Source: a virus
Direction: 5' to 3' (one strand)
DNA length: 62,081 nt
Virus record (IMG/VR): IMGVR_UViG_3300007504_000734
Location: 1-62,081 of that record
The position numbers and the translations under genes are program-made. Under the pieces are notes generated by a model. It was given only the letters and a program-made list of their open reading frames with translations, was not told where the DNA came from and did no database searches. Of the stretch, positions 1 to 62,081 are shown in pieces (within the stretch, counting starts at the first letter, position 1; each line of letters starts with the position of its first letter).

Positions 1-108
1 CTGAATCGCAGCATAGTGTTGAGTAGCATCGACCCATGTCTGTCTCATGCTACCCGCAATGTTACGATAGATGATATGGTATCGCTTGTTAGTGGCTTTC
101 AATTTCAT
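1..108 (-). CDS. hypothetical protein, 3' part cut by window edge
   Basis: An open frame starts at the ATG ending at 108 and runs off the left edge, giving 36 visible residues (starts MKLKATNKRYHIIYRN). The ATG overlaps the TAA of the upstream gene (TAATG), a coupling seen many times in this window, which supports it as real. Basic and aromatic-rich; no family recognised. Confidence 0.6.
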   Translation of the reverse strand, partial: MKLKATNKRYHIIYRNIAGSMRQTWVDATQHYAAIQ

Positions 109-416
109 TATACGGCTCCCTGGACAACACGGTCCCAGTAGGTGTCATGTAAAACATTCTCACGGAGTCCACGCTCGAGCATCTCGTCCTCGTCCATGTC
201 CAACTCATATCGGACTACCTCATAACGGGGCTCTTCCCCACCGTTTAAGTCACGGTCGAAGCGGGCCATCCGTTCAGCGTGGGTAGCGCCGGCATCGCAG
301 TCAATAATACGAAAGTATGACTGGCTACTGTGGATGTCTTTAAAATCCACAAGGTAGAAGTAGTAACCTTTGGGGTGGTCCTCTGTGGACTGGTTGAACG
401 TGTTGAGAGTTTTCAT
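108..416 (-). CDS. hypothetical protein, 102 aa
   Basis: Complete reading frame preceded by AGGGAAACAG, a plausible ribosome site. The protein is acidic towards the C-terminus (YELDMDEDEMLERG) with an aromatic stretch near residues 18-38. I recognise no family. Its codon use is slightly more G+C-rich than its neighbours. It is followed with a 1-base overlap by the partial gene at the window edge. Confidence 0.7.
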   Translation of the reverse strand: MKTLNTFNQSTEDHPKGYYFYLVDFKDIHSSQSYFRIIDCDAGATHAERMARFDRDLNGGEEPRYEVVRYELDMDEDEMLERGLRENVLHDTYWDRVVQGAV

Positions 417-603
417 CTGTTTCCCTGTTTCTTTAACCTATATATACATTATATAGGATTATGGGAAAAATGTCACGAAGAAAGTGTATCTAAGTGCTTG
501 AAAAATAAGGGGAATTAAAAAAGTTGAAATTTTGAGAAAATCCTTTAAAATCAAGCATTTAAAAAGTCAATGATTTCAATGACTTAGGGAAAATGGGGGA
601 TTT

Positions 604-1062
604 TTACCCAGAAACGGCTTTTTCAACTGCATCATCTATGTCTTTAGGACGATCTTTTAGTTTTTGAAAGATATTCTTTTTCTTTGCGGCTAGTGGCGTT
701 TCTTCGTCATCTTTGCCTGTTAGTTTTTTATAACCAGCATATCCAGCACCTGCAAGCGCCGCAAGACTCCGAGCGGCGCCCGCGGCGTCCACGCGGGCAA
801 GCGCCGCAAGACCCGCCACTAGTGGCCAGCCTTCGTATAATGAGCCTTCTTGAATTTGACGCCTAATAGTAGCAGGGTCTTTGCCTGCCAATAACATGCC
901 TTCTTTGCCTTTCATATCTAAAGCATTGTCAGTAGGCTTCCACTTTTTAGTTGGTTTTTTGTTATTGTGTGCTACGTGCGGATTAGCAACGGTAGCGATA
1001 TTACCACTACTAGTGGCTTCTGGTGTTGCGGCTTCAAAGATTTCAAATTCTTTAAGTCTCAT
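604..1062 (-). CDS. putative internal head protein with capsid-targeting-like N-terminus
   Basis: 152 aa. The N-terminus MRLKEFEIFE|A matches the pattern shared by other small virion-type proteins in this window: M-[KR]-hydrophobic, acidic residues, then (L/I)-x-E near residue 10. That resembles the T4 capsid-targeting sequence removed by the prohead protease (established for T4 internal proteins; inferred here). The middle (about residues 82-112) is an Ala/Gly-rich segment encoded by an oddly G+C-rich patch with a direct repeat; the C-terminus is basic. A TATAAATA octamer lies 5 bases upstream of the ATG. Function unknown. Confidence 0.65.
   Translation of the reverse strand: MRLKEFEIFEAATPEATSSGNIATVANPHVAHNNKKPTKKWKPTDNALDMKGKEGMLLAGKDPATIRRQIQEGSLYEGWPLVAGLAALARVDAAGAARSLAALAGAGYAGYKKLTGKDDEETPLAAKKKNIFQKLKDRPKDIDDAVEKAVSG
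752..812. repeat. G+C-rich direct repeat plus inverted repeat inside a CDS
   Basis: The 16-mer GCAAGCGCCGCAAGAC occurs at 752-767 and again at 797-812. Between them GCCCGCG (778-784) and CGCGGGC (792-798) form a perfect inverted repeat around a 7-base loop. This block stands out sharply against A+T-rich surroundings and encodes the Ala-rich segment of the 604-1062 protein in frame. Confidence 0.8.
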
Positions 1063-1067
1063 ACTAT

Positions 1068-1075
1068 TATTTATA
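1068..1075 (-). promoter_or_regulatory. late-promoter-like octamer TATAAATA
   Basis: Exact TATAAATA (minus strand) ending 5 bases before the ATG at 1062. Same octamer and spacing as upstream of the genes starting at 42761, 48928 and 52991. Confidence 0.6.
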
Positions 1076-1077
1076 CT

Positions 1078-1416
1078 TTATAGGCGTTTATATAACCACT
1101 GTGAAATAGGAATATACGGATAGTCGTCCCAATCTGAGTACGGTGCGTCCTTTAGTTTCTCGTCTTTAGTTTCTTTTTTATCGTGTGTTTCTTTGTCTTT
1201 TTGTTGAGGAATATGTTGAGAATTACTAATCATTTCCCATTCCTCTTCTGTGTAAGGCATATGTGCTACTTCTTTTTTCTCTTGTGCCTCTGTACTTAAA
1301 TCACGAGTAAACCCACACTTTTTACAAACATAAATGCGATGGTCTATGATGTAACTACTATTTCCCTCACATTGCGAACATTGTATAAGTGTAGATTTTT
1401 TTTCGTTTTTAGCCAT
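1078..1416 (-). CDS. small zinc-ribbon protein
   Basis: 112 aa. Two CxxC pairs, CSQC near residues 13-16 and CKKC near residues 31-34, form a typical zinc ribbon. The rest is a charged Lys/Glu-rich linker ending in an aromatic tail (PYIPISQWLYKRL). Overlaps the end of the AdoMet decarboxylase gene by 8 bases, so the two are probably co-translated. Could bind RNA, DNA or a polymerase subunit; the sequence does not say which. Confidence 0.7.
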   Translation of the reverse strand: MAKNEKKSTLIQCSQCEGNSSYIIDHRIYVCKKCGFTRDLSTEAQEKKEVAHMPYTEEEWEMISNSQHIPQQKDKETHDKKETKDEKLKDAPYSDWDDYPYIPISQWLYKRL

Positions 1417-1846
1417 TGTTTAAGACATGATGGTCAGGTAACTCATCTTGTGAGTCGCTCCACTTTCCAACATGTTCCGTTTTAAACTCATGCTCTCTGT
1501 CTAAATATTTCCATTCAAGTTTTACTAAACCGAATTCTTGCAATTTCTCAAAAACTTGAATAGGTTTAAATGGCCCGCAAGTATAAACATCTAATTGAAG
1601 CAATGCTGGGTTTGGTTCGTCCCAAATATGCATTGCAATATGGCTTGTTTCAATGATTGAAACAACTGTGATGCCTGCGTTTCCTTCTACTTTCACATAC
1701 TCACAATGTGGACCTGAAAGTAATTTCATATCGATAGTTTTAATTAAATCTATCATCCATTGTTTTGTTTTTTCTACATCGTTCTCATCAGGAGGATTTG
1801 ATACTTCCGCTCTAATGATTAAATGTTTATGAATTGGCAATGCCAT
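1409..1846 (-). CDS. speD: S-adenosylmethionine decarboxylase proenzyme (SpeD/SpeH type)
   Basis: 145 aa. Makes decarboxylated AdoMet, the aminopropyl donor for spermidine. The family self-cleaves before a Ser that becomes the pyruvoyl cofactor. Here that Ser is S68 in IETSHIAMHIW, with H73 and C90 (VYTCG) matching the catalytic His and Cys of the short prokaryotic class. The residue before the cleavage Ser is Thr rather than the more usual Glu, and the Ser-to-Cys spacing is about two residues longer than in the Thermotoga enzyme as I recall it. Length suits the short class. Spermidine could help condense virion DNA or support translation. An amidinotransferase lies two genes downstream. Confidence 0.85.
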   Translation of the reverse strand: MALPIHKHLIIRAEVSNPPDENDVEKTKQWMIDLIKTIDMKLLSGPHCEYVKVEGNAGITVVSIIETSHIAMHIWDEPNPALLQLDVYTCGPFKPIQVFEKLQEFGLVKLEWKYLDREHEFKTEHVGKWSDSQDELPDHHVLNNG

Positions 1847-1857
1847 TATAATAATTC

Positions 1858-2049
1858 CTATATTTTTGCTAATATTGCAATTAATAAGATAATAATTAAA
1901 AACAACTCAGCCGCTAGAATAGTATGATACCAAACCCAACGTGCTTTGTATACTTTCTTTTTGTTAAACGTTTCTTTAATTTCAGTAACAAAGCTAGTGT
2001 CTTTGGCTGGTTCTTTTTTGTTATTATCTTTTGCAAAAAATTGCTTCAT
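1858..2049 (-). CDS. small single-pass membrane protein
   Basis: 63 aa. A soluble basic N-terminal half (KDNNKKEPAKD, FNKKKVYKARW) is followed by one C-terminal membrane segment of about 20 residues (TILAAELFLIIILLIAILAKI). An N-in tail-anchored topology is likely. TATAAATA lies 6 bases before the ATG. No family recognised. Confidence 0.65.
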   Translation of the reverse strand: MKQFFAKDNNKKEPAKDTSFVTEIKETFNKKKVYKARWVWYHTILAAELFLIIILLIAILAKI

Positions 2050-2055
2050 ATATGG

Positions 2056-2063
2056 TATTTATA
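2056..2063 (-). promoter_or_regulatory. late-promoter-like octamer TATAAATA
   Basis: Exact TATAAATA on the minus strand, 6 bases before the ATG at 2049. Confidence 0.55.
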
Positions 2064-2079
2064 TAAAACAGTTTTTAGG

Positions 2080-3117
2080 TTAAGAATAGTCTTCTAATTC
2101 ACCGTTACGTTCTATTTCATTTGTAGCACAATGAACACCTGTATCCCAAAAGGTTGTTGCTTTCATGTCTACTGGAACACACGTTATGCCTTTTTTCTCT
2201 AATTTGTCGAATAAAGTAGGATATGTTCCTGTAAACAAAATTGTTTTTTCGTTAATACTTAAACTATTTAAATTAAAATAAGTTTCTTCTGTACATGTCT
2301 CTAAAAACTTATAAAACCATTGAGCAATTATTGGGTGGAATTTTTTATGGCGATGTTCATTCACTTTATGCCATGCTTCTTTTACATCGCCGAAGCCTTC
2401 TACATGAATCCTTTCCCATTTTGCAAAAAACGTAGGTAAACATTCAGAAGGTAAACTTGTTATTAATAGTCCTGGTCGAACAAGGAATAGTTGAGAATCT
2501 ATATGGCCATCTGTATCTAATAAATGAAACTTTGCTTTAGGATTAATAGATTTAATCCACTCCATATATAATTGCTTACCTAACTCATTACCCTCATTAG
2601 CAGAATCTTTAGATAATATGATATCATTGCCACATTTTAGTGAAAGTGTGGGTTCATATAAGGGTCTGCCTAAATCTATTTCTGGATCAAACTTATCATA
2701 GTCACCATCAAAAAATATATCATTAGTAGGTAATTCATATATATTATCAAAACTATATTGATTTAGAACATGATCACATGAATTTATACTAAAGCGGTCC
2801 CAGTCCATTGCATAATTTCCTTTATAAAGACTGTTTCCATATATAGTATACATATCTCTAACAGCTAACGGCGGTGTAGTAATTGATGTGCCGTTGTGAA
2901 ATGGATAATCTTGCACACTTCGATGTGTTTGAATATCATAACTAATGAGTACTTTTTCTAACTCATCTAACTCTTGTCTTGACTTGTTGATTATTTCAGT
3001 AAAATACTTTTCATATCTGTTTTTTAATTTTGTATAAGGAATAATACTTTCAGGATTTGGCAATGTGCCAATGATACAAGATTTTAATGGATTAAATTCC
3101 GCCCAAACACTCATCAA
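2080..3117 (-). CDS. amidinotransferase-like protein (GATM / StrB superfamily)
   Basis: 345 aa. The family moves an amidino group from arginine to an amine through a covalent Cys intermediate. Visible family signatures are the start SVWAEFNPLKSCIIGT, a central TDGHIDSQLFLVRPG segment (the DxHxD-like catalytic region), and FWDTGVHCAT near the C-terminus holding the predicted nucleophile Cys. Length fits the family (about 350-380). A second, clearly different member lies at 43914-45002. Acceptor is unknown: glycine, a polyamine or an aminated sugar are possible. Two ATGs (3117, 3114) are adjacent. Confidence 0.8.
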   Translation of the reverse strand: MMSVWAEFNPLKSCIIGTLPNPESIIPYTKLKNRYEKYFTEIINKSRQELDELEKVLISYDIQTHRSVQDYPFHNGTSITTPPLAVRDMYTIYGNSLYKGNYAMDWDRFSINSCDHVLNQYSFDNIYELPTNDIFFDGDYDKFDPEIDLGRPLYEPTLSLKCGNDIILSKDSANEGNELGKQLYMEWIKSINPKAKFHLLDTDGHIDSQLFLVRPGLLITSLPSECLPTFFAKWERIHVEGFGDVKEAWHKVNEHRHKKFHPIIAQWFYKFLETCTEETYFNLNSLSINEKTILFTGTYPTLFDKLEKKGITCVPVDMKATTFWDTGVHCATNEIERNGELEDYS

Positions 3118-3130
3118 ATTTCCTAAATCT

Positions 3131-3559
3131 TTAATATATAAAAATAGATATTATAGTATAAAATACTATAAACAACATTACATAATTCAATAAACGACTT
3201 GATGAGTGTCGCTTTTGAGGATGTAGAAGACCTTGTCTTTCTTCCCACGTTGTGTTTGCTTCTAATACTTGTGTAAAGTGTTCTACTTTAAGTCTACCTT
3301 CTAATATAAATTTACCAATTGCTTCTTGCAACTCTATACGCACAGGAAAAGGAAGTTGCAACTTATTAGTTGGCATTAGTGAAAAATTACGTGACCACTT
3401 ATCCCAAGGATCACCTTGTACACCTACTTGACTGTGTGCATACATATAGGTTTGTTCGTCAGTATAATTTTGGACACTACTAACAACATTAATAAGTTGG
3501 CAATCTGTTAAACCTTGTACTATGACTTCTTGAGCATTGTCTGAGTATGTTGTTTTCAA
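3131..3559 (-). CDS. hypothetical protein with C-terminal membrane anchor
   Basis: 142 aa. Soluble domain of about 120 residues, then a single hydrophobic helix (YVMLFIVFYTIISIFIY) at the extreme C-terminus, giving a tail-anchored layout. Overlaps the upstream gene by 4 bases. No family recognised. Confidence 0.65.
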   Translation of the reverse strand: MKTTYSDNAQEVIVQGLTDCQLINVVSSVQNYTDEQTYMYAHSQVGVQGDPWDKWSRNFSLMPTNKLQLPFPVRIELQEAIGKFILEGRLKVEHFTQVLEANTTWEERQGLLHPQKRHSSSRLLNYVMLFIVFYTIISIFIY

Positions 3560-3957
3560 TGGAATGCACCTTTAATTTTAAGTTCTTCAAGTTTTTCAGC
3601 GAACATTTCTTTATCTTCTATACTCATATCTTCCATGAGTTGCTTTTCTGTCATAAACTTTTTTATTACTTTGGTTCTTTCAGTGTTTTCATCAAAAGTT
3701 ATTTCTGCTTCACCAAAGTCTAACTCTTCCTTAGGAATACGTGGCATTATTTTTAAGAACAAAATATATAACTGCAAATAAGTTTTGGCATAGACATAAG
3801 ATTGCTTCATAGCCTGCTCTTCAATTGAGTCATCAGGATTTATTTTCATATCTTCTTTGTTGCCGGGGTTTTCATGTAACCAATCTTCAAACACCTCTGC
3901 TACATCTGCATAGAGGTCAAGTTCTTCAGCAGTTATTTTAATTTTATCACCCATCAT
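3556..3957 (-). CDS. hypothetical acidic helical protein
   Basis: 133 aa, rich in Glu, Lys and Met, mostly helical in appearance. Two ATGs are in tandem; the second (ending 3954) sits 5 bases after GGTAAATA, the usual spacing for the late-type motif here, so it may be the real start. No family recognised. Confidence 0.65.
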   Translation of the reverse strand: MMGDKIKITAEELDLYADVAEVFEDWLHENPGNKEDMKINPDDSIEEQAMKQSYVYAKTYLQLYILFLKIMPRIPKEELDFGEAEITFDENTERTKVIKKFMTEKQLMEDMSIEDKEMFAEKLEELKIKGAFH

Positions 3958-3970
3958 AGTATTTACCCTT

Positions 3971-4588
3971 TTATTCCCATGGCGTGATTATATCAAAGTC
4001 CAGTGACTTACCATCCGTGCTCATGTCTTGATTATCGATATATTCGCCATCGTAGTATATACCAGTGACGAGAATATCATCGTTAATTTCACATATATCA
4101 AAGTTAACTTTTGATGGATCAAACTTGCCTTCAATATCAATAGTGCCTTCGTAGAATGTACCTTTCTCAGTATGGATACCAGCAAGTGTATATTCTTTAG
4201 GCTTTGGCATGATTTCTTCTTCTTGTAGCATGTTTCCTTCTTCATCATAGTCTTCTACAAATTCGACAAGGCCCCCGTAATAGATATTGTCTAGTTCTTT
4301 GGCTTCCCAACCAATGCCATCCATTTCAACAATCTCAAGTTGGGCATGATCTCGAGACACGCCATATTCATGGCCGCGGTCATCATGCTCATACCAATTG
4401 CTTAATGTTGCGTATTTTGGAATTTTGATGTCAGGGTTTTCTTCAGCAAACCAGTCCGGACTACCTACATACTCGTAAAAGTAATCACTCATTTCGTCTG
4501 ATTGCCAAAACTCGGCGCACTTTTTAGTAATTTTACCAAGTACCACTTCGCCGCCGTAACCGGTTAATATAAATTTAATGTGTGCCAT
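3971..4588 (-). CDS. hypothetical protein, 205 aa
   Basis: Acidic, Tyr/Asp-rich protein (MAHIKFILTGYGGEVVLG at the start). Alternating hydrophobic and polar residues in the C-terminal half suggest beta structure. It has its own sigma70-type promoter (4624-4652) and a ribosome site (AAAGGAAATT), so it looks separately expressed, probably early. No family recognised. Confidence 0.75.
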   Translation of the reverse strand: MAHIKFILTGYGGEVVLGKITKKCAEFWQSDEMSDYFYEYVGSPDWFAEENPDIKIPKYATLSNWYEHDDRGHEYGVSRDHAQLEIVEMDGIGWEAKELDNIYYGGLVEFVEDYDEEGNMLQEEEIMPKPKEYTLAGIHTEKGTFYEGTIDIEGKFDPSKVNFDICEINDDILVTGIYYDGEYIDNQDMSTDGKSLDFDIITPWE

Positions 4589-4623
4589 AACTAATTTCCT
4601 TTAAGGTGATTAAAAGTACTATT

Positions 4624-4652
4624 AGTATAACATTATTTTGAGATCACGTCAA
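4624..4652 (-). promoter_or_regulatory. sigma70-type promoter
   Basis: Minus strand: TTGACG (4647-4652), exactly 17 bases, TATACT (4624-4629). Positioned for the gene starting at 4588. Confidence 0.75.
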
Positions 4653-4677
4653 GATTAACGAGATTTTTTAAGAAGGG

Positions 4678-5001
4678 TTATTTTTCGCTTGGTTTGTGGG
4701 TCTTATAAGAATTTTCGTCTTTCACCAACGCCAAAATTAATTGATATTTTTCCCAGGCTTCTTGTAATGCTGGGTGTTTATCACGCAATCGTTGTTCATC
4801 AAAGTGTTGTTTACCTATATTCAATAAATCATCGTGAGATAGCCAACGTCCATGCTCTTTTGTTATTGGTGGTTCGTCGTCTGTTGGGACAAGTACTTCA
4901 GTAGTAGATCCCATGGGCACTCTTCTGGTGATAGTTCTCCCATTATCGGGAGTTTCATAGATATATTTTTCTTGTGTTTCTGATCGACGAAAGAGTGCCA
5001 C
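4678..5001 (-). CDS. hypothetical protein, GTG start
   Basis: About 107 aa. The first in-frame non-ATG start is a TTG at 5016 without a clear ribosome site. A GTG at 5001, preceded by TAGGGCTCCAT, gives a more natural N-terminus (MALFRRSETQEKY) and is preferred. The protein is charged and soluble, Pro/Asp-rich in the middle, helical at the C-terminus. Lies 20 bases downstream of the outer-membrane-type gene. No family recognised. Confidence 0.6.
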   Translation of the reverse strand: MALFRRSETQEKYIYETPDNGRTITRRVPMGSTTEVLVPTDDEPPITKEHGRWLSHDDLLNIGKQHFDEQRLRDKHPALQEAWEKYQLILALVKDENSYKTHKPSEK

Positions 5002-5022
5002 ATGGAGCCCTACCAATTCTAA

Positions 5023-5619
5023 TTAGAATGAGACGTTTACATTAACGCCTGCTACAGACTCACTAGTTTCCCAATCACTGTCTAATGGCATTTCCCAGTA
5101 AGGTCTAATAGCAAAAGTTGGGGTCATAGCAATACTCCAGCCTACGCCTATAGTGGATCCTAGGAATGCGTCGGCCTCTTCCCAATCCCACCATAATCTT
5201 CCATATGCATCAATATCATATAAAGCAATGCGGGCCAAAACATCTGTATCCAATGCACTTTCATCAATGTTCCAATTTACTCTTGGAACAATGTTTAAAA
5301 TACTTAATTGCATACCTAAACCAGCACCAACTACATAATCTTTATCATCCGCATATTCGGCCCATGAACTCGCACTTAACGTGCCATTACCAATTCCGGC
5401 CGTAACTGAAAAACCAATATCAGTGTCACTATCAGAATAAGCAGAAAGCCTGTCATTACCGATTCTAAATTCATCCTTATCTGAATAGTTAGCACCTGAT
5501 TGGTCATAACTAACAAACCAGTCTGTTGCGCTAATACGAACGCTACTTTTTGATTCGGCTGCATTTGCTGTACTAAATGCAAAAAACGTTGCCATAATGG
5601 CGTACATCATATTTCTCAT
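5023..5619 (-). CDS. outer-membrane beta-barrel-like protein with signal peptide
   Basis: 198 aa. A clear Sec signal peptide (MRNMMYAIMATFFAFSTANA|AES) with an Ala-x-Ala cleavage site is followed by alternating amphipathic strands rich in Gly, Ser, Asp, Tyr and Trp. The chain ends in Phe after VNVNVSF, the classic C-terminal signature for outer-membrane barrel insertion. By length it would form a small (about 8-stranded) barrel. Strong ribosome site AAGGAGATATT. Possible roles are superinfection exclusion, masking of a receptor, or altered permeability of the infected cell (inference). Confidence 0.75.
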   Translation of the reverse strand: MRNMMYAIMATFFAFSTANAAESKSSVRISATDWFVSYDQSGANYSDKDEFRIGNDRLSAYSDSDTDIGFSVTAGIGNGTLSASSWAEYADDKDYVVGAGLGMQLSILNIVPRVNWNIDESALDTDVLARIALYDIDAYGRLWWDWEEADAFLGSTIGVGWSIAMTPTFAIRPYWEMPLDSDWETSESVAGVNVNVSF

Positions 5620-5710
5620 TAATATCTCCTTGTGTGAAATTTACATCTGGGCCTACTAATATATAGTCAAACATTAATATGTTAACCTAGAAACTGATTT
5701 AAGAAAAATA

Positions 5711-7780
5711 TTAACCAGTGCGTTTTGTGATCATTTCAGTGATATTAGCAGGGCACGGTGCGTAGTGACTAAACTCCATACTAAACTGACCACGGCCGCT
5801 CGTCATACCACGCAAGTCGCCAATATAGCCAAACATTTCACCAATTGGTGCTTCTGCCCAAATGCGTACCTTTTGTCCACTAACTTCTTGATTGCTAATC
5901 ATGCCGCGGCGTCTGTTAATGTCGCCAATAACGTCACCAACTTTATCCTCTGGAGCAATTACGTCAAGTTTCATGACAGGCTCTAGTAATTGTGGTCCTG
6001 CTTTAGGCATGGTTTGTCTAAAGCCACCTCGAGCTGCTAATTCAAACGCAATAGCACTTGAGTCAACTGCGTGTGAAGAACCGTCTGTTAATGTCACTTT
6101 AAAGTCTAACAACGGATAACCTGCTACAATGCCGTTATTAGCAGACTCTCTAAAACCTTTTTCAACAGCAGGCCAAAACTCTCTTGGCACATTACCACCG
6201 ACAACTTTTGATTCAAACTCAAAGCCGCCGCCTGATGGCAATGGCTCTATAGTATATTCAATATCACCAAACTGGCCAGAACCACCTGATTGCTTTTTAT
6301 GAACAAATTTGTCTTCCACTGTTTGTGTAATAGTTTCTCTGTATGCTACTTGTGGTTTACCAATACTTACTTCAATGCCATGGGTTCTTTTAAGAATGTC
6401 GCACTTAATGTCTAAGTGTAGTTCGCCCATACCCTTAAGAATAGTTTGCCCACTTTCTTGATCTGTTTCAACATGGAAGGACGGATCTTCAGCGACCATT
6501 TTACCAATAGCAGTTCCTAACTTATCCATGTCACCTTGTGTCTTTGGTTCAACAGCAATACTAATAACCGGGGCAGGGAATACCATTGGCTCTAGTACGG
6601 CGGGTTTATTTTTATCACACAGTGTATGACCTGTTTGTACAGTTTTCATACCAAGCAATGCAATAATATCGCCTGCTTGTGCAGAGTCCTTTTCTTCTCT
6701 ATTGTCGGCATGCATTTCTACAATACGGCCAACACGTTCGGACTTGCCTGTGCTACTGTTATAAATTGTATCACCTTTGTTAAGTTTGCCAGAGTAAATG
6801 CGTGTAAATGTCAATGCACCATACTTGTCGTCCATAATCTTAAACGCAAGTGCTCTTAGTGGTCTGTCATCATCAACAATAGCATGTTCACCTGTTTCAT
6901 TGCCTTCTAAGTCTACTTCTGGCTGTGGATCAACCTCAGTAGGATTAGGCAAATAATCAACCACGGCACTCAATACATTTTGTACGCCTTTATTTTTAAA
7001 TGAACTACCACAGAATGTTGGGAAGAAATCACAATTAATTGTACCCTTGCGAATACACTTTTTAAGATCTTCTTCGCTAATGCTGTCAGGATCCTCCATC
7101 CACTGCATCATTACATCGTCGTCTTGCTCTACAACTTGCTCTACCATTAGATCATAATATTCTTTGGCCTTGTCTGCCAAGTCTGCAGGAATGTCGCTAA
7201 TAGTGTAAGAAGTAGGATCTGCTGAATTTGACCAGGCCCATGCTTTTTGCGTAAGAATGTCTACAATGCCTACAAAATCATCTTCAGCACCAATTGGAAT
7301 AGCCATAATAACTGGTACTGCGTTTAAGCGATCTTTAATTTGCTCTACTACACGATAGAAATCTGCACCAACTCTATCCATTTTGTTAACGTAAATAACA
7401 CGGGCAACTTCACTGTCATTAGCATAACGCCAGTTTGTTTCGGATTGTGGTTCTACGCCTCCTACCGCGCAAAAAACACCAACGCCACCGTCTAATACTT
7501 TCAATGAGCGGTATACTTCAATTGTAAAGTCAACGTGTCCTGGTGTGTCAATAATGTTAAACTGGTGGTCATCCCAAAAGCATGTTGTAGCGGCTGACTG
7601 AATAGTAATACCGCGTTCCTGCTCTTGCTCCATAAAATCTGTAGTAGCGGCGCCGTCATGTACTTCGCCTATCTTATGGATTTTACCTGTTAGTTTTAAA
7701 ATGCGCTCTGTTGTTGTAGTTTTACCTGCATCAACGTGAGCGAAAATTCCTATGTTTCTATACTTTTGTAGATCTGACAT
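5711..7780 (-). CDS. fusA: translation elongation factor G
   Basis: 689 aa, close to full bacterial length (about 690-705). EF-G is the GTPase that translocates tRNA and mRNA on the ribosome. All G-motifs are intact: P-loop AHVDAGKT (residues 14-21), RGIT switch I (56-59), DTPGH (78-82) with the catalytic His, and NKMD (132-135). Domains II-V follow to the end, including the [12 protein letters not shown] segment of domain IV. The N-terminus ([15 protein letters not shown]) reminds me of the second EF-G (EF-G2/FusB) of gammaproteobacteria more than the primary FusA; this needs a tree. It has both a sigma70 promoter (7826-7854) and a TATAAATA octamer (7808-7815), with ribosome site GGAGCAATAAGA. 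Confidence 0.95.
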
Positions 7781-7807
7781 TCTTATTGCTCCAGCAAAAA
7801 TTTCTTA

Positions 7808-7815
7808 TATTTATA
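7808..7815 (-). promoter_or_regulatory. late-promoter-like octamer TATAAATA
   Basis: Exact TATAAATA on the minus strand, 27 bases before the EF-G ATG and inside the region transcribed from the sigma70 promoter. Confidence 0.45.
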
Positions 7816-7825
7816 AGCAATAAGT

Positions 7826-7854
7826 ATTGTACACTATTATTATGGTAATGTCAA
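7826..7854 (-). promoter_or_regulatory. sigma70-type promoter of the EF-G gene
   Basis: Minus strand: TTGACA (7849-7854), exactly 17 bases, TACAAT (7826-7831). Leaves a leader of about 40 bases before the EF-G ATG. Confidence 0.85.
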
Positions 7855-7858
7855 ATAA

Positions 7859-9493
7859 TTAGAAACCCCACCAATCACGTACTCCGGGATTAAATGACCC
7901 GCTGGTTGTTCCTGTTATTTTCTCAACTTGCCCATCGCTGTTAGGCACGGGAGTAGAACTGAAATATTTATACTTTATCCATTCTTTACATTTATGACCT
8001 CCAACAAAAATTTCTTGTTCATTATAAGCATCTAATTCTACTTTATATCCCCAGATATAAGCAATATAGTTTAGCACGTCTACAGTAGATTCGTTTGCTA
8101 ATTCTCTACCGCTTTTACCTCTGTATAAATGTAACAATAATGTTCTTTTATCATCATGATCAAAGTCTCTTACTTGTATATCTGGAATGCGATAGTTATA
8201 GTCATATTGTCTTGCTAATTCTTTGCGTATGCTCTTGTAACCAGCGTTGTTATGGATTGCTTTTACTTGATAATGTGGATCTTGCTTGCGGTCGCCAAGT
8301 TGGAACAATCTAAAATCACGTATAACTTTTGGAGATAAAAACTGTAGTATAAAACTCTCGTCCCTATAATTAGCAACGATGTCTAATGTAATCTCTTTCC
8401 AATTACCGCCAGCAACATCAGGAAACCATTCTTTATCTTCTTTTGTTGGCTCATCGCACATACGTTTAATGTCTTGAAAAATAGCAAAACCTAATGCATA
8501 TGGATTTATGCCACCATAATATGGTTTATCAAATGTAAGTTGGTTTAAAACGTTTGTGTGTAGTTTTAAAAACTCTAGCATACTTGCGTCACAAATCAAA
8601 CCTTTTTCATGTAAACGATTCATTGTATAATAATGCACAAAGCAAGCATATCCTTCGTTCATCACTTTTGTTTGTCCTTGCGGATAAAAATATTGTGCTA
8701 TCTTACGCACAATACGACATAATTCGCGTTGCCAATCTGTTAAATTAGGCGCGTTTTTTTCAAGGAAATATATAATGTTTTCTTCTGGTTTATCCAAATA
8801 AACATATTTTCTGTCTGTTTTCTTCTTTTCTTCCTTTTTACGTTTAATTACTGTTGTGTCCCATAACTCATTAACATGTTTGCGTAAGTATTCTGCCCTT
8901 TCACCCGCTTTCTCTGCCTCTGCATACGAATTAAGTTTTACTGGACGCTTATATTTGTTAATACCGTAATTACGAATAGAGTGTAATGCATCTAAAAATA
9001 GTTCTACTTCGTCTAATCCATATTTTTCTTCACACTTCTTAACAAAGTTTTTAGCAAATACAAGATAATCAATAATTGCTTCTGCGTTTGTCCATGTTTT
9101 AAACAAGTAGTTATTTTTAAAGAAATGGTTGTGGCCAAACGCGGCGTGAGCAATAACTAATGCTTGCGTGGTCATTGTATTCTCTTCCATGAGATAGTTT
9201 ATGCATGGATTACTATTAATAACGAGTTCGTATGCTAAACTAGTTCTACCTTTTCTGTATTGATTTTCATAATGTGACCATGCCTTACCATTGCTCCAAT
9301 GGTTATATGATAAGGGCATACCAATACTTGCATATGCATCTAACATTTGCTCAAACGTTACAACTTCAAGTTGGTTCGTGTAAGTATCGCAACCAAGTTC
9401 ATTAACTGCAATATCTTCGCAAGCATCGTAGATGTTACTTACAAGTTCAAAACTCCAATCATCTTGTTGTGTGAATAATAGTTTAGTCATCAC
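7859..9493 (-). CDS. SpoVR family protein (YcgB-like)
   Basis: 544 aa. SpoVR/YcgB proteins are conserved partners of PrkA and YeaH in bacteria; in E. coli the corresponding genes respond to nitrogen starvation and stationary phase, but the biochemistry is unresolved. Family landmarks: the N-terminal WSNGKAWSHYENQY block, ELVINSNPCINYLMEEN, and the His-rich AHAAFGHNHFFKNN motif near residues 120-135. Length resembles family members (about 500). Its start overlaps the stop of the DUF444 gene by 11 bases; it is last in the three-gene operon. Confidence 0.9.
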   Translation of the reverse strand: MMTKLLFTQQDDWSFELVSNIYDACEDIAVNELGCDTYTNQLEVVTFEQMLDAYASIGMPLSYNHWSNGKAWSHYENQYRKGRTSLAYELVINSNPCINYLMEENTMTTQALVIAHAAFGHNHFFKNNYLFKTWTNAEAIIDYLVFAKNFVKKCEEKYGLDEVELFLDALHSIRNYGINKYKRPVKLNSYAEAEKAGERAEYLRKHVNELWDTTVIKRKKEEKKKTDRKYVYLDKPEENIIYFLEKNAPNLTDWQRELCRIVRKIAQYFYPQGQTKVMNEGYACFVHYYTMNRLHEKGLICDASMLEFLKLHTNVLNQLTFDKPYYGGINPYALGFAIFQDIKRMCDEPTKEDKEWFPDVAGGNWKEITLDIVANYRDESFILQFLSPKVIRDFRLFQLGDRKQDPHYQVKAIHNNAGYKSIRKELARQYDYNYRIPDIQVRDFDHDDKRTLLLHLYRGKSGRELANESTVDVLNYIAYIWGYKVELDAYNEQEIFVGGHKCKEWIKYKYFSSTPVPNSDGQVEKITGTTSGSFNPGVRDWWGF

Positions 9494-10829
9494 TTTTATC
9501 CTTTGGTGTAAAAAACCTTCTAAAAACTGGATATATATCTTTGCTTTGATGAACTCTACCTAATTGTATATTCGACCATTCTTGTGATAACATATAATAT
9601 CTCTTTTCCATACCAGCGCCTGCTACATATTTCAAATCAGCATGTGTCTGACCTGCATTAGGAACAATGCATAAGAATGTAAAATATTGGCAAATAGGTA
9701 AAAGATCGTTGCGTAAAACTTCTGCTACTTTATCATTGTCTGTTGTAAAATTATCACCATCACTTGCCTGGCTAATATAAATGTTCCAGTGTTCTAAATC
9801 ATATCGCTTCTTAATAATTTCATGTGTTAATTCTAATGCTGAACTTACTACTGTGCCGCCACTTTCTTTGCTATTAAAGAATTCATCTTCTGTACATTCC
9901 TTAGCAACAGTATGGTGGCGTATAAACACAATGTCTACCAAGTCATACTTCATATTTAAAAACATATGTAGTAAAATAAAAAAGCGTTTTGCTAAATTCT
10001 TTTCACGTTCTTGCATTGATATTGATACATCTAAAATACAAAACATTACAGCCGCATTTTTAGGCTTTGGTACTTTAGAGAAGTTGTTAAACTTTAGATC
10101 AATTGGATCAATAAACGAGATAGCATTGTATCTTGCTCGTATGCGTTTTATCTCTTCCTCAATCTCTTGCAAACGTAGCCATTCTTGTGTTCTATGATCT
10201 TTGCCTGGTGGCAATGTAGCAAAAAACTCAAGTATTTTATCACGCTCTTCTAGTAGTTCGCGTAATTTTCTTCCCTTAGGCTTTTTAAGAGCCAAACGTC
10301 TGCCAATACTGCGTATCATGCTCTGTTCTAAATTTAGATTGTTTGGTGAGCCTTCATTTACATAACCTGCTCTTTCAACACTAAACTCTTCAATACTTTT
10401 CTTTTGTTTCTCTATTAAATCAGGAAGTTCTAAGTCTTCAAATAATATATCTAAAAATTCATCTTTGTTTATAGAGAATACAAAATCGTCTTCGCCATAT
10501 GCATCATCTGAACCTTCAGATCCGCCGCCGCCTCCTTGGCCACCCTGGGGTGGTTTGCGTATTTTATCGCCAGGAACATATTCTTTATTGCCGGGTAAGA
10601 CATAATCTTTTTCACCTGATTTAGGATCGTATTGGAATTGTGGTTCTTTAATACTTTTAGCAGGAACTTTGACGCGGCTGCCAGACTTTAGATCCTTGAT
10701 AGATCTGTTTTTAATAGTTTCGTCTAAGCTTTCCTTAATATACTTCTTTGACCGCTCAATGAAGCGTTGTCTATTGGAAAGATTCTTTCCCTTAGGATTT
10801 GAACGCCTGTCAATAATATGCTTGGCCAT
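9483..10829 (-). CDS. yeaH: DUF444 / YeaH family protein (von Willebrand A-like)
   Basis: 448 aa. YeaH-type proteins have a C-terminal VWA-like domain and travel with PrkA. The metal-site motif DxSxS is visible as CILDVSISM at about residues 266-274, with the later Thr (SGGTVVSSALEL) and Asp (SQASDGDNF) positions of a MIDAS. The N-terminus is basic; a Gly-rich linker (PPQGGQGGGGGSEGSDD) separates it from a helical middle. Length is near that of E. coli YeaH. Nine bases separate it from prkA upstream. Probably a scaffold or substrate for the kinase (inference). Confidence 0.92.
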   Translation of the reverse strand: MAKHIIDRRSNPKGKNLSNRQRFIERSKKYIKESLDETIKNRSIKDLKSGSRVKVPAKSIKEPQFQYDPKSGEKDYVLPGNKEYVPGDKIRKPPQGGQGGGGGSEGSDDAYGEDDFVFSINKDEFLDILFEDLELPDLIEKQKKSIEEFSVERAGYVNEGSPNNLNLEQSMIRSIGRRLALKKPKGRKLRELLEERDKILEFFATLPPGKDHRTQEWLRLQEIEEEIKRIRARYNAISFIDPIDLKFNNFSKVPKPKNAAVMFCILDVSISMQEREKNLAKRFFILLHMFLNMKYDLVDIVFIRHHTVAKECTEDEFFNSKESGGTVVSSALELTHEIIKKRYDLEHWNIYISQASDGDNFTTDNDKVAEVLRNDLLPICQYFTFLCIVPNAGQTHADLKYVAGAGMEKRYYMLSQEWSNIQLGRVHQSKDIYPVFRRFFTPKDKSDD

Positions 10830-10838
10830 GGTAAACCC

Positions 10839-12779
10839 TTAACTTGACTTCTGGGTTCTCATGTACCATTCAACAAGTCTACGAACTTGCCTATCAGTAT
10901 AACCTTTCTCTTCCATACGAGCAACAAAGTCATTGTGCTTTTGTTGGTCATCTTTGTTTTGCTTATTACCAAAGGAAATAATAGGTAGTAGTTCTTCTGT
11001 GGACGCAAACATTTTCTTTTCAATAATCTCGCGTAGTTTTTCATAACTCGACCACTTTGGATTCTTACCTTTGTTTTTTGCTTTTGCTCTCAATACAAAG
11101 TTGACTACTTCGCTACGGAAGTCTTTTGGATTAGCGATACCGGCTGGTTTCTCAATCTTCTCTAACTCCTCGTTTAGTACTTCGCGGCTAAACAAGTTGC
11201 CTGTGTCAGGATCTTTAAAGTCAATCTCTTGAATCCAGTGATCAGCGTATTCAATATAACGATCAAACAAGTTTTGTCCATAATCACTATAACTTTCTAA
11301 ATATGCTTTTTGTATTTCATTACCAATAAAGTCAGCATACTTTGGAGCCAACCATTCTTTAATAAAGTTTGTGAGCGTTTTTTCATTTTCCTCACCAAAC
11401 TGATCGCGTCTAATTGCTTGCTCTAGTACAAACATCAAATGTACTGGATCAGCCGCAATCTCGTTTGTGTCAAAGTTAAACACTTGTGACAGTATCTTAA
11501 ACGCAAAACGTGTTGATGAGCCAGACATGCCTTCGTCTACTCCCGCAACGTCTTTATATTCTTGTAGTGACTTTGCTTGTGGATCAGTGTCTTTTAAATT
11601 CTTGCCGTTATACACTTGCATTTTGGAAAACAAATTACTGTTTTCATGCTCACGCAGTCTACTTAAAATACTATACTGCGATAACATTTCAAGTGTTTGC
11701 GGGGCACATGGATGCTGTGCTAGTCCACTTGAGTCTAGCATCTTTTCGTAAATACTAATCTCTTCATCAATACGTAAGCAGTAAGGAACCTTAACAACAT
11801 ACACACGATCTAGGAACGCTTCGTTGTTTTTGTTGTTCTTAAATGACTGCCATTCTGATTCGTTACTATGTGCTAAAATTGTTCCACTAAACGGAATAGC
11901 ACTAATACCTTCTGTACCCATATAGTTGCCTTCCTGCGTAGCAGTTAGCAATGGGTGTAATACTTTGATTGGTGCTTTAAACATTTCAACAAATTCCATA
12001 AGGCCTTGGTTGCCTTTACATAATGCACCACTAAATGCGTATGAGTCTGGATCGTGTTGTGAGAAGTACTCAAGTTGACGAATATCTGTCTTACCAACCA
12101 ATGAACTAATGTCTTGGTTGTTTTCGTCACCTGGCTCTGTTTTTACTACAGCAATCTGTTTTAGTTTACTTGGCTGTAATTTTACTACTGTAAATTTAGT
12201 AATGTCACCATCAAATTCATCCAAGCGTTTAATTGCCCATGGGCTTAGTAAGCCAGTTAGGTAACGCTTTGATATTTTATATTCTTTCTCAATTTGCTCA
12301 CCATATTTCTCAGGAGAGAACAGAGACAACGGACTTTCAAAAACAGGGCTAATTACATCGCCTGCTTTTAGTACATAAATTGGATGTATTTCCATTAATT
12401 CTTTTAAACGTTCAGCAAGACTCGACTTGCCGCCGCCCACTGGGCCCAACAAATATAATATTTGTTTACGTTCTTCTAAGCCTTGTGCGGCATGTTTAAA
12501 AAATCCAACAATTCTTTCTACGGTATCTTCTAGTCCGTAAAAGTCTTTAAATGCTGGATATACTCGTAATGTTCTGTTCAGGAAGATGCGTGACAACCGT
12601 GGATCTTCCGAAGTATCTATATGCTCTGGGTCCCCAATGGCAGCTAACATTCGTTCTGCTGATGTAGCATATGCGAGTGGGTCCTTCTTACATAGATTTA
12701 GATACTCTTCAAGTGTGAACTCTTGCTCTTTATATGATTGGTAATCTGCAGAGAACTCCTTTAATAGTTTGCTTGCCAT
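10839..12779 (-). CDS. prkA: PrkA-type AAA+ serine protein kinase
   Basis: 646 aa, matching the usual length (about 640). PrkA (YeaG in E. coli) has an N-terminal AAA+ domain and a C-terminal kinase-like domain and phosphorylates proteins on Ser. The Walker A motif GPVGGGKSS lies near residues 113-121. The conserved PrkA blocks SARLSRIF-like LSRIFLNRTLRVYPAF, DRVYVVKVPYCLR and GSSTRFAFKILS (residues about 400-430) are present. First gene of the PrkA-YeaH-SpoVR operon; ribosome site CAGGAGCAAAG. A candidate for reprogramming host stress or nitrogen physiology during infection (inference). Confidence 0.93.
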   Translation of the reverse strand: MASKLLKEFSADYQSYKEQEFTLEEYLNLCKKDPLAYATSAERMLAAIGDPEHIDTSEDPRLSRIFLNRTLRVYPAFKDFYGLEDTVERIVGFFKHAAQGLEERKQILYLLGPVGGGKSSLAERLKELMEIHPIYVLKAGDVISPVFESPLSLFSPEKYGEQIEKEYKISKRYLTGLLSPWAIKRLDEFDGDITKFTVVKLQPSKLKQIAVVKTEPGDENNQDISSLVGKTDIRQLEYFSQHDPDSYAFSGALCKGNQGLMEFVEMFKAPIKVLHPLLTATQEGNYMGTEGISAIPFSGTILAHSNESEWQSFKNNKNNEAFLDRVYVVKVPYCLRIDEEISIYEKMLDSSGLAQHPCAPQTLEMLSQYSILSRLREHENSNLFSKMQVYNGKNLKDTDPQAKSLQEYKDVAGVDEGMSGSSTRFAFKILSQVFNFDTNEIAADPVHLMFVLEQAIRRDQFGEENEKTLTNFIKEWLAPKYADFIGNEIQKAYLESYSDYGQNLFDRYIEYADHWIQEIDFKDPDTGNLFSREVLNEELEKIEKPAGIANPKDFRSEVVNFVLRAKAKNKGKNPKWSSYEKLREIIEKKMFASTEELLPIISFGNKQNKDDQQKHNDFVARMEEKGYTDRQVRRLVEWYMRTQKSS

Positions 12780-12825
12780 AATCTTTGCTCCTGTGCTTTA
12801 TGGTTCTTTACTATATTTAGCGTTT

Positions 12826-12842
12826 TTTATTACGGTAATAAA
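12826..12842. promoter_or_regulatory. palindrome in the divergent region upstream of prkA
   Basis: TTTATTAC-G-GTAATAAA, a perfect 8-base inverted repeat around one base, lies in the 105-base divergent gap between prkA and the gene at 12885. Size and position suit an operator; a regulator is not identified. Confidence 0.4.
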
Positions 12843-12884
12843 CGCATAATAAATACAAGTACACGTTCGTGATATATCATTGCA

Positions 12885-14333
12885 ATGATTACATTTATAT
12901 TTGAGCCAGATATTCCTTCAAACCAGAAAGAAGAAAAAGAGGTTAAAGCAGGTGGCGCTCCGATTATTTCAAACGGAGCGGGGATAGATAAACATTCATC
13001 GTTACCGTACAGTATTATTTCTAATGCTGTTAGACCCGCCACCTTTAAAGATGCTATCAATAACACTGAAGGTATGCAAGCAAAGTCTCTTAAAGAAGTT
13101 GATTTATCAGCTGACGATATCTATATATACCCCATTTTTACAACAGAATTCTTAAGCGTATTTGGTTATACACATGAATATGAATCAAAATATAAATTTT
13201 TAGATCCTGTAAGAGTAATAATACCATCTATTTTCGAGTTTTTGCCAGATTCTATTATTGACAAAGCAAGAAAAAAGGAATTGTATATTGCTGTTATGTC
13301 AATTTGTGAAGGGAAGTCTTATTATTCTGGCTGGGATTATGTTAAGTTTTCTTGTAACATGCACGGAATTTCTGAATCGCAAATTATACCTGTGTTGTGT
13401 GGTGAGCATAGTGAATATAAAGATGATGTCTTAAATTTTCGCAAAGACTATATACATTTAAATTATTATGCATTGGAGCTCAGTTATAAAATAAAAAAAG
13501 GCTATGAAACTATATTAAACACATTATCAAATGAAAAAAAGAAGCATTTTATTTGTCTTAATTCACAAATAAAACCACATAGATATCACTTAGTGTCAAA
13601 TATTTTTAATAACGATTTAATAAATTATGGATATATATCTTGCCAAAATTATGAAAGTCATGTAAACAATTTTTCACAAATTGAAGGAATCTATCAAATG
13701 AGAGAAGTATTAAGACAAGATGGCGCTAATATTTCTGAATTTTTACAATTTTATTCCACCTTACCTTACACTGTAGATAGTATCAATCAAAACAATTACA
13801 CTAATGCATTGCATTCTTCATGGAATCATGATTCAAAATTATATGACCTTAATATTAACAAGGCCTGTGATATTACTAGTAATCAAATTGATGCTTATTA
13901 TAAAGCTGCTGTAATTGATGTTATAACAGAAACAGCATTAATAGATCACGATATTAAATTTTTAACTGAAAAAACATTTAAAGCAATTATGTATAAAATG
14001 CCTTTTATTATATCCGGAGATAAAGGAAACAATAAAGAACTATTACGACATGGTTTTAAGTTATATGACATGCTCTTTGATTATACATTTGACGATTATG
14101 ATTCATACGTTGATAGAAACAATGCTATCACGAAACAACTTAAAAAGTATTGTGATATGCCACTTAAAGACTTCGTCAATAGAGTACAACAAGATGATGT
14201 TCAGAAAGTAATAGAACATAATTTTACAATGCTAAAAAATAATAATGTGTGGCAGAACTTTGCTAACGACTTGGTGCGACAGCTACTGGGGCATAATAAT
14301 GTATGGCTAAACTTTGATAATGATTTATACTGA
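12885..14333 (+). CDS. glycosyltransferase-like protein (GT-B type, GT10-like signature)
   Basis: 482 aa on the plus strand, divergent from prkA. The C-terminal part carries FLTEKTFKAIMYKMPFIISG followed by LLRHGFKLYDMLFDY. This 'EKTFK-PFI-G-L-GFK' pattern is typical of phage and bacterial fucosyltransferase-like or exostosin-like enzymes where the Glu-Lys pair contacts the sugar nucleotide. The N-terminal half is not recognisable to me. A near-repeat NNVWQNFANDL / NNVWLNFDNDL closes the protein. It probably modifies a surface glycan or a virion protein (inference). Confidence 0.65.
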   Translation: MITFIFEPDIPSNQKEEKEVKAGGAPIISNGAGIDKHSSLPYSIISNAVRPATFKDAINNTEGMQAKSLKEVDLSADDIYIYPIFTTEFLSVFGYTHEYESKYKFLDPVRVIIPSIFEFLPDSIIDKARKKELYIAVMSICEGKSYYSGWDYVKFSCNMHGISESQIIPVLCGEHSEYKDDVLNFRKDYIHLNYYALELSYKIKKGYETILNTLSNEKKKHFICLNSQIKPHRYHLVSNIFNNDLINYGYISCQNYESHVNNFSQIEGIYQMREVLRQDGANISEFLQFYSTLPYTVDSINQNNYTNALHSSWNHDSKLYDLNINKACDITSNQIDAYYKAAVIDVITETALIDHDIKFLTEKTFKAIMYKMPFIISGDKGNNKELLRHGFKLYDMLFDYTFDDYDSYVDRNNAITKQLKKYCDMPLKDFVNRVQQDDVQKVIEHNFTMLKNNNVWQNFANDLVRQLLGHNNVWLNFDNDLY

Positions 14334-14344
14334 ACTCTAACCAG

Positions 14345-15664
14345 TTAGTAATAGATTTTATATATTTCTCTTACGTCATATTCAGGGTGATGTTTTTGTA
14401 GTATTTCTAGAGCGTTTCGAATTCTACTATAATCATTTTCTTTATTGAATGTAAAGTTTTTCAAAGATTCAATTAGATTTTTTATTTGTTCAATATCATC
14501 GCTGTAAAAACAACTACTTTTCTTCAGTGTGTGTTCAATTTTCTCTCTGCAATTTTGGACGACATCATAGGGAACTAATCGCAAGTTAAAATCACTGCTA
14601 TCTACCATTTGAACAAGCCCTGCTATACGCACTCTCTTATGCATAGGTATTTTTTTATTTTTTAGATCCATAAAAGAAAGTAGTTCATCTAAATATGGCA
14701 ACGTTAACGCTGTTATAACTATATTAAACGAAACTGGAGTATGATCGCATTCTAGGCTAATCTGTAAATATTGATCAATATTTTTTTCTAGTTTTGTCCA
14801 TTTTACAGGATATCTCTGTAATTCAATCGCCGGGCCTACACTATCAATACTTAATACTAACATAACAAGTTTAAAATGCTTGATGATTTCAATGAATCTA
14901 GGATGAATCATTGTCGTATTTGTAGTTATTACTAATTCTATATTTTTACTGTGATCGCATTCTATCAAATATTCTAAAAATTTTAAATTTTCTAATATTA
15001 TAGTGGGTTCGCCGCCACTTAAATACAATCGAGTAATATTGCTTATTCTTTTTTCTCCAATAATATTTTTTAATCCTATTTTTGAAGGCCAATTATATTT
15101 TTTAAGTTTTTTAGAAGTTCTACTCGCACCCGCGTATTCATTGTCAGGCCTGCCTGTTTCAGAAAGATCATATTTAAATTGGCTTAAATCATCAACGCCT
15201 AGTCTATTAAAAAATCTTCCATAGGTAATACTATAATCACTATTACAAATTTTACATGCCAAGTTACATGTATTTCCAGACTGTATTTGATAAAAATAAG
15301 GATAGCTATCGTCTAATATAAAATTATTTTTAACACTTTTATCAACAACGTCTTGTATGTGAGGATAGCTATCCTCCGCACCAAGCGCCGCCTGGCGAAC
15401 ACTCCACATGCCACGTTCTTCAGAGTCCCAGCAATTCTGACATTCAGGTGCCTTAACTCCATTATATAGATTTTCTCGAAGTTTAAGCATCCTTTTGGAA
15501 TTCCACGCATCATTTAAAGTATGTGTGTTTATGTTATAGTGATTTCCGTTCTCATCCAAGTGGGCATACTCTTTATCGTTACTCGAGGCACAACAAAATT
15601 TTATATCACCATTGGTTTCTATTTCTTGATGGGCCCAGGGATAAGTGCAAAGTGGTTTATTCAT
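14345..15664 (-). CDS. radical SAM protein with N-terminal twitch-like Cys domain
   Basis: About 439 aa from the ATG at 15664 (MNKPLCTYPW), which overlaps the upstream stop by 8 bases; a longer start at 15688 is less likely. The radical SAM cluster motif CX3CX2C is visible as GNTCNLACKICNS. An N-terminal Cys set (LCTYPW, KFCCAS, CQNCWDSE) looks like the auxiliary 'twitch' Fe-S domain. The GGEP-type motif appears as LYLSGGEPTI. Reaction unknown. Two related enzymes lie at 32793 and 48944. Confidence 0.85.
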   Translation of the reverse strand: MNKPLCTYPWAHQEIETNGDIKFCCASSNDKEYAHLDENGNHYNINTHTLNDAWNSKRMLKLRENLYNGVKAPECQNCWDSEERGMWSVRQAALGAEDSYPHIQDVVDKSVKNNFILDDSYPYFYQIQSGNTCNLACKICNSDYSITYGRFFNRLGVDDLSQFKYDLSETGRPDNEYAGASRTSKKLKKYNWPSKIGLKNIIGEKRISNITRLYLSGGEPTIILENLKFLEYLIECDHSKNIELVITTNTTMIHPRFIEIIKHFKLVMLVLSIDSVGPAIELQRYPVKWTKLEKNIDQYLQISLECDHTPVSFNIVITALTLPYLDELLSFMDLKNKKIPMHKRVRIAGLVQMVDSSDFNLRLVPYDVVQNCREKIEHTLKKSSCFYSDDIEQIKNLIESLKNFTFNKENDYSRIRNALEILQKHHPEYDVREIYKIYY

Positions 15665-16301
15665 TATCTTGTATTTTAGATTGGACAAATCTATCTAACC
15701 CTTCGTATGTGTCGTACAGCACATAACGCCACGAATCAAACTCTGCCGGATGTGGATATTCTTCTGGCTTTATAAAAATAAAAGTAATATTATAAAAATG
15801 TTTAAACAATAACTCAAACTGTTTTATCCATTTTTCTGGATTACGTGGTCCTTGCTTTTCGTTTCTATAATGTTCTGTATTTAGATATATGTTATTAGCA
15901 TACTTTTGGTTTTTTCCCTTGCCATAAAAGTCGTAACCCAACAACATAATAACATCTGCTTCTTCTTTTATAGCAGTATAAACAGCATACAATCCACTGC
16001 TCCAATTAATAGGTTGTTGGTATGTTTCTAAACCAAAATAAGGAAGATCGGGCAACACTCTTACTTTATCTTTTGCTAAGTAGTGCGCCCAATCCTTACG
16101 GGTGTAAAAGTTAGAGCGTAAGTGAACGCCATTACTGACTGCTTCTCTTGCCCTAAACTTATTACAGCATATCAAATTGTCAACGTGATTGTCTCGCCAA
16201 ATCGCGCCGCATCCGTATAACGGTCCTATGTCGCGCAACTTTTGTAAATCATAACTTTTGCGTGTCTCACCATTGCCAATACAATATGCTATTTTTTTCA
16301 T
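15657..16301 (-). CDS. MptE-like / DUF115-type protein, copy 1
   Basis: 214 aa. The start MKKIAYCIGNGETRK, then LYGCGAIWRD and MLLGYDFYGKG, match a layout shared with the protein at 27727-28311 (FVLGNGTSRQ, VYGCNALYRE, YILGFDFTGL). This GNG-x-SR / GC-N-A / G-D-F pattern recalls the Rossmann-like MptE/DUF115 family, members of which modify flagellin or glycans. I infer sugar-related transfer activity. Forms a two-gene unit with the radical SAM gene downstream. Confidence 0.6.
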   Translation of the reverse strand: MKKIAYCIGNGETRKSYDLQKLRDIGPLYGCGAIWRDNHVDNLICCNKFRAREAVSNGVHLRSNFYTRKDWAHYLAKDKVRVLPDLPYFGLETYQQPINWSSGLYAVYTAIKEEADVIMLLGYDFYGKGKNQKYANNIYLNTEHYRNEKQGPRNPEKWIKQFELLFKHFYNITFIFIKPEEYPHPAEFDSWRYVLYDTYEGLDRFVQSKIQDNE

Positions 16302-16319
16302 CTGGTAATTACCTTTAAA

Positions 16320-16327
16320 TATTTATA
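16320..16327 (-). promoter_or_regulatory. late-promoter-like octamer TATAAATA
   Basis: Exact TATAAATA on the minus strand, 18 bases before the ATG at 16301 with AAAGG in between; it overlaps the start codon of the divergent gene at 16327. Confidence 0.5.
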
Positions 16328-16707
16328 TGAGCGAAGTAACATCCCCAGAAGAAGCAGTAGAAAAAGCAGAAAAAACAGCAACAAGTATCGAAGAACTACT
16401 TCTGAATACTAGTTTAGATGCTACTGAATTTTTATTACCTTGGATTGCAATCCTAGTCAGCGTAATTGCGGCATTAATGGTCAAGGACTGGACTGTTGCT
16501 ATTGTTCGTGGTATACGTTTTAAAATGAGTCCTACTTTTAATCCGGGCGACTTGGTATTACTAGAAGGTGAAGAAGCAGTTATTATATCTATAGGACTTA
16601 TTAGAACTATATTTGAACGAACTGAAAATGGCGCCACTGTTTGGCGTTATGTTCCGAACGAAAGACTTGCGTTTTTAAAACTAGAGAAAGTAGTTAGACC
16701 TGCCTAA
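16327..16707 (+). CDS. MscS-like small membrane protein
   Basis: 126 aa. An acidic N-terminus (residues 1-35), one membrane helix (LLPWIAILVSVIAALMV, about 37-53), then a segment matching the conserved beta domain of MscS channels: FNPGDLVLLEGEEAVIISIGLIRTIF followed by RYVPNERL, which corresponds to the family's F-x-x-GD ... G-V-x-x-I ... T ... (I/V)PN pattern. The C-terminal alpha/beta domain of full MscS (about 286 aa) is missing and only one transmembrane helix remains. It could be a minimal channel or an inhibitor that inserts into host MscS rings (inference). Confidence 0.7.
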   Translation: MSEVTSPEEAVEKAEKTATSIEELLLNTSLDATEFLLPWIAILVSVIAALMVKDWTVAIVRGIRFKMSPTFNPGDLVLLEGEEAVIISIGLIRTIFERTENGATVWRYVPNERLAFLKLEKVVRPA

Positions 16708-16931
16708 GGCTTTATATAATCAAAATAAGAAGAACGTTCTTCTTCTAATTGTCTATTTTTATTATAATGACTATAAACATTATCTAACACACTTTTATGG
16801 CCCAGGCAAGTGACACCATCAATTGGTAAATCACCGCAACTCATCTTAAAGAATTTAATTGCATCTGCATGAGTTTTTGCTGATGTCACATATAGCGTAG
16901 TACCAGATTTTACTTCAAATTGATATTCCAT
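16704..16931 (-). CDS. hypothetical protein, 75 aa
   Basis: Small protein (MEYQFEVKSGTTLYVTSAKT). Its stop overlaps the stop region of the convergent MscS-like gene by 4 bases. TTAAATA lies 5 bases upstream of the ATG, a variant of the late-type motif. Fold looks like a small alpha/beta domain; no family recognised. Confidence 0.6.
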   Translation of the reverse strand: MEYQFEVKSGTTLYVTSAKTHADAIKFFKMSCGDLPIDGVTCLGHKSVLDNVYSHYNKNRQLEEERSSYFDYIKP

Positions 16932-16949
16932 AGAAGTATTTAAGTATGG

Positions 16950-18032
16950 CTAGTCAAAAGTACCAACAAATCCGAAAAAGATTCTATTTTGATAAAAATC
17001 ATCAGTTGTGGTATAGGTATAGTCCATTACAAAGTCTAATGAATTATTATTAGTTTCACTTTCAAGTAAATTAAATGTTCTTCTTGTACCATACATTTGA
17101 TAATTGTCTGTCAAATCCATTCTCAATTCAAAATCATAATTGGTATGTAGATAGTAGGCACCAAATGCAATCAAAGCAACACCTACAACTGCCATGGCAG
17201 TTTCAGCATCTTTGTTTTTCTTCTCAGGCACTTCTTCTGCACCACAAAACGTAATACTTCTGCCGTTACCTGTGCCTATTGCGCCCGCCGCACATGCCGC
17301 ATCACCTAATGCTCTAGCGTTCGCTGATCTACTTTCAAATGAATACTCGGACGCAACAACTGGTTTACCAGTTACTGCAATTGCATGAGCCACCATGGCC
17401 TTTACTTGTTCTGCTGTCTTACCGAAACCTGTCTGTAGAAATACATAGTCTGCATTTGCAAAGTATGCCGGTTTAACGCCCGGCGTTAAATGCACACCAA
17501 CAGGTTTATTTGTTTTACTTTTTAGATGTGCGACTAGTGCCTGTACTTGCGCGGCACTCCAATACTCATCACATTCTAGGCAAGTAACATATCCTGTGAC
17601 TTTGTCATCAAATCTAGCAACCATATTACTAAAGTGTGCCTTCTGGGCCTCCATGGATTGATTTGTGATAGAAGGACTATCATCAGGTGTCAACCATAGA
17701 ACTGGTTTAAGTCCCATGTTATTAAGTTCATCTAGTCTTGTTTCCCAATCGGGTCGAGGACTGATGGCATTGAGATTATAACCACCGCCATTGTCTCCAC
17801 CGTTTCTGGTGTAGAGATAGATGTGAGTATCGCCGTTTGCTTTGGCGGCATTTCGCATACCAGCCTTATTGGCATTGGGGTGAAGATAATTAAGTGTCAT
17901 CCACTTACTATCTAACATCAAAAAACTGGCACTGTGGCCATGTAGTGAATATGCAGGGTCGTATGCATATGTATTGGAAACGCCTAATACCACTAGTATA
18001 AACGCAACCAATGTTGCAATATACTTTTTCAT
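16950..18032 (-). CDS. secreted TIM-barrel glycosidase-like protein
   Basis: 360 aa. A Sec signal peptide (MKKYIATLVAFILVVLGVSNTYA) is followed by a domain of about 230 residues whose strand-like segments (THIYLYTRNGG, KPVLWLTPDD, KPVGVHLTPG, KPVVASEYSFES) resemble an (alpha/beta)8 glycoside hydrolase; the two acidic candidates are in LECDEYW and ASEYSF. A second hydrophobic helix (AVVGVALIAFGAYYL, about residues 285-300) precedes a beta-rich tail ending VGTFD. The product therefore probably stays membrane-anchored facing the periplasm. It might cut a surface polysaccharide or peptidoglycan (inference; no exact family named). Confidence 0.6.
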   Translation of the reverse strand: MKKYIATLVAFILVVLGVSNTYAYDPAYSLHGHSASFLMLDSKWMTLNYLHPNANKAGMRNAAKANGDTHIYLYTRNGGDNGGGYNLNAISPRPDWETRLDELNNMGLKPVLWLTPDDSPSITNQSMEAQKAHFSNMVARFDDKVTGYVTCLECDEYWSAAQVQALVAHLKSKTNKPVGVHLTPGVKPAYFANADYVFLQTGFGKTAEQVKAMVAHAIAVTGKPVVASEYSFESRSANARALGDAACAAGAIGTGNGRSITFCGAEEVPEKKNKDAETAMAVVGVALIAFGAYYLHTNYDFELRMDLTDNYQMYGTRRTFNLLESETNNNSLDFVMDYTYTTTDDFYQNRIFFGFVGTFD

Positions 18033-18155
18033 ATAAGAATCCTTGTCGATATTATTATGACTTAATTGAGATTCTTAATAATTGATAAAGTCTGTATAAT
18101 TTATAATAGTATGTTATTATTTAAGTAAAATTTCACAAAGAATAATATACGCATA

Positions 18156-19088
18156 TTATCCTTTAAATTTTGGACATGGATGTATCGTGCCAAACTCACC
18201 CCAAATACCTGGCTCGCCTGTGCCAATGCAAACCCAACCTATAGGTTTGCCCTGTCTTGGCTCAAGGTTCCAAACAATTTCGCCACGTACATGATAACCA
18301 GAGTCTGGTTGAATTTTAGAGGATGACATCGTAGTTTGTGCAAATTTAATATCACCGCGCACTTCTAATTTAGTGCTAGGATCAATAGTGCCAATGCCTA
18401 CATTGCCGTCAGGTGTGATAGTTAGATGGGATTGTTTTTCGGTAGTCATAGCATCTGTGCCCAGATGCATTTTTTCTTTTCTTGCAGTACCTATGTAGCC
18501 TTCACCTTTTTTGCCGTCAATAAAAAGTTCTGCGCCACCTTGTGTAATAACATGTAAAGTAGCGGCGGGCTCTGATGTATTAATACCAATTCTTTGGTCT
18601 GTTGCATTTACCATGAACGTACCATAACCAGCAGAAAGATTGCCCATTACACCAAGTTTTTCCAAATTACCTACACTTCTTAAATTACTATATACAATAC
18701 TTGGTCCCAATTCATTGCGAGATAAGACCTTATCTGCACCCATGTGAATAAAGTTGCCTTTGCCTAAGTGTAAGTCAGTTTCAAATTCGTTTGATGAAAA
18801 AACATAATGTAAATTTTGTACAGTAAGTTTATTACTGACCGTCATCGTTCGTACATTAATATCTGATGCATCAATGTCTGTTACATAAATGCTGTCTACA
18901 CTTAAACCGTCGTTATCTAAATGTAAAACTTGCTGTGTTGCTTCATCTCTAATACCAGTACTAGAAAAATCGGTAATTGTTCCGCCTTTAATATAATCAC
19001 CTGATAAATCATCTTCAGAAAATTTTAAATAATTTACTGTAATTAAATCCGGATGTATTAATGTTTCTAAAGATGCAATGCTTCCCAT
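18156..19088 (-). CDS. tail-fibre-like virion protein
   Basis: 310 aa. The repeated blocks IGINTSEPAATLHV and VGIGTIDPSTKLEVRGDI are the hallmark of trimeric phage tail-fibre shafts and adhesins. The N-terminal region (SIASLETLIHPDLITVNYLKF) is rich in Asp/Ser/Thr beta repeats, and the C-terminus has a compact Trp/Gly/Cys-rich tip (GWVCIGTGEPGIWGEF). Ribosome site GAGGAATAAATT. Likely part of a fibre or its tip; receptor unknown. Confidence 0.75.
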   Translation of the reverse strand: MGSIASLETLIHPDLITVNYLKFSEDDLSGDYIKGGTITDFSSTGIRDEATQQVLHLDNDGLSVDSIYVTDIDASDINVRTMTVSNKLTVQNLHYVFSSNEFETDLHLGKGNFIHMGADKVLSRNELGPSIVYSNLRSVGNLEKLGVMGNLSAGYGTFMVNATDQRIGINTSEPAATLHVITQGGAELFIDGKKGEGYIGTARKEKMHLGTDAMTTEKQSHLTITPDGNVGIGTIDPSTKLEVRGDIKFAQTTMSSSKIQPDSGYHVRGEIVWNLEPRQGKPIGWVCIGTGEPGIWGEFGTIHPCPKFKG

Positions 19089-19098
19089 AATTTATTCC

Positions 19099-19869
19099 TC
19101 ATCGAGTTATAGATATAATATATTGATTCTCACTACTATACATTGGCTTGTAAATAAGTTTTTTATGTACAACAAAATTGTTCCAGCCCAGTGATGCTGT
19201 ATGATAAGCAAGTTGCTTAAAGAACATTGCTTGGCGATCTACTGGTTCAAATGAATTTAATTCATTCGTAGTTTGATTAATAACGTATGCATAATGACGC
19301 CATTTCTTTCTATCTTCTTGATTCCATTTTCTATTGTTAATAAAGATAAATTCGGAATCATCATTTCTTAGATAAAATGGATCTGCGAATAATTTACTGT
19401 TAAATTTGATATTTTTATAATCCATTAGCGTAGTTAACAATATTCCATCATCATTAAGTAACGTTAGTGAGTCTTGTAGTTGTGAATGTTGGTCGTCTTC
19501 ACTAGTAGAAAATGTATAATACTGATCTAGTGCTAATACACAATCATATTTTTCAATATCTTCATCCATATGGAACTTCATACTAAATGTGTCTAATGGT
19601 GCATTATGGTTGGTAATAGTAACATCATATGCTTCACACAATGCGTTAGCATAATCTATGGCATCAGGATCATCTGAAATATAGCTGACATCGTAACCAC
19701 TGGTGGCGAAATCGACCAAGGAACAATGCCAATTCAAACTAATAATTTTTTTAGGACTAACATTACTTTCTTCAAATGCTTTAAGAATAGTTTCTGTTTT
19801 ACGATTAATTATTTTTTGAATCTTGTCTTTATTAATTAACGTTTTCGCTAAATTATAGAAATCTTTCAA
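19099..19869 (-). CDS. SAM-dependent methyltransferase-like protein, TTG start
   Basis: 256 aa. The start codon is TTG, set 6 bases after GGAG. A Rossmann-like core is visible: IISLNWHCSLVDFATSGYDV (an atypical motif I), YISDDPDAIDYANALC (acidic end of strand 2) and YDCVLALDQYYTF then LLNDDGILLTTL (strands 4-5), the usual order in class I methyltransferases. The glycine-rich motif I is degenerate, so catalysis is uncertain. It sits directly before the fibre gene and may modify it or a glycan. Confidence 0.55.
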   Translation of the reverse strand: MKDFYNLAKTLINKDKIQKIINRKTETILKAFEESNVSPKKIISLNWHCSLVDFATSGYDVSYISDDPDAIDYANALCEAYDVTITNHNAPLDTFSMKFHMDEDIEKYDCVLALDQYYTFSTSEDDQHSQLQDSLTLLNDDGILLTTLMDYKNIKFNSKLFADPFYLRNDDSEFIFINNRKWNQEDRKKWRHYAYVINQTTNELNSFEPVDRQAMFFKQLAYHTASLGWNNFVVHKKLIYKPMYSSENQYIISITR

Positions 19870-19917
19870 AAGTGTCTCCGGTAAATCTTAATAATAGTTA
19901 AAGTAATTTCTTTATGG

Positions 19918-19925
19918 TATTTATA
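19918..19925 (-). promoter_or_regulatory. late-promoter-like octamer TATAAATA
   Basis: Exact TATAAATA on the minus strand, 48 bases upstream of the TTG start at 19869. The leader between holds the GGAG ribosome site. Confidence 0.55.
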
Positions 19926-20029
19926 CAAAATTCCGCAGAAATACGCTATAAGTTTAGCCGTTAAAATACTTTTAGGTTATGAAGTCGTGCAGAAACCCAT
20001 ATAACAAATTGTTATATAGTGTAATTAAT

Positions 20030-20230
20030 TTAGGATTGTTCGCCAGTAGAGATGAATTCTAAACCGGCATATCTACCAACGTATGTTTTATCAACAGGAG
20101 TTTTTCTATATAGCTTAATAGGAACGTCTGTTCCATGAATAGCCACCTCAAGTATTTTATCGCTTTTACGTAAAATATCTGCTGGAACCTTTTGATTGTT
20201 GTCAGTACAAGTTAATTCAGTTGTTTTCAT
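20030..20230 (-). CDS. hypothetical protein, 66 aa
   Basis: Small beta-rich protein (LRKSDKILEVAIHGTDVPIKLYRKTP). Its ATG overlaps the stop of the SGNH gene (20227) by 4 bases. Well conserved-looking frame but no family recognised. Confidence 0.6.
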   Translation of the reverse strand: MKTTELTCTDNNQKVPADILRKSDKILEVAIHGTDVPIKLYRKTPVDKTYVGRYAGLEFISTGEQS

Positions 20231-20988
20231 TTAAGTAATTTATTTATAAACTCCTGTTCTATATAGTTTGCATAATCTTTATGTGCTTCGGGACCAAAAT
20301 GTTGCCATTTGTCCGATTTATGACCTAAGGCCACTGACTTACGAGTGAAAGCAATGGATGGATCATAGGGATCATTAAACAACCATGCGTCATTATTCCA
20401 GTTATTTTTAAAGAATTCGTTTACATTAAAAACCTCGTGTAAATGTAAAAACATGTGCTTAAAGTTTCTTTTAGTTAACCAATCACTAAATTCTTTAAAG
20501 TAGTATTGAAACTCTAGAGTTCTAGATTGAAATATTATGTTGCCTGTTTCCTTATGGTCATTTAATAGTCTATTTGTATAGTTAGACCACATCATGCTAA
20601 GTGTAATCCATTCAGCACTTTTGTCATGCCAGCGTATTTTATCAAAATTGGGAGGAAGCACACTTTCGCGAAAATTATACTGGTATAACGGTTCGCCACA
20701 TATTTGATGCCATACTCCATCTGCATACCATTCGGTACGTTCAACTGTTGACCACCCTATTAGAACTATAGTATTTTCAGGGTCTTTATCTCTTAGAAAT
20801 TCTTTACTAGTGCGAATAATTCTGTTGTTACTACATCCAGCAACGGATTCATTTATATAGTCTAGATTATGTTTTTTTGCTAGTAATCCAGCAAATGATA
20901 CTTCAGGCTGAAACATTATAGATTCTTCACTGTTTGGATGTTGGTAAGTTGCCGCAAGATGGCTGTCGCCGTTAGTGTATAAAAGCAT
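20227..20988 (-). CDS. SGNH/GDSL hydrolase-like protein, copy 1
   Basis: 253 aa. Block I is visible at the N-terminus (LLYTNGDSHLAA; Asp-Ser) and block V near the C-terminus (WQHFGPEAHKDYANYI; the catalytic His). The Asn region (ESVAGCSNNRI) is also in place. SGNH enzymes are esterases or acyl-transferases that trim or add acyl groups on sugars. Two more members are in the window (28792, 59368), pointing to surface-glycan or virion decoration chemistry. Confidence 0.65.
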   Translation of the reverse strand: MLLYTNGDSHLAATYQHPNSEESIMFQPEVSFAGLLAKKHNLDYINESVAGCSNNRIIRTSKEFLRDKDPENTIVLIGWSTVERTEWYADGVWHQICGEPLYQYNFRESVLPPNFDKIRWHDKSAEWITLSMMWSNYTNRLLNDHKETGNIIFQSRTLEFQYYFKEFSDWLTKRNFKHMFLHLHEVFNVNEFFKNNWNNDAWLFNDPYDPSIAFTRKSVALGHKSDKWQHFGPEAHKDYANYIEQEFINKLLK

Positions 20989-21006
20989 TATTTACAAGTC
21001 AATATG

Positions 21007-21465
21007 TTAATTAACATAATCATCAAATAAACCATGTATTACATCAACAGCATTTTGAAAATCGTTAAACACCCAATTTGCCTTCGCTTTAATAAGTGGA
21101 TGGTTAGCGAGATATTCATCATCTGTGACGACAATAAGAGGTTTTCTTAAGCCAATTGCCCAACCAATTTCAATAATTGTGCCATATGACGGTCTACGGT
21201 TATTTAGTTCTTTTGGCAAAAATGCTAATACTAAGTCACATGTTTCTGTGTCATACCAATTTTTAGCGGCAATTGCTCCGGGAGCATTAAATCTTGGGTC
21301 ATTTCCAGGACCATATGTTTCTCCTTGCATTGGCTCACAACGCAACGGAGAAATTCCAATAATATTAGGATTTAGTTTTTCACTAACTTCATTTCGCCAG
21401 TCGTTCGCTTCGCCGTAAGTGCATTCCGCAATCGGGCCTGCGAGATAGATGTATTTTTTAGTCAT
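21007..21465 (-). CDS. nucleoside 2-deoxyribosyltransferase-like protein
   Basis: 152 aa. The start KKYIYLAGPIAEC (the 'AGP' motif), the central NWYDTETCDLVLAFLP, and GTIIEIGWAIGLRKPLIVV (catalytic Glu context 'E-x-x-G-W-A') are characteristic of the nucleoside 2-deoxyribosyltransferase / MazG-associated fold. These enzymes swap or cleave nucleobases in salvage. A sigma70 promoter lies immediately upstream (21472-21500), fitting early nucleotide metabolism. Confidence 0.8.
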   Translation of the reverse strand: MTKKYIYLAGPIAECTYGEANDWRNEVSEKLNPNIIGISPLRCEPMQGETYGPGNDPRFNAPGAIAAKNWYDTETCDLVLAFLPKELNNRRPSYGTIIEIGWAIGLRKPLIVVTDDEYLANHPLIKAKANWVFNDFQNAVDVIHGLFDDYVN

Positions 21466-21471
21466 AACACA

Positions 21472-21500
21472 ATTTTATACTATGTTACTAAGAAAGTCAA
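21472..21500 (-). promoter_or_regulatory. sigma70-type promoter
   Basis: Minus strand: TTGACT (21495-21500), 17 bases, TAAAAT (21472-21477). The -10 lies only 6 bases before the ATG at 21465, so the transcript would be nearly leaderless. Confidence 0.55.
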
Positions 21501-21510
21501 GTATATTGTT

Positions 21511-22143
21511 CTAGTCTGCTAAACCTGCGGCCTTAAGGAATAACTCGTCGTTAAAACGTGGGTTGTCTTGTCTAAACAAGGTTACCAAACGATCAGCAAA
21601 GTCCATTCTTGCATTAAGGTCTGTAATTTCTTGCAACATACTTGCAAATAGTTCATAATGCTTGCGTGAAAATGCTTCGTCTAGTTGTTGATCAGAAGTT
21701 TCATCAACTTCTTCAACACTTTCTGATGTTGCTAACATAGCACGTTGAACGGCTGGGTGCTCTGATAAGCCTGGAGCAATACCTTCAATTGCTTCTATTG
21801 CGTCTGTTAAGTTGCCACCTTTATAACGTGGATCATTTAAAATACCAAAAGCCATTCTAATTTGTTTTTCTGTGAACTCGCCATCTTCTCTTTCATACTT
21901 GGATTTATGGAGTGTTCCATGGTCTGTGTCTTCTTCTTCACTGCTTACAAGTTTATATTCACTCGCTGGGCGATCATCAAAGTCATCAACACTTACCCAT
22001 GCTTCTTCTAACTCGTCATCTTCTTCTAATGCTTCAAGTTCTTCTAGAGTAAGTTCTTCTTCAACCTCGTCCTCTGCAATAACATCTGCAGGCTTTGGTT
22101 GGTTAATTAAGTCTAGTGTTGTTAAAATGCTTCTCATATCCAT
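21511..22143 (-). CDS. acidic hypothetical protein, possible virion-associated
   Basis: 210 aa. The N-terminal half is extremely acidic (LEELEALEEDDELEEAW, SSEEEDTDH). The C-terminal 50 residues form a separate helical module (RKHYELFASMLQEI, then DFADRLVTLFRQ and NPRFNDELFLKAAGL). From memory similar modules recur in small proteins of marine myoviruses, but I cannot name the family. Confidence 0.65.
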   Translation of the reverse strand: MDMRSILTTLDLINQPKPADVIAEDEVEEELTLEELEALEEDDELEEAWVSVDDFDDRPASEYKLVSSEEEDTDHGTLHKSKYEREDGEFTEKQIRMAFGILNDPRYKGGNLTDAIEAIEGIAPGLSEHPAVQRAMLATSESVEEVDETSDQQLDEAFSRKHYELFASMLQEITDLNARMDFADRLVTLFRQDNPRFNDELFLKAAGLAD

Positions 22144-22181
22144 AGTAATGTTTCCATCGTAAAGTTAATAAAGTACTATTG

Positions 22182-22195
22182 TATTTATGTAAATA
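22182..22195. promoter_or_regulatory. overlapping divergent TAAATA elements
   Basis: Minus strand CATAAATA at 22182-22189 faces the gene starting at 22143; plus strand TGTAAATA at 22188-22195 ends 5 bases before the ATG at 22201. Both drive outward from one short A+T-rich core. Confidence 0.45.
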
Positions 22196-22200
22196 TTAAT

Positions 22201-23088
22201 ATGAACGATGATTTAAAAAAAGTCCGTAAAATGGATTTAGATGTACTAGACAAATTTCTACTAGAAAAAACAGATTATTCTAATGTAAAACCATTAAATT
22301 TAAAGTTTGATGTTATTTTTATGAGTTATTATGAAAAAGATGCTGATAAAAACTTTGAAACTTTAAAAAAACTAGTACCAAATGCAAAAAGAGTAAATGG
22401 CGTTACGGGCATACTCAATGCTTATAACGCATGTAGGGAATTGTCCGAAACAAAATTTTATTATATTGTCGAAGGAGACAATATTATATGTAATGATTTT
22501 GACTTTAAACTTCCTATTCAATGGTATAAAAACGTTTTGTACCATAATATTCGTGATCAAAAAGAAAATTCTATTCCGGTTGACATAGAAACAATTTATC
22601 CAAATTTATCAGTTATGTGGGATACAGTAAATCCTATTAACGGAGAAATTTTACCACACAGTCCAATAGGCTTTACATATAAATCTAATAAACCATATAT
22701 ATATTATCCAAAAGCTACCGCAGCTGATACATTTAAAGCGTCCGGAGTTCCTGTACGACGAATCGGAAGTATTGATGCATTTAATTCTTCTTCTTACGAT
22801 GCATGGAAGGCAGGCTTTAGAATAGGAAATAGACTTACTTATCAAATACTAAATATGAAGACACCCAAGCACGATACACTTTACCAAGAAGAAAGATTGC
22901 ACCATTGGGAAAGCGTAGGTTATGATCGTTATAACGGTAAATATTGCATAGAAGGTGTTAAGTTAGGAATGTCGTTAGCCTTGAAGGACGATAATTGGTG
23001 GCTAAAATATAGAGAGACGTCACAAAATTTTAATAATTTAAAAAATATTTTTAAAAAAGAGTATGGAACAGAGTATCACAATAACTGA
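22201..23088 (+). CDS. glycosyltransferase family 2-like protein (GT-A fold)
   Basis: 295 aa. FDVIFMSYYEKDADKNFETL, then NAKRVNGVTGILNAYNACRE and FYYIVEGDNII, match the nucleotide-sugar-binding half of GT-A enzymes; EGDN sits where the DxD-like metal motif is expected. The C-terminal half contains HHWESVGYDRYNG. It may add a sugar to a surface glycan or hydroxymethylated base (inference). Overlaps the Fe-S carrier gene by 26 bases. Confidence 0.6.
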   Translation: MNDDLKKVRKMDLDVLDKFLLEKTDYSNVKPLNLKFDVIFMSYYEKDADKNFETLKKLVPNAKRVNGVTGILNAYNACRELSETKFYYIVEGDNIICNDFDFKLPIQWYKNVLYHNIRDQKENSIPVDIETIYPNLSVMWDTVNPINGEILPHSPIGFTYKSNKPYIYYPKATAADTFKASGVPVRRIGSIDAFNSSSYDAWKAGFRIGNRLTYQILNMKTPKHDTLYQEERLHHWESVGYDRYNGKYCIEGVKLGMSLALKDDNWWLKYRETSQNFNNLKNIFKKEYGTEYHNN

Positions 23089-23395
23089 ATCAGCACTAGC
23101 ACAACTACTAGTGATTGCAAACAAAAACGAAGTATCCGACGTTAGATACTTTTTAGATGGCGGCGGATGTTCCGGGTTGCTTGGTAAATGGGCAATTGGA
23201 ACAGGTAAAGAGGAAAGCGATATTACTTTTGATCTAGGCGAAAGTAAAGAACTTCTAATAGATAGTTTAACAGCATCATATATGAAAGATGCTACTATAG
23301 ATTATACTGGTGATTTTATGCCTGCTTTTAAAGTAACAATACCAGACACTAATTCATGCGGTTGTGGCGAATCTTTTCAGATGCCTAATAATTAG
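23063..23395 (+). CDS. A-type iron-sulfur carrier (IscA/ErpA/SufA-like)
   Basis: 110 aa. The three ligand cysteines of A-type carriers are in place: C36 in DGGGCSGLL and C99/C101 in NSCGCGESF at the C-terminus. The start ITITESALAQLLVIA and FLDGGGCSG blocks fit the family, as does the length (about 107-120). These proteins deliver Fe-S clusters to apoproteins. The window has three radical SAM enzymes with multiple clusters that could need such a carrier (inference). It also overlaps the HAD gene's end by 4 bases. Confidence 0.92.
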   Translation: MEQSITITESALAQLLVIANKNEVSDVRYFLDGGGCSGLLGKWAIGTGKEESDITFDLGESKELLIDSLTASYMKDATIDYTGDFMPAFKVTIPDTNSCGCGESFQMPNN

Positions 23396-24051
23396 ACTGT
23401 AAATCTTTCCGCACTTTTATTAATAATTAAATTATAAATTTCTTCCCAATTTTTTGCTAAGGGAATGTCACCTTCATAGTCCATATTATGCCCGTGTTCG
23501 AATATAACGCTGTTAAGTCCTAAACGTTTTCCTACTTCTGCATTTTTTACTTTATCTTCGATCCACCAGCATTGTGTATTTCTGTACGGCGATAGTGCTT
23601 CATCTTTGTCGGCACCAGTATCTAGACAAATAACTTTCTCAAATGCTGTTTCACCAAACAGTTTTGCCAAGTTTCTCTCACGTAGTTTACCTGCGTATGG
23701 ATCTGTGCTTAGTGATGTAATAGCATGGAAAACATAACCGTGCTGTTCATGTAATTTCTTAACATAGTGAACAGAGTCACGCGAGGGCGGCAAAAATCCA
23801 ATTGACGCACTTTCATTAAAACTTGATGTGAGTCGTTTGCCTTGTTCTGGTGTAATGCTAAAACGTTTAGCAATACCATATATTTGTTTGTGTTCTTTTA
23901 TAGGAGTGTGTCCGTGTTTTTCCATCCATACGTGAAAAGCAAACTCCCAATCTAGTAAAACGCCATCTACGTCTGTTAGTATTATTTTGTCTTTTATCAT
24001 GTCTTTGTATTGTTCATAAGTTTTTATATTATATGTGGATATTGTAGTCAC
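23392..24051 (-). CDS. HAD-superfamily phosphatase-like protein
   Basis: 219 aa. Motif I is ILTDVDGVLLDWE (DxDG type), motif II lies in HAITSLS, and the acidic motif IV region appears as CWWIEDKVKNAEVGKRLG. A helical cap (KEHKQIYGIAKRF) sits between. This arrangement fits 5'-nucleotidase-like HAD enzymes. Substrate could be a deoxynucleotide or a sugar phosphate. Overlaps its zinc-ribbon neighbour by one base. Confidence 0.75.
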   Translation of the reverse strand: MTTISTYNIKTYEQYKDMIKDKIILTDVDGVLLDWEFAFHVWMEKHGHTPIKEHKQIYGIAKRFSITPEQGKRLTSSFNESASIGFLPPSRDSVHYVKKLHEQHGYVFHAITSLSTDPYAGKLRERNLAKLFGETAFEKVICLDTGADKDEALSPYRNTQCWWIEDKVKNAEVGKRLGLNSVIFEHGHNMDYEGDIPLAKNWEEIYNLIINKSAERFTV

Positions 24052-24248
24052 TATTCACTAGAAGGCTTTGCTGTGGTTTTAAACCAGCCAGTCCCTTTAA
24101 GAACAAAGTTAGATTGTGATATTATTTTTTTAAGTGTTTCTTGAGAGCAATGTGGGCAAAACTTTAATGGCTCATCATTTATTTTTTGCATGACTTCTAC
24201 CATCATTTCACATACTTCATTTGTGCATTTATATTCGTATATTGGCAT
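24051..24248 (-). CDS. FmdB-type zinc-ribbon protein
   Basis: 65 aa. Begins MPIYEYKCTNEVCE and continues FCPHCSQETLKKIIS, the standard FmdB/regulatory-ribbon layout with CX4-5C and CX2C pairs. Small FmdB-like proteins are common in phages; their function is unknown. Three bases separate it from the next gene upstream. Confidence 0.8.
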   Translation of the reverse strand: MPIYEYKCTNEVCEMMVEVMQKINDEPLKFCPHCSQETLKKIISQSNFVLKGTGWFKTTAKPSSE

Positions 24249-24250
24249 AT

Positions 24251-24547
24251 TTAAATATCCAAATCTTGATCATCCAATATTGATTCAATATGTGGTGATA
24301 CTGTTTTATAATCAGCGATTTCCATTAAAAGCGCATCATCTTTAACCATATATATATAGGCTATACTATTTGGATTTCTCTTTCGCATAACTTTTTCAAG
24401 CCACACTATTTTATTTGATTCTGCAACCTTTCTTTCTTCGCCTTTTGAAATGATATGCCAAAGTCTTACTGGCTTCCAAGCAAACCAAATATGCCATTCT
24501 TGTAATCTTATACGCTTTTCATCCCTGGTTTCTTTTGTCCAATGCAT
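24251..24547 (-). CDS. hypothetical protein, 98 aa
   Basis: Trp- and Arg-rich N-terminus (LQEWHIWFAWKPVRLWHI), acidic C-terminus. Gene order and spacing suggest co-transcription with the cytidylyltransferase-cupin gene 12 bases upstream. No family recognised. Confidence 0.65.
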   Translation of the reverse strand: MHWTKETRDEKRIRLQEWHIWFAWKPVRLWHIISKGEERKVAESNKIVWLEKVMRKRNPNSIAYIYMVKDDALLMEIADYKTVSPHIESILDDQDLDI

Positions 24548-24559
24548 TGTTGAGATTTC

Positions 24560-25351
24560 CTATGCAAACTGTTCTCCATATTCATCAATTGATTCAAAAT
24601 CATGCTCATTTGCTAACATCGCATTTCCATATTCAATAACCATTAACTTACATGCTTTGCGTTTGTTTTCATTACGCAATGCATGGAATTGACCCAATGG
24701 AATATAAAAATGTTGATGAGCGTCTAAATCACGTGATTTAATATTTCCTAATGTTTCTTCCCATGCATAGTCTACTATACATTGACCACCCATAACAAAC
24801 CAAAATTCACTTTTTCTCATATGGCGCCCAAAAGTCATTTGATGTTTGGGTTCCAAACTTACTTCTTTTACTCTACAATTACTATCTTGATATACAACAT
24901 TATAATAACCATAATCCGTATAACACATACCAAATTTATAATTACGAATCAATTGACTAGATGAAGTCTTCTTTTCAAAACCACCAACGCCAAAAATAAA
25001 CTCAACGTCTGCTATTGCTTGTTCAGGAACATTGGTGGTGTCTCTGTCACCCCCGTTGGCAAAAACAATTGTATCATTTGGATAATGTTCCTTTATTTTT
25101 TCTAATGCATGGATGGCAGTATTGTCTTTGTCATTAAATCCAACTACATCGTCTACTACTGAAAGACTATTAAGAATAAGTGCCCTCTCTTCAAAAAGCA
25201 TAAATGATCTACCTTTTTTACGAGAAAGCCACTTGTCACTGTTTAAAGCCACGATAAGTTTGTCGCCAAGTTTTTTGGCCTCATTAAATAATGCAATGTG
25301 CCCTTTATGAATCGGATCAAATCCGCCTGAGACTACTACTATCGTCGCCAT
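24560..25351 (-). CDS. cytidylyltransferase-like domain fused to a cupin domain
   Basis: 263 aa. Residues 1 to about 135 form a nucleotidyltransferase with GGFDPIHKGH (HxGH-type nucleotide site) and a late TSSSQLIR segment (ISSTxxR-like). Residues about 150-263 form a cupin resembling the mannose-6-phosphate isomerase type II tail (RKSEFWFVMGGQCIVDY, HQHFYIPLGQFHALRN). The pair would activate a sugar or alditol phosphate with CTP while the cupin may isomerise or bind the sugar (inference). It carries a perfect sigma70 promoter and an AATAAATA element. Confidence 0.8.
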   Translation of the reverse strand: MATIVVVSGGFDPIHKGHIALFNEAKKLGDKLIVALNSDKWLSRKKGRSFMLFEERALILNSLSVVDDVVGFNDKDNTAIHALEKIKEHYPNDTIVFANGGDRDTTNVPEQAIADVEFIFGVGGFEKKTSSSQLIRNYKFGMCYTDYGYYNVVYQDSNCRVKEVSLEPKHQMTFGRHMRKSEFWFVMGGQCIVDYAWEETLGNIKSRDLDAHQHFYIPLGQFHALRNENKRKACKLMVIEYGNAMLANEHDFESIDEYGEQFA

Positions 25352-25356
25352 ATTAA

Positions 25357-25364
25357 TATTTATT
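25357..25364 (-). promoter_or_regulatory. late-promoter-like element AATAAATA
   Basis: AATAAATA on the minus strand, 5 bases before the ATG at 25351; one mismatch from TATAAATA. Confidence 0.45.
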
Positions 25365-25388
25365 CGTAATCTATTTTACTGTACTATA

Positions 25389-25417
25389 ATTATATATTAC
25401 ATTACGGTCATTGTCAA
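25389..25417 (-). promoter_or_regulatory. perfect-consensus sigma70 promoter
   Basis: Minus strand: TTGACA (25412-25417), exactly 17 bases, TATAAT (25389-25394). Upstream of the gene starting at 25351; overlaps the last codons of the SbmA-like gene. Confidence 0.88.
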
Positions 25418-26436
25418 GAAATAGCGTATTTGTTTAGATTGCGCTCGAATTCGCTCAAACGTTTATATATTGAACGCAATTCTGTAATTGTTGTCCAGTT
25501 ATGCAAGAATAATGCAAACCCACCATGTACTTTCTGGAACGCATTTGACACTTGCACTACTACACCTAATAATACAGCACCAGTAAACAAACTTGGACCT
25601 ACGATTAAGTAAGGCACAATAACCATTGCTTGATCATACATAATCATCCATGTGTCAAAATATCCATAGTGTAAGTACAAACGTTGATAGTTGAAACGTA
25701 TGCCTGTGAATAAACTTGCTAATGTTTCTGGTTGTGCATAGTTTACTTTGTCATCTTCACCAAACACTAAATCCTTTCTAAATGCGGCTTCGACACGTTG
25801 ATTGTTATATTCAAGTCCGGGCAGTTTAATACCTACAAACCATGAAATAACCAACCCGCCTATAGATACAAATAATGCTACCCATACAAGTGAGCCAGGA
25901 ATGTCGCTAAAGAATGGAATAGTAACTGAAGAACTTAACCCCCACAGCACTGGAATAAACGCAACGAGTGTCATTAACGCCCGCACAACTTGCAATCCCA
26001 AACTTTCTACAATTCTAGCAAACCGATTGCAGTCCTCTTGAATACGCTGTGATGCACCTTCAATTTCTTCTTCAACATTGCGCCAACGCGGAATGTAGTC
26101 AAAGGTCATTGCCTCTCGCCAACGGAGTCCGTATATGCGTGTAAACCACCCAGTGAGCACCGCTAACAGCACATATGGAAATGCTAATACAGCAAATGAG
26201 GGATCACCATCACTAAAATATTGTAAGCCTAGTAATTTTTCATAAAATAAAGAAATGCCTTCACTGGCATTATTTTTATATTCACCAGACTTTTGTAGTA
26301 AGTCATAAAATCCACCATACCATGTGTTTATCGCTACTGTTAATTGAACTTGTAACCATAACGATATAACTAATAGAGAGCCACCGCCATAAGCCCATAG
26401 TGCCCATTTCTTAGTTTTATAAAATGCTTTTATCAT
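25414..26436 (-). CDS. SbmA/BacA-like inner-membrane peptide transporter
   Basis: 340 aa. SbmA/BacA proteins form proton-coupled inner-membrane transporters that import peptides such as microcins and Pro-rich antimicrobials. Recognised from a run of family blocks: INTWYGGFYDLLQ, YGLRWREAMTFDYIPRW, EGASQRIQEDCNRFA near residues 125-140, and VRALMTLVAFIPVLWGLS. About six to seven membrane helices are visible. It is shorter than E. coli SbmA (about 406), lacking part of the C-terminus. It overlaps the next gene upstream by 4 bases. Function in a phage is unknown. Confidence 0.88.
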   Translation of the reverse strand: MIKAFYKTKKWALWAYGGGSLLVISLWLQVQLTVAINTWYGGFYDLLQKSGEYKNNASEGISLFYEKLLGLQYFSDGDPSFAVLAFPYVLLAVLTGWFTRIYGLRWREAMTFDYIPRWRNVEEEIEGASQRIQEDCNRFARIVESLGLQVVRALMTLVAFIPVLWGLSSSVTIPFFSDIPGSLVWVALFVSIGGLVISWFVGIKLPGLEYNNQRVEAAFRKDLVFGEDDKVNYAQPETLASLFTGIRFNYQRLYLHYGYFDTWMIMYDQAMVIVPYLIVGPSLFTGAVLLGVVVQVSNAFQKVHGGFALFLHNWTTITELRSIYKRLSEFERNLNKYAIS

Positions 26437-26678
26437 TTATTTTTGTGCCGATAAATTAAAGTGTCCATTAATTGAACTATGATTGATAGATCATGATTAA
26501 AATCTTCATTATCAGTATCAATACCGCTTTCTGCTAAAACATCGAGTGTCTTAATTAACCAACGATCAGATACTGTTTTAGTAAATTCATCATCGAAAAT
26601 TTTATGTAGGAAATTTCCGTCAATATTGGTTTCGTCTATTTTCTTTCCTTTAATATCAACGACGTTGTCATCACTCAT
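26433..26678 (-). CDS. hypothetical protein, 81 aa
   Basis: The ATG at 26678 (MSDDNVVDIKGKK) overlaps the upstream TGA by 8 bases and is preferred over an upstream in-frame start at 26714. Acidic, helical C-terminal half (DLSIIVQLMDTLIYRHKNK). No family recognised. Confidence 0.6.
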   Translation of the reverse strand: MSDDNVVDIKGKKIDETNIDGNFLHKIFDDEFTKTVSDRWLIKTLDVLAESGIDTDNEDFNHDLSIIVQLMDTLIYRHKNK

Positions 26679-27024
26679 CTGGCCAGTCCCTGTATAATGC
26701 GTGTTGGATATCATCTGCTACAAATTGATTGAACGACTTATGTTTTTCATCAACCTTGCCTTCCACTTCATCTAAAACATAGCGATCAGGCCTGGCAACG
26801 CGATGGAAAGCTGACTCCAATTGCGACATGTCTGTTGTTTCAATCATAATATGCCATTCTGGCAAATCTTGTATACTGCGAAATCCTAACTTACAACGTG
26901 TAATACGATATGATTCGATTTTATTTTCTTCTTTGAGTTGATTAAGGAAACTTTTAATATTGTCGACAAATTCTTCGTCGGTAATATCACCTTCAATATT
27001 TGCCCAGACGTGATAGATATCCAT
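26671..27024 (-). CDS. hypothetical protein, 117 aa
   Basis: Starts MDIYHVWANIEGDITDEEF with a ferredoxin-like beta-alpha-beta appearance (YRITRCKLGF, EWHIMIETTDM). From memory, small proteins of this kind occur in other marine myoviruses with no assigned role. Translationally coupled to the gene downstream. Confidence 0.65.
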   Translation of the reverse strand: MDIYHVWANIEGDITDEEFVDNIKSFLNQLKEENKIESYRITRCKLGFRSIQDLPEWHIMIETTDMSQLESAFHRVARPDRYVLDEVEGKVDEKHKSFNQFVADDIQHALYRDWPDE

Positions 27025-27053
27025 AATAATACTTATGCATAAAGAATTTATGT

Positions 27054-27473
27054 TTAATTTAAATTGAAATTGTTACATACATTATGTTCTTCACAATCTT
27101 TAATAGAATTTTTAGCAACGTCTATTGCTTTTTCTAGCATTGCGAACCAATGTTCAGCGTCGATATAACCAACCCATCTTACAATTTCTCGCTTTTTTTC
27201 TTCGTCCCATATAAAGAACGTAGGAGTGGCATAAAGTTTTTTTATTTTGCCGTCACGATAGTATTGAATATAATCTAAGTTTTCAATAATACCATGTGTA
27301 ATGTTAATTTCTATCAAAGGAAGATACGAATCTAATTCTGGAGTATAGAGTGGCTGTACTTGTGCCTGCCATGCGCGACACGACGGACACCAATCTGCTT
27401 CTACAACAAATAGTTGTAAACTATACGCTGTTGTTGGTATTAATAATAACAAGAATAATAATAATTTTCTCAT
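27054..27473 (-). CDS. secreted thioredoxin-fold protein
   Basis: 139 aa. A signal peptide (residues 1-18, MRKLLLFLLLLIPTTAYS) leads into a thioredoxin fold with active site WCPSC (C29, C32) and the cis-Pro loop YATPTFFIW. Two further Cys near the C-terminus (DCEEHNVC) may pair. It would act in the periplasm on disulphides, perhaps of the phage's own exported proteins such as the HNH nuclease at 28304 or the barrel at 5023 (inference). AATAAATA lies 4 bases before the ATG. Confidence 0.85.
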   Translation of the reverse strand: MRKLLLFLLLLIPTTAYSLQLFVVEADWCPSCRAWQAQVQPLYTPELDSYLPLIEINITHGIIENLDYIQYYRDGKIKKLYATPTFFIWDEEKKREIVRWVGYIDAEHWFAMLEKAIDVAKNSIKDCEEHNVCNNFNLN

Positions 27474-27477
27474 ACTG

Positions 27478-27497
27478 TATTTATTATTTAATAAATA
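27478..27497. promoter_or_regulatory. divergent pair of AATAAATA elements
   Basis: Minus AATAAATA (27478-27485) ends 4 bases before the ATG at 27473; plus AATAAATA (27490-27497) ends 6 bases before the ATG at 27504. Two outward late-type elements in a 30-base gap. Confidence 0.5.
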
Positions 27498-27503
27498 TTG
27501 ATT

Positions 27504-27737
27504 ATGGACGATGGCATAATAGACTTTGACAAAATATTGAAGTTAAAGAAGAAAAAACAACAAGAAATTGAAGAACTTCGTACAAGAATTAAAGAATTAA
27601 ACAACAACAAATTTTGGATTGAAAAGGAAATTCAAATAGCCGAGTTTCTCATTTTTTCTATAGAAAAAGAAATTGCGCCCGGGGCAGTTGTAGCTGCATT
27701 AATCGAAAATGAGTTGAGAGATCTTGATGAAGAATAA
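27504..27737 (+). CDS. small coiled-coil protein
   Basis: 77 aa from the ATG at 27504. Residues about 10-60 are a heptad-like helix rich in Lys/Glu/Leu (LKLKKKKQQEIEELRTRIKE). Overlaps the start of the next gene by 11 bases. No family recognised. Confidence 0.65.
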   Translation: MDDGIIDFDKILKLKKKKQQEIEELRTRIKELNNNKFWIEKEIQIAEFLIFSIEKEIAPGAVVAALIENELRDLDEE

Positions 27738-28311
27738 TATAGCATTTGTACTAGGGAATGGCACAAGTAGACAAGCGATATCTTTAGACAGTTTAAAAGA
27801 AAATGGAATAGTCTATGGATGTAATGCATTGTATAGAGAGTTCACTCCACATCATCTTGTCGCCGTTAATCCTGAAATGATATTTGAAATTAATAAGGCA
27901 AAATATAAAGGAGCAACCTACTTTGAAAATCCACACGGCTGGAGTTCTGGACCTACAGCATTGTGGTTAGCAAGTAACATTGGACATACCACCATCTACA
28001 TATTAGGATTTGACTTTACTGGTTTAAACGGAAAAATTAATAATATATATGCCGGCACACCAAACTATCTAGACACTGATTCTGAAGAAGTGTATTATGG
28101 TAACTGGTTAAAACATACTGCTGAAGTTATAGAAGAGTTCCCACAAATAGATTATATTAGAATTAAAAACAACAATTATAATCCTGAAAAATTATCTATA
28201 CTTAGTAATTACAATGAAGAGGAAATAAGTATGTTTGCAAAAAGAATAAACTTAGCAAATGATATCGGCCAAATTCATCAGGTATTACGAACTAAAAAAG
28301 TTTTTAATTAG
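27727..28311 (+). CDS. MptE-like / DUF115-type protein, copy 2
   Basis: 194 aa; the ATG at 27727 (MKNNIAFVLGNGTSRQ) is preferred over a TTG just before it. Shares with the protein at 15657-16301 the GNG-x-R start, the GC-N/G-A-hydrophobic-R block, WSSG and the G-(Y/F)-DF-x-G block. The two are diverged paralogues. Likely a nucleotide-binding, sugar-related enzyme (inference). Converges on the HNH gene with an 8-base overlap. Confidence 0.6.
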   Translation: MKNNIAFVLGNGTSRQAISLDSLKENGIVYGCNALYREFTPHHLVAVNPEMIFEINKAKYKGATYFENPHGWSSGPTALWLASNIGHTTIYILGFDFTGLNGKINNIYAGTPNYLDTDSEEVYYGNWLKHTAEVIEEFPQIDYIRIKNNNYNPEKLSILSNYNEEEISMFAKRINLANDIGQIHQVLRTKKVFN

Positions 28312-28795
28312 CGGGGTTTGAAAGGAAACGATCTTTTTCTAGGCCATACTTGTCTAATATATAGTAATATAAATCTACATATTTTTCATAATGCAGTATT
28401 TCGTAATCTCTGCCGCGCCCATCTTGCGATCGTTCTAGCCATGTTTCTGGATTTGCTGATCCTTTTGACCTGTTAATAGAAGAACATGCCGGAACATGAT
28501 TTTCCGAATCATTAGCAAACTCTACCCAAAGTTCTTTTGGTAATCCTAACTCACATGCTTCTTTTAAACTTACAACATGGTCAATGTCAATACCGTCGCA
28601 TAGTGGATGAACACCTCGTTCATAGCCTGTATACCAACCATGTGTTGCATCACTTGAGTAGGATCGAAAGTTAAATTGTTCTCTAACGTTAGTACAACCT
28701 TCAACACACGCAACCGCATTAATGCTTGCGTATGTTAGTAAGCCTAATAACCCTAATACTAATATAACATTTTTAATAATATTTCTTGTTATCAT
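28304..28795 (-). CDS. exported HNH-type endonuclease (DUF1524/GmrSD-like core)
   Basis: 163 aa. An N-terminal hydrophobic segment (residues about 8-30) acts as signal or anchor. The catalytic block GIDIDHVVSLKEA is followed by ENHVPACSSINRSKG and W, the order of DUF1524-type His-Me finger nucleases. Four Cys in the mature part could form disulphides. A nuclease placed in the periplasm would attack incoming DNA of competitors or salvage DNA (inference). Overlaps the SGNH gene by 4 bases. Confidence 0.8.
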   Translation of the reverse strand: MITRNIIKNVILVLGLLGLLTYASINAVACVEGCTNVREQFNFRSYSSDATHGWYTGYERGVHPLCDGIDIDHVVSLKEACELGLPKELWVEFANDSENHVPACSSINRSKGSANPETWLERSQDGRGRDYEILHYEKYVDLYYYILDKYGLEKDRFLSNPAN

Positions 28796-29583
28796 GAATA
28801 CATACTTCCATATAAATCTAAATAAGGTACTAACACATTTTTACACCAGTCACAATGACCTTCATAACTCGGATGCATCCCGTCTTCATAGAGGGTAATA
28901 TTTTTATCTATAGACCATTGCAGTATGCTTTTTTCTAGAGGTATTACTTTAATATTAGAATATCTATGTAAAAAATCCAATGTTTGTGGGTACATCTCGT
29001 CTTTGTATTCTCCATACCAATCCCAACCAAAATATAATATTATTTCTTTGACCGTATTAGACCATAAGCCTATATTAACAAGCGTTTCTTGCAAATGATA
29101 AATTGTTCGGGTAAGGCAGCCAAATTTCATTTCATAATGAAATCTTTGATTGTTTGCTCTAATACTTATTGCTTTCCTGTTAAAAATACTCCATTCTTCT
29201 TCAGTATAACTTTTTAGTTTATTGTGATAGAACCACATCCAATCCCAGTCAGGTTTCTTCTCAACGTCGTCTTCCCCATATTTAAGACCATGAAACTCTA
29301 CATCTTGATCGTCATTCAATAGATAAAAAAGTCTATCTGGCGCTGTTAACTGCCAAAGTAGTGTGGTATCTTTATTAATTAAATTTTTTGCATAAAGATT
29401 AGATAATCTATGGTGTTGTAAATAATTGTCTCCACCGCCTTGTGAAATATGTTTAATATCTAAACTATAGGTACCATTTAAATAGTGCACATAGCCGTGC
29501 TGTTGAGTTAAACTACATCCTGTTAAACTACATCCTAAAGCAACATATTTGTAAGGCGTTTCTTCTTTCGTTTCCATACACAT
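28792..29583 (-). CDS. SGNH hydrolase-like protein, copy 2
   Basis: 263 aa. Block I appears as YVALGCSLTGCSL (Ser nucleophile candidate after Gly-Cys), the Gly/Asn block as SQGGGDNYLQ, and block V as DGMHPSYEGHCDW (Asp-x-x-His). The in-frame ATG at 29577 is an alternative start. Located right after the tmRNA hairpin. Likely acts on acyl groups of a sugar polymer. Confidence 0.65.
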   Translation of the reverse strand: MCMETKEETPYKYVALGCSLTGCSLTQQHGYVHYLNGTYSLDIKHISQGGGDNYLQHHRLSNLYAKNLINKDTTLLWQLTAPDRLFYLLNDDQDVEFHGLKYGEDDVEKKPDWDWMWFYHNKLKSYTEEEWSIFNRKAISIRANNQRFHYEMKFGCLTRTIYHLQETLVNIGLWSNTVKEIILYFGWDWYGEYKDEMYPQTLDFLHRYSNIKVIPLEKSILQWSIDKNITLYEDGMHPSYEGHCDWCKNVLVPYLDLYGSMYS

Positions 29584-29590
29584 ATTTAGT

Positions 29591-29622
29591 GGGGGCGACT
29601 TTGTTAAGAAGGTGTCGCCCCC
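29591..29622 (-). terminator. strong hairpin at the 3' end of the tmRNA precursor
   Basis: GGGGGCGAC (29614-29622 complement) pairs with GTCGCCCCC (29591-29599) over 9 bases with a 14-base loop. No U-tract follows, so it may be a processing or stabilising structure rather than a classical terminator. Confidence 0.6.
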
Positions 29623-29645
29623 GAAACCCCCTACGCGACCGCTAA

Positions 29646-29684
29646 TTAGGCGGCTAATGCGTAATCGTAATAATCGTCATTTGC
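29646..29684 (-). other. tmRNA tag reading frame
   Basis: Codons GCA-AAT-GAC ... GCC-GCC-TAA give the peptide ANDDYYDYALAA. The six bases before the resume codon (ATAATT) resemble the E. coli AUAGUC. The ALAA end is the typical ClpXP degron end. Confidence 0.9.
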
Positions 29685-29852
29685 AATTATATAGTTTGCT
29701 GTTTTTTAATATGGAACTGCTCCCATATGTCGTCCATTTATCCTCTTCACCCTGTCGAAACTGTGTCACCCCCGTAAAAAATTTGGTGGAGGTGCCGGGC
29801 ACTGCCCCCGGGTCCAGAATGCGTACTTTCAACTTCATACGACAATCAAAAT

Positions 29853-29860
29853 TATTTATA
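29853..29860 (-). promoter_or_regulatory. late-promoter-like octamer TATAAATA before tmRNA
   Basis: Exact TATAAATA on the minus strand between the bL33 terminator and the acceptor piece. No sigma70 pair is visible here, so tmRNA may be a late transcript. Confidence 0.6.
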
Positions 29861-29875
29861 TAGGTGTAGAAGAAT

Positions 29876-29899
29876 AAAGGAATACCTGAGCATTCCTTT
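29876..29899 (-). terminator. hairpin after the bL33 gene
   Basis: AAAGGAAT / ATTCCTTT (8 bp, 8-base loop) begins at the bL33 stop codon and is followed by ATTCTT on the minus strand; a plausible weak terminator separating bL33 from tmRNA. Confidence 0.6.
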
Positions 29900-30071
29900 A
29901 TTTAATTTTCTTTTCTTCAAACCAGACGTGTTTTCTTAAAACTGGATCGTATTTCTTTTTACGTAGTTTTTCAGGATTGCGTCCGTTTTTAGTAGTAGTA
30001 TAATAGTAGCCAGTGCCTTCTGTTGACACTAGTTTAACTATTCTAATTGATTTACTAGTAGGATAAGACAT
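29898..30071 (-). CDS. rpmG: ribosomal protein bL33
   Basis: 57 aa. The sequence [19 protein letters not shown], then [24 protein letters not shown] and the KEKKIK-like end is the full bL33 pattern (IRLVSTAGTGFYYVT...KYDPVARKHV). This is the Cys-free (C-minus) form. The protein binds 23S rRNA near the ribosomal E site. Its ATG overlaps the previous stop (TAATG). It lies directly between ClpS-side genes and tmRNA, so translation and rescue functions are grouped. Confidence 0.93.
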
Positions 30072-30397
30072 TAGTATTGATTTTTTGTTGTGTTGTCGGC
30101 AAACGCATGATTGTCAATAACATGTTCTTTTGCTTTTTCATTTGTCATTTCATCAGATGTTTCCGGAATAAAAGGAACATCAAGATTTGTGTAAGTGTTA
30201 TACCAACGTGATGATGGGCCCCATGTTGCGGGCCCGCAATCGAAATATGGTGTTTCAGTGTACCTATGTGTTTCTTTGAGTATTTGTTTTGAATTTGATT
30301 CTTGCAGATCTTTACAAAATGCGTAAAAAGTTTCTGCTTTTTCAACATCGCCTTCTGCAAGTTTGAGACACTCTAATTTTAAAGTTGAGTCATCCAT
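30071..30397 (-). CDS. hypothetical protein, 108 aa
   Basis: ATG at 30397 ([17 protein letters not shown]) preferred over an upstream TTG. Helical N-terminus, aromatic middle ([15 protein letters not shown]). From memory, small proteins with a similar start occur in marine myoviruses without assigned function. Ends overlapping the bL33 ATG. Confidence 0.65.
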
Positions 30398-30411
30398 AAT
30401 CAAATCCTATA

Positions 30412-30579
30412 TTAGTCTTGCCAAATTCTCCATGCACCGTAAATAATAGCGGCCCATGCAATCCAAGTAACTAGTGGTGAAAATAATAGTGCAAGAACAC
30501 CAACACCTACTAGTACTGTGCCATCCCAAGTTGATCTTTCTGACCATTTTGCTTTGGCCCAATCAATTAAATTAAACAT
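30412..30579 (-). CDS. small membrane protein, 55 aa
   Basis: Starts MFNLIDWAKAKWSERSTWDG and continues with a hydrophobic helix (TVLVGVGVLALLFSPLV) and a second one (TWIAWAAIIYGAWRIW). Ribosome site AAAGGAGCTTATT is strong. Two-helix hairpin topology; a holin-like or scaffold role is possible but unproven. Confidence 0.75.
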   Translation of the reverse strand: MFNLIDWAKAKWSERSTWDGTVLVGVGVLALLFSPLVTWIAWAAIIYGAWRIWQD

Positions 30580-30602
30580 AATAAGCTCCTTTAAAATATA
30601 AG

Positions 30603-30902
30603 TTATTTATCCGCTTCTACTTTAACTTGTAGCGGATAATTATTATTTCGTGCCAAAAGTGTCACTTCAATACCGTGTTGTTCAGCAATTTCATATGGCA
30701 AAATAGCAACAATAGCAGAACCTTCTGCATCTACTTTATATGTTAGTTCTTGTGCTTCTTCTAATGTGTGGCTAAACACAGTCATAAGAACATTAACAAC
30801 AAAGTCCATTGGTGTTACATCATCATTGATGAATATAACTTTATACAATGATGGCTCTTTTAAATCTAATTGCTTTTTAATCTTGGTTGCAGTATCAGAC
30901 AT
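30603..30902 (-). CDS. clpS: ClpS protease adaptor
   Basis: 99 aa. ClpS hands N-degron substrates to ClpAP. The core VIFINDDVTPMDFVV (residues 22-36) carries the substrate-pocket Asp pair D27/D28 and TPM, and the rest matches the family (LLARNNNYPLQVKVEAD at the end). The normally invariant His of the VHxEG motif (His66 in E. coli) that contacts the N-terminal amine is replaced by Asp58 (VDAEGS). Specificity may therefore be changed or lost. It overlaps the upstream membrane protein gene (TAATG). Confidence 0.9.
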   Translation of the reverse strand: MSDTATKIKKQLDLKEPSLYKVIFINDDVTPMDFVVNVLMTVFSHTLEEAQELTYKVDAEGSAIVAILPYEIAEQHGIEVTLLARNNNYPLQVKVEADK

Positions 30903-31465
30903 TAATTATCCTTTTCGTAATCTTTCTTAATATTTTTATCTACAAAGTCTTTTAGTCTATATATTTTATATCTTGCGCCTTCTCGAGTTTGTCCACTTTG
31001 CCCTCGCTCCAGCATACCCTCTAAAAATTCAATAACTAGTGGGTTTCCTTTTTTCTTTGCTTCTCTTCCACGTTTAAGTTCTTCTTGCATTTCTCGTGAG
31101 AAAGGTATTTTATATAAACGAGTATTTCTCTCTCCTAAATGTTGCACCCATATTTCTATTACATGCCCTTGTCGTTGTCCATCAAGTAGCACAACTTTTC
31201 CTGAAGGGTATGTAGGAAGTGCATATCCTAGAAAATTATTTAACTTCACTATTGTACTATAGAATAAGAAAAAAATCAATGGAATTGTTAAAAACTTTAT
31301 ATAAAACTTAGCTGGTGTTTTTAGTAATGCGTATAATACTAATATTGCTAATACTAGCATGGCACCCAATTGTAAACCAAACTCGTATATAATATTATAC
31401 CAGTCTGATAAAACGATTTCATCCGTAGTATAATCAGTAAAATCTATTATTTCTTTCTCTGACAT
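30902..31465 (-). CDS. membrane protein of the ExbB/ExbD-like cluster
   Basis: 187 aa. Two adjacent membrane helices (LGAMLVLAILVLYALL and YIKFLTIPLIFFLFYSTIV, residues about 33-75) are followed by a basic soluble domain of about 110 residues (RLYKIPFSREMQEELKRGREAKKKG). It lies two bases after the ExbD-like gene and overlaps clpS, so it is part of the same operon and may be a third component. No family recognised. Confidence 0.65.
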   Translation of the reverse strand: MSEKEIIDFTDYTTDEIVLSDWYNIIYEFGLQLGAMLVLAILVLYALLKTPAKFYIKFLTIPLIFFLFYSTIVKLNNFLGYALPTYPSGKVVLLDGQRQGHVIEIWVQHLGERNTRLYKIPFSREMQEELKRGREAKKKGNPLVIEFLEGMLERGQSGQTREGARYKIYRLKDFVDKNIKKDYEKDN

Positions 31466-31467
31466 AA

Positions 31468-32298
31468 CTAATTAGTTCCCTCTTGTTGCCATTTTCTCAA
31501 TTGAGTTGTCATTCCATCCCATAGACTAGGATCATATGTATCACCAATTGCCATAGGATGATTGCCATTATCGTCTTCAAAGTGTGTTAACCCATCTGTA
31601 TATACAAATGGTGTCGGATGATTATTAACGTATTCTATAGAATATGTATAACTTTGGGTACCGTCTGGGGTTGCGATTCCATTCTCTCTTTGTACAACTG
31701 TAAAGTTAAATGCAGTAACTTCTTCGCCAGTTTCTGTCATTTCAAATTTGGCAGTAGTAATTTCTTTAAACGGATTTACTCTTACTAATTCAACTGTTAC
31801 AGGTATTGGATATTTGGGAGGATTTGGAGATATGTCCTCAGGATTATCTGCTCCCGTGTATCCGGAAAGTCTTGACCGATGTGCATAATAGTGTACATTA
31901 ACTGTCCATTCACCTGGAATCCAGCCACGTATAGTAGCAACTTCAACATTTTCATCTACTGCTACTATAGTGCCGTCTGCTAACATAAGTGTATCGTTTG
32001 CCGCGCCCAAATCATCTCTATCTAAATGCATTAAGCCTGATGTGCGCGATTTAAAACTAACAACATTACCTTCAGGATCTTTTACCCACAAGTCAATATC
32101 ACTGTAATTGCCAACTTCCCAAGTCAATGTAATAATTAGTTCAGACTTAGGGTCTATTTTTTTATTCGTAGGTATAGGAGGTTGTATTAGCAAAAAAGAG
32201 ATAACAAACAGAAATACGAAACCTACTAATGTATTAAAAAGTAGATCAGTAAATCCTAGTCCTGAAAATTTTGATCGCTCACGCTTTCCTGTGGTCAT
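31468..32298 (-). CDS. ExbD/MotB-like stator protein with DUF2135-like domain
   Basis: 276 aa. A short basic N-terminus and a single helix (GFTDLLFNTLVGFVFLFVIS) give the ExbD/TolR/MotB layout with the critical Asp (D19 in FTDLL) at the start of the helix. The periplasmic part begins with ITLTWEVGNYSDIDLWVKDPEG, which resembles DUF2135, followed by beta-rich sequence. No OmpA-type peptidoglycan-binding domain is visible. Pairs with the ExbB-like gene (20-base overlap). Proton-motive-force-driven work on the envelope is inferred. Confidence 0.75.
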   Translation of the reverse strand: MTTGKRERSKFSGLGFTDLLFNTLVGFVFLFVISFLLIQPPIPTNKKIDPKSELIITLTWEVGNYSDIDLWVKDPEGNVVSFKSRTSGLMHLDRDDLGAANDTLMLADGTIVAVDENVEVATIRGWIPGEWTVNVHYYAHRSRLSGYTGADNPEDISPNPPKYPIPVTVELVRVNPFKEITTAKFEMTETGEEVTAFNFTVVQRENGIATPDGTQSYTYSIEYVNNHPTPFVYTDGLTHFEDDNGNHPMAIGDTYDPSLWDGMTTQLRKWQQEGTN

Positions 32299-32749
32299 AT
32301 TCTAAGTTTATCAATTGAAGTTTTGAAAGTAACGAACACGTTAAACCCACCAATGTAGTAGTTAATGCTGTACTCATACCAGCAGCCATGTCGCGAATGA
32401 CTTCTTTTGCCTGTCCGATGTTTGATAAATCTAGATCGTTAAACGAGCCACCAAGCATTATAATAAATCCAGTTACTGTTCCAATTAGTCCTAGTGATAC
32501 CATCGACTCGGCGAAGAACCAAGATACTTCTATAGATCTAAAGTTTAATGGTTTGCGTTTAGAAACTTTGTATGTTTGTAACCCTATATTGGCTGTTACG
32601 CCTGTAAACAATGCTATAATAAAGAAACTAATTTTTGTTTGGTCTAAATACCAAAGAGTACGCCACATATCAAAATAATATAATACTGCGGCACTACATG
32701 CTATTACGCAGGTCAATAACCACCACTTTAAGAAACTATTAGACTTCAT
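32279..32749 (-). CDS. MotA/TolQ/ExbB proton-channel family protein
   Basis: 156 aa from the ATG at 32749 (MKSNSFLKWW). Membrane helices are at about residues 7-27 and 41-61, plus the conserved channel pair MVSLGLIGTVTGFIIMLGG and MSTALTTTLVGLTCSLLSKL. The 'GLIGTVTG' and 'AL-TT-GL' blocks are diagnostic for TolQ/ExbB. Short for the family (about 230-260), mainly lacking the large cytoplasmic loop. CATAAATA sits 5 bases upstream. Confidence 0.85.
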   Translation of the reverse strand: MKSNSFLKWWLLTCVIACSAAVLYYFDMWRTLWYLDQTKISFFIIALFTGVTANIGLQTYKVSKRKPLNFRSIEVSWFFAESMVSLGLIGTVTGFIIMLGGSFNDLDLSNIGQAKEVIRDMAAGMSTALTTTLVGLTCSLLSKLQLINLEYDHRKA

Positions 32750-32754
32750 TAATA

Positions 32755-32784
32755 TATTTATGTAAAAGAATATTATTATAAATA
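32755..32784. promoter_or_regulatory. divergent pair of late-type elements
   Basis: Minus CATAAATA (32755-32762), 5 bases before the ExbB-like ATG; plus TATAAATA (32777-32784), 8 bases before the ATG at 32793. The whole divergent gap is 43 bases. Confidence 0.55.
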
Positions 32785-32792
32785 TTTGTACC

Positions 32793-33860
32793 ATGCACGA
32801 CAAAAAGTTCTTTTGTATAGAGCCTTTCGTAAGTCTTTCTATAGTTAAAGAAGATCATATTTTTCCTTGTTGTCTTAATGAAGGGCAAAAAAGCACTCAA
32901 AAAGATGACCTATGGAACGATCCTTATCTTGAAAATATACGAAAACAAATTCTAAACAACGAAGTTCCTGAAGAATGTCGCGCCTGTGTTGAACAAGAAA
33001 AGTTTGGTCGATATAGCAGACGATTACATTCTAATGATGTTTGGTTAGAACAACACGGCAATTTTGAAGATGCTCTTGAAAATGATGCTCCGTATAAGTT
33101 AGATTTTTGGACTGGAAACTTGTGTAATTTGGCTTGTAGTACTTGTACATATACAAATAGTTCATCATGGTTTACACTTCTTAAAAAAGCAGATAAAGCA
33201 GGAAAAACTGATTTACGTTATAAAGGAAACTATGTAAGTAATTTAGATTACTCTTATGAATTTAAAAAAGAAGATATTCCGAATATTGACTTTAAAAATA
33301 TGGAAAATATACACTTCAACGGCGGTGAACCCTTGCTAACAGATTCACACTTTAAAATTTTAAATTTAATTCCGCCAGAACAAAGAAAGGATGTTTATGT
33401 CATTTATAACACAAACGGTACCGTCAGAATAGATTTAGAAGATGAAAAATGGAGTATTTTCAAAGAATACAAAAGTGTCGATATGTGTTTTAGTATAGAT
33501 GGCATTGAAGAAACATTTAATTATGTTAGATGGCCTGCTAAATGGGAAGAAGTACAAAGCAACATTGATCTATGGGCTGAATATTGTTATGGAAAATATG
33601 ATGACTGCCACTTTGAAATGAGTGTAAACATGGTAAAAACTCCGCACAATTATACAACGTTTGATAATGCCGTTAAATATGTCACTGATCGTTGGTTTAC
33701 CAAACTTATTGCGATTCGAAACGCAAGCATTGATGAATATGTGTTTACTACTAATGATCATTCTTTTATGGATTGGTCAGACGCACAATTTGAAGAATAC
33801 ACAAAGACAGAAGAATTTTTCTTGCAAACAAAAAATTTAGAAACACTACGAAATCTTTGA
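32793..33860 (+). CDS. radical SAM protein with twitch-like N-terminal Cys domain, copy 2
   Basis: 355 aa. Radical SAM motif CX3CX2C in TGNLCNLACSTCTY; GGEP in IHFNGGEPLLT; N-terminal Cys set (FFCIEPF, IFPCCLNEG, ECRACVEQE) parallels the protein at 14345. NTNGTVRI and MCFSIDG match the SAM-barrel strands. The substrate is unknown. Its position between ExbB-like and Hsp20 genes gives no direct clue. Confidence 0.87.
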   Translation: MHDKKFFCIEPFVSLSIVKEDHIFPCCLNEGQKSTQKDDLWNDPYLENIRKQILNNEVPEECRACVEQEKFGRYSRRLHSNDVWLEQHGNFEDALENDAPYKLDFWTGNLCNLACSTCTYTNSSSWFTLLKKADKAGKTDLRYKGNYVSNLDYSYEFKKEDIPNIDFKNMENIHFNGGEPLLTDSHFKILNLIPPEQRKDVYVIYNTNGTVRIDLEDEKWSIFKEYKSVDMCFSIDGIEETFNYVRWPAKWEEVQSNIDLWAEYCYGKYDDCHFEMSVNMVKTPHNYTTFDNAVKYVTDRWFTKLIAIRNASIDEYVFTTNDHSFMDWSDAQFEEYTKTEEFFLQTKNLETLRNL

Positions 33861-33869
33861 TAAATATTA

Positions 33870-33898
33870 TTGACATATTAAAGCAAAGATGCTATAAT
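33870..33898 (+). promoter_or_regulatory. perfect-consensus sigma70 promoter of hsp20
   Basis: TTGACA (33870-33875), exactly 17 bases, TATAAT (33893-33898). A leader of about 60 bases follows with ribosome site AAGGAGG. Predicts strong early expression by host RNA polymerase. Confidence 0.92.
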
Positions 33899-33964
33899 AT
33901 GTAATATAAGTGCTCAATTGGGAGGCTTATAACTTTACTCGCTTAATATAAGGAGGAACTTAAA

Positions 33965-34399
33965 ATGACAGAGTATAGAATCACATCTGGGAATCTAATC
34001 CCAACACTTAACCGACACATGGTAGGCTTCGATCGTCTCTTTGGCGATATGGACAGATTGTTTACAAGGGGCCAAGCACCATCTTACCCACCTTACAACA
34101 TCGAAAAACTTAGCGATACAGAATATGTTATCACTATCGCTGTCGCTGGTTTTGATCAAGGTGATCTTTCAGTAACCGTTGACAACGGCGTTCTTAATGT
34201 CTCAGGACACAAAGAAGATTCAGATAAGCAAACATGGTTACACAAGGGCATCGCTACACGCGACTTCCAACGCTCTTGGAACCTTGCTGAATTTGTTAAG
34301 GTTGTCTCAGCAGAGTGTAAAAACGGTATGCTTGAAGTTCGTTTGGTTCAAGAAGTTCCTGAAACCGCTAAACCCAAGGAAATTGAGATTAAATTTTAA
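33965..34399 (+). CDS. small heat-shock protein Hsp20 (IbpA-like)
   Basis: 144 aa. An alpha-crystallin domain spans about residues 38-130: YPPYNIEKLSDTEYVITIAVAGF, DNGVLNVSGHKE and the FQRSWNLAEFV segment are typical of IbpA/HspA. The C-terminal I-x-I anchor is present (KEIEIKF). These holdases bind unfolding proteins; in myoviruses they may protect phage proteins or assembly. It has the strongest promoter seen in the window and its own terminator, so it is an independent unit. Confidence 0.95.
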   Translation: MTEYRITSGNLIPTLNRHMVGFDRLFGDMDRLFTRGQAPSYPPYNIEKLSDTEYVITIAVAGFDQGDLSVTVDNGVLNVSGHKEDSDKQTWLHKGIATRDFQRSWNLAEFVKVVSAECKNGMLEVRLVQEVPETAKPKEIEIKF

Positions 34400-34423
34400 T
34401 CTTTTTAGGGAGGAGATGGAAGT

Positions 34424-34445
34424 GGGGGCAGTTTGCCCCCATTTT
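34424..34445 (+). terminator. rho-independent terminator after hsp20
   Basis: GGGGGC-AGTTT-GCCCCC (34424-34440) followed by ATTTT. Lies 25 bases past the hsp20 stop and before the convergent bS21 gene. Confidence 0.85.
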
Positions 34446-34470
34446 CATAGCAAATTTTGTATCTTAGTCG

Positions 34471-34782
34471 TTAGTATAATCTATTTTTACTAGGTATTCT
34501 TTCTGCTTGCTCTTTAAGATGCCGCTTGCGGGCAACGTCTCTTGCTCTTTTTCTTTTAATACTTGGCTTTTCATAATGTTCGCGGGCTTTTAGTTCTTGC
34601 AATTTGCCGTCGTTGTCTATTTTCTTCTTAAGTTTACGTATTGCCTTTTCAACATTTCCGTCATTAACCCAAACTCTGAGTCCTGTAATTTTTACTGGAG
34701 CCCGTTTATCTTTTTGTTTGAATGGCGCTCTTCTATTATTATTCCATTTTGTATTTCTATTATTCCAAGTTTGTGCCATCAT
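34471..34782 (-). CDS. rpsU: ribosomal protein bS21 with basic N-terminal extension
   Basis: 103 aa. The core VWVNDGNVEKAIRKLKKKI, then LKAREHYEKPSIKRKRAR, is the bS21 pattern. bS21 sits by the 3' end of 16S rRNA and affects initiation. An Asn/Arg/Lys-rich extension of about 28 residues (TWNNRNTKWNNNRRAP) precedes it. Cellular bS21 is about 70 aa. A second ATG at 34779 is possible; GGAGGA lies directly in front of the pair. The start codon overlaps the upstream TGA. Confidence 0.95.
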   Translation of the reverse strand: MMAQTWNNRNTKWNNNRRAPFKQKDKRAPVKITGLRVWVNDGNVEKAIRKLKKKIDNDGKLQELKAREHYEKPSIKRKRARDVARKRHLKEQAERIPSKNRLY

Positions 34783-35168
34783 TCCTCCAAGTATTGTAGT
34801 GGCTCTATAATATTTTTTATTCTGTTTTTATTTAATAAACTATATGATTCTGCGATACTATCATCGCAAAAGTAATAGCAGTTATTTTTATTTAACATCC
34901 ATCCAAACACGTGAGCAATAATATGATTGTATCGTAAATCAATTATTATGATATCTGATTGTTGCGTAGTATTAAGCAACCAATCTATATTGTCATTCAT
35001 AACCGGATCATAGATACATAAACTAACATCTAAATCTACATGTTTTAGTGTATTTAAAATTTCTCTTTGATCTTCTAAACCACATGCCGCAATTAATATG
35101 TTTAATGCTGATCCGTAATATTTGTCAGGTGGAGTTATAAGTGTAATTGTGTTATTCGCCGAGGACAT
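34779..35168 (-). CDS. hypothetical protein, 129 aa
   Basis: Alpha/beta pattern with strands ITLITPPDK, VSLCIYDP and DIIIIDLRYN suggesting a flavodoxin- or receiver-like fold. It couples to bS21 by a 4-base overlap and to the upstream coiled-coil gene by 17 bases. No family recognised. Confidence 0.65.
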   Translation of the reverse strand: MSSANNTITLITPPDKYYGSALNILIAACGLEDQREILNTLKHVDLDVSLCIYDPVMNDNIDWLLNTTQQSDIIIIDLRYNHIIAHVFGWMLNKNNCYYFCDDSIAESYSLLNKNRIKNIIEPLQYLEE

Positions 35169-37092
35169 CTTTACGTTTTAAGGTTGTTTGTAAGTATTCT
35201 TGTTCTTCTTCTGTAAACTCTGTAACACTTACACCATTATTTACACGTGACATTAAGTCGTCGATCTGTTTTTGACTTAATTTCTTTTGTTTGTCAGACT
35301 TGTTTAATTCTTTCTTAAGTTTTTCTATTTCTTTTTCTAACTTTTTAACTTTTTTAGTATCTTCTTTATGTACCACAAATGGTTTGCCTTCTAACTGTTC
35401 CTTTTCTACTACTTTCTTTTCTACAATTTTCTCTACAATAACTTCAACAGGAACTTCTTTAATCACTTCCTTTTCAACTATTACCTCTACTGGCACTTCC
35501 TTCTCAACCAGTTTCTCAACCTCTACTATCTTTTCAACTTCAACAGGAACTTCCTTTTCTACTATCTTCTCAACCTCTACTATCTTTTCTACAACCTTCT
35601 CTACTTCAACAGGAACTTCCTTCTCAACTAGTTTCTCAACTTCTACAATTTTCTCTACAACTTTCTCTACTTCGACAGGAACTTCCTTTTCTACTATCTT
35701 CTCAACCTCTACTATTTTCTCTACGACTTTTGGCTGATCAGTCTTTTTTTTACTAGCAGGTGGTTCTGTAGGTGGTGTTGGTTTTCGTGGTTTATCTGTG
35801 CGGAATCTTATTAGTGTCATATTACCAGCAATAACTAACAATACTGCTAATGGATCAAATACAAATATAATAACAATAATAACCCATCTTACAGCATCTT
35901 CCAGTAAGTCAGTCGTAATATCATTGCCATATATTAAACCAGCAATGTACTTAATTGGGCCCACTTCTGCTTCTAATTCTCTTACTTGGCTTGCTAACAC
36001 AAAACGTTCTTCATTTAATGTGTCTATTTGTGTATAATAGTTTTCAATTTCTATCTCTAACTCTTTTACTTTGCCTTCTACTTCGTCTGCTTTAACGCCC
36101 ATTTGCTCTTGTAATGATTTAATTTCATTATTAGCGGCGGTAATTTCTGCTTGTGTTTGCTGTCTTAACTCATCAATCTTTTGCTGATGTGGTTTAACTT
36201 TATTAGTGTAGTCTGCTCTTAATGCTGTTATTTGTTTTTGAACATCATCTGATACATCAATCTCTTTTTGTCGCAGTTCATTAATTTCGTTTTCAATTTC
36301 TCTAATTTGTGCGGCAAGTTCATCTCTGCGTGGTTGCTGTTCTTTTCTTAATTCTCTACCTTTTTCAACCCAATCTGTAATATTACCCCACGCACTTTTT
36401 TCTACACCTTTGTCTGTATATGCTTTAACATCAGTGTCTAATTGTGCTATTGTTTGATTAACACGCTCGATGGCTTGTTGTTTTACTACAACATCTTCTT
36501 GAACACGAGATTGTGCTACTTTAATGCGTTCTTCTTCTACGTCAATATTGTTTTCTAACTGCTCACGTAATGACTGTATCTGTGCTTCTTCTTGTGCTAT
36601 TAAACTGCTGACTCTATTCCAAGCACCATCACGTATTTGCTCTTGCTGTTCTATTGCTCTTGCTATATTTGTATTGTGTTGTCCTGTATCATTACTTTCT
36701 AATCTAGTAATTTTTTCTTTAGTAACATTTACTCTGCCATTATAGCGAGCAATTTTTTCATCAATACGTTCTACTTGTGCTTGTGCTTGTCCTGCGCCAG
36801 TAGTTTGTTCTACGTGGGCCTTGGATAAAAAGCCAAAGATACCCATAGAGGTAATAAACATTAGCACAACAACCGCAAGAGTAAGATAATACTTTAAAAA
36901 TTTAGGTATGTTGAACCAAAACTGGTAGAGCCACGAGGCAGTTACTAACTTACCTACTTCAAGAACCGCCCCCATAATAGCAATGGGTACAGCCGCGGCG
37001 GCAAATATAGCCATTAATCCTATAATGCTATAATATGCGGCAACGGCACTGATAGACAGCGCCGTCAATAGTACAAATAATGCAAAACCCAT
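35152..37092 (-). CDS. large membrane coiled-coil protein with EK/VE repeats
   Basis: 646 aa. Three to four N-terminal membrane helices (residues about 1-90), a long coiled coil (about 95-370), another helix (WVIIVIIFVFDPLAVLLVIAG, near 390-410), then about 130 residues of repeats of the type VEKIVEVEKIVEKEVPVEV, and a final coiled coil. No enzymatic motif is seen. From memory, proteins with this layout occur in large marine myoviruses. May tether structures to the host membrane (inference). AATAAATA lies 8 bases before the ATG. Confidence 0.75.
   Translation of the reverse strand: MGFALFVLLTALSISAVAAYYSIIGLMAIFAAAAVPIAIMGAVLEVGKLVTASWLYQFWFNIPKFLKYYLTLAVVVLMFITSMGIFGFLSKAHVEQTTGAGQAQAQVERIDEKIARYNGRVNVTKEKITRLESNDTGQHNTNIARAIEQQEQIRDGAWNRVSSLIAQEEAQIQSLREQLENNIDVEEERIKVAQSRVQEDVVVKQQAIERVNQTIAQLDTDVKAYTDKGVEKSAWGNITDWVEKGRELRKEQQPRRDELAAQIREIENEINELRQKEIDVSDDVQKQITALRADYTNKVKPHQQKIDELRQQTQAEITAANNEIKSLQEQMGVKADEVEGKVKELEIEIENYYTQIDTLNEERFVLASQVRELEAEVGPIKYIAGLIYGNDITTDLLEDAVRWVIIVIIFVFDPLAVLLVIAGNMTLIRFRTDKPRKPTPPTEPPASKKKTDQPKVVEKIVEVEKIVEKEVPVEVEKVVEKIVEVEKLVEKEVPVEVEKVVEKIVEVEKIVEKEVPVEVEKIVEVEKLVEKEVPVEVIVEKEVIKEVPVEVIVEKIVEKKVVEKEQLEGKPFVVHKEDTKKVKKLEKEIEKLKKELNKSDKQKKLSQKQIDDLMSRVNNGVSVTEFTEEEQEYLQTTLKRKDVLGE
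35405..35730. repeat. degenerate tandem repeat coding for VEKIVEKEVPVEV-type units
   Basis: Several degenerate repeats (such as complements of GTAGAAGTTGAGAAA and GAAGTTCCTGTTGAA) within the coiled-coil gene. Codon-level differences between copies show protein-level selection rather than recent DNA duplication. Confidence 0.8.
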
Positions 37093-37153
37093 TGTACTAG
37101 TATTTATTGTTATATATAAACTTTATAACCACTAATTTTGCTGTAAATATGGG

Positions 37154-37174
37154 TAACCACACCGAGTGTGGTTA
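37154..37174. promoter_or_regulatory. 9-bp hairpin upstream of small secreted protein
   Basis: TAACCACAC-CGA-GTGTGGTTA, perfect 9-bp stem with a 3-base loop. Lies 19 bases before the ATG at 37193, just before GGAGG. Could be an operator, leader hairpin or terminator. Confidence 0.55.
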
Positions 37175-37192
37175 TATTATGGAGGTATTATA

Positions 37193-37408
37193 ATGATAAA
37201 GGCTCTTTTAAGCGCAGCTTTATTACTAGGTCTTTCTGGAATCGCATCTGCAGAAGGTCGTGATGTAGCTTGGGAGAATTTCCAAGGAACAGTCGGCACT
37301 CCTGGCCCTTGCGAAGTTCTAGTAAATGATAAAGGTAAACCATATGTTTGTTGGACTATCTTTCCAGGACCTGGTGCAGAAGGCTCCGGAGAAGATTACC
37401 GCAAGTAA
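37193..37408 (+). CDS. small secreted protein
   Basis: 71 aa. Start at 37193 chosen because GGAGG (37181-37185) precedes it. Signal peptide MIKALLSAALLLGLSGIASA, then a mature part of about 51 residues with two Cys (GPCEVLV, YVCWTIF) likely forming a disulphide. Own terminator downstream. It would be periplasmic; no family recognised. Confidence 0.75.
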   Translation: MIKALLSAALLLGLSGIASAEGRDVAWENFQGTVGTPGPCEVLVNDKGKPYVCWTIFPGPGAEGSGEDYRK

Positions 37409-37434
37409 ACATTAATTTATTTCTATTATAGGAG

Positions 37435-37487
37435 AAGGGCGTACGGAATGGTTTTGCTATTAGCAGGATTACCGGCGCCCTTTTTCA
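37435..37487 (+). terminator. rho-independent terminator
   Basis: AAGGGCG (37435-37441) pairs with CGCCCTT (37476-37482), with inner CGG/CCG pairing, followed by TTTTTC. Confidence 0.75.
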
Positions 37488-37492
37488 CTCCA

Positions 37493-38326
37493 TTAATTAT
37501 TATACATTTCCATAGCACGAATAAAACGTGTCATACCAATGCCACCGCCTACTCTTGGAAAGAAGTCCATTGCTAAAAAGTCTTCCAACTCTTTTTCAAC
37601 TCTTTCTCTACCAAACGTATCAAATAGTATATTAGCATAACCGCCGTCACTAATAGTATGGAACATATGTTTCATTTGTTCTTTATCTGTAGCACGTTCT
37701 GCTGATCCAATTGTTTCTTGTCCAGCAATAATAACATCAATCTTTGCCGCAGTTTCGCCATCGTCGTTTTGTTTCATGTTCCAAAATGGACTTGTGTAGT
37801 TTGGAAAGTTTTTAATCATTGCTACACGGCCATTAAAGTTTTGGCACATTTTTTCTTCATGCTCGTGTTCTAATTCTTTAACGCCGTAAATATCACACCA
37901 TTCTAAATAATCTTTAGCAACAATGTTTTCGCCATCGGACCATGTTAAGTAGTCCATAAGTTCGCGTTCCATCTTCTCTAAATCTAAAATAGTTCCTGGA
38001 AACTCAAACTCAAACATTGGAAATATTAGTTCATGTCTACCAGCTACCGGATTTGGCTCTTGCCTATAGGAGGTGGAAATACAAAAAAACCCCGGAACGT
38101 CGGGGCGTGTTAGTAATTCATGTTCGAGCCACATTTGGCCCGTTTGTGGCAGGGGCCATAGTTGCCCTGCGTAATTATAGGTCGCTATTGTTGTTGGATC
38201 TTCGCATGCCGCTAGTATGCTTAATCTATTTTGTGTGTGTACTTCTAAGAATCCTTTAGCCATAAAAAAAGACCTTAATAGGTCTGCGGCTTGTGTAAAG
38301 TGTTGTGGATTGATAAGTTGTGTCAT
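37493..38326 (-). CDS. class II aminoacyl-tRNA-synthetase-like catalytic domain
   Basis: 277 aa from the ATG at 38326, chosen for the GGAGAAAACA ribosome site; 38338 is an alternative. Motif 2 is STSYRQEPNP...HELIFPMFEFE, motif 3 is GGGIGMTRFIRAME. This is the class IIb (Asp/Asn/Lys) core, without the N-terminal anticodon-binding domain. Free-standing cores of this class include EpmA, which modifies EF-P, and AsnA, asparagine synthetase. The exact activity cannot be read from sequence. It could modify a translation protein or tRNA (inference). Confidence 0.8.
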   Translation of the reverse strand: MTQLINPQHFTQAADLLRSFFMAKGFLEVHTQNRLSILAACEDPTTIATYNYAGQLWPLPQTGQMWLEHELLTRPDVPGFFCISTSYRQEPNPVAGRHELIFPMFEFEFPGTILDLEKMERELMDYLTWSDGENIVAKDYLEWCDIYGVKELEHEHEEKMCQNFNGRVAMIKNFPNYTSPFWNMKQNDDGETAAKIDVIIAGQETIGSAERATDKEQMKHMFHTISDGGYANILFDTFGRERVEKELEDFLAMDFFPRVGGGIGMTRFIRAMEMYNN

Positions 38327-38374
38327 TGTTTTCTCCATTCAAAATTTTTTTAGGCCTGTTGCCTAAACTGTTTC

Positions 38375-38388
38375 TATTTATATAAATA
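38375..38388. promoter_or_regulatory. palindromic bidirectional late-promoter element
   Basis: CTATTTATATAAATAG (38374-38389) is a perfect 16-bp palindrome containing TATAAATA on both strands (minus 38375-38382, plus 38381-38388). It lies between the divergent genes starting at 38326 and 38422. Confidence 0.65.
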
Positions 38389-38421
38389 GTATAAAATAGA
38401 TACTATATATGGAGTAATAAT

Positions 38422-38682
38422 ATGGCAGCAAACGGAATTTCAACACTAGGAACAAGACAAGCAAGGCAAGATGCAAAACTTAATATTGCTGAAGCCAAGC
38501 GACAAGGTAAGGTTGTGGCAACTGATGGCACAATCACTGGCGCGGCTGATCCATCTAAACCATATTATAGAACTTTAAATACATTAGACAAGAATTTACT
38601 TCCTAATCCATATAACGGAAACAATGTCGCTCCGGATGATGGAGCAAGTGCGCCTTTAACTTCTGGTAGGCCCTGGACTTAA
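38422..38682 (+). CDS. small virion structural protein
   Basis: 86 aa. Starts MAANGISTLGTRQARQDAKL and ends LTSGRPWT. From memory, proteins with this N-terminus and the closing GRPW are found in virions of T4-like marine phages. Ala/Asn/Pro-rich with a flexible middle. Ribosome site GGAG 10 bases before the ATG. Overlaps the convergent gene by 4 bases. Confidence 0.65.
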   Translation: MAANGISTLGTRQARQDAKLNIAEAKRQGKVVATDGTITGAADPSKPYYRTLNTLDKNLLPNPYNGNNVAPDDGASAPLTSGRPWT

Positions 38683-39275
38683 TACTTGTCTCGGAAGTCT
38701 GAAGGATTATTTTTATCATAGTCATATGCGCGACTATGCTTTTCTAATTTACCAACAGTTTTACTAGCATAATCCTTGGCAATGCCAAGTTCTTTAACTC
38801 TATCTGCCACTGCTCTAGCAACGGCTACTTGGTCCGCTGTTGGTGGATTTGCTTTGGAGGATGATAAGAAGCCTGACAGTAGATTAGCAACATCATCATC
38901 AAATTGCCCTACTACGTCTCTTAAAATATGAAGTAATAACGCAGTAGCGCCGGCTTCTTTTGAAATTAATGCAGGACTTTTGCCTGGTTTTAGGTTTGTT
39001 GTTTTAATTCGACTAATCATATCACTAACATCACGGCCTGCTTTGGTCTGTTGTGTTTCATAATCAGGAATAGACATACCAGTTTGTTTAATAAATTTAT
39101 CATTTACTTCAGTGGCTTGGTTGTTTAACTCTTCGGCGTCTGCTACCTTGCCTTTTTCTTCAAGTTCGCCAGCTTTATCAATTAATTTATTAAATAATTT
39201 AACTTGTCGCTTAAGAATTGCCTGTTTTGCTTTTTCGGCTGCTTTGCTTTCTTGTAGTATGTCTGTAATTTTCAT
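38679..39275 (-). CDS. putative internal head protein with capsid-targeting-like N-terminus
   Basis: 198 aa. N-terminus MKITDILQE|SKAAEKAK matches the (L/I)-x-E leader shared in the window. The body is Lys/Ala/Glu-rich and helical with a second Ala-rich helix (AGATALLLHILRDVV). It forms a row with two further genes of the same kind. No enzymatic motif. Confidence 0.6.
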   Translation of the reverse strand: MKITDILQESKAAEKAKQAILKRQVKLFNKLIDKAGELEEKGKVADAEELNNQATEVNDKFIKQTGMSIPDYETQQTKAGRDVSDMISRIKTTNLKPGKSPALISKEAGATALLLHILRDVVGQFDDDVANLLSGFLSSSKANPPTADQVAVARAVADRVKELGIAKDYASKTVGKLEKHSRAYDYDKNNPSDFRDKY

Positions 39276-39276
39276 T

Positions 39277-39837
39277 TTACTTTCTAGCGTTTAACATCTC
39301 ATCACTCATATCACCTATTGTACCACTAGGCTTTTTCGTTTTCTTTGCAACAGATTTTGGTTGTCTTTGGTTAAACTTATCTTGGGCAGCTTTGCTTGTT
39401 GCAGTACCTGCTACGCTTGAAGTTGAAGCACGTGGTAGTACGCTTCTTGCTCTTTTTGGTGTGCTTGTTTTTGCTTTTGCACTACCAAATTCGCCGGCGG
39501 CGTCAGCAGTTTGTCCTGCTTTAACATTTTTGTTAACTATAGCTGATTTCTTTGCTTTTGCTACTGGTGTACCAGCAAACTCACCTGCATCCATTGGTGT
39601 TGGTGTTTTATCAGCGCCCGTTCCGCCAAATGCGTCTAAGCCAACATTTCTTTCTCTTTGGGCGGCAACATTTGTATCTCTTGCTAGTGAGCCTGCGGCA
39701 ATTTTACCAATTGTGCCTCCTACTTTTTCATCTTGTCCTTTATTTAATTCTGCTTTATTTTTCTGAACATATTGCTTCACTTTAGCAGTTGCGTCTGATG
39801 TGTTTTTTTTGCCAAATACGAATTCATCAATTCTCAT
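39277..39837 (-). CDS. putative internal head protein with shared TPMDAGEFAGTP cassette
   Basis: 186 aa, basic and low-complexity (Ala, Lys, Thr, Ser, Gly). N-terminus MRIDEFVFGKKN resembles the leader but lacks an obvious (L/I)-x-E. The segment TPMDAGEFAGTPVAKAKKSA recurs almost identically in the next gene (TPMDAGEFAGTPGAKTKKAP), implying an exchanged or duplicated cassette. Likely disordered and DNA-binding (inference). Confidence 0.6.
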   Translation of the reverse strand: MRIDEFVFGKKNTSDATAKVKQYVQKNKAELNKGQDEKVGGTIGKIAAGSLARDTNVAAQRERNVGLDAFGGTGADKTPTPMDAGEFAGTPVAKAKKSAIVNKNVKAGQTADAAGEFGSAKAKTSTPKRARSVLPRASTSSVAGTATSKAAQDKFNQRQPKSVAKKTKKPSGTIGDMSDEMLNARK

Positions 39838-39849
39838 AATAATTATTCC

Positions 39850-40659
39850 TTATTTTCTATCGTCGTCACTTCGAAAAGCGTTTTGAGATGTTGAAGTATT
39901 TGGATTTTTCCAGGATTTCTTACGTTTACCATCTCTTACAACAACATCTGAACCTGCTTTACGTGTATCAGGTGATGGTTCAAACAAGTTTCTAAGATCA
40001 CCGTGTGGGTATTTTAGACGTCTACCATCAGGTGCCTTATAAGGATATTGTTTATCTAAAGCCATATCTCGCGCCGTTCTCTTAGAACCTTGGGACGTTT
40101 TATATTCGCTGTCTTTCATACCGGCATTAGCCTTGATACGAGCAATAGTATCGTCCAATACACTTGGATCTCCCGCATAGGCTTCTTGATCGCCGGATCC
40201 TGCGTCTTGTACCGCACTTGGATCTCCCGCATAGGCTTCTTGATCTGTTTTTGCTACTGCTGTTCCAGGTGGCGGAGTATTTGGTAATTTGACCGCTACT
40301 GCTGTTCCAGGTGGTGGAGTATTTGGTCCTTTGGCCGCTACTGCTGTTCCAGGTGGTGGAGTATTTGGTAGTGGTGCTTTCTTTGTTTTTGCTCCTGGTG
40401 TACCAGCAAACTCACCTGCATCCATTGGTGTTGATGCTTGATCTGTTTTTGCTACAGCTCTTGTAGTTGGGTCGCCTTCGCGAGCTCTTCTTGCTCTGTG
40501 CCCGTGCCTGATTTTGTCTGCTATTGGGTCTGTAGTAAACTTCTTTTTAAGCCAGCCCAATAGACCTCCAGACTGCGTTTCGTCCGAGGAACCACTTTTT
40601 TGCGGCCATCTTTCCATAATGAGTTCATCATTCTCTTTAATAATATCTAAAATTTTCAT
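39850..40659 (-). CDS. putative internal head protein with Pro/Thr and Asp repeats
   Basis: 269 aa. N-terminus MKILDIIKE|NDELIMERW fits the capsid-targeting-like pattern. The middle has three copies of NTPPPGTAVA and two of DQEAYAGDPS, plus the TPMDAGEFAGTP cassette shared with its neighbour. The C-terminus is basic (DGKRKKSWKNPN). It looks like a disordered, rapidly evolving head protein. TATAAATA lies 31 bases upstream with an AGGAT ribosome site in the leader. Confidence 0.6.
   Translation of the reverse strand: MKILDIIKENDELIMERWPQKSGSSDETQSGGLLGWLKKKFTTDPIADKIRHGHRARRAREGDPTTRAVAKTDQASTPMDAGEFAGTPGAKTKKAPLPNTPPPGTAVAAKGPNTPPPGTAVAVKLPNTPPPGTAVAKTDQEAYAGDPSAVQDAGSGDQEAYAGDPSVLDDTIARIKANAGMKDSEYKTSQGSKRTARDMALDKQYPYKAPDGRRLKYPHGDLRNLFEPSPDTRKAGSDVVVRDGKRKKSWKNPNTSTSQNAFRSDDDRK
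40185..40366. repeat. in-gene tandem repeats (NTPPPGTAVA and DQEAYAGDPS units)
   Basis: Near-identical DNA copies of the complement of 'actgctgttccaggtgg' occur three times (about 40257, 40295 and 40337), and 'cttggatctcccgcatagg' occurs twice (about 40163 and 40217). High DNA identity shows recent duplication. Confidence 0.75.
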
Positions 40660-40690
40660 AATTATGAAATCCTGTAAATAATGTTTTATA

Positions 40691-40698
40691 TATTTATA
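40691..40698 (-). promoter_or_regulatory. late-promoter-like octamer TATAAATA
   Basis: Exact TATAAATA on the minus strand, 31 bases before the ATG at 40659 with a ribosome site between. Confidence 0.6.
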
Positions 40699-40756
40699 CG
40701 TTAGAGTATTATTTTACATATTCTTTTTTATTATTCAGGTGGTGAAGGGAAAGTAA

Positions 40757-42469
40757 TTAGGATGTATGCGGTGATATTTTATTAGTCGACGGCACACCTA
40801 CAGCATTTTGTAATGCTTCTTCAAACTGGCCTGAATCTGCCAAAGCCTTAGCAGAGCCTTGCAATACTCCATTCAACGCAGCTTTTATTTTAGGATCTTG
40901 GAATTTTTGCGGAAGCGACTCGACAAAACTAGTCATTGATTGAATATTTTCTACTACTTTTGGTCCTTCAGACAACGGCAGACTCAATTTTTCCCAGTTT
41001 GCAGTTTCTTTTTCCATTATGCCCTGTAATTTTGCCGCGGCGCTTGCTACACCACTTGATGATACAGATTCAATAGCATCTGGAAGTAACATGTTCAGTG
41101 TAGCATTTAATGACATCTGATTTGCCGCTGTGTTAGCAATCGTTACACCGGCCGCACCAGGCCCTTCTAAATCCTCTGCGCTGTCGTCTGCAGATGACGT
41201 TACTTCAGACCAATCTCCAGTCAGTGCTTGCCCAACGTAATCAATTGGTGATCCTGCTCCCAAACCAGTTAACGCATTTTGATATTCTTGCAATGCTTGT
41301 TCAAAAGGACTCAACGTAGTAGTGCCGTCTGCGTTAACAGTTGATCCCATAACTGTTCCCATTACGTCATCAAATTTCATTTCACCATTTGTACCTGAAC
41401 CACCGCCAAATTGGCTTGCTAATTCAGTCGCCGAATCACTTGAAACTTTACTAGTTCCACTCGGAAATCCTGTATTTGCTGGTATATTATCAAATCCTGA
41501 AACCACATCTCCTAGATCGGCTATGACTCCGTTAGATAATGCACCAAAATCTCCAGCAAAATCGCTAACATAATTGCTGAATTCCGAGGTACCAATAGCA
41601 CCACCTGATGCTTTTTTAAAATCCAAAAACTGCGAGCCATCAGTAATGCCTGACGCTTTAGTTGTTCCTAAAACTGCTTTCATTTCTGATATGCCTGTCG
41701 GTGTGTTAACTTTTTGTAATATACTTGTTGCTTGGCTGTCTGTTAAAGTATCTAAATCAATACCGCTATCACGAACAGCATTTGAAACTACAGGAGATAC
41801 CAATGCTGATTCTAACAAAGATGCAGAACTTTGATCTAGTGGTAATCCAGCCAATGTGCCAAGTTGTGATGCGGCATTTGCAAATCCAGCGCCTGCTGTT
41901 CCAGAACCAGAAGCCATTTGAGCAAATTGCCCTGCTACTTTACCAAGTTCTGAAGAAACTGTTTCTTTTGCACCTTGCACAGCGTTATGCATTACATCTG
42001 CAGATTGTGCTACAGCAGATTCTATCTGTGCAAAATTTTCTGTAAATTTTGATAAATCATCTGGTATAAGTTTTTTTACATGATTTTCAACAGATTCTAT
42101 TAATGTAGAACTACCTAACGATGCCTGCATATTATCGGGAACCATTCCACAATCTGCTCCTAATTGATGAATTGCGTTAGCGTGTGTTTGAGCACAACCA
42201 AACATTCCTGCTTCTTGCCCAGTTGCTTCAACGTTAGCCAAATTCCCTATCATTGTAGTAGTAACGGCTATTTTTGATTTAATACCATCAATAAGTGCCT
42301 GTGTAGACGCTGGCATTTGTATTGCTCTGTTAGGATCGCCGATCGGCTTCAACATTTCCTTTAAGGCTTCTGTTCCTAAACAATTGTCGCCAGTCTGACA
42401 TCCGCCGGCATCTGCCGCCGCCTTTTCTTTTTCTCTTTGTTGATTAAAGTCCGGTAGTAAAAAAGACAT
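40757..42469 (-). CDS. large Ala/Gly/Ser-rich virion protein downstream of PAAR
   Basis: 570 aa. Small-residue-rich, mostly helical sequence with no transmembrane segment or enzyme motif. Four Cys lie near the N-terminus (GGCQTGDNCLG, FGCAQTH, ADCGM). It follows the PAAR gene with a one-base gap, so a role in the tail spike, baseplate hub or as cargo is inferred. Not recognisable as a tape measure by hydrophobic pattern. Confidence 0.6.
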   Translation of the reverse strand: MSFLLPDFNQQREKEKAAADAGGCQTGDNCLGTEALKEMLKPIGDPNRAIQMPASTQALIDGIKSKIAVTTTMIGNLANVEATGQEAGMFGCAQTHANAIHQLGADCGMVPDNMQASLGSSTLIESVENHVKKLIPDDLSKFTENFAQIESAVAQSADVMHNAVQGAKETVSSELGKVAGQFAQMASGSGTAGAGFANAASQLGTLAGLPLDQSSASLLESALVSPVVSNAVRDSGIDLDTLTDSQATSILQKVNTPTGISEMKAVLGTTKASGITDGSQFLDFKKASGGAIGTSEFSNYVSDFAGDFGALSNGVIADLGDVVSGFDNIPANTGFPSGTSKVSSDSATELASQFGGGSGTNGEMKFDDVMGTVMGSTVNADGTTTLSPFEQALQEYQNALTGLGAGSPIDYVGQALTGDWSEVTSSADDSAEDLEGPGAAGVTIANTAANQMSLNATLNMLLPDAIESVSSSGVASAAAKLQGIMEKETANWEKLSLPLSEGPKVVENIQSMTSFVESLPQKFQDPKIKAALNGVLQGSAKALADSGQFEEALQNAVGVPSTNKISPHTS

Positions 42470-42470
42470 A

Positions 42471-42761
42471 TTATGAACCTACTATAACATCAGGACTACC
42501 TACTGCCCTAGGGTGTCCGCATGTATCTATATCAACATCAGTTCTTAATGCTGGTTTACCTTCAATAATAACTGATTCACATGTAGAAACGGTTAACGCA
42601 CTACAATGCGATCCTGGATTCGGGCACGGAGCGTGGGGCGTCACTGACATGTCAGGAACACCTGCTTTCCTTCCGTTTATAAGAACAGACTTTGCACCAC
42701 CAGTCGCAATGCCACCGGCCGTGTTAGGATCTTTTTCTCTTTGTGCTTTCCAACCTGACAT
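42471..42761 (-). CDS. PAAR-repeat spike-tip protein
   Basis: 96 aa. PAAR proteins form the metal-bound sharp tip on the T4 gp5 spike and on type VI secretion needles. Family features: TGGAKSVLINGRKAGVPDMSV, VTPHAPCP (His/Cys metal ligands), STCESVIIEGKPALR and DTCGHPRAVGSPDVIVG. Length fits a stand-alone tip (gp5.4-like, about 97). TATAAATA 5 bases before the ATG. Confidence 0.93.
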   Translation of the reverse strand: MSGWKAQREKDPNTAGGIATGGAKSVLINGRKAGVPDMSVTPHAPCPNPGSHCSALTVSTCESVIIEGKPALRTDVDIDTCGHPRAVGSPDVIVGS

Positions 42762-42766
42762 ATAGT

Positions 42767-42774
42767 TATTTATA
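42767..42774 (-). promoter_or_regulatory. late-promoter-like octamer TATAAATA
   Basis: Exact TATAAATA on the minus strand, 5 bases before the PAAR ATG. Confidence 0.65.
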
Positions 42775-42795
42775 ACGTATTATAATAACTATTTA

Positions 42796-43086
42796 TTATC
42801 CCACACTAATGCCAGTTGTTCCTTGGATATATTGATCTGCCATTGGCTTTACTGTTTTGCCGATAACCATACAATGGGATTTGTCTAGTGTGACAGTAGA
42901 ATCTAACTCCATAGTAAACATAAACTGAGAAATTCCGACCCCTTGCGGGCCCATTTGTAGAGACATAGGTTTTTCTATTGTGATATGAGTTTCAGTTTCG
43001 TCACTAAATCTACCAATAACTTCTTCACCAGATGTTAATTTAATTGAGATAACATCATTCTTTTTATAATTGACTTCTAATAACAT
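42796..43086 (-). CDS. Sm-like/small beta-barrel phage protein
   Basis: 96 aa. KNDVISIKLTSGEEVIGRFSDE followed by HITIEKPMSLQ resembles an Sm/SH3-like small barrel. From memory similar proteins are conserved in T4-like marine phages with unknown function. Overlaps the CDF gene by 23 bases. Confidence 0.65.
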   Translation of the reverse strand: MLLEVNYKKNDVISIKLTSGEEVIGRFSDETETHITIEKPMSLQMGPQGVGISQFMFTMELDSTVTLDKSHCMVIGKTVKPMADQYIQGTTGISVG

Positions 43087-43684
43087 TTGTACTTTCCTTG
43101 AATATTTTTATTGCACTAGTGCATATTAATAAAGCAATACCTCCGCCTATAACGATATCTGGAATATTGCTTTGTGTAAACATTACCAATAATCCTGCTA
43201 TAATAATACCAACACTTGATAATGCATCATTTCTACAACATATATAAGCACTCTTAAGATTAATATCTTTGTTTCTATAATATAACAATATTACTGCTGA
43301 TATAATATTTCCTATTAATACAAAAATACCTACATAAGTTATAGGGTGTGGATCAGGAACATATCCCGTCATAATGTTATTAAGGACATATACTAATGCC
43401 ATAATACCAAACGCAAACATTATTATTGATTTGACTAACGCTAGTTTGGCTTTTGTTTTTACTGCTGATCCTATAACAACTATACTACTTCCTAATATAA
43501 GTGCATCGCCTATATTATGAGCACTATCACTTAATAAACTTACTGAATGAGACAATATACCATAATATAACTCTAATCCAAACATAAGTGCATTGATTAA
43601 AAAGCATATGATTAGTGCGTTGCGTTCACAGGCTTGGCATTGATCGACTGGCCGGCACGTATCATCGAGACATAAACGAAACAT
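43064..43684 (-). CDS. cation diffusion facilitator (CDF) membrane domain
   Basis: 206 aa. CDF proteins exchange Zn2+ (or Cd, Co, Mn) for protons. Six membrane helices are visible. The TM2 metal-site motif is intact in SLLSDSAHNIGDAL (His and Asp four residues apart), while the TM5 HxxxD has become CxxxD (YICCRNDALSSVG). The cytoplasmic C-terminal domain is absent (family about 300 aa). The N-terminus has a Cys set (CLDDTC, CQAC) that could bind metal. One-base overlap with the glutaredoxin gene. Confidence 0.85.
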   Translation of the reverse strand: MFRLCLDDTCRPVDQCQACERNALIICFLINALMFGLELYYGILSHSVSLLSDSAHNIGDALILGSSIVVIGSAVKTKAKLALVKSIIMFAFGIMALVYVLNNIMTGYVPDPHPITYVGIFVLIGNIISAVILLYYRNKDINLKSAYICCRNDALSSVGIIIAGLLVMFTQSNIPDIVIGGGIALLICTSAIKIFKESTNVIRSQL

Positions 43685-43917
43685 TATGCAACAAGATCAT
43701 CAATGGGGTGTGCAATTAATCCGTGAAATCCGCCTTTAATTAATGTATCGTCTTTATAAATCTGAGGAACAGTTCTAAAACCCTGGCCCAGGATCCATTG
43801 CTTTGCTTCTTCGTTTGTATCTAAACTAACTTCTTTATATTCAATATTGTTTTCTTCTAAATACTTCTTTGCACTAACACAAAAACCACACGTATCTTTA
43901 CTATATACAGTAATCAT
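43684..43917 (-). CDS. glutaredoxin
   Basis: 77 aa. Thioredoxin-fold glutaredoxin with CGFC active site (C10, C13), the TVPQIY cis-Pro loop and GGFHGL end motif. Glutaredoxins reduce ribonucleotide reductase, encoded two genes upstream. It overlaps the amidinotransferase gene by 4 bases. Confidence 0.93.
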   Translation of the reverse strand: MITVYSKDTCGFCVSAKKYLEENNIEYKEVSLDTNEEAKQWILGQGFRTVPQIYKDDTLIKGGFHGLIAHPIDDLVA

Positions 43918-45002
43918 TTATTTAAATACTCCTTTAAAATTATTGGTTCTTCTCTATTTGGAAAGTAATCTTGTTTCTCTCCTTCTCTATATAAATCTAA
44001 CGTTAAGCAATGCAAGCCGCCATCCCAGAAATAACAATGTCTCCATGGTACATGTACGGGTTCCATTTTATGCTTTTTTAAAAAATCTAATAGATTTTTA
44101 TTTGTCATACTACTAACACACACATGGCGCTCATCTAATACTAAAACGTTAACGTCAAATACACTTTCCTCAACATACCCTACCCATTCATCTAACCAGG
44201 TATTAACATAATTTGCAAATTCTGGATTTGAAACCGCTTCAGGATGCCACCATTTACCGTTTGTTTTCTGTTTCCAATTAAAAAAATCTCGAATTTTTTC
44301 CCAAGATTCATTTTCTATATAACATACATCCCAATTTGGAAAGGTTTCATTATAGTCTTGAAAATCAAATACGCTTATAATAGCACCAGGCTTTATTGGA
44401 TGAAAACATCCATCACTGTGAGAATATGGATTATCTAATACATTTATTCGAGTATCTGCAAACATTCTTTTTAAGCCTGCCCAGGGCATACAGCATGTAT
44501 AATTTATATAAGCATCTTTTCCTAGTAAAAAGACATTTGCACTTGTAGGAGGGTGTTTTTCTATGGAAAAATTTTCTATTTTTAAATAATCATCCGACTC
44601 ATTTTGAAAATCAAACATATTATGCAATTTATATCCGTTTGACTTGAGTCCATTTGTTATATTTAGATTATCAGCATAATTAGTCCATAGTTTATTTCCT
44701 ATTACTATTTGATTATCTCTTGGTTGTAATGCATTTCTAGGGATTTTTACTTCACCTACTTCATTAATATAATTTTCAATTCTATCGGATTTATCAGATG
44801 TAGGACGAATAACTTCGCATCCAAAATCTTTTAAAATTTTTTCATAATTTGATAAGTCTTCGAGTGTTTCTTCTGCAATTCTTTGCAAAGGGTTTCTAAC
44901 TTTTGCATCTTTGATATTTTCAAAGAAGTCCGGCCCCCACACGGTGCCAAGCATTACTTTTTTAAGCGGATCCCATTTATTCCAGATGTTACACTCTTTC
45001 AT
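43914..45002 (-). CDS. glycine amidinotransferase-like protein, copy 2
   Basis: 362 aa from the ATG at 45002 (MKECNIWNKWDPLKKVMLGT), 13 bases after the reductase stop; a longer frame reaches 45041. Family blocks are clear: LQPRDNQIVIGN, SHSDGCFHPIKPG (the His/Asp region) and YFWDGGLHCLTLD with the nucleophile Cys. More typical of AGAT-type enzymes than the copy at 2080. It transfers an amidino group from Arg; acceptor unknown. Confidence 0.87.
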   Translation of the reverse strand: MKECNIWNKWDPLKKVMLGTVWGPDFFENIKDAKVRNPLQRIAEETLEDLSNYEKILKDFGCEVIRPTSDKSDRIENYINEVGEVKIPRNALQPRDNQIVIGNKLWTNYADNLNITNGLKSNGYKLHNMFDFQNESDDYLKIENFSIEKHPPTSANVFLLGKDAYINYTCCMPWAGLKRMFADTRINVLDNPYSHSDGCFHPIKPGAIISVFDFQDYNETFPNWDVCYIENESWEKIRDFFNWKQKTNGKWWHPEAVSNPEFANYVNTWLDEWVGYVEESVFDVNVLVLDERHVCVSSMTNKNLLDFLKKHKMEPVHVPWRHCYFWDGGLHCLTLDLYREGEKQDYFPNREEPIILKEYLNK

Positions 45003-45015
45003 TAATAAGGCGCCT

Positions 45016-46929
45016 TTAGATTCCACATCCACCCGCCACACATGCTAGTTCTTGTGAACTGGTGGTCATATCTTGTTCTTCATATTCACTTAGCAATCCC
45101 CAATCAACATCTTTGGGCATTTTAGCTAATAACTCTTTATACTCTTCTTCTGAGCAATCTTGATATGGTGCTTGTCTGTAAGTATGATCGTTAAATGGCA
45201 AGAATGAAACTCCTGACATCATATCAAAGTTGTTATATACCCATGCACCTACTTCCATCCATTCTGTTTCTTTTACACTAATGGTTACTGATGGTTTGTG
45301 TTCGCACCAGTGTTCTTGATATACTTTCCATAACTCTAGTTGCTCAATAGCGGTCATGTCTTTACGGTATACACCGTTTTTAGGACCTTTAACTGGGAAT
45401 GAGAAAACATAAGTATGGTTTGGTTTTGTCACATCATCTTCACAAGGAAACCCTGCTTCCTTCATCATCTTAGCAAGTGGATCCTTCTTATCAGCACGAA
45501 TAGTTCTAATATAATAAGGATTGTGTCTTGCGTGAATGCCACTTGCACTATCAACTAGTTGACTAACCGTGCCACTTGGTTTTACACAAGTAATAGCGGC
45601 TGATTGAGCAATACCTAACTTTGAAGCAATTTCTTTGTTTGTTGCAACTGCTACTTGTTTAAGTTCTGATAATAATTCCTCAATACCTTTCTTCTTGCCA
45701 TTCGTAAAAGCATTATCCATAATGCCCGTCAATGAAACGCCTAATAGTCTTTCTTCTTGGCAGTTATTTTCCCAACGCTTGTTAAGGTATTTAAAGTTAG
45801 TAAGTGTTGATTGGAATGTGCCTAAAATTGTAGCATTGATAACTTTGTTCTTTAAAGATTCGAGTGTGTCTTCTGGACGAACAACAACTTCAGATAAATT
45901 ACAAAATTCTTCAGATCTTAAAATAATTTCACTGCAAGGATTGGTGCCAAAGTTATGCTCTGGATCTCTACGTCCACTTGAAGCGGCAACCTTTTGTGCG
46001 GCTTCTCTATTAAAGATACCACGCTCGCCTGATTTGGAATCATATAATGCTTTCCACTCTTCCATAAAAATACCTACATCTGGTCTTTCTGTATAACAAG
46101 CGGAATTGTTTGCTAACGCACGTTGAGTATTGTTTTCCCACCATTGACCTGCTTTAGCATGTCTCATTCTGTCATCACTTAGGTTGGATAATGAGATAAG
46201 TGCTGAGCGGCGAACGCCACCAACTACAACAATTTCAGCAATCTTACATGTAATGTCGTGACACTCAAGTGATGTTAGTTTACGGCCCGCGGCGTTTTTA
46301 AATATATCTATACAAAATCTAAACAAATCTTCCAATGGCTCTGGGCCAGAAGCACGACCGCCAAATGTTTTTAATGGTGCGCCTGCTGGGCGAACTCTTG
46401 ACAAATCCCACTGAGGAATTTGTCCACCATATAGCAAATGGATAAGTTCTTTAAGTGCCTTTGCCCATCCAAGTTTAGAGTCACTTACCACGATTGTAGT
46501 TTCAGTATCATGAAAATCATCTGCAACTCTAGGCATCTCGTTAACCATTTGTCTTTCAACACTAAACCCAACGCCTGTTCCATTCATTAAAATATATAAA
46601 ATCTCATCAAATGCTCTTGGTGTTTCGATAGCAACAAATGAACAATTATATCCTGCGATGTTTTCACGTGATAGTGCTTCACCTGCTGTCATAAGACAAC
46701 GCATTGAAGGCATTATGTCTAAATTTAGAACAGCATCTTTTAATTGTATTTTAAGTCCAGTGGGTAATTTGTATTCACATTGCTGTTTTAAATGTTCTTC
46801 GAAAAAGTCGAAGTATCTGCTAACTGTTTCTTCCCATGTTTCTCTGCGTTTAACATCATATCTGTAACGAGAGTATCTTGATAAGTGAATATACTGCTGA
46901 TATAGAGTGGGTAATTGATGGGCCGCCAT
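45016..46929 (-). CDS. nrdJ: adenosylcobalamin-dependent (class II) ribonucleotide reductase
   Basis: 637 aa. A monomeric RTPR-like class II enzyme that makes deoxynucleotides using B12. The active-site cysteines are visible: C96 in AGYNCSF, then NPCSEIIL and EEFCNLSEV (thiyl and redox Cys), and the C-terminal redox pair CVAGGC. CVKPSGTVSQLVDSASGIH is the PSGT barrel block. Shorter than Lactobacillus RTPR (about 739). No small subunit or activase is needed. sigma70 promoter at 46957-46985. The host must supply cobalamin. Confidence 0.95.
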   Translation of the reverse strand: MAAHQLPTLYQQYIHLSRYSRYRYDVKRRETWEETVSRYFDFFEEHLKQQCEYKLPTGLKIQLKDAVLNLDIMPSMRCLMTAGEALSRENIAGYNCSFVAIETPRAFDEILYILMNGTGVGFSVERQMVNEMPRVADDFHDTETTIVVSDSKLGWAKALKELIHLLYGGQIPQWDLSRVRPAGAPLKTFGGRASGPEPLEDLFRFCIDIFKNAAGRKLTSLECHDITCKIAEIVVVGGVRRSALISLSNLSDDRMRHAKAGQWWENNTQRALANNSACYTERPDVGIFMEEWKALYDSKSGERGIFNREAAQKVAASSGRRDPEHNFGTNPCSEIILRSEEFCNLSEVVVRPEDTLESLKNKVINATILGTFQSTLTNFKYLNKRWENNCQEERLLGVSLTGIMDNAFTNGKKKGIEELLSELKQVAVATNKEIASKLGIAQSAAITCVKPSGTVSQLVDSASGIHARHNPYYIRTIRADKKDPLAKMMKEAGFPCEDDVTKPNHTYVFSFPVKGPKNGVYRKDMTAIEQLELWKVYQEHWCEHKPSVTISVKETEWMEVGAWVYNNFDMMSGVSFLPFNDHTYRQAPYQDCSEEEYKELLAKMPKDVDWGLLSEYEEQDMTTSSQELACVAGGCGI

Positions 46930-46956
46930 TTATTGATTCCTTTATTCTGTTATAAC

Positions 46957-46985
46957 ATTATACAACAAAAGTGCTAAGATGTCAC
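46957..46985 (-). promoter_or_regulatory. sigma70-type promoter of the reductase operon
   Basis: Minus strand: GTGACA (46980-46985), exactly 17 bases, TATAAT (46957-46962). Directly precedes nrdJ-amidinotransferase-glutaredoxin-CDF. Confidence 0.82.
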
Positions 46986-47095
46986 GAATTTTTGTATTAA
47001 TAATGTATATATCGTAATCACGATATTAAATGTATTTAAATGGTCTGTTAGAAAATTATGTAGGTAGTTAAACGTGTTTCTAGGTACACTATAGG

Positions 47096-48928
47096 CTATG
47101 AATGTAAATATTCTATATAATATACAAGTGTTGCGGCCGAACCAGTACTGGTAGTAGTATATCGCATTGTTGCTGTACCAGCACTGTGCGTTACTGTAAA
47201 TGTAACACCAGTTGCTCCAGTTTGAGTAATAGAATCTGTTACAGTAGAAGCACCTGATTTAATTGCTATGCTAAGTTCGCCAACTTGTGATTCAGTACCT
47301 CTTGTTATACTATAATACATTTTTACATATTTAACTTCCGACTCAAGGAAAGTAATACCAGTAGACGTGGCTGTTTGATTGTCTAGTAATGACAGTTGAT
47401 TACTAATAGTATGCTCTCTTCTACCAAATAATTCCTTAGTGTCAGGTATTAATACATATCCGTCAGCGTGATTTAGTTGCACTCTGTCATATGTGCCAAC
47501 ATCACCATCTGTTCTACCAAATTTATCTGATATACTTGTGCAATCTGAAACGTTTACGGAGTTAAAATTAATAACATCAGCAACAGCACTAGCAGTAGCA
47601 TCTGCGTTGCCGTTATTGGCCACGTCAACAAATGTATTGCCTATAGAATAAATTCCTTGTGCGCGATCAACATCAATTGCTTCATAATCAATATCACGGA
47701 ATAAAGAACTTGTAATTTTAATACTGTGTGGGCCTGTGCCTGATGCGGTTGTCTCACCTAACCAAAAACCTTTATACATTGTATCAAAGTTACAGTTATG
47801 GAATGATAATCCTTCGATAGCATCATTGGAATAAACACCAAGTGGAACACCCTGGAACGAACAAGCATTAAAAACTAAGTTTCTTGTTCTTAGTGCGAGT
47901 GTTTCAGATATATTAAAACCGGCCGGTCTGTCACTACTATTCAATCCATCAGTACTGTTATATGTGCCAACAAATGCTACATCTTCAAAATAAGAATTTA
48001 ATGTAGAATCAATTTGAATACAGTCTTGAATTAAATGTGTTGAATCAGTAGTTTTAATAGTCATACCTCTAATCACAATATTTTGCGGTTGGGTTGCACT
48101 ATTATTACCAATATTTGGAGCGGCTTGGCCTTTGGAGTCAACTGTACGTATAACGCAACTATCATGCCCTGCCGTTTTACTTGACGTAATAGACACGCTG
48201 GCAGTTGAATAGCCGGCACCACCACTTACTTGTGTAAATGATGTAATTGCGCCGTCTGTTATATTTGCTGTAAATGATGCACCAGCACCATCACCTGTAA
48301 TTGTTACAACAGGGGCAGTAGCATAACCAGCGCCTGGTGTGGCAACAGTTAATGAACTTACTGCGCCGGCAGTGATAGTCGCTGTGGCTGTTGCATTGGT
48401 TTGTGTCTCTTCATATTGTATAATTGTTTTTCCAGAGCCATCACCGTATAATGTCGCCCAAGTAGGAACTTCTATAGGTGCAGTGACTTTATATACACCT
48501 GCAGGGAAATATAAACTTCTGCGGGCCTTTTGTGTTGTGTCTCTAACAAACAGTTGGTATATTGCTCTTGCAATCGCCGCAGTATCATCTACTGTGCCGT
48601 TGCCACTGGCACCAAAGTCCATTATACTTACGTGGTCATCAAGTCTATCTTGCAATGTTCTAACAATAGGAGCTCCCGCCGTTGCGCCGGTATCTACTGT
48701 TGCGCTTGCATTGCCTTCATAAGTAAAATTGATGAGACCTGCTAAATCACTGTGTTCTGTTAGAATTGCTGTATTGCCAACTACAGGTGCACCAGCACTT
48801 AACGGCCCATTACCGATGTATAATTCTCTTGTGTTGGTTACCCAACCCAATTCAGCATGTGATAACTGTGGAAGATTTTCTGCTAACCCTCTACGATGTT
48901 GAATTCTAGAAATTTGTACAATTGCCAT
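47096..48928 (-). CDS. tail-fibre / spike protein with pectate-lyase-type beta-helix
   Basis: 610 aa. The N-terminus AIVQISRIQHRRGLAENLPQ is a virion-attachment domain that I know from many marine phage fibres. From about residue 100, VSIMDFGASGNGTVDDTAAI marks a pectate-lyase-3 beta-helix, followed by long parallel beta-helix sequence with inserted repeats (ATITAGAVSSLTVATPGAGY / ADITDG-like). May cut or bind a host polysaccharide. Confidence 0.85.
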   Translation of the reverse strand: MAIVQISRIQHRRGLAENLPQLSHAELGWVTNTRELYIGNGPLSAGAPVVGNTAILTEHSDLAGLINFTYEGNASATVDTGATAGAPIVRTLQDRLDDHVSIMDFGASGNGTVDDTAAIARAIYQLFVRDTTQKARRSLYFPAGVYKVTAPIEVPTWATLYGDGSGKTIIQYEETQTNATATATITAGAVSSLTVATPGAGYATAPVVTITGDGAGASFTANITDGAITSFTQVSGGAGYSTASVSITSSKTAGHDSCVIRTVDSKGQAAPNIGNNSATQPQNIVIRGMTIKTTDSTHLIQDCIQIDSTLNSYFEDVAFVGTYNSTDGLNSSDRPAGFNISETLALRTRNLVFNACSFQGVPLGVYSNDAIEGLSFHNCNFDTMYKGFWLGETTASGTGPHSIKITSSLFRDIDYEAIDVDRAQGIYSIGNTFVDVANNGNADATASAVADVINFNSVNVSDCTSISDKFGRTDGDVGTYDRVQLNHADGYVLIPDTKELFGRREHTISNQLSLLDNQTATSTGITFLESEVKYVKMYYSITRGTESQVGELSIAIKSGASTVTDSITQTGATGVTFTVTHSAGTATMRYTTTSTGSAATLVYYIEYLHS

Positions 48929-48933
48929 ATGTA

Positions 48934-48941
48934 TATTTATA
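48934..48941 (-). promoter_or_regulatory. late-promoter-like octamer TATAAATA
   Basis: Exact TATAAATA on the minus strand, 5 bases before the ATG at 48928. Confidence 0.65.
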
Positions 48942-48943
48942 CT

Positions 48944-50383
48944 TTAGGCATTATAATCACAGTTGCTACAAGCAGAGGCACACATATTTAAATTACCACA
49001 ATCACCGTAGTCGGCATTTAGAGTCTGTAGAAACCTATTCTCTGTTGTATTTGGAGTCCATGTATTTGCTATTGTGTCAAAAAATCCTGTTTTGAATACT
49101 TCTTCTATACCACCATATTTTAGAGCATTGTTAGCATCGTTTTTAAAACCAAAAGTTAATAACAATTCTCTCAGATCGTAAGTGTACTCATTTGCAATTC
49201 TTGTGTGATTATGACCCATCATACAACACGGATAAACAAAGCCGTCTGCTGTAATAAAAACTTTAGATTCTGTTACAGCCATGCAATTTATTTTTCTATT
49301 ACTGTGCTTTTTACTCGATGGTAAACCTCTCAGAACTTTATTGACATCAACGTTGTCATATTCTTCAATATTGGTCACTTTCCATAGCGAATCTTTAACC
49401 CAAATAAATTTTTCTGCTTCTTCTTCCCATGATTTATTTTGACTAACATATTTTTCTTGTGCGATTTTTAAAAATGATGTATATTCTTTTATATTAATTT
49501 GATCAATTTGGTTATCATCTTCACTAACAAACATATGTGCCTTATATTTTTTTGCAATATTGTATACAGGACCCTTTCCGTGTTTTTGGATAGCCTTTTT
49601 AAAAAGATCAGACAATGTTTCATTTACTTCATAAAGCATTGCATCTAAATATGGATATGATATTTTTATATCTGTTTGTTCTTCATTATTTTTGATGTTT
49701 TCTGTTTGATCAGTTAAGTATCTGTCATAATCTTCTAAGCCTTCCGCACCTTGAAGTTGACCAACATATTCTCCTTTACTGGTATATACTGGAGTATCTT
49801 CTGGCCTATCCGTATTGATAATTTCTATTTTTGCAAAATTATATTCTTTGGCAAGTTCTTTAACATCTTCAAATTGATGTTGATTATGTTTAAAAAGTAT
49901 AAACTGTAAAATAGCATTTCCACCTGCGTCTATAAATGCTTTTGCGTTTTCTAAAACTTTTTTAAGATTTGTGTTTTGTCTATAATAAGAATGTACTTCT
50001 TGCGTTGTGCCATCTACTGCAAACCATATTTTCATATTTTTATACTTTGCAAAATTTGCCCAATAATCAGTACTATGCATTCCGCCGTTGGTATTAATTT
50101 CAATTATAATATCATTATTACAGGAATAAAGATAATCTACCATTTGAGGTAGATTAGGATTTACTTGGGCGTCTCCAACATTTCCACAAAATATAACACG
50201 TTCTAAGTTGGATACCAGTTTTGATGTTAATAAAAATTTAAACTCATCTAGCGACATGTGTTTTTGATAGGTGCCTGCTAGTTCTCCATATCCATAATAT
50301 GCTCTACTACAGGCAGGGCATGCCGCGTTACACTTTTCGGTTATTTCAATTTGTACACTAGTAATATCTTTATATCTATACAT
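48944..50383 (-). CDS. radical SAM protein with SPASM-like C-terminal cysteines
   Basis: About 479 aa from the ATG at 50383 (MYRYKDITSVQIEITEKC), which overlaps the upstream stop by 8 bases. The cluster motif is EKCNAACPACSRAY (CX3CX2C). The C-terminus has GFVYPCCMMGH and then five Cys in CGNLNMCASACSNCDY, an auxiliary-cluster (SPASM-like) layout, common in peptide-modifying or glycopeptide-modifying enzymes. Different from the two twitch-type enzymes at 14345 and 32793. Substrate unknown. Confidence 0.87.
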   Translation of the reverse strand: MYRYKDITSVQIEITEKCNAACPACSRAYYGYGELAGTYQKHMSLDEFKFLLTSKLVSNLERVIFCGNVGDAQVNPNLPQMVDYLYSCNNDIIIEINTNGGMHSTDYWANFAKYKNMKIWFAVDGTTQEVHSYYRQNTNLKKVLENAKAFIDAGGNAILQFILFKHNQHQFEDVKELAKEYNFAKIEIINTDRPEDTPVYTSKGEYVGQLQGAEGLEDYDRYLTDQTENIKNNEEQTDIKISYPYLDAMLYEVNETLSDLFKKAIQKHGKGPVYNIAKKYKAHMFVSEDDNQIDQINIKEYTSFLKIAQEKYVSQNKSWEEEAEKFIWVKDSLWKVTNIEEYDNVDVNKVLRGLPSSKKHSNRKINCMAVTESKVFITADGFVYPCCMMGHNHTRIANEYTYDLRELLLTFGFKNDANNALKYGGIEEVFKTGFFDTIANTWTPNTTENRFLQTLNADYGDCGNLNMCASACSNCDYNA

Positions 50384-51062
50384 CCAAATTATAATATTGA
50401 GCAACGCGTCTGTTCCATTCGTTAGCTGCGTTCTCAAACTCCTTGCCTTCGATAACAAACTCTTGATAATTTAAGTCTTTAGAGCACATTAACACAACCC
50501 CGGTTTTAATGTCTGTACCAAACATTTCATTGTGTGCTTGTGCGTATGCGGCTAACTGGCAAAAATAGTTGCTAATCCATTCTTTTTTCTTAGGTTTATT
50601 AGTTTGCTTAAAGTCAAGTATTGCTAAGTTACCTTTCCAAAGTCCTACACAATCTGTTGTGCCTGCGTATAATCCTTCATAGTATAGCGAGACTTCTGTA
50701 CCATATATTTCGCTAACTTTCCTAAGTCCTTCGGCAATAATAACATTTGACATGTTGTATGCTTTTTGGTGTATGACATTACTGCCAACTTTGCGTTCAT
50801 GGCTCTCAATATATAATTCTAAATTTTTATGCATTAGTGTGCCGACATTTGCGGCTTCTGTACTAATTTGCTGTGCTTGCGTTTCGCCAACACGCTTTTT
50901 CCAGTTTGCTAATGCTTCTCTTTCTTGTTGGGATTTAGTCGCGTCTAATATAGTTGTAACGCTAGGAACTGCTGATCCATCAGGTAATTGATACTTGCGT
51001 TTTCTATCTATAGTCGTAACACGTTTTAATTCGTTGTAATCGTATTTTTCCAGTAATATCAT
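50376..51062 (-). CDS. PD-(D/E)XK nuclease (RecB/Cas4-like)
   Basis: 228 aa. Signature order: GTLMHKNLELYIE (helix with His), YYEGLYAGTTDCVGLWKGN (Asp), LAILDFKQTNKPKKKEW (DFK, the D-x-K core) and YFCQLAAYAQAHNE (QxxxY). Such phage nucleases act in recombination or DNA repair. Preceded by a sigma70-consensus promoter, so likely early. Confidence 0.88.
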   Translation of the reverse strand: MILLEKYDYNELKRVTTIDRKRKYQLPDGSAVPSVTTILDATKSQQEREALANWKKRVGETQAQQISTEAANVGTLMHKNLELYIESHERKVGSNVIHQKAYNMSNVIIAEGLRKVSEIYGTEVSLYYEGLYAGTTDCVGLWKGNLAILDFKQTNKPKKKEWISNYFCQLAAYAQAHNEMFGTDIKTGVVLMCSKDLNYQEFVIEGKEFENAANEWNRRVAQYYNLDV

Positions 51063-51068
51063 GTATAT

Positions 51069-51097
51069 ATTATAATTGATTTAAATTTAGATGTCAA
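51069..51097 (-). promoter_or_regulatory. perfect-consensus sigma70 promoter
   Basis: Minus strand: TTGACA (51092-51097), exactly 17 bases, TATAAT (51069-51074), 6 bases before the nuclease ATG. The start point would fall near the start codon. Confidence 0.82.
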
Positions 51098-51110
51098 GAT
51101 TTATTCCGCA

Positions 51111-52991
51111 TTAACCTATACGTCTGGCTGGATTATTCACCGTAAAAGAAGTATTACCAACTGTGACACTTACTGCTGGCTCATACCCATCACCTGGTTT
51201 TGGAAAACGGTAGTGTCCACGATTGCCATTGTTAAATCCTGTAAATACACCAGTATCTCCGCCCACAATAACAGTTGTTTTGGCATATTTGGAAGGCAAC
51301 ACTACAACAAGCTTATTATCTTTTTCAGATTTTGGTTTCCAAACTGCTCCAGCTCCCAAAGCACTGAATGAATGAATCCCTATAAAAGTTGTAATAGATC
51401 CGCCGTTGCCGCCGTCCTTGTCGCCGACTGAAGCCCAAGCACTTGCTTTATCATGATTCAAAGTAATATTACCGGCAGTAACTGTCACTGACGATAACTT
51501 ACTAGTGACTGGCCAACTAGATACATTGTGATGTAACCAAGATGCACCGACCATACCACTTGATTGTGATGATGTTGTCGATCCGCCCGGTGCAGGCCAA
51601 GTAACTTTAATTAAGTTAGATCTTTCGTTAACATTTCTTTCGCTTCCCCGCGCTAAACCAGATACCATAAAATAGAGTGTTTCTCCTGTGCTTGGAGACC
51701 AAGACGCCAATGGCGGCTGTTTTATATGGTCACCATTTACGGCTTTTCGTGATTTAGTTACTTGTCCCGGGCGCATCCATTCCCACGTGGCTGCATACCA
51801 ATGGCCACTTAAATTAACAAATACCCATGGATTTGCGGCGACCGGTACACCATTAATAGTGACAGTGCCTCCGACGGGGATCTCGTCTATCAACGAGCCA
51901 CCAGTTAACAGTTTTCCTGTTGGACTAAATGTTGTTACGTTAGATACATCTTGGACTGTGCCATCTCCACTGTTTATAATGCCAGGCACTCTTGCGAAAT
52001 CATTATCTACTTCCGTACGGAATAAACCAATTCCTGATAATTGTCCCATTGAATTATCAATGTTTCCTGCCATAGTATTGATTAAACCCATTACTGCGTT
52101 AAGGGCACCATTCGTATCGCCTGGATCTGCAAAGTCGTATGATCCGCCGCTTATATCTGTATTTAAATCTTCATACAGGTAATTCTCTGTTCCCATTGCT
52201 TGGCCGGCAGGTCTCATTACTACTTGTCCATTTCCTTTATCACCTAAGCCAAAAAAGTTTATCTTTGTTTGTGGGTGTATTGGCTCAGTTAATCCTTCGA
52301 CTGGCGCAAGGACTCCACTAGTACTTTGTGTTAAAGCTTCGCCTGACCTTTCTTTAGGCCCCACTGGCCCCATTTGGTCAGGTTTGCCTATAACTAGTGT
52401 ATCATCTATTATTGAGATATGATCTAATATCGTATTATTCCAATTAATTACCCATTTAATAGGTTCAGTTACTCTTGCATCAAACCAATTTCCAGGATGT
52501 ATTTGGTATCCTAGTTTTCGAAAATGAGTAAGAACAGCATTAATTTGTTTGTGTCTTTGGAAAATCTGTGGTTCTTTTTCTTTTATAGCGGCCATAAGTT
52601 CTGGCATTGTCATATCTTGGGCATCAGGAATCTCCATAATGGAAGTGAAAGGATCACCTGTCCATGCCGCGCCATATTGAAATATTTCTTCAAGTAAAAA
52701 CCAATGGCCATATGTATACTTGCCAGCCATCACTGGGCCAGTATCTACTACTGCCCTAACATTTCCTGCTTCTGACGATGTTTTAAGAACTTGATTAATG
52801 AACTGTACTTCTTGCTTTACAGATGCATCGCCTAATATTGTTCTACTGCGTAACGTAGTCGCAGGCGGTGTTTCAGTATTATCTCCAGTAGTACCTACAG
52901 CCGGATCATATGTATACCGTATAGTTGTAGGAGTTCCATACGCTCCGGTTGAGACTTCATCAGTATCATCAGTATTATTATCGTCAGTCAT
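51111..52991 (-). CDS. large virion protein, likely tail or baseplate appendage
   Basis: 626 aa. Asp/Thr-rich N-terminus, then a helical part (FQRHKQINAVLTHFRKLGYQ) and long Gly/Ser/Thr/Asn beta-rich sequence resembling appendage proteins (GGTVTINGVPVAANPWVF, GHWYAATWEWMRPG). No catalytic motif recognised. TATAAATA 5 bases before the ATG marks it as late. Its neighbours are virion-type genes. Confidence 0.6.
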   Translation of the reverse strand: MTDDNNTDDTDEVSTGAYGTPTTIRYTYDPAVGTTGDNTETPPATTLRSRTILGDASVKQEVQFINQVLKTSSEAGNVRAVVDTGPVMAGKYTYGHWFLLEEIFQYGAAWTGDPFTSIMEIPDAQDMTMPELMAAIKEKEPQIFQRHKQINAVLTHFRKLGYQIHPGNWFDARVTEPIKWVINWNNTILDHISIIDDTLVIGKPDQMGPVGPKERSGEALTQSTSGVLAPVEGLTEPIHPQTKINFFGLGDKGNGQVVMRPAGQAMGTENYLYEDLNTDISGGSYDFADPGDTNGALNAVMGLINTMAGNIDNSMGQLSGIGLFRTEVDNDFARVPGIINSGDGTVQDVSNVTTFSPTGKLLTGGSLIDEIPVGGTVTINGVPVAANPWVFVNLSGHWYAATWEWMRPGQVTKSRKAVNGDHIKQPPLASWSPSTGETLYFMVSGLARGSERNVNERSNLIKVTWPAPGGSTTSSQSSGMVGASWLHHNVSSWPVTSKLSSVTVTAGNITLNHDKASAWASVGDKDGGNGGSITTFIGIHSFSALGAGAVWKPKSEKDNKLVVVLPSKYAKTTVIVGGDTGVFTGFNNGNRGHYRFPKPGDGYEPAVSVTVGNTSFTVNNPARRIG

Positions 52992-52996
52992 AATAA

Positions 52997-53004
52997 TATT
53001 TATA
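52997..53004 (-). promoter_or_regulatory. late-promoter-like octamer TATAAATA
   Basis: Exact TATAAATA on the minus strand, 5 bases before the ATG at 52991; it overlaps the last codons of the upstream gene. Confidence 0.65.
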
Positions 53005-53551
53005 ATAGTTTTAGTTTTGTAAGATACAACTGTAAATCTTTATCATTAACACCTTTAACAGTGCTAGCTGCCTTATGTAAAGCTACTCCAGAATTATCTC
53101 CTCGTTTTTTATATTGTATATAATACTTTGCCGCCAACTTATATGCCTTATTTTTTATTGCTGTCATTAGTTTACCTTCATCAAGTTCCAATTCAGCATA
53201 TTTGTTATTCATTACCGCAGGCTTTAATTTAAACCCTGGGTCTGGTATAATTATTTCATATTTGTCTGTAGTTTTTGTTGATGTTTCTTTAGGCATACCA
53301 TCTTTTTTTAATTGTTGAAAACTGTTTTTACTTAATTGTTTTACCCAATTTTTTTGTTTCTTACCTTTGGGATTAGTCCAAATCAATTGAAATATTTTCT
53401 TTTTAGTAGCTCCAGCTCCCAGGCGATACTCTCTTTCTTCTCCTTCATCAAGTCCATGCCATTCTTTAAATGTTTTAACACCCATTGCGTTTTGCACAGT
53501 TCTAAACAGTGTTAAAGCATCTTTACTATTAGCAAATTCGAAAAGTCTCAT
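53000..53551 (-). CDS. hypothetical virion-type protein with MRLFEF N-terminus
   Basis: 183 aa; ATG at 53551 chosen because it overlaps the upstream TAA (TAATG). MRLFEFANSKDALTLF looks like the shared leader although no (L/I)-x-E follows. Basic, mixed alpha/beta (YIQYKKRGDNSGVALHKAAS). No family recognised. Confidence 0.6.
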   Translation of the reverse strand: MRLFEFANSKDALTLFRTVQNAMGVKTFKEWHGLDEGEEREYRLGAGATKKKIFQLIWTNPKGKKQKNWVKQLSKNSFQQLKKDGMPKETSTKTTDKYEIIIPDPGFKLKPAVMNNKYAELELDEGKLMTAIKNKAYKLAAKYYIQYKKRGDNSGVALHKAASTVKGVNDKDLQLYLTKLKLL

Positions 53552-53916
53552 TACCAAGAAATTTCCCAATAAAATGTATCATTTGTTGTGGTGTTTTTCT
53601 TTCTAACAATTGTGTACTTTTTATTGGTAAAATGACTCATTACTTCTGACATTTGTTCAGATCGTAGTGTGCTTTCTGTATTACCTTTCCATACACTATA
53701 AAACGCTTCACCTGTTGCGTCATCATTTGTCATTGGGCTACCTGTAACTACTGTGCCATTAATAGTAACTGTGGTTGTATCAGTTGCCGTTGTTGACAAA
53801 GCGTTACTAGCAACAGCGGCTAATACACGTAATTCTAGTATTAATATTTCTTGAGCAATTAACTGATTATCTTGTCCGCGATCTCTTGCGTGGGATGCCG
53901 TTGGAAAATATGCCAT
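53551..53916 (-). CDS. small virion-type protein, 121 aa
   Basis: Starts MAYFPTASHARDRGQDNQL; Thr/Ser-rich beta middle (TDTTTVTINGTVVTGSP) and YTIVRKKNTTTNDTFYWEISW at the end. Fits a small head or tail decoration protein by composition and location. Confidence 0.6.
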   Translation of the reverse strand: MAYFPTASHARDRGQDNQLIAQEILILELRVLAAVASNALSTTATDTTTVTINGTVVTGSPMTNDDATGEAFYSVWKGNTESTLRSEQMSEVMSHFTNKKYTIVRKKNTTTNDTFYWEISW

Positions 53917-53919
53917 AAT

Positions 53920-54300
53920 TTATGTTCTCTTCTTCAATGCTCTTTTAGCCATACTGTCAACTTTGTTTTGACTTGGCTCATCAATATTTGCTTCATCCGA
54001 AACATCTACTTCTAATTCTTCTTCTGTGTTTAATGTAATGAAATCTTTATCGAAGTTTTTAATTAAATTTTGGACTCCGGGGTCCATATCATAAATTTGT
54101 TTAAAACCATCAAAATCTATAACATGCCCTAAGTTTCTCATAGTATGAACTAATTCTACAAAACTTATTTCATTATCACCTATTTCTGCTGAATTATCTG
54201 CACTTTTAAGTTCGTGATTTAATACGGTAATCAACGCTTCGACCATGTCGTCGTCTACAGGTCCTTGCTCCGTCAAATTTAAAATTTCAGCAAATCGCAT
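53920..54300 (-). CDS. putative internal head protein with capsid-targeting-like N-terminus
   Basis: 126 aa. MRFAEILNLTE|QGPVDDD has the L-x-E leader at residue 11. The body is acidic and helical with a basic end (RALKKRT). One base separates it from the upstream 382-aa protein, which may be a core/scaffold component. Confidence 0.6.
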   Translation of the reverse strand: MRFAEILNLTEQGPVDDDMVEALITVLNHELKSADNSAEIGDNEISFVELVHTMRNLGHVIDFDGFKQIYDMDPGVQNLIKNFDKDFITLNTEEELEVDVSDEANIDEPSQNKVDSMAKRALKKRT

Positions 54301-54301
54301 A

Positions 54302-55450
54302 TTACTCGCGCTCTTCTCTTCCTTCTGGCTCTTCTGCGCCAGCCGCTACATCAGCAGTTGAAAACTCTTCTTCACCTGGAATTTCTTCACCTGGAATTTC
54401 TTCAACATCAGCACCCATTTGCTCTACAGGTTGTTCTTCACCTGTAATGATTCTGCTTGCTTGTGCTAATGTTTCACGTCCTTGTCCATTTGTATCAACC
54501 AAATTGTCTAATGTAGGAAGGGCAATGTTAGCATATGCTTCGCTCATCTCGGAGCCTAATTCATCACGCATTGCATCTAACAATGGTGGTAAATCTTCGT
54601 TGCGTAGTTTGCTTAAATCATCAACTGCTTTTTGTACTCTATCTACAACATCTTTAGATGCTAGTAGTAGTTCTGCTTGGTCTTCTTGACTTTCGTACAA
54701 TGCGCGTAATCTTTCTGAAATCTCTACCTCTGTTGATTCTAAGCCAAGTTGTTTCTTTGCTCTTTTATCAATATTTTTTAGTAGTTGCACATTAGCCATG
54801 CCTGATCGCATAATGTCATCTAAAATATTAATTAGAGGAAGGAATGTTTTAACATATATAGCAGGAACAGACTTGCCATTCATAGCCATTTCAATAGCAG
54901 TTTTCGCTCGCACCATGTTTTGACCGCCAACTAGAATACGAAGTGCTTGCATACCTTTAGGATCAAATGTATATCTGTCGTCTTTCTCTTTCTTTTCTGA
55001 AATTTCTTCTTCATTTACATCTTCCGGACAAGGTTTCTTTTTCTTCATCTTACCTGCCGCTTCTTTTACTTTTGCTTTCTTTTTGCCTGGTCTTGCTTTC
55101 TTTTTGCCTGGTCCTGCACCAAATCCAGCATCGGCAGTACTGCCTTGGTTTGGAATTTTTTCTGCATCTGCGGCCTTTTCATTTTCAGGACTAAATTCTA
55201 ACAACTCTTCAATATGCTTTTCTAAATTTTCTTTAATAAAGATCTTTGCTAGATATGATTTTGAGTTATGCAAATTGTGCCTATCTTCTGATAAGCGTTG
55301 CTTTTTAATCTCTTCATTTACTGTTAGGAGTAATTTTTGTGTATGATCTAGGTCCAATTTAGTAATGTCTACCTTTACACCAAAGGCATTTTGGACACTA
55401 TTGCTTAATTCTCCTGCTGTTTGTGTTGTATTTAAATCTGTTAAATTCAT
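54302..55450 (-). CDS. putative prohead core or virion protein
   Basis: 382 aa. Helical, highly charged; a Lys-rich stretch with the repeat ARPGKKKA (residues about 115-135), then a helical body (residues 155-330), and a very acidic end (EEIPGEEIPGEEEF). High charge and lack of Cys except one resemble T4 core scaffold proteins, but no specific match can be claimed. Confidence 0.5.
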   Translation of the reverse strand: MNLTDLNTTQTAGELSNSVQNAFGVKVDITKLDLDHTQKLLLTVNEEIKKQRLSEDRHNLHNSKSYLAKIFIKENLEKHIEELLEFSPENEKAADAEKIPNQGSTADAGFGAGPGKKKARPGKKKAKVKEAAGKMKKKKPCPEDVNEEEISEKKEKDDRYTFDPKGMQALRILVGGQNMVRAKTAIEMAMNGKSVPAIYVKTFLPLINILDDIMRSGMANVQLLKNIDKRAKKQLGLESTEVEISERLRALYESQEDQAELLLASKDVVDRVQKAVDDLSKLRNEDLPPLLDAMRDELGSEMSEAYANIALPTLDNLVDTNGQGRETLAQASRIITGEEQPVEQMGADVEEIPGEEIPGEEEFSTADVAAGAEEPEGREERE

Positions 55451-55495
55451 AATATGTTTCCAAATCTGTAATATAAAATAAGTTATTCGTATTTA

Positions 55496-55975
55496 TTAAA
55501 AAACGCAATTATAATATAGTTGCGTTAAGTTGTCTTTTGCCTCTTGGGCATTCCAAACGTAGGTTTTAACTCTAGATTCTATAAAATCTACTTTAAACCA
55601 ATCGCTTTCTTCAGCATAATACTTAATTTTTTCTTTGGATATTAATAATTTTTCAACTGCATTGCCATATTTTATATCGCTCTCGAGTACTTGCTTATAT
55701 TTTACTTGATCACCATTATTATGAAAAACAGCCAGCATAATAGCAGCCTTTTTTGTGTATATATTTTTCTCGATAATTGAATAACCTTTGTTATATCCTT
55801 TCTTAAGAACATATCCATTTTGTGTTTTTCTAATTCGAATATCGCCTACTTTTATGCCTTTATTAAGTTTTTTAATTTTTAAATAATGTAATCTTCCATG
55901 CTTTTCTAACTTCTCCATCATGTCGTCATACATGTCCGAAAAAGTCGCATCGATTTTTTTCTTAGATTGGTTCAT
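55496..55975 (-). CDS. hypothetical protein, 159 aa
   Basis: Lys/Tyr-rich alpha/beta protein (LHYLKIKKLNKGIKVGDIRI, GYVLKKGYNKGYSIIEKN). TTAAATA sits 5 bases before the ATG. Similar short proteins precede head-protein runs in marine myoviruses by my recollection, but no family is certain. Confidence 0.6.
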   Translation of the reverse strand: MNQSKKKIDATFSDMYDDMMEKLEKHGRLHYLKIKKLNKGIKVGDIRIRKTQNGYVLKKGYNKGYSIIEKNIYTKKAAIMLAVFHNNGDQVKYKQVLESDIKYGNAVEKLLISKEKIKYYAEESDWFKVDFIESRVKTYVWNAQEAKDNLTQLYYNCVF

Positions 55976-56011
55976 ACTAATATTTAACCGTATACGGTTG
56001 TTTAAAAAATA

Positions 56012-56848
56012 TTATTGGTCAGCAATCATGTTAACAATTGTTTTACCACGATTACCAACTTGATTGTACCACTTACTATTTTGTAGTTCTTTTGCGGCAG
56101 TTTTCCAATCACCTTTTTCGGCCGCCGCGGAAAATTTTGGCCATGTCTTGTGCCAATTTGGACCCATATTATAAGCCAAATCAACCATCGCTTGTTTGCG
56201 TCTTTGGTCCGCTAAATTATAACCAGGTGTTGTTCTTGCACCCTTTACATGATGCTCAAAGTCTTTGTCAAACATTTCGTCTGCTTGTTGGTCTGTAATG
56301 CCTTTGGAAAAGTCTTCGCCAGGCTTAACTAAGTGTCCATAACCAATTGTGTCCTTGCCAACTGTGTCTTTATAAACTTTTAAGCGTTTGCCTTCGTGAT
56401 GCTTAATCATACTCTTAAGAGCATTTACATCACCAAATTCTTTGTCATATGGATCTTGTTCGATTGTTTGTGTTATTTGTGTTTTTGTTTGTAGATCAGG
56501 CTGTGGTGTATTTTGATCAATTGAATGTATGCCACTTGCCGCCAATGCTCCAGCGGCCGCAACACTGGCCGCAGTTTTTTTGAGATCTTCGTTCAATATA
56601 TCTTTATATAATGACACTTTTATTTGAGACTCATCTAGTTTAAAGTTGCGTATATACGCTATCTTACCTTCAACTTTTACACGTTTAAGAATATCCTTCT
56701 TAACTAAGCCATCAGCAATCCACTGCTCATGCTCATTTAGATCTCTTTTAAATACTCTCTTATCAGTGTATTTTAACAGATAATCACTCTCTTGTAAATT
56801 AACGTAAACTAAACTTACATTTGGATTCTGTATTTGTGCAAATCTCAT
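56012..56848 (-). CDS. T4-type lysozyme (GH24) with long N-terminal region
   Basis: 278 aa. Residues about 143-278 form a phage lysozyme that cleaves peptidoglycan. The catalytic triad of T4 lysozyme is preserved: E152 (HHEGKRLK), D161 (YKDT), T167 (TIGYGH). The first 140 residues are not part of T4 e; they start MRFAQIQNPN with NLQE at 17-20 and ILNE at 84-87, then an Ala-rich helix (AASVAAAGALAASGI). These E sites could be prohead-protease cuts releasing the lysozyme inside the head (inference). Alternatively it is a tail lysozyme. Confidence 0.85.
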   Translation of the reverse strand: MRFAQIQNPNVSLVYVNLQESDYLLKYTDKRVFKRDLNEHEQWIADGLVKKDILKRVKVEGKIAYIRNFKLDESQIKVSLYKDILNEDLKKTAASVAAAGALAASGIHSIDQNTPQPDLQTKTQITQTIEQDPYDKEFGDVNALKSMIKHHEGKRLKVYKDTVGKDTIGYGHLVKPGEDFSKGITDQQADEMFDKDFEHHVKGARTTPGYNLADQRRKQAMVDLAYNMGPNWHKTWPKFSAAAEKGDWKTAAKELQNSKWYNQVGNRGKTIVNMIADQ

Positions 56849-56857
56849 TTCTTTTTC

Positions 56858-57310
56858 CTAATTTATTTTGTTCAACTCATACTGCACCATGTCGCCTTGG
56901 TCTTCAACGTATGCGTTATAGCCTAACTGTCTAGCAAACTTTTGTACCATTCTAGAATAAAGGTTTGTTCTGCTTGGGTTGTCGCCTATATCTCCTTTTT
57001 CACCGGAAAAAAATATCATTTCGGGACTACGTTCTTTAATAAACTTTTTTATAGCGTGTAAAACTGTAGCAAATATTTTATAAGCATCGCCTTCACCTGA
57101 TACATCTTGACTATGATTTCTATGAAACTCTACTTGATATTCCCCGTTCCCTTCATGATTGAACATAATAAGCAGTGGTGTGTCGTCAGGTAAGTTGGCA
57201 AATGCTCGCATGCCGCCATGGGGGCCCGGGCCCTGGAAGCCATCCGTTTCACCTGTCCATGATAGAGGATAAGGTTGGTCAAATGTTTCAAACAGTTCTG
57301 CTATTTTCAT
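56858..57310 (-). CDS. putative internal head protein with MKIAELFE leader
   Basis: 150 aa. MKIAELFE|TFDQPYPL; L-F-E fits the (L/I)-x-E leader end at residue 8. The body has mixed alpha/beta with SRTNLYSRMVQKFARQLGY, a pattern that from memory recurs in similar small marine phage proteins. Overlaps the GNAT gene by 4 bases. Confidence 0.6.
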   Translation of the reverse strand: MKIAELFETFDQPYPLSWTGETDGFQGPGPHGGMRAFANLPDDTPLLIMFNHEGNGEYQVEFHRNHSQDVSGEGDAYKIFATVLHAIKKFIKERSPEMIFFSGEKGDIGDNPSRTNLYSRMVQKFARQLGYNAYVEDQGDMVQYELNKIN

Positions 57311-57840
57311 TTCTTACCGCCTTTCATGTTAAAGTTCTCGCTTAGGTATTCGTCTAGAGCATCTTCACCAGTTGGACTAATTGCCCAAGCACCATCGCCA
57401 CCATAAATTAAACCTGAGCCATCTAGTTCATCATATAATCTGCTCATAGCAGGTGTAAGACTGTGTGAATCTTCTTCAAAGTCCATACCTAATTCGTCTG
57501 CTGTGGCTATTGCTTTTAACAATAGCATGCCGCCGTGTCCTTTATTACGAAACTCTGGGAATATTTCTGCAAAGTTACGCACATTATCTTCGTTGCGTGT
57601 ATGTGTATATTGTCCTGCGTGTTTACCGTCTACGTATAAATCTACAGTAAAACCATTTTTTTGTTTGGTTACGCGAAACTGCTTACCGTCAACAAAGCTT
57701 TCGTTTGTAAGTAATTTTGGCTTTCCGCTACCAAGTCCTAACTTTTTAACATTAGCATATTCGCTTCCAATTGGAGCGTCTTTTGTGGCATTTTGTTTTG
57801 TAATAATGCCTACTGCTTCAGTTAATTCTGCAATTTTCAT
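57307..57840 (-). CDS. GNAT-like acetyltransferase with capsid-targeting-like leader
   Basis: 177 aa. MKIAELTE|AVGIITKQ carries the leader. The C-terminal half, EIFPEFRNKGHGGMLLLKAI then ADELGM and MSRLYDEL, matches the acetyl-CoA loop (R-x-x-G-x-G) and final strands of GNAT enzymes. If packaged and injected, it could acetylate host proteins at the onset of infection, comparable in concept with the T4 Alt enzyme (inference). TATAAATA 4 bases before the ATG. Confidence 0.65.
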   Translation of the reverse strand: MKIAELTEAVGIITKQNATKDAPIGSEYANVKKLGLGSGKPKLLTNESFVDGKQFRVTKQKNGFTVDLYVDGKHAGQYTHTRNEDNVRNFAEIFPEFRNKGHGGMLLLKAIATADELGMDFEEDSHSLTPAMSRLYDELDGSGLIYGGDGAWAISPTGEDALDEYLSENFNMKGGKK

Positions 57841-57844
57841 ACTG

Positions 57845-57852
57845 TATTTATA
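57845..57852 (-). promoter_or_regulatory. late-promoter-like octamer TATAAATA
   Basis: Exact TATAAATA on the minus strand, 4 bases before the ATG at 57840. Confidence 0.65.
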
Positions 57853-58438
57853 GGTTATTGTTAGCTAACCAAGCAGTATATATACTCCGATAATAACTTT
57901 CTATCTCAATAACATCTAACAACTTTCCATTAACTATATCTTCTAGTTTAATAATATTATCAGTGTGCTGTTTAATTAGGTGAGAGAAATGTATATACAT
58001 TTCTGCATATTGTTTTATAGTTGTAGCGTCACATACTTGGGTCATTTCTTCCCACGTGTGGGGGCGATGTAACTGTTTAAATCGCTCTGCGGCCCACATT
58101 GCTATGTCAAAGTCATCGACAGTAATACCTATGAAGTCGTGTTTTCGTTCAATATGGTAGGCCAAATCATGACTTGGAATACTACCATAATATTTTGCAA
58201 TTTCTATTAGGTAATGATCTTTCTCACTATTATTTTTAAATAAATGGGGTTTTTTAAGTCTACTACGATCTTTTGATAACCTGATTCTATTAGAATCAGA
58301 CCTGATTCTATTAGAATCAGACCTGATATCAGACCTGATTCTATTCTTATTAATTTTGCCATTGCATGAATCATATAGCATAGTAATAAGATCACCGCAT
58401 GATCCGCCCATGTAAACTATAAGGAATAAGTCTTTCAT
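57848..58438 (-). CDS. hypothetical protein with 7-residue repeat
   Basis: 196 aa from the ATG at 58438 (MKDLFLIVYMGGSCGDLI), 47 bases inside the upstream gene; an upstream start at 58513 exists. An Arg/Ser/Asp/Asn-rich repeat (SDSNRIR, two full copies, two partial) is encoded by tandem palindromic DNA. The rest is helical with many Tyr/His (KQYAEMYIHFSHLIKQ). Resembles a sulfotransferase or kinase start (YMGGSCGDL) only loosely. Confidence 0.55.
   Translation of the reverse strand: MKDLFLIVYMGGSCGDLITMLYDSCNGKINKNRIRSDIRSDSNRIRSDSNRIRLSKDRSRLKKPHLFKNNSEKDHYLIEIAKYYGSIPSHDLAYHIERKHDFIGITVDDFDIAMWAAERFKQLHRPHTWEEMTQVCDATTIKQYAEMYIHFSHLIKQHTDNIIKLEDIVNGKLLDVIEIESYYRSIYTAWLANNNL
58280..58346. 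repeat. tandem palindromic 21-bp repeat inside a CDS
   Basis: CCTGATTCTATTAGAATCAGA occurs at 58280-58300 and 58301-58321, then a shortened copy (58322-58333) and a partial one (58334-58346). Each unit contains the near-palindrome GATTCTATTAGAATC. In-frame (21 bp = 7 codons). Confidence 0.9.
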
Positions 58439-58574
58439 TAATTGATTTATGATTGGGTGTGGCGTTTTGTTTTGTAACGAGTTCTGCTTTACCTTTACTA
58501 TACTGCTCGTCATACCATTTACGTAAATTTTCTAGAATACGTAAATCTTCTGTAAGTAATTCGTTTATTAACAT
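58392..58574 (-). CDS. small protein with MLINELLTE leader
   Basis: 60 aa. MLINELLTE|DLRILENL carries the capsid-targeting-like pattern ending L-T-E. The tail is basic (QYSKGKAELVTKQNATPNHK). Its 3' end overlaps the next gene by 47 bases, unusually large for this window, but the leader supports a real gene. Confidence 0.55.
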   Translation of the reverse strand: MLINELLTEDLRILENLRKWYDEQYSKGKAELVTKQNATPNHKSINERLIPYSLHGRIMR

Positions 58575-58583
58575 TATTTTTTC

Positions 58584-59090
58584 TTATTTATTGGTCAGAC
58601 TAACACTTTCTACATTTAATGGAATATCACGTCTATCTAATTTATTAATTTCTCTAGACTTTTCTCCGATTCCTCTTTCTTGTGCAAAACTAATCTTGGG
58701 CGTGCCATCTTGGTTGACGTCATCAATATAATAATTTGCTATGAGAAACTCCTTGGTACTGGGATTGTCCGCACTAGGATCTTGTGTCGCGACTACGCGA
58801 GAAGGACTTTTAGATACTACAAACCAAAGCTCTGCCACGTCTGTTAATTTTGGTATTACCGTAAACTGTTGGCCCGGCACCATACCGCGCACTATTTGTT
58901 TTTGTTCCGCTTCCGACTTTTTCTTCATTAAAGTGGGGCCATTGGGATTATCTAGATCAATACGTTTATCTCTAAGATCTATACTAGTCTCTGTACTATC
59001 ACCCGCATTAGAAGCCAGCGGCAAGGTTGTGCCTCGAACAGGTCCAGAAATTTGATATACTGCTTCTGTAAATAATTCTTCTAGCTTCAT
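58584..59090 (-). CDS. putative internal head protein with MKLEELFTE leader
   Basis: 168 aa. MKLEELFTE|AVYQISGP is the closest match in the window to the T4 leader (MKTYQEFIAE|A): same length and an Ala after the Glu. The body has beta-rich sequence (QQFTVIPKLTDVAELWFVVS). Overlaps the upstream gene by 4 bases. Confidence 0.65.
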   Translation of the reverse strand: MKLEELFTEAVYQISGPVRGTTLPLASNAGDSTETSIDLRDKRIDLDNPNGPTLMKKKSEAEQKQIVRGMVPGQQFTVIPKLTDVAELWFVVSKSPSRVVATQDPSADNPSTKEFLIANYYIDDVNQDGTPKISFAQERGIGEKSREINKLDRRDIPLNVESVSLTNK

Positions 59091-59368
59091 TTGGAGGCCT
59101 TATTTAACCGTTGTTTCATAATGCTTGCCGGATTAGTTCTTTTTGTTCTAGCAGATTTTCTCGCAATTCTTGCTCCTAACTTTGCTTTAGTCATACGTAA
59201 TTTAAAACGCTTTTTGATATCTGGAGCCGCAAAACATTGGGCAGGTTTGGACACAATGCGTCCTTTTCTTCTGCCGCCGGTGCAACGATACTTTCGAACT
59301 AATTTATTTCCTTGGCGTTGCCATGCCATTTTTGTTTCGTTTATGCCAAAGAGTTCTTCTAAATACAT
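59087..59368 (-). CDS. small very basic head-type protein
   Basis: 93 aa. MYLEELFGINE|TKMAWQRQ has the leader with I-N-E at residue 11. The body is strongly basic (RCTGGRRKGRIVSKPAQC, KLGARIARKSARTKRT), suitable for DNA binding. A small CxxG...C pair is visible. Similar basic small proteins exist in cyanophage virions by my recollection. It would be packaged with the genome (inference). Confidence 0.65.
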   Translation of the reverse strand: MYLEELFGINETKMAWQRQGNKLVRKYRCTGGRRKGRIVSKPAQCFAAPDIKKRFKLRMTKAKLGARIARKSARTKRTNPASIMKQRLNKASK

Positions 59369-60597
59369 TATAATGTATTTAGTAATTTTGCTACGTCTTT
59401 TTCAATTACACTGTAAGATACGTTAGCAAGAACAAAACTAAAAAAATCACCATTATGGGCGCTGTCTCTTGCAAGAAGTTTAAGATGCATATTTGGAAGT
59501 TTGCAGTTAGAGTCAACGCCTTCAAAATAATCGTCGTATAATCCGCTAGTTATACCTTTATATATTTTCACCATTGCTTTTTTTAAATTTCTAGAATCAT
59601 ACCCAATAACATTTTTTTGTGTTTTAATTACTAAGTAATCCATCATAGCCTCTTCTTGGGCAATGACATTTATAAACGATCTGTTGTCTTTGTCTAAAAC
59701 ATATTCTCGTGTATTAATAAATTTAAGGTAATACATTAAATTCCGTATACCAGACGAACAGGTATACGCCTTGCATAATTCAGTAAATAACCCATTAAAC
59801 TGTTGAAAATTAGCAAAGGAATAAAATATTATATTGTTATATTCACACAAATCACGAACTATCGAAAAATTCTTACAAAAGTTTTGATATCGTGTTTGTA
59901 TATCAAGACTACCGGTGTTTGCGTAATCTATAACAGCCCTGTTGTAAATTGCTAAAAATTCTTCACCCGGCACCAATGTGTATGTGCCGTGTTCAATTAC
60001 ATTTTCAAATAAATCAATAAATTCAGAATTTATTGATAGTAACGAATTGATTCCTATATCATACCTTCTCCAGGCCGGAGGTACCCACAGCACAATATTT
60101 GGTTTTATAATATCAATTAATTGATATAATTGTACTGTATTTAAATCTGAACTAGCACCAGGTGTACCAAGGTTAAAAACTTCAACGTCATTGGTATTAA
60201 ATTGAGCAGATATTAATTTTTTGAGTTGTTCTGCCCAAGTGCTACTATCGTCTATTCCTAAACCAAATGCGTGACTGCATCCAATGGTTACTATTTTTAA
60301 TTTTGCATCTGAATTAAAGCTAGGACCGCGATATCCGTGTGCATTTAAGGTATACTTGACTGTTTTGCCTTTCCAATACGGATTTATTATTTTTTTATCG
60401 TACTCAAAAAAATCAAACTCATAAGTTCGTGAAGGATTTAATATATAATTATTATAAATCTCATAACCGTATATATTATTTGGACCTGAAAAGTCTTCAC
60501 CTTCTGGAAATAACGGCGGTTTAGATAAAGCTGATAATTCAGGATCCCAAAATCCCTTCGTCCACTTTGAAGTGCTACGATATTCTTCGTAATTCAT
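59368..60597 (-). CDS. SGNH hydrolase-like protein, copy 3
   Basis: 409 aa. Block I: KIVTIGCSHAFGLGID (Ser after Gly-Cys); block II/III: VFNLGTPGASSDLNTV (Gly, Asn); a late SAHNGDFF His is a possible block V. N-terminal region of about 100 residues (YEYDFFEYDKKIINPYWKG) is separate. Likely a carbohydrate esterase on a virion or surface glycan. One-base overlap with the basic head gene. Confidence 0.65.
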   Translation of the reverse strand: MNYEEYRSTSKWTKGFWDPELSALSKPPLFPEGEDFSGPNNIYGYEIYNNYILNPSRTYEFDFFEYDKKIINPYWKGKTVKYTLNAHGYRGPSFNSDAKLKIVTIGCSHAFGLGIDDSSTWAEQLKKLISAQFNTNDVEVFNLGTPGASSDLNTVQLYQLIDIIKPNIVLWVPPAWRRYDIGINSLLSINSEFIDLFENVIEHGTYTLVPGEEFLAIYNRAVIDYANTGSLDIQTRYQNFCKNFSIVRDLCEYNNIIFYSFANFQQFNGLFTELCKAYTCSSGIRNLMYYLKFINTREYVLDKDNRSFINVIAQEEAMMDYLVIKTQKNVIGYDSRNLKKAMVKIYKGITSGLYDDYFEGVDSNCKLPNMHLKLLARDSAHNGDFFSFVLANVSYSVIEKDVAKLLNTL

Positions 60598-60609
60598 ATA
60601 CGATACTTA

Positions 60610-60858
60610 TTATTGAATGGTTAATAGATAGATCAATGCTGAAAATAGTGCGGTGATAATGGAGCCACTAAGGACCCACATAGATTTGTATTTGTTTTTT
60701 TCTTGGACTAGCAAGTTATGCCTAATCTCATCGAGTTGCTGTTCAATGACAGTCAAACGACTTTCGATTCGTTCCATATTCTCCTCCAGGTACCCGTATC
60801 TCTCTGAGCAAATCTCAACGTGTGCCTCAAGGCTCTGCCTTTCAATTTCTGATGGCAT
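60610..60858 (-). CDS. coiled-coil protein with C-terminal membrane helix (holin-like candidate)
   Basis: 82 aa. Residues 1-57 form a coiled coil (ENMERIESRLTVIEQQLDEI), residues 60-82 a membrane helix (MWVLSGSIITALFSALIYLL). This N-soluble/C-anchor layout is like the XhlA family associated with lysis. Phage holins also have other layouts, so this is tentative. Confidence 0.6.
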   Translation of the reverse strand: MPSEIERQSLEAHVEICSERYGYLEENMERIESRLTVIEQQLDEIRHNLLVQEKNKYKSMWVLSGSIITALFSALIYLLTIQ

Positions 60859-60985
60859 AACAACTCCTAAAATGTGTAATAATGCCTACCGCCCGCCCTG
60901 TATTATATGTGCCTTTTATATGCCTCTTCATTTCGCCTAAAATGAGCCTAAGTCTTTGCCTAGTACTGTATTTACTCAAAAATTT

Positions 60986-61537
60986 CTAGAAATTAACTAA
61001 TAGTTTATCGGAGGAAGTAATATAAATGTTTTTAATTTTAGGGTTTAAAGCATTCCAAACGGGGGTTTTTATTTTAGCAGTTTCTGTTAAATTTAAAATA
61101 ACTGGAACGTTTGTTAGATCTTTCATTAATCCAGATGCAGGTATGGCTTCTTCGCCTCGCTCTAGATATAATCCAGGTTGTTCAACAGTAAAGGAAGTAG
61201 TCCAAAAAACATGTTTTCCTTTAAATGAAGATCCAAAATTTAAAGCTTTGATGTCGTCTACTGAATATTTTTGGGGTTTTTCGATATACATAGGATTGCC
61301 GCGTAAACTAATAGTTTGAATTAAAGTTTCTAAATTACTTTGTTGTCCTCTACTTTTATTCCAAGACTTTTCATTATTAACCAATTGATTAATGTCATCT
61401 ACAAAAGCAGGGGCGTCAGGTCTGTATTGTGCTACAAGGCCAGTTTGTGATATATCAATTAAAGTATGTATTGTCAAAAACTCACCAACACCTGAACCAA
61501 ATCTGCCGCCGGCGGCTAATCCTTTTTCTCTTGCCAT
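60986..61537 (-). CDS. virion structural protein, 183 aa
   Basis: Starts MAREKGLAAGGRFGSGVGEF; mixed alpha/beta (KHVFWTTSFTVEQPGLYLER, VPVILNLTETAKIKTP). Location and composition fit a small tail- or head-associated protein. No family recognised. Confidence 0.55.
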   Translation of the reverse strand: MAREKGLAAGGRFGSGVGEFLTIHTLIDISQTGLVAQYRPDAPAFVDDINQLVNNEKSWNKSRGQQSNLETLIQTISLRGNPMYIEKPQKYSVDDIKALNFGSSFKGKHVFWTTSFTVEQPGLYLERGEEAIPASGLMKDLTNVPVILNLTETAKIKTPVWNALNPKIKNIYITSSDKLLVNF

Positions 61538-61595
61538 TTGTATACCTATAATATGCTACTATTATATTTAGTATAGATTATTTAGCCAAATAAAA

Positions 61596-61617
61596 AGCGG
61601 AATGTTACCATTCCGCT
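61596..61617 (-). terminator. rho-independent terminator after the 61641-62012 gene
   Basis: AGCGGAATG / CATTCCGCT (9 bp perfect, 4-base loop) followed on the minus strand by TTTTATTT. Confidence 0.88.
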
Positions 61618-61640
61618 GTTTTATTATATAATATATTAAA

Positions 61641-62012
61641 TTATAGAACGTATGTTTTTGCTGTTACTGTTGCTGATGCAAAGTTTACAGAATCAACTGT
61701 ACCCAAAGCAATTAAAACATCTTCTAAGTGAGCGGCCAATGTTTCACTGGCTGAGCCATCATATGTGTCTGTACCGTATTCACCCTCGACACAAACTGAA
61801 ATATTGTTGTCTGCACTATGTAGTGCGCCAATAATTACAATGTTAAAGCCTGCGCCTTGAATTGCATCCATGGCGGCTGCTACTGCTGATGTTGGGCCTA
61901 GCTTTCCTGAAACATCTGCGCCAAAATCAATATCTAAGTGTGCTAATGTTTTACCTAGAAAATTGGTGCTAAGGCCAAATGATCCAGGTGCTGTTCTTGT
62001 TACTGAAGCCAT
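61641..62012 (-). CDS. small virion structural protein, 123 aa
   Basis: Ala/Gly/Val-rich, alternating beta pattern (NIVIIGALHSADNNISVCVEG) and MASVTRTAPGSFGLSTNF at the start. From memory small proteins with similar composition appear in T4-like marine virions. Own TATAAATA promoter (51 bases upstream), ribosome site AAAGGAG, and own terminator, so probably abundant. Confidence 0.65.
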   Translation of the reverse strand: MASVTRTAPGSFGLSTNFLGKTLAHLDIDFGADVSGKLGPTSAVAAAMDAIQGAGFNIVIIGALHSADNNISVCVEGEYGTDTYDGSASETLAAHLEDVLIALGTVDSVNFASATVTAKTYVL

Positions 62013-62063
62013 TTTAAATCTCCTTTATCTTGTAATGTATAGATTTCTCTATACCGTTAATAT

Positions 62064-62071
62064 TATTTATA
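62064..62071 (-). promoter_or_regulatory. late-promoter-like octamer TATAAATA
   Basis: Exact TATAAATA on the minus strand, 51 bases before the ATG at 62012. Confidence 0.65.
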
Positions 62072-62081
62072 CCTTTCAATC

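Follow-up and report, generated by a model that had tools for sequence, protein, structure and literature searches.

The DNA analysed here, referred to as the window, is the whole of a 62,081-base virus record, and the same locus is present in a record of 201,690 bp. A T4-like Gp23 capsid gene occurs in the 201-kb, 235-kb and 158-kb related records and was not found in the window fragment itself, whose gene content includes a phage lysozyme, phage families and a ribonucleotide reductase; the tmRNA of the window belongs to a T4-like large aquatic phage. A megablast comparison of positions 25001-49000 of the window with 50,697 phage records gave zero matches. The features of the locus are the following.

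29588..29773, minus strand: tmRNA coding piece, with G1 at 29773 (3' end from the RF01849 match only)
29591..29622, minus strand: 9-bp hairpin GGGGGCGAC...GTCGCCCCC at the 3' end of the coding piece (sequence and fold)
29646..29684, minus strand: tag reading frame ANDDYYDYALAA and TAA (ARAGORN, sequence and fold)
29774..29783, minus strand: intervening sequence (IVS) of 10 nt, AATTTTTTAC, a possible scar of a spacer gene (sequence)
29784..29844, minus strand: acceptor piece with T arm, acceptor 3' strand and encoded CCA (5' end from the covariance-model match only)
29898..30071, minus strand: bL33 (rpmG), 57 aa (PF00471, E 2.3e-15; TIGR01023, 64.1 bits, cut-off 23.95; limits from L121 6832-7005)
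30071..30403, minus strand: 110-aa ORF between clpS and bL33 (similar-sized ORF at the same place in L124 and L126)
30412..30579, minus strand: 55-aa ORF with a hydrophobic segment, between clpS and bL33 (L121 6324-6491; similar ORF in L124 and L126)
30603..30902, minus strand: ClpS, the ClpAP protease adaptor, 99 aa (PF02617, E 3.2e-27, 94.6 bits, cut-off 23)

An intact permuted tmRNA of the alphaproteobacterial type was identified at 29844-29588 on the minus strand using covariance models and ARAGORN, which was the check proposed in the first-pass annotation for its reading of the locus as a permuted two-piece tmRNA. RF04321 (tmRNA_permuted) matched 29844-29646 with 121.8 bits (E 2.8e-23; gathering score 47), RF01849 (alpha_tmRNA) matched 29882-29588 with 83.7 bits (E 3.3e-21; gathering score 50), and the single gene call made by ARAGORN over the whole 62 kb was this permuted tmRNA. 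As to subtype, RF01849 was the only permuted subtype model listed, the tool dropping overlapping clan members (RF01850, RF01851). All the elements named in the annotation are present, the minus-strand order being acceptor piece, 10-nt spacer and coding piece. The acceptor piece ends CACCTCC-ACCA, with the CCA encoded and ending at 29784, and the coding piece begins GGGGGTGACACAGTTTCGAC; the acceptor stem CACCUCC/GGGGGUG forms 7/7 pairs and includes the G3-U70 alanine signal, as had been claimed. The tag, ANDDYYDYALAA at 29684-29646, opens at the resume codon GCA and has the hydrophobic LAA end and the usual ALAA ending; its frame is complete and its stop codon lies unpaired in the loop of a predicted hairpin, in keeping with the intact tag that had been described. 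Position 4 of the tag is D in the window and N in 110/110 bacterial tags, the latter taken from loci with the window's T arm among the matches listed, a departure that counts against a working RNA. The model score, the acceptor with its CCA lying upstream, the tag frame and the alphaproteobacterial subtype all place the RNA among the tmRNAs, and the feature is confirmed as a phage-borne permuted two-piece tmRNA with alanine identity and an intact tag.

The clpS gene lies four genes upstream of the tmRNA, and bL33 is also upstream; neither these two genes nor the spacer genes of relatives figure in the first-pass annotation. The window ClpS scores below every NCBIfam ClpS equivalog cut-off. Sequence comparison establishes that the order clpS, small ORF, ORF of about 110 aa, bL33 and tmRNA is common to three lineages (L121, L124 and L126), with an additional 238-aa ORF before the tmRNA in L124 and the adjacency of bL33 and tmRNA kept in L121 and L126. 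Among related records, which may be fragments, RF04321 matched 11/14, bL33 was found in 5/12 and a ClpP-family gene also in 5/12, the last in neither the window nor its 201-kb relative. The PF00574 family also takes in capsid-maturation proteases, and the ClpP-family matches are therefore not claimed as a working protease. SmpB (PF01668) was found in none of the 12 phage records, all possible fragments, and the window RNA would thus depend on host SmpB; this bears on whether the phage system is self-contained and not on the membership of its RNA among the tmRNAs.

E. coli ClpS diverts ClpAP from SsrA-tagged proteins, and a phage ClpS could likewise shift ClpAP off such proteins, which would suit an RNA acting as a decoy, that is, one titrating host SmpB or replacing the host tmRNA so as to block tagging for proteolysis rather than perform it. 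The tmRNA of phage DS6A, which consists of a tRNA-like domain only, is discussed as an inhibitor in the available part of PMC4131195. Such a decoy would not need the complete tag frame, ALAA end and resume region that the window retains, and we consider this explanation improbable. Very probably, the window carries a working phage-borne permuted tmRNA, the spacer of which doubles in relatives as a small protein gene that the window lineage lacks.

The loss of acceptor pairing in close relatives, named in the first-pass annotation as evidence that would count against it, is not seen. In a search seeded on the coding piece and run without any pairing criterion, the acceptor stem was paired 7/7 in 24/24 testable loci; the DNA pattern used gave 26 loci, near-identical records included, of which two were cut by the locus end, the nearest upstream CCACCA was taken, and the 24 loci represent three stem sequences (12, 9 and 3 loci). 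Covariation was demonstrated in an alignment of 29 phage sequences, in which 12 pairs gave 348/348 standard cells, 7/12 pairs had changed on both sides and U70-G3 was kept in 29/29, with a covariation score of 0.485 against 0.108 for shuffles and at most 0.088 for slid controls. The alignment comprises 29 of 36 distinct sequences, two chance tRNA-like matches (L293; L390-L392) and five duplicates in the paired columns having been dropped; the finder demands at least 6 acceptor and at least 5 T-stem pairs, so that the complete pairing in these rows is partly by construction. The tags are kept in relatives as open frames with conservative changes (ANDDYYDYAMAA in L124, ANDDYYEYALAA in L126), and the coding part is 89% identical between the window and L126. 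The T-arm loop type is TTCGA in L124 and L126 versus GGCAG in the window (L124 7743-8018; window 29815-29784), a difference which, with the remaining tmRNA about 90% identical, suggests recombination between tmRNAs.

It could also be supposed that the phage picked up a host tmRNA which has since lost its function and is now decaying or simply carried along, and this would fit the lack of SmpB in the 12 phage records; moreover, the tmRNAs of named phages are known from sequence, and the window phage from metagenome records only. Against decay, however, the stems covary with all standard pairs kept across the 29 phage sequences, the tag frames of L124 and L126 are still open, their changes being conservative, and the tmRNA stays beside bL33 in L121 and L126. 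Decay is accordingly judged quite improbable, and a working tmRNA remains the preferred reading.

The length of the spacer differs strongly among close relatives, from 10 nt in the window and 9 nt in L124 to 192 nt in L126, where it holds a 47-aa frame with a Shine-Dalgarno-like sequence and a stop codon 1 nt before G1. The 10-nt IVS of the window contains no protein gene, whereas spacer-borne protein genes of two unrelated families were found in relatives: the WSICADI family (about 38-47 aa) inside the IVS in 61/80 protein-seeded loci by finder count, and a 77-aa family in 26/34 loci. A profile built from the L126 frame and one relative gave 231 WSICADI relatives in virus contigs, of which 80 were kept. 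In four further loci (L325, L329, L346 and L351) the gene was placed in the spacer by eye, 13/80 loci have it as a free-standing ordinary gene away from any tmRNA, and the exceptions are L383, with a coding piece downstream only, and L326, with the gene outside the spacer. The spacers holding a WSICADI gene measure 157-294 nt, and the distance from its stop to G1 is 1 nt in 59/61 loci (31/33 distinct spacers); when G1 was simply set as 1 nt after the stop, with no pairing criterion, the position gave 7/7 pairs with an upstream acceptor strand in 62/80 loci. Computed on the final 29 codons in 29 distinct sequences, pS was 0.611 and pN 0.122, a ratio of 0.20 in frame versus 1.8 and 2.1 in the other frames. 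An AGGA[GA] motif starts at most 12 nt from the CCA in 31/33 distinct WSICADI spacers, and at least 4 nt of an AGGAGG-like match precede a main-frame start in 21/33. An acidic leading ORF with a DDEP-like motif was considered as a second gene in these spacers; no claim is made for it, since the ORF overlaps the start of the main gene and its conserved motif shares bases with MKNPLV.

The 77-aa family occupies spacers of 260-388 nt, with the stop 12 nt before G1 in 26/26 and a pN/pS of 0.143 over 12 distinct sequences. Its exceptions are L409, L410 and L412, in which a tmRNA is present and the ORF lies outside the spacer, and L418-L422, which gave no finder match. Other open frames in phage spacers are 35 aa (L147, L148 and others) or 37 aa (L282 and others) long. 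Searches of named phages with the WSICADI and 77-aa proteins by tblastn gave no match, where the low-complexity filter may hide hydrophobic peptides, and a comparison of 10 spacer peptides with PHROGs gave weak matches for two (E 0.049 and 0.02) and none for eight. Judged by their other genes, the carriers of spacer genes are phages: L478 encodes a baseplate tail tube cap, L479 and L480 a phage exonuclease family, and L481 a DnaB-like helicase and a UvsX-like recombinase, with Gp23 in the record that contains L481 (G022); the nearest proteins to a 695-aa protein of L479 are those of Melnitz and HTVC008M (37-40% identity).

Not every spacer carries a gene: in a control seeded on the T arm and acceptor, an ATG frame of at least 25 codons was present in 16 of the 50 distinct viral spacers that reach 90 nt, compared with 4.7 in shuffles. 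This low share, together with the several spacers that have no ORF, could suggest that the spacer ORFs of the relatives are chance open frames in unconstrained DNA. Chance frames would not, however, be expected to show in-frame pN/pS ratios of 0.20 and 0.143 with pS near 0.6 or a fixed distance from stop to G1, and in the 13 free-standing WSICADI loci the same protein is an ordinary gene. Chance is thus very improbable; conservation is evident in the protein comparisons, the status of the spacer genes as conserved coding sequence is strongly supported by them, and in some relatives the tmRNA spacer is a small conserved gene for a predicted membrane protein.

In the window, the 10-nt spacer is identical in the 11 population loci tested, and AATTTTTTAC is similar to the end of the L126 gene, ...TCTTTTTTTGAC. 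A search with profile A3 for a spacer gene relocated elsewhere matched 3/15 records, which did not include the window (G000), its 201-kb relative (G001) or G003. It is favoured that the window lineage would have lost its spacer gene with a 10-nt scar left behind, although the T-rich ends could have other causes; loss, as against the lineage never having had the gene, is what we infer from this resemblance.

The spacers of bacterial permuted tmRNAs are short and without a gene, in contrast to the spacers of 157-388 nt with conserved genes found in the phage relatives. Bacterial spacers measured 2-83 nt in 116/117 loci found with the T-arm pattern, the longest ATG frame being 13 codons among the matches listed. 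Bacterial ATG frames of 37 and 97 codons at two loci were rejected as spurious second finder matches; three bacterial loci gave more than one finder match, and the shortest match per locus gives the maximum of 13. Alphaproteobacterial spacers were also read in 20 stretches mostly chosen for long matches and in the 30 best-scoring loci, and the three longest among the matches listed (92, 115 and 165 nt) were without an ATG frame. RF04321 matched at least 359 of 385 alphaproteobacterial genomes, in which the WSICADI profile gave one weak match (E 0.0058).

The first-pass annotation had predicted an alphaproteobacterial host or donor, and only the second half of this holds up: an alphaproteobacterial donor is likely, whereas the host is not fixed by the RNA type, since Methylophilales phage Melnitz infects a non-alphaproteobacterium and yet has an alpha-type tmRNA according to the available text of PMC9004378. 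The alphaproteobacterial tmRNAs (RF01849, RF04321) share with the window the order of the pieces, the T-arm type, the acceptor stem, G3-U70 and the ALAA tag end. The T-arm sequence of the window occurs in at least 117 bacterial stretches, mostly of Acetobacteraceae and other Rhodospirillales, with some Kordiimonadales and Rhizobiales and one labelled Nitrosovibrio among the matches listed; reading a host from these matches was considered and given up, as they span 32 nt. No match to the tag pattern ANDDYYDYA was found in 84,980 species genomes. That the locus is host DNA in a viral bin is scarcely credible, for although EF-G, SpoVR, PrkA and bL33 are usual in bacteria, the same locus lies in the 201,690-bp record with Gp23, the 235-kb and 158-kb relatives have Gp23 too, and the window contains a lysozyme and phage families.

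The novelty that had been attached to a permuted tmRNA in a phage did not withstand comparison with the literature and databases. In the available part of PMC9004378, 53 two-piece forms are counted among 133 unique tmRNA structures from 402 phages, 50 of the 53 from marine or aquatic samples, and Melnitz is reported to carry one; with such RNAs already in print, the window copy is a further example of a published type. At least 119 viral stretches in IMG/VR match the T-arm pattern of the window, and ARAGORN found 74 tmRNAs in 120 tested loci, three of which belong to the population of the window itself. Among named phages, ARAGORN reported a permuted tmRNA in HTVC008M, RcRudolph and Mesorhizobium Cp1R7A-A1, and likewise in Melnitz; it gave none for Phrappuccino, a blastn match that was not counted, or for MT836065 (L308), though the sequence of the latter looks permuted. 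According to the parts of PMC11915505 available, 79 unique bacteriophage tmRNAs are listed there and RF04321 was built there, one permuted tmRNA has a tRNA-Ala gene in its spacer and a second has a repeat element there, and some group I introns of tmRNA contain homing endonuclease genes. Genes for tmRNA, SmpB and translation (EF-G, ribosomal proteins) are reported from huge phages in PMC7162821, and bL33 from aquatic virus contigs in PMC6375957, each as far as its accessible text goes.

The closest known systems are Melnitz and HTVC008M, which like the window have an alpha-type permuted tmRNA and are T4-like aquatic phages, and which differ from it in that bL33 and clpS are not beside the tmRNA in the stretches examined. 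A glutamine riboswitch is reported for Melnitz in the accessible text of PMC9004378, whereas a scan of the window at Rfam gathering scores lists none. The Melnitz spacer is 142 nt long, with a GGAG sequence and a 54-aa ATG frame that runs 42 nt past G1 into the coding piece, and that of HTVC008M is 49 nt, with a frame of at most 9 codons; with this overrun in the one and no frame of note in the other, neither cultured phage displays the clean arrangement. In the available text of PMC9004378 the word 'intervening' is absent. The cargo described in the accessible parts of PMC11915505 (tRNA, repeat, intron-borne homing genes) includes no spacer-borne protein gene matching the processing sites, and in the open-licence literature, so far as its text was available, no mention was found of a protein gene in a permuted tmRNA spacer, the nearest being the tRNA-Ala gene (PMC11915505). 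We have not found the spacer-gene arrangement described, and it appears to be new. The row of clpS, bL33 and permuted tmRNA is likewise unmentioned in the available parts of PMC7162821, where Clp is absent, and of PMC6375957.

The processing, charging, expression and function that we infer for these RNAs would proceed from a single precursor, probably transcribed together with the upstream clpS and bL33. Host tRNA-processing enzymes would cut after the CCA and before G1, dropping the 10-nt spacer, and the two resulting RNAs would stay joined through the acceptor stem. Charging would be performed by host AlaRS, recognizing G3-U70, and host SmpB would bring the RNA to stalled ribosomes, so that ANDDYYDYALAA would be added during infection, rescuing the ribosomes and tagging the stalled products; the upstream ClpS could bias which protease receives them, a point that touches on the choice of protease suggested for the tag in the first-pass annotation. 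In relatives, the freed spacer RNA would serve as a mini-mRNA: a ribosome-binding site would lie close to its 5' end, and in the WSICADI family 1 nt would separate the stop codon from the 3' end. Before cutting, a ribosome terminating on the precursor would cover G1; after cutting, it would stand at the 3' end of the spacer RNA, where tmRNA may act; a coupling between synthesis of the peptide and maturation of the tmRNA is therefore possible. More tentatively, and with the odds somewhat against it as a whole, it may be proposed that the spacer is a genuine gene in aquatic T4-like phages, that its mRNA arises through tmRNA processing, that peptide synthesis and RNA maturation compete or are coupled, and that the peptide reports rescue capacity and perhaps the timing of lysis, the window having lost the gene and kept the 10-nt scar.

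Taken alone, the window copy is one more permuted tmRNA in a phage, set in a notable neighbourhood that includes bL33 and the ClpS adaptor. Of greater interest are the relatives, which have a conserved protein gene packed exactly into the discarded part of a tmRNA gene. Expression of the spacer would mean that tRNA processing yields three products from each transcript (acceptor RNA, mini-mRNA and coding RNA) and that a phage protein is tied to the ribosome-rescue RNA of the cell. For annotation, gene callers and tmRNA finders overlook such spacer genes. At L126 7005-7400, ARAGORN misreads the long-spacer permuted tmRNA and gives two wrong tags, whereas RF04321 finds the tmRNA; in Rhodobacter phage RcRudolph (L304 1453-1788), the annotation places a 'hypothetical protein' across the 5' part of a permuted tmRNA, whose tag is ANDNVRMDAQALAA. 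In Melnitz (L486 5985-6437), the locus tags skip 87 and 88 after that of the tmRNA (86).

Elsewhere in the window, several further genes were observed, all on the minus strand. A full-length phage EF-G lies at 5711-7780 (TIGR00484, 952.7 bits over 659.4), followed at 7859-12779 by SpoVR, a YhbH/YeaH-like protein and a PrkA kinase in a row; a PrkA homologue in three huge-phage records is 60-63% identical to that of the window. At 37493-38338 a 281-aa class II tRNA-synthetase-like protein (PF00152) scores far under the AsnS, AspS and AsnA cut-offs and may be a paralogue with another role. An SbmA/BacA-like peptide transporter is encoded at 25414-26436 (PF05992, E 3.7e-122), and two radical SAM proteins at 14345-15688 and 48944-50458, one of them of the twitch-domain subfamily NF033640 (246.4 bits over 170).
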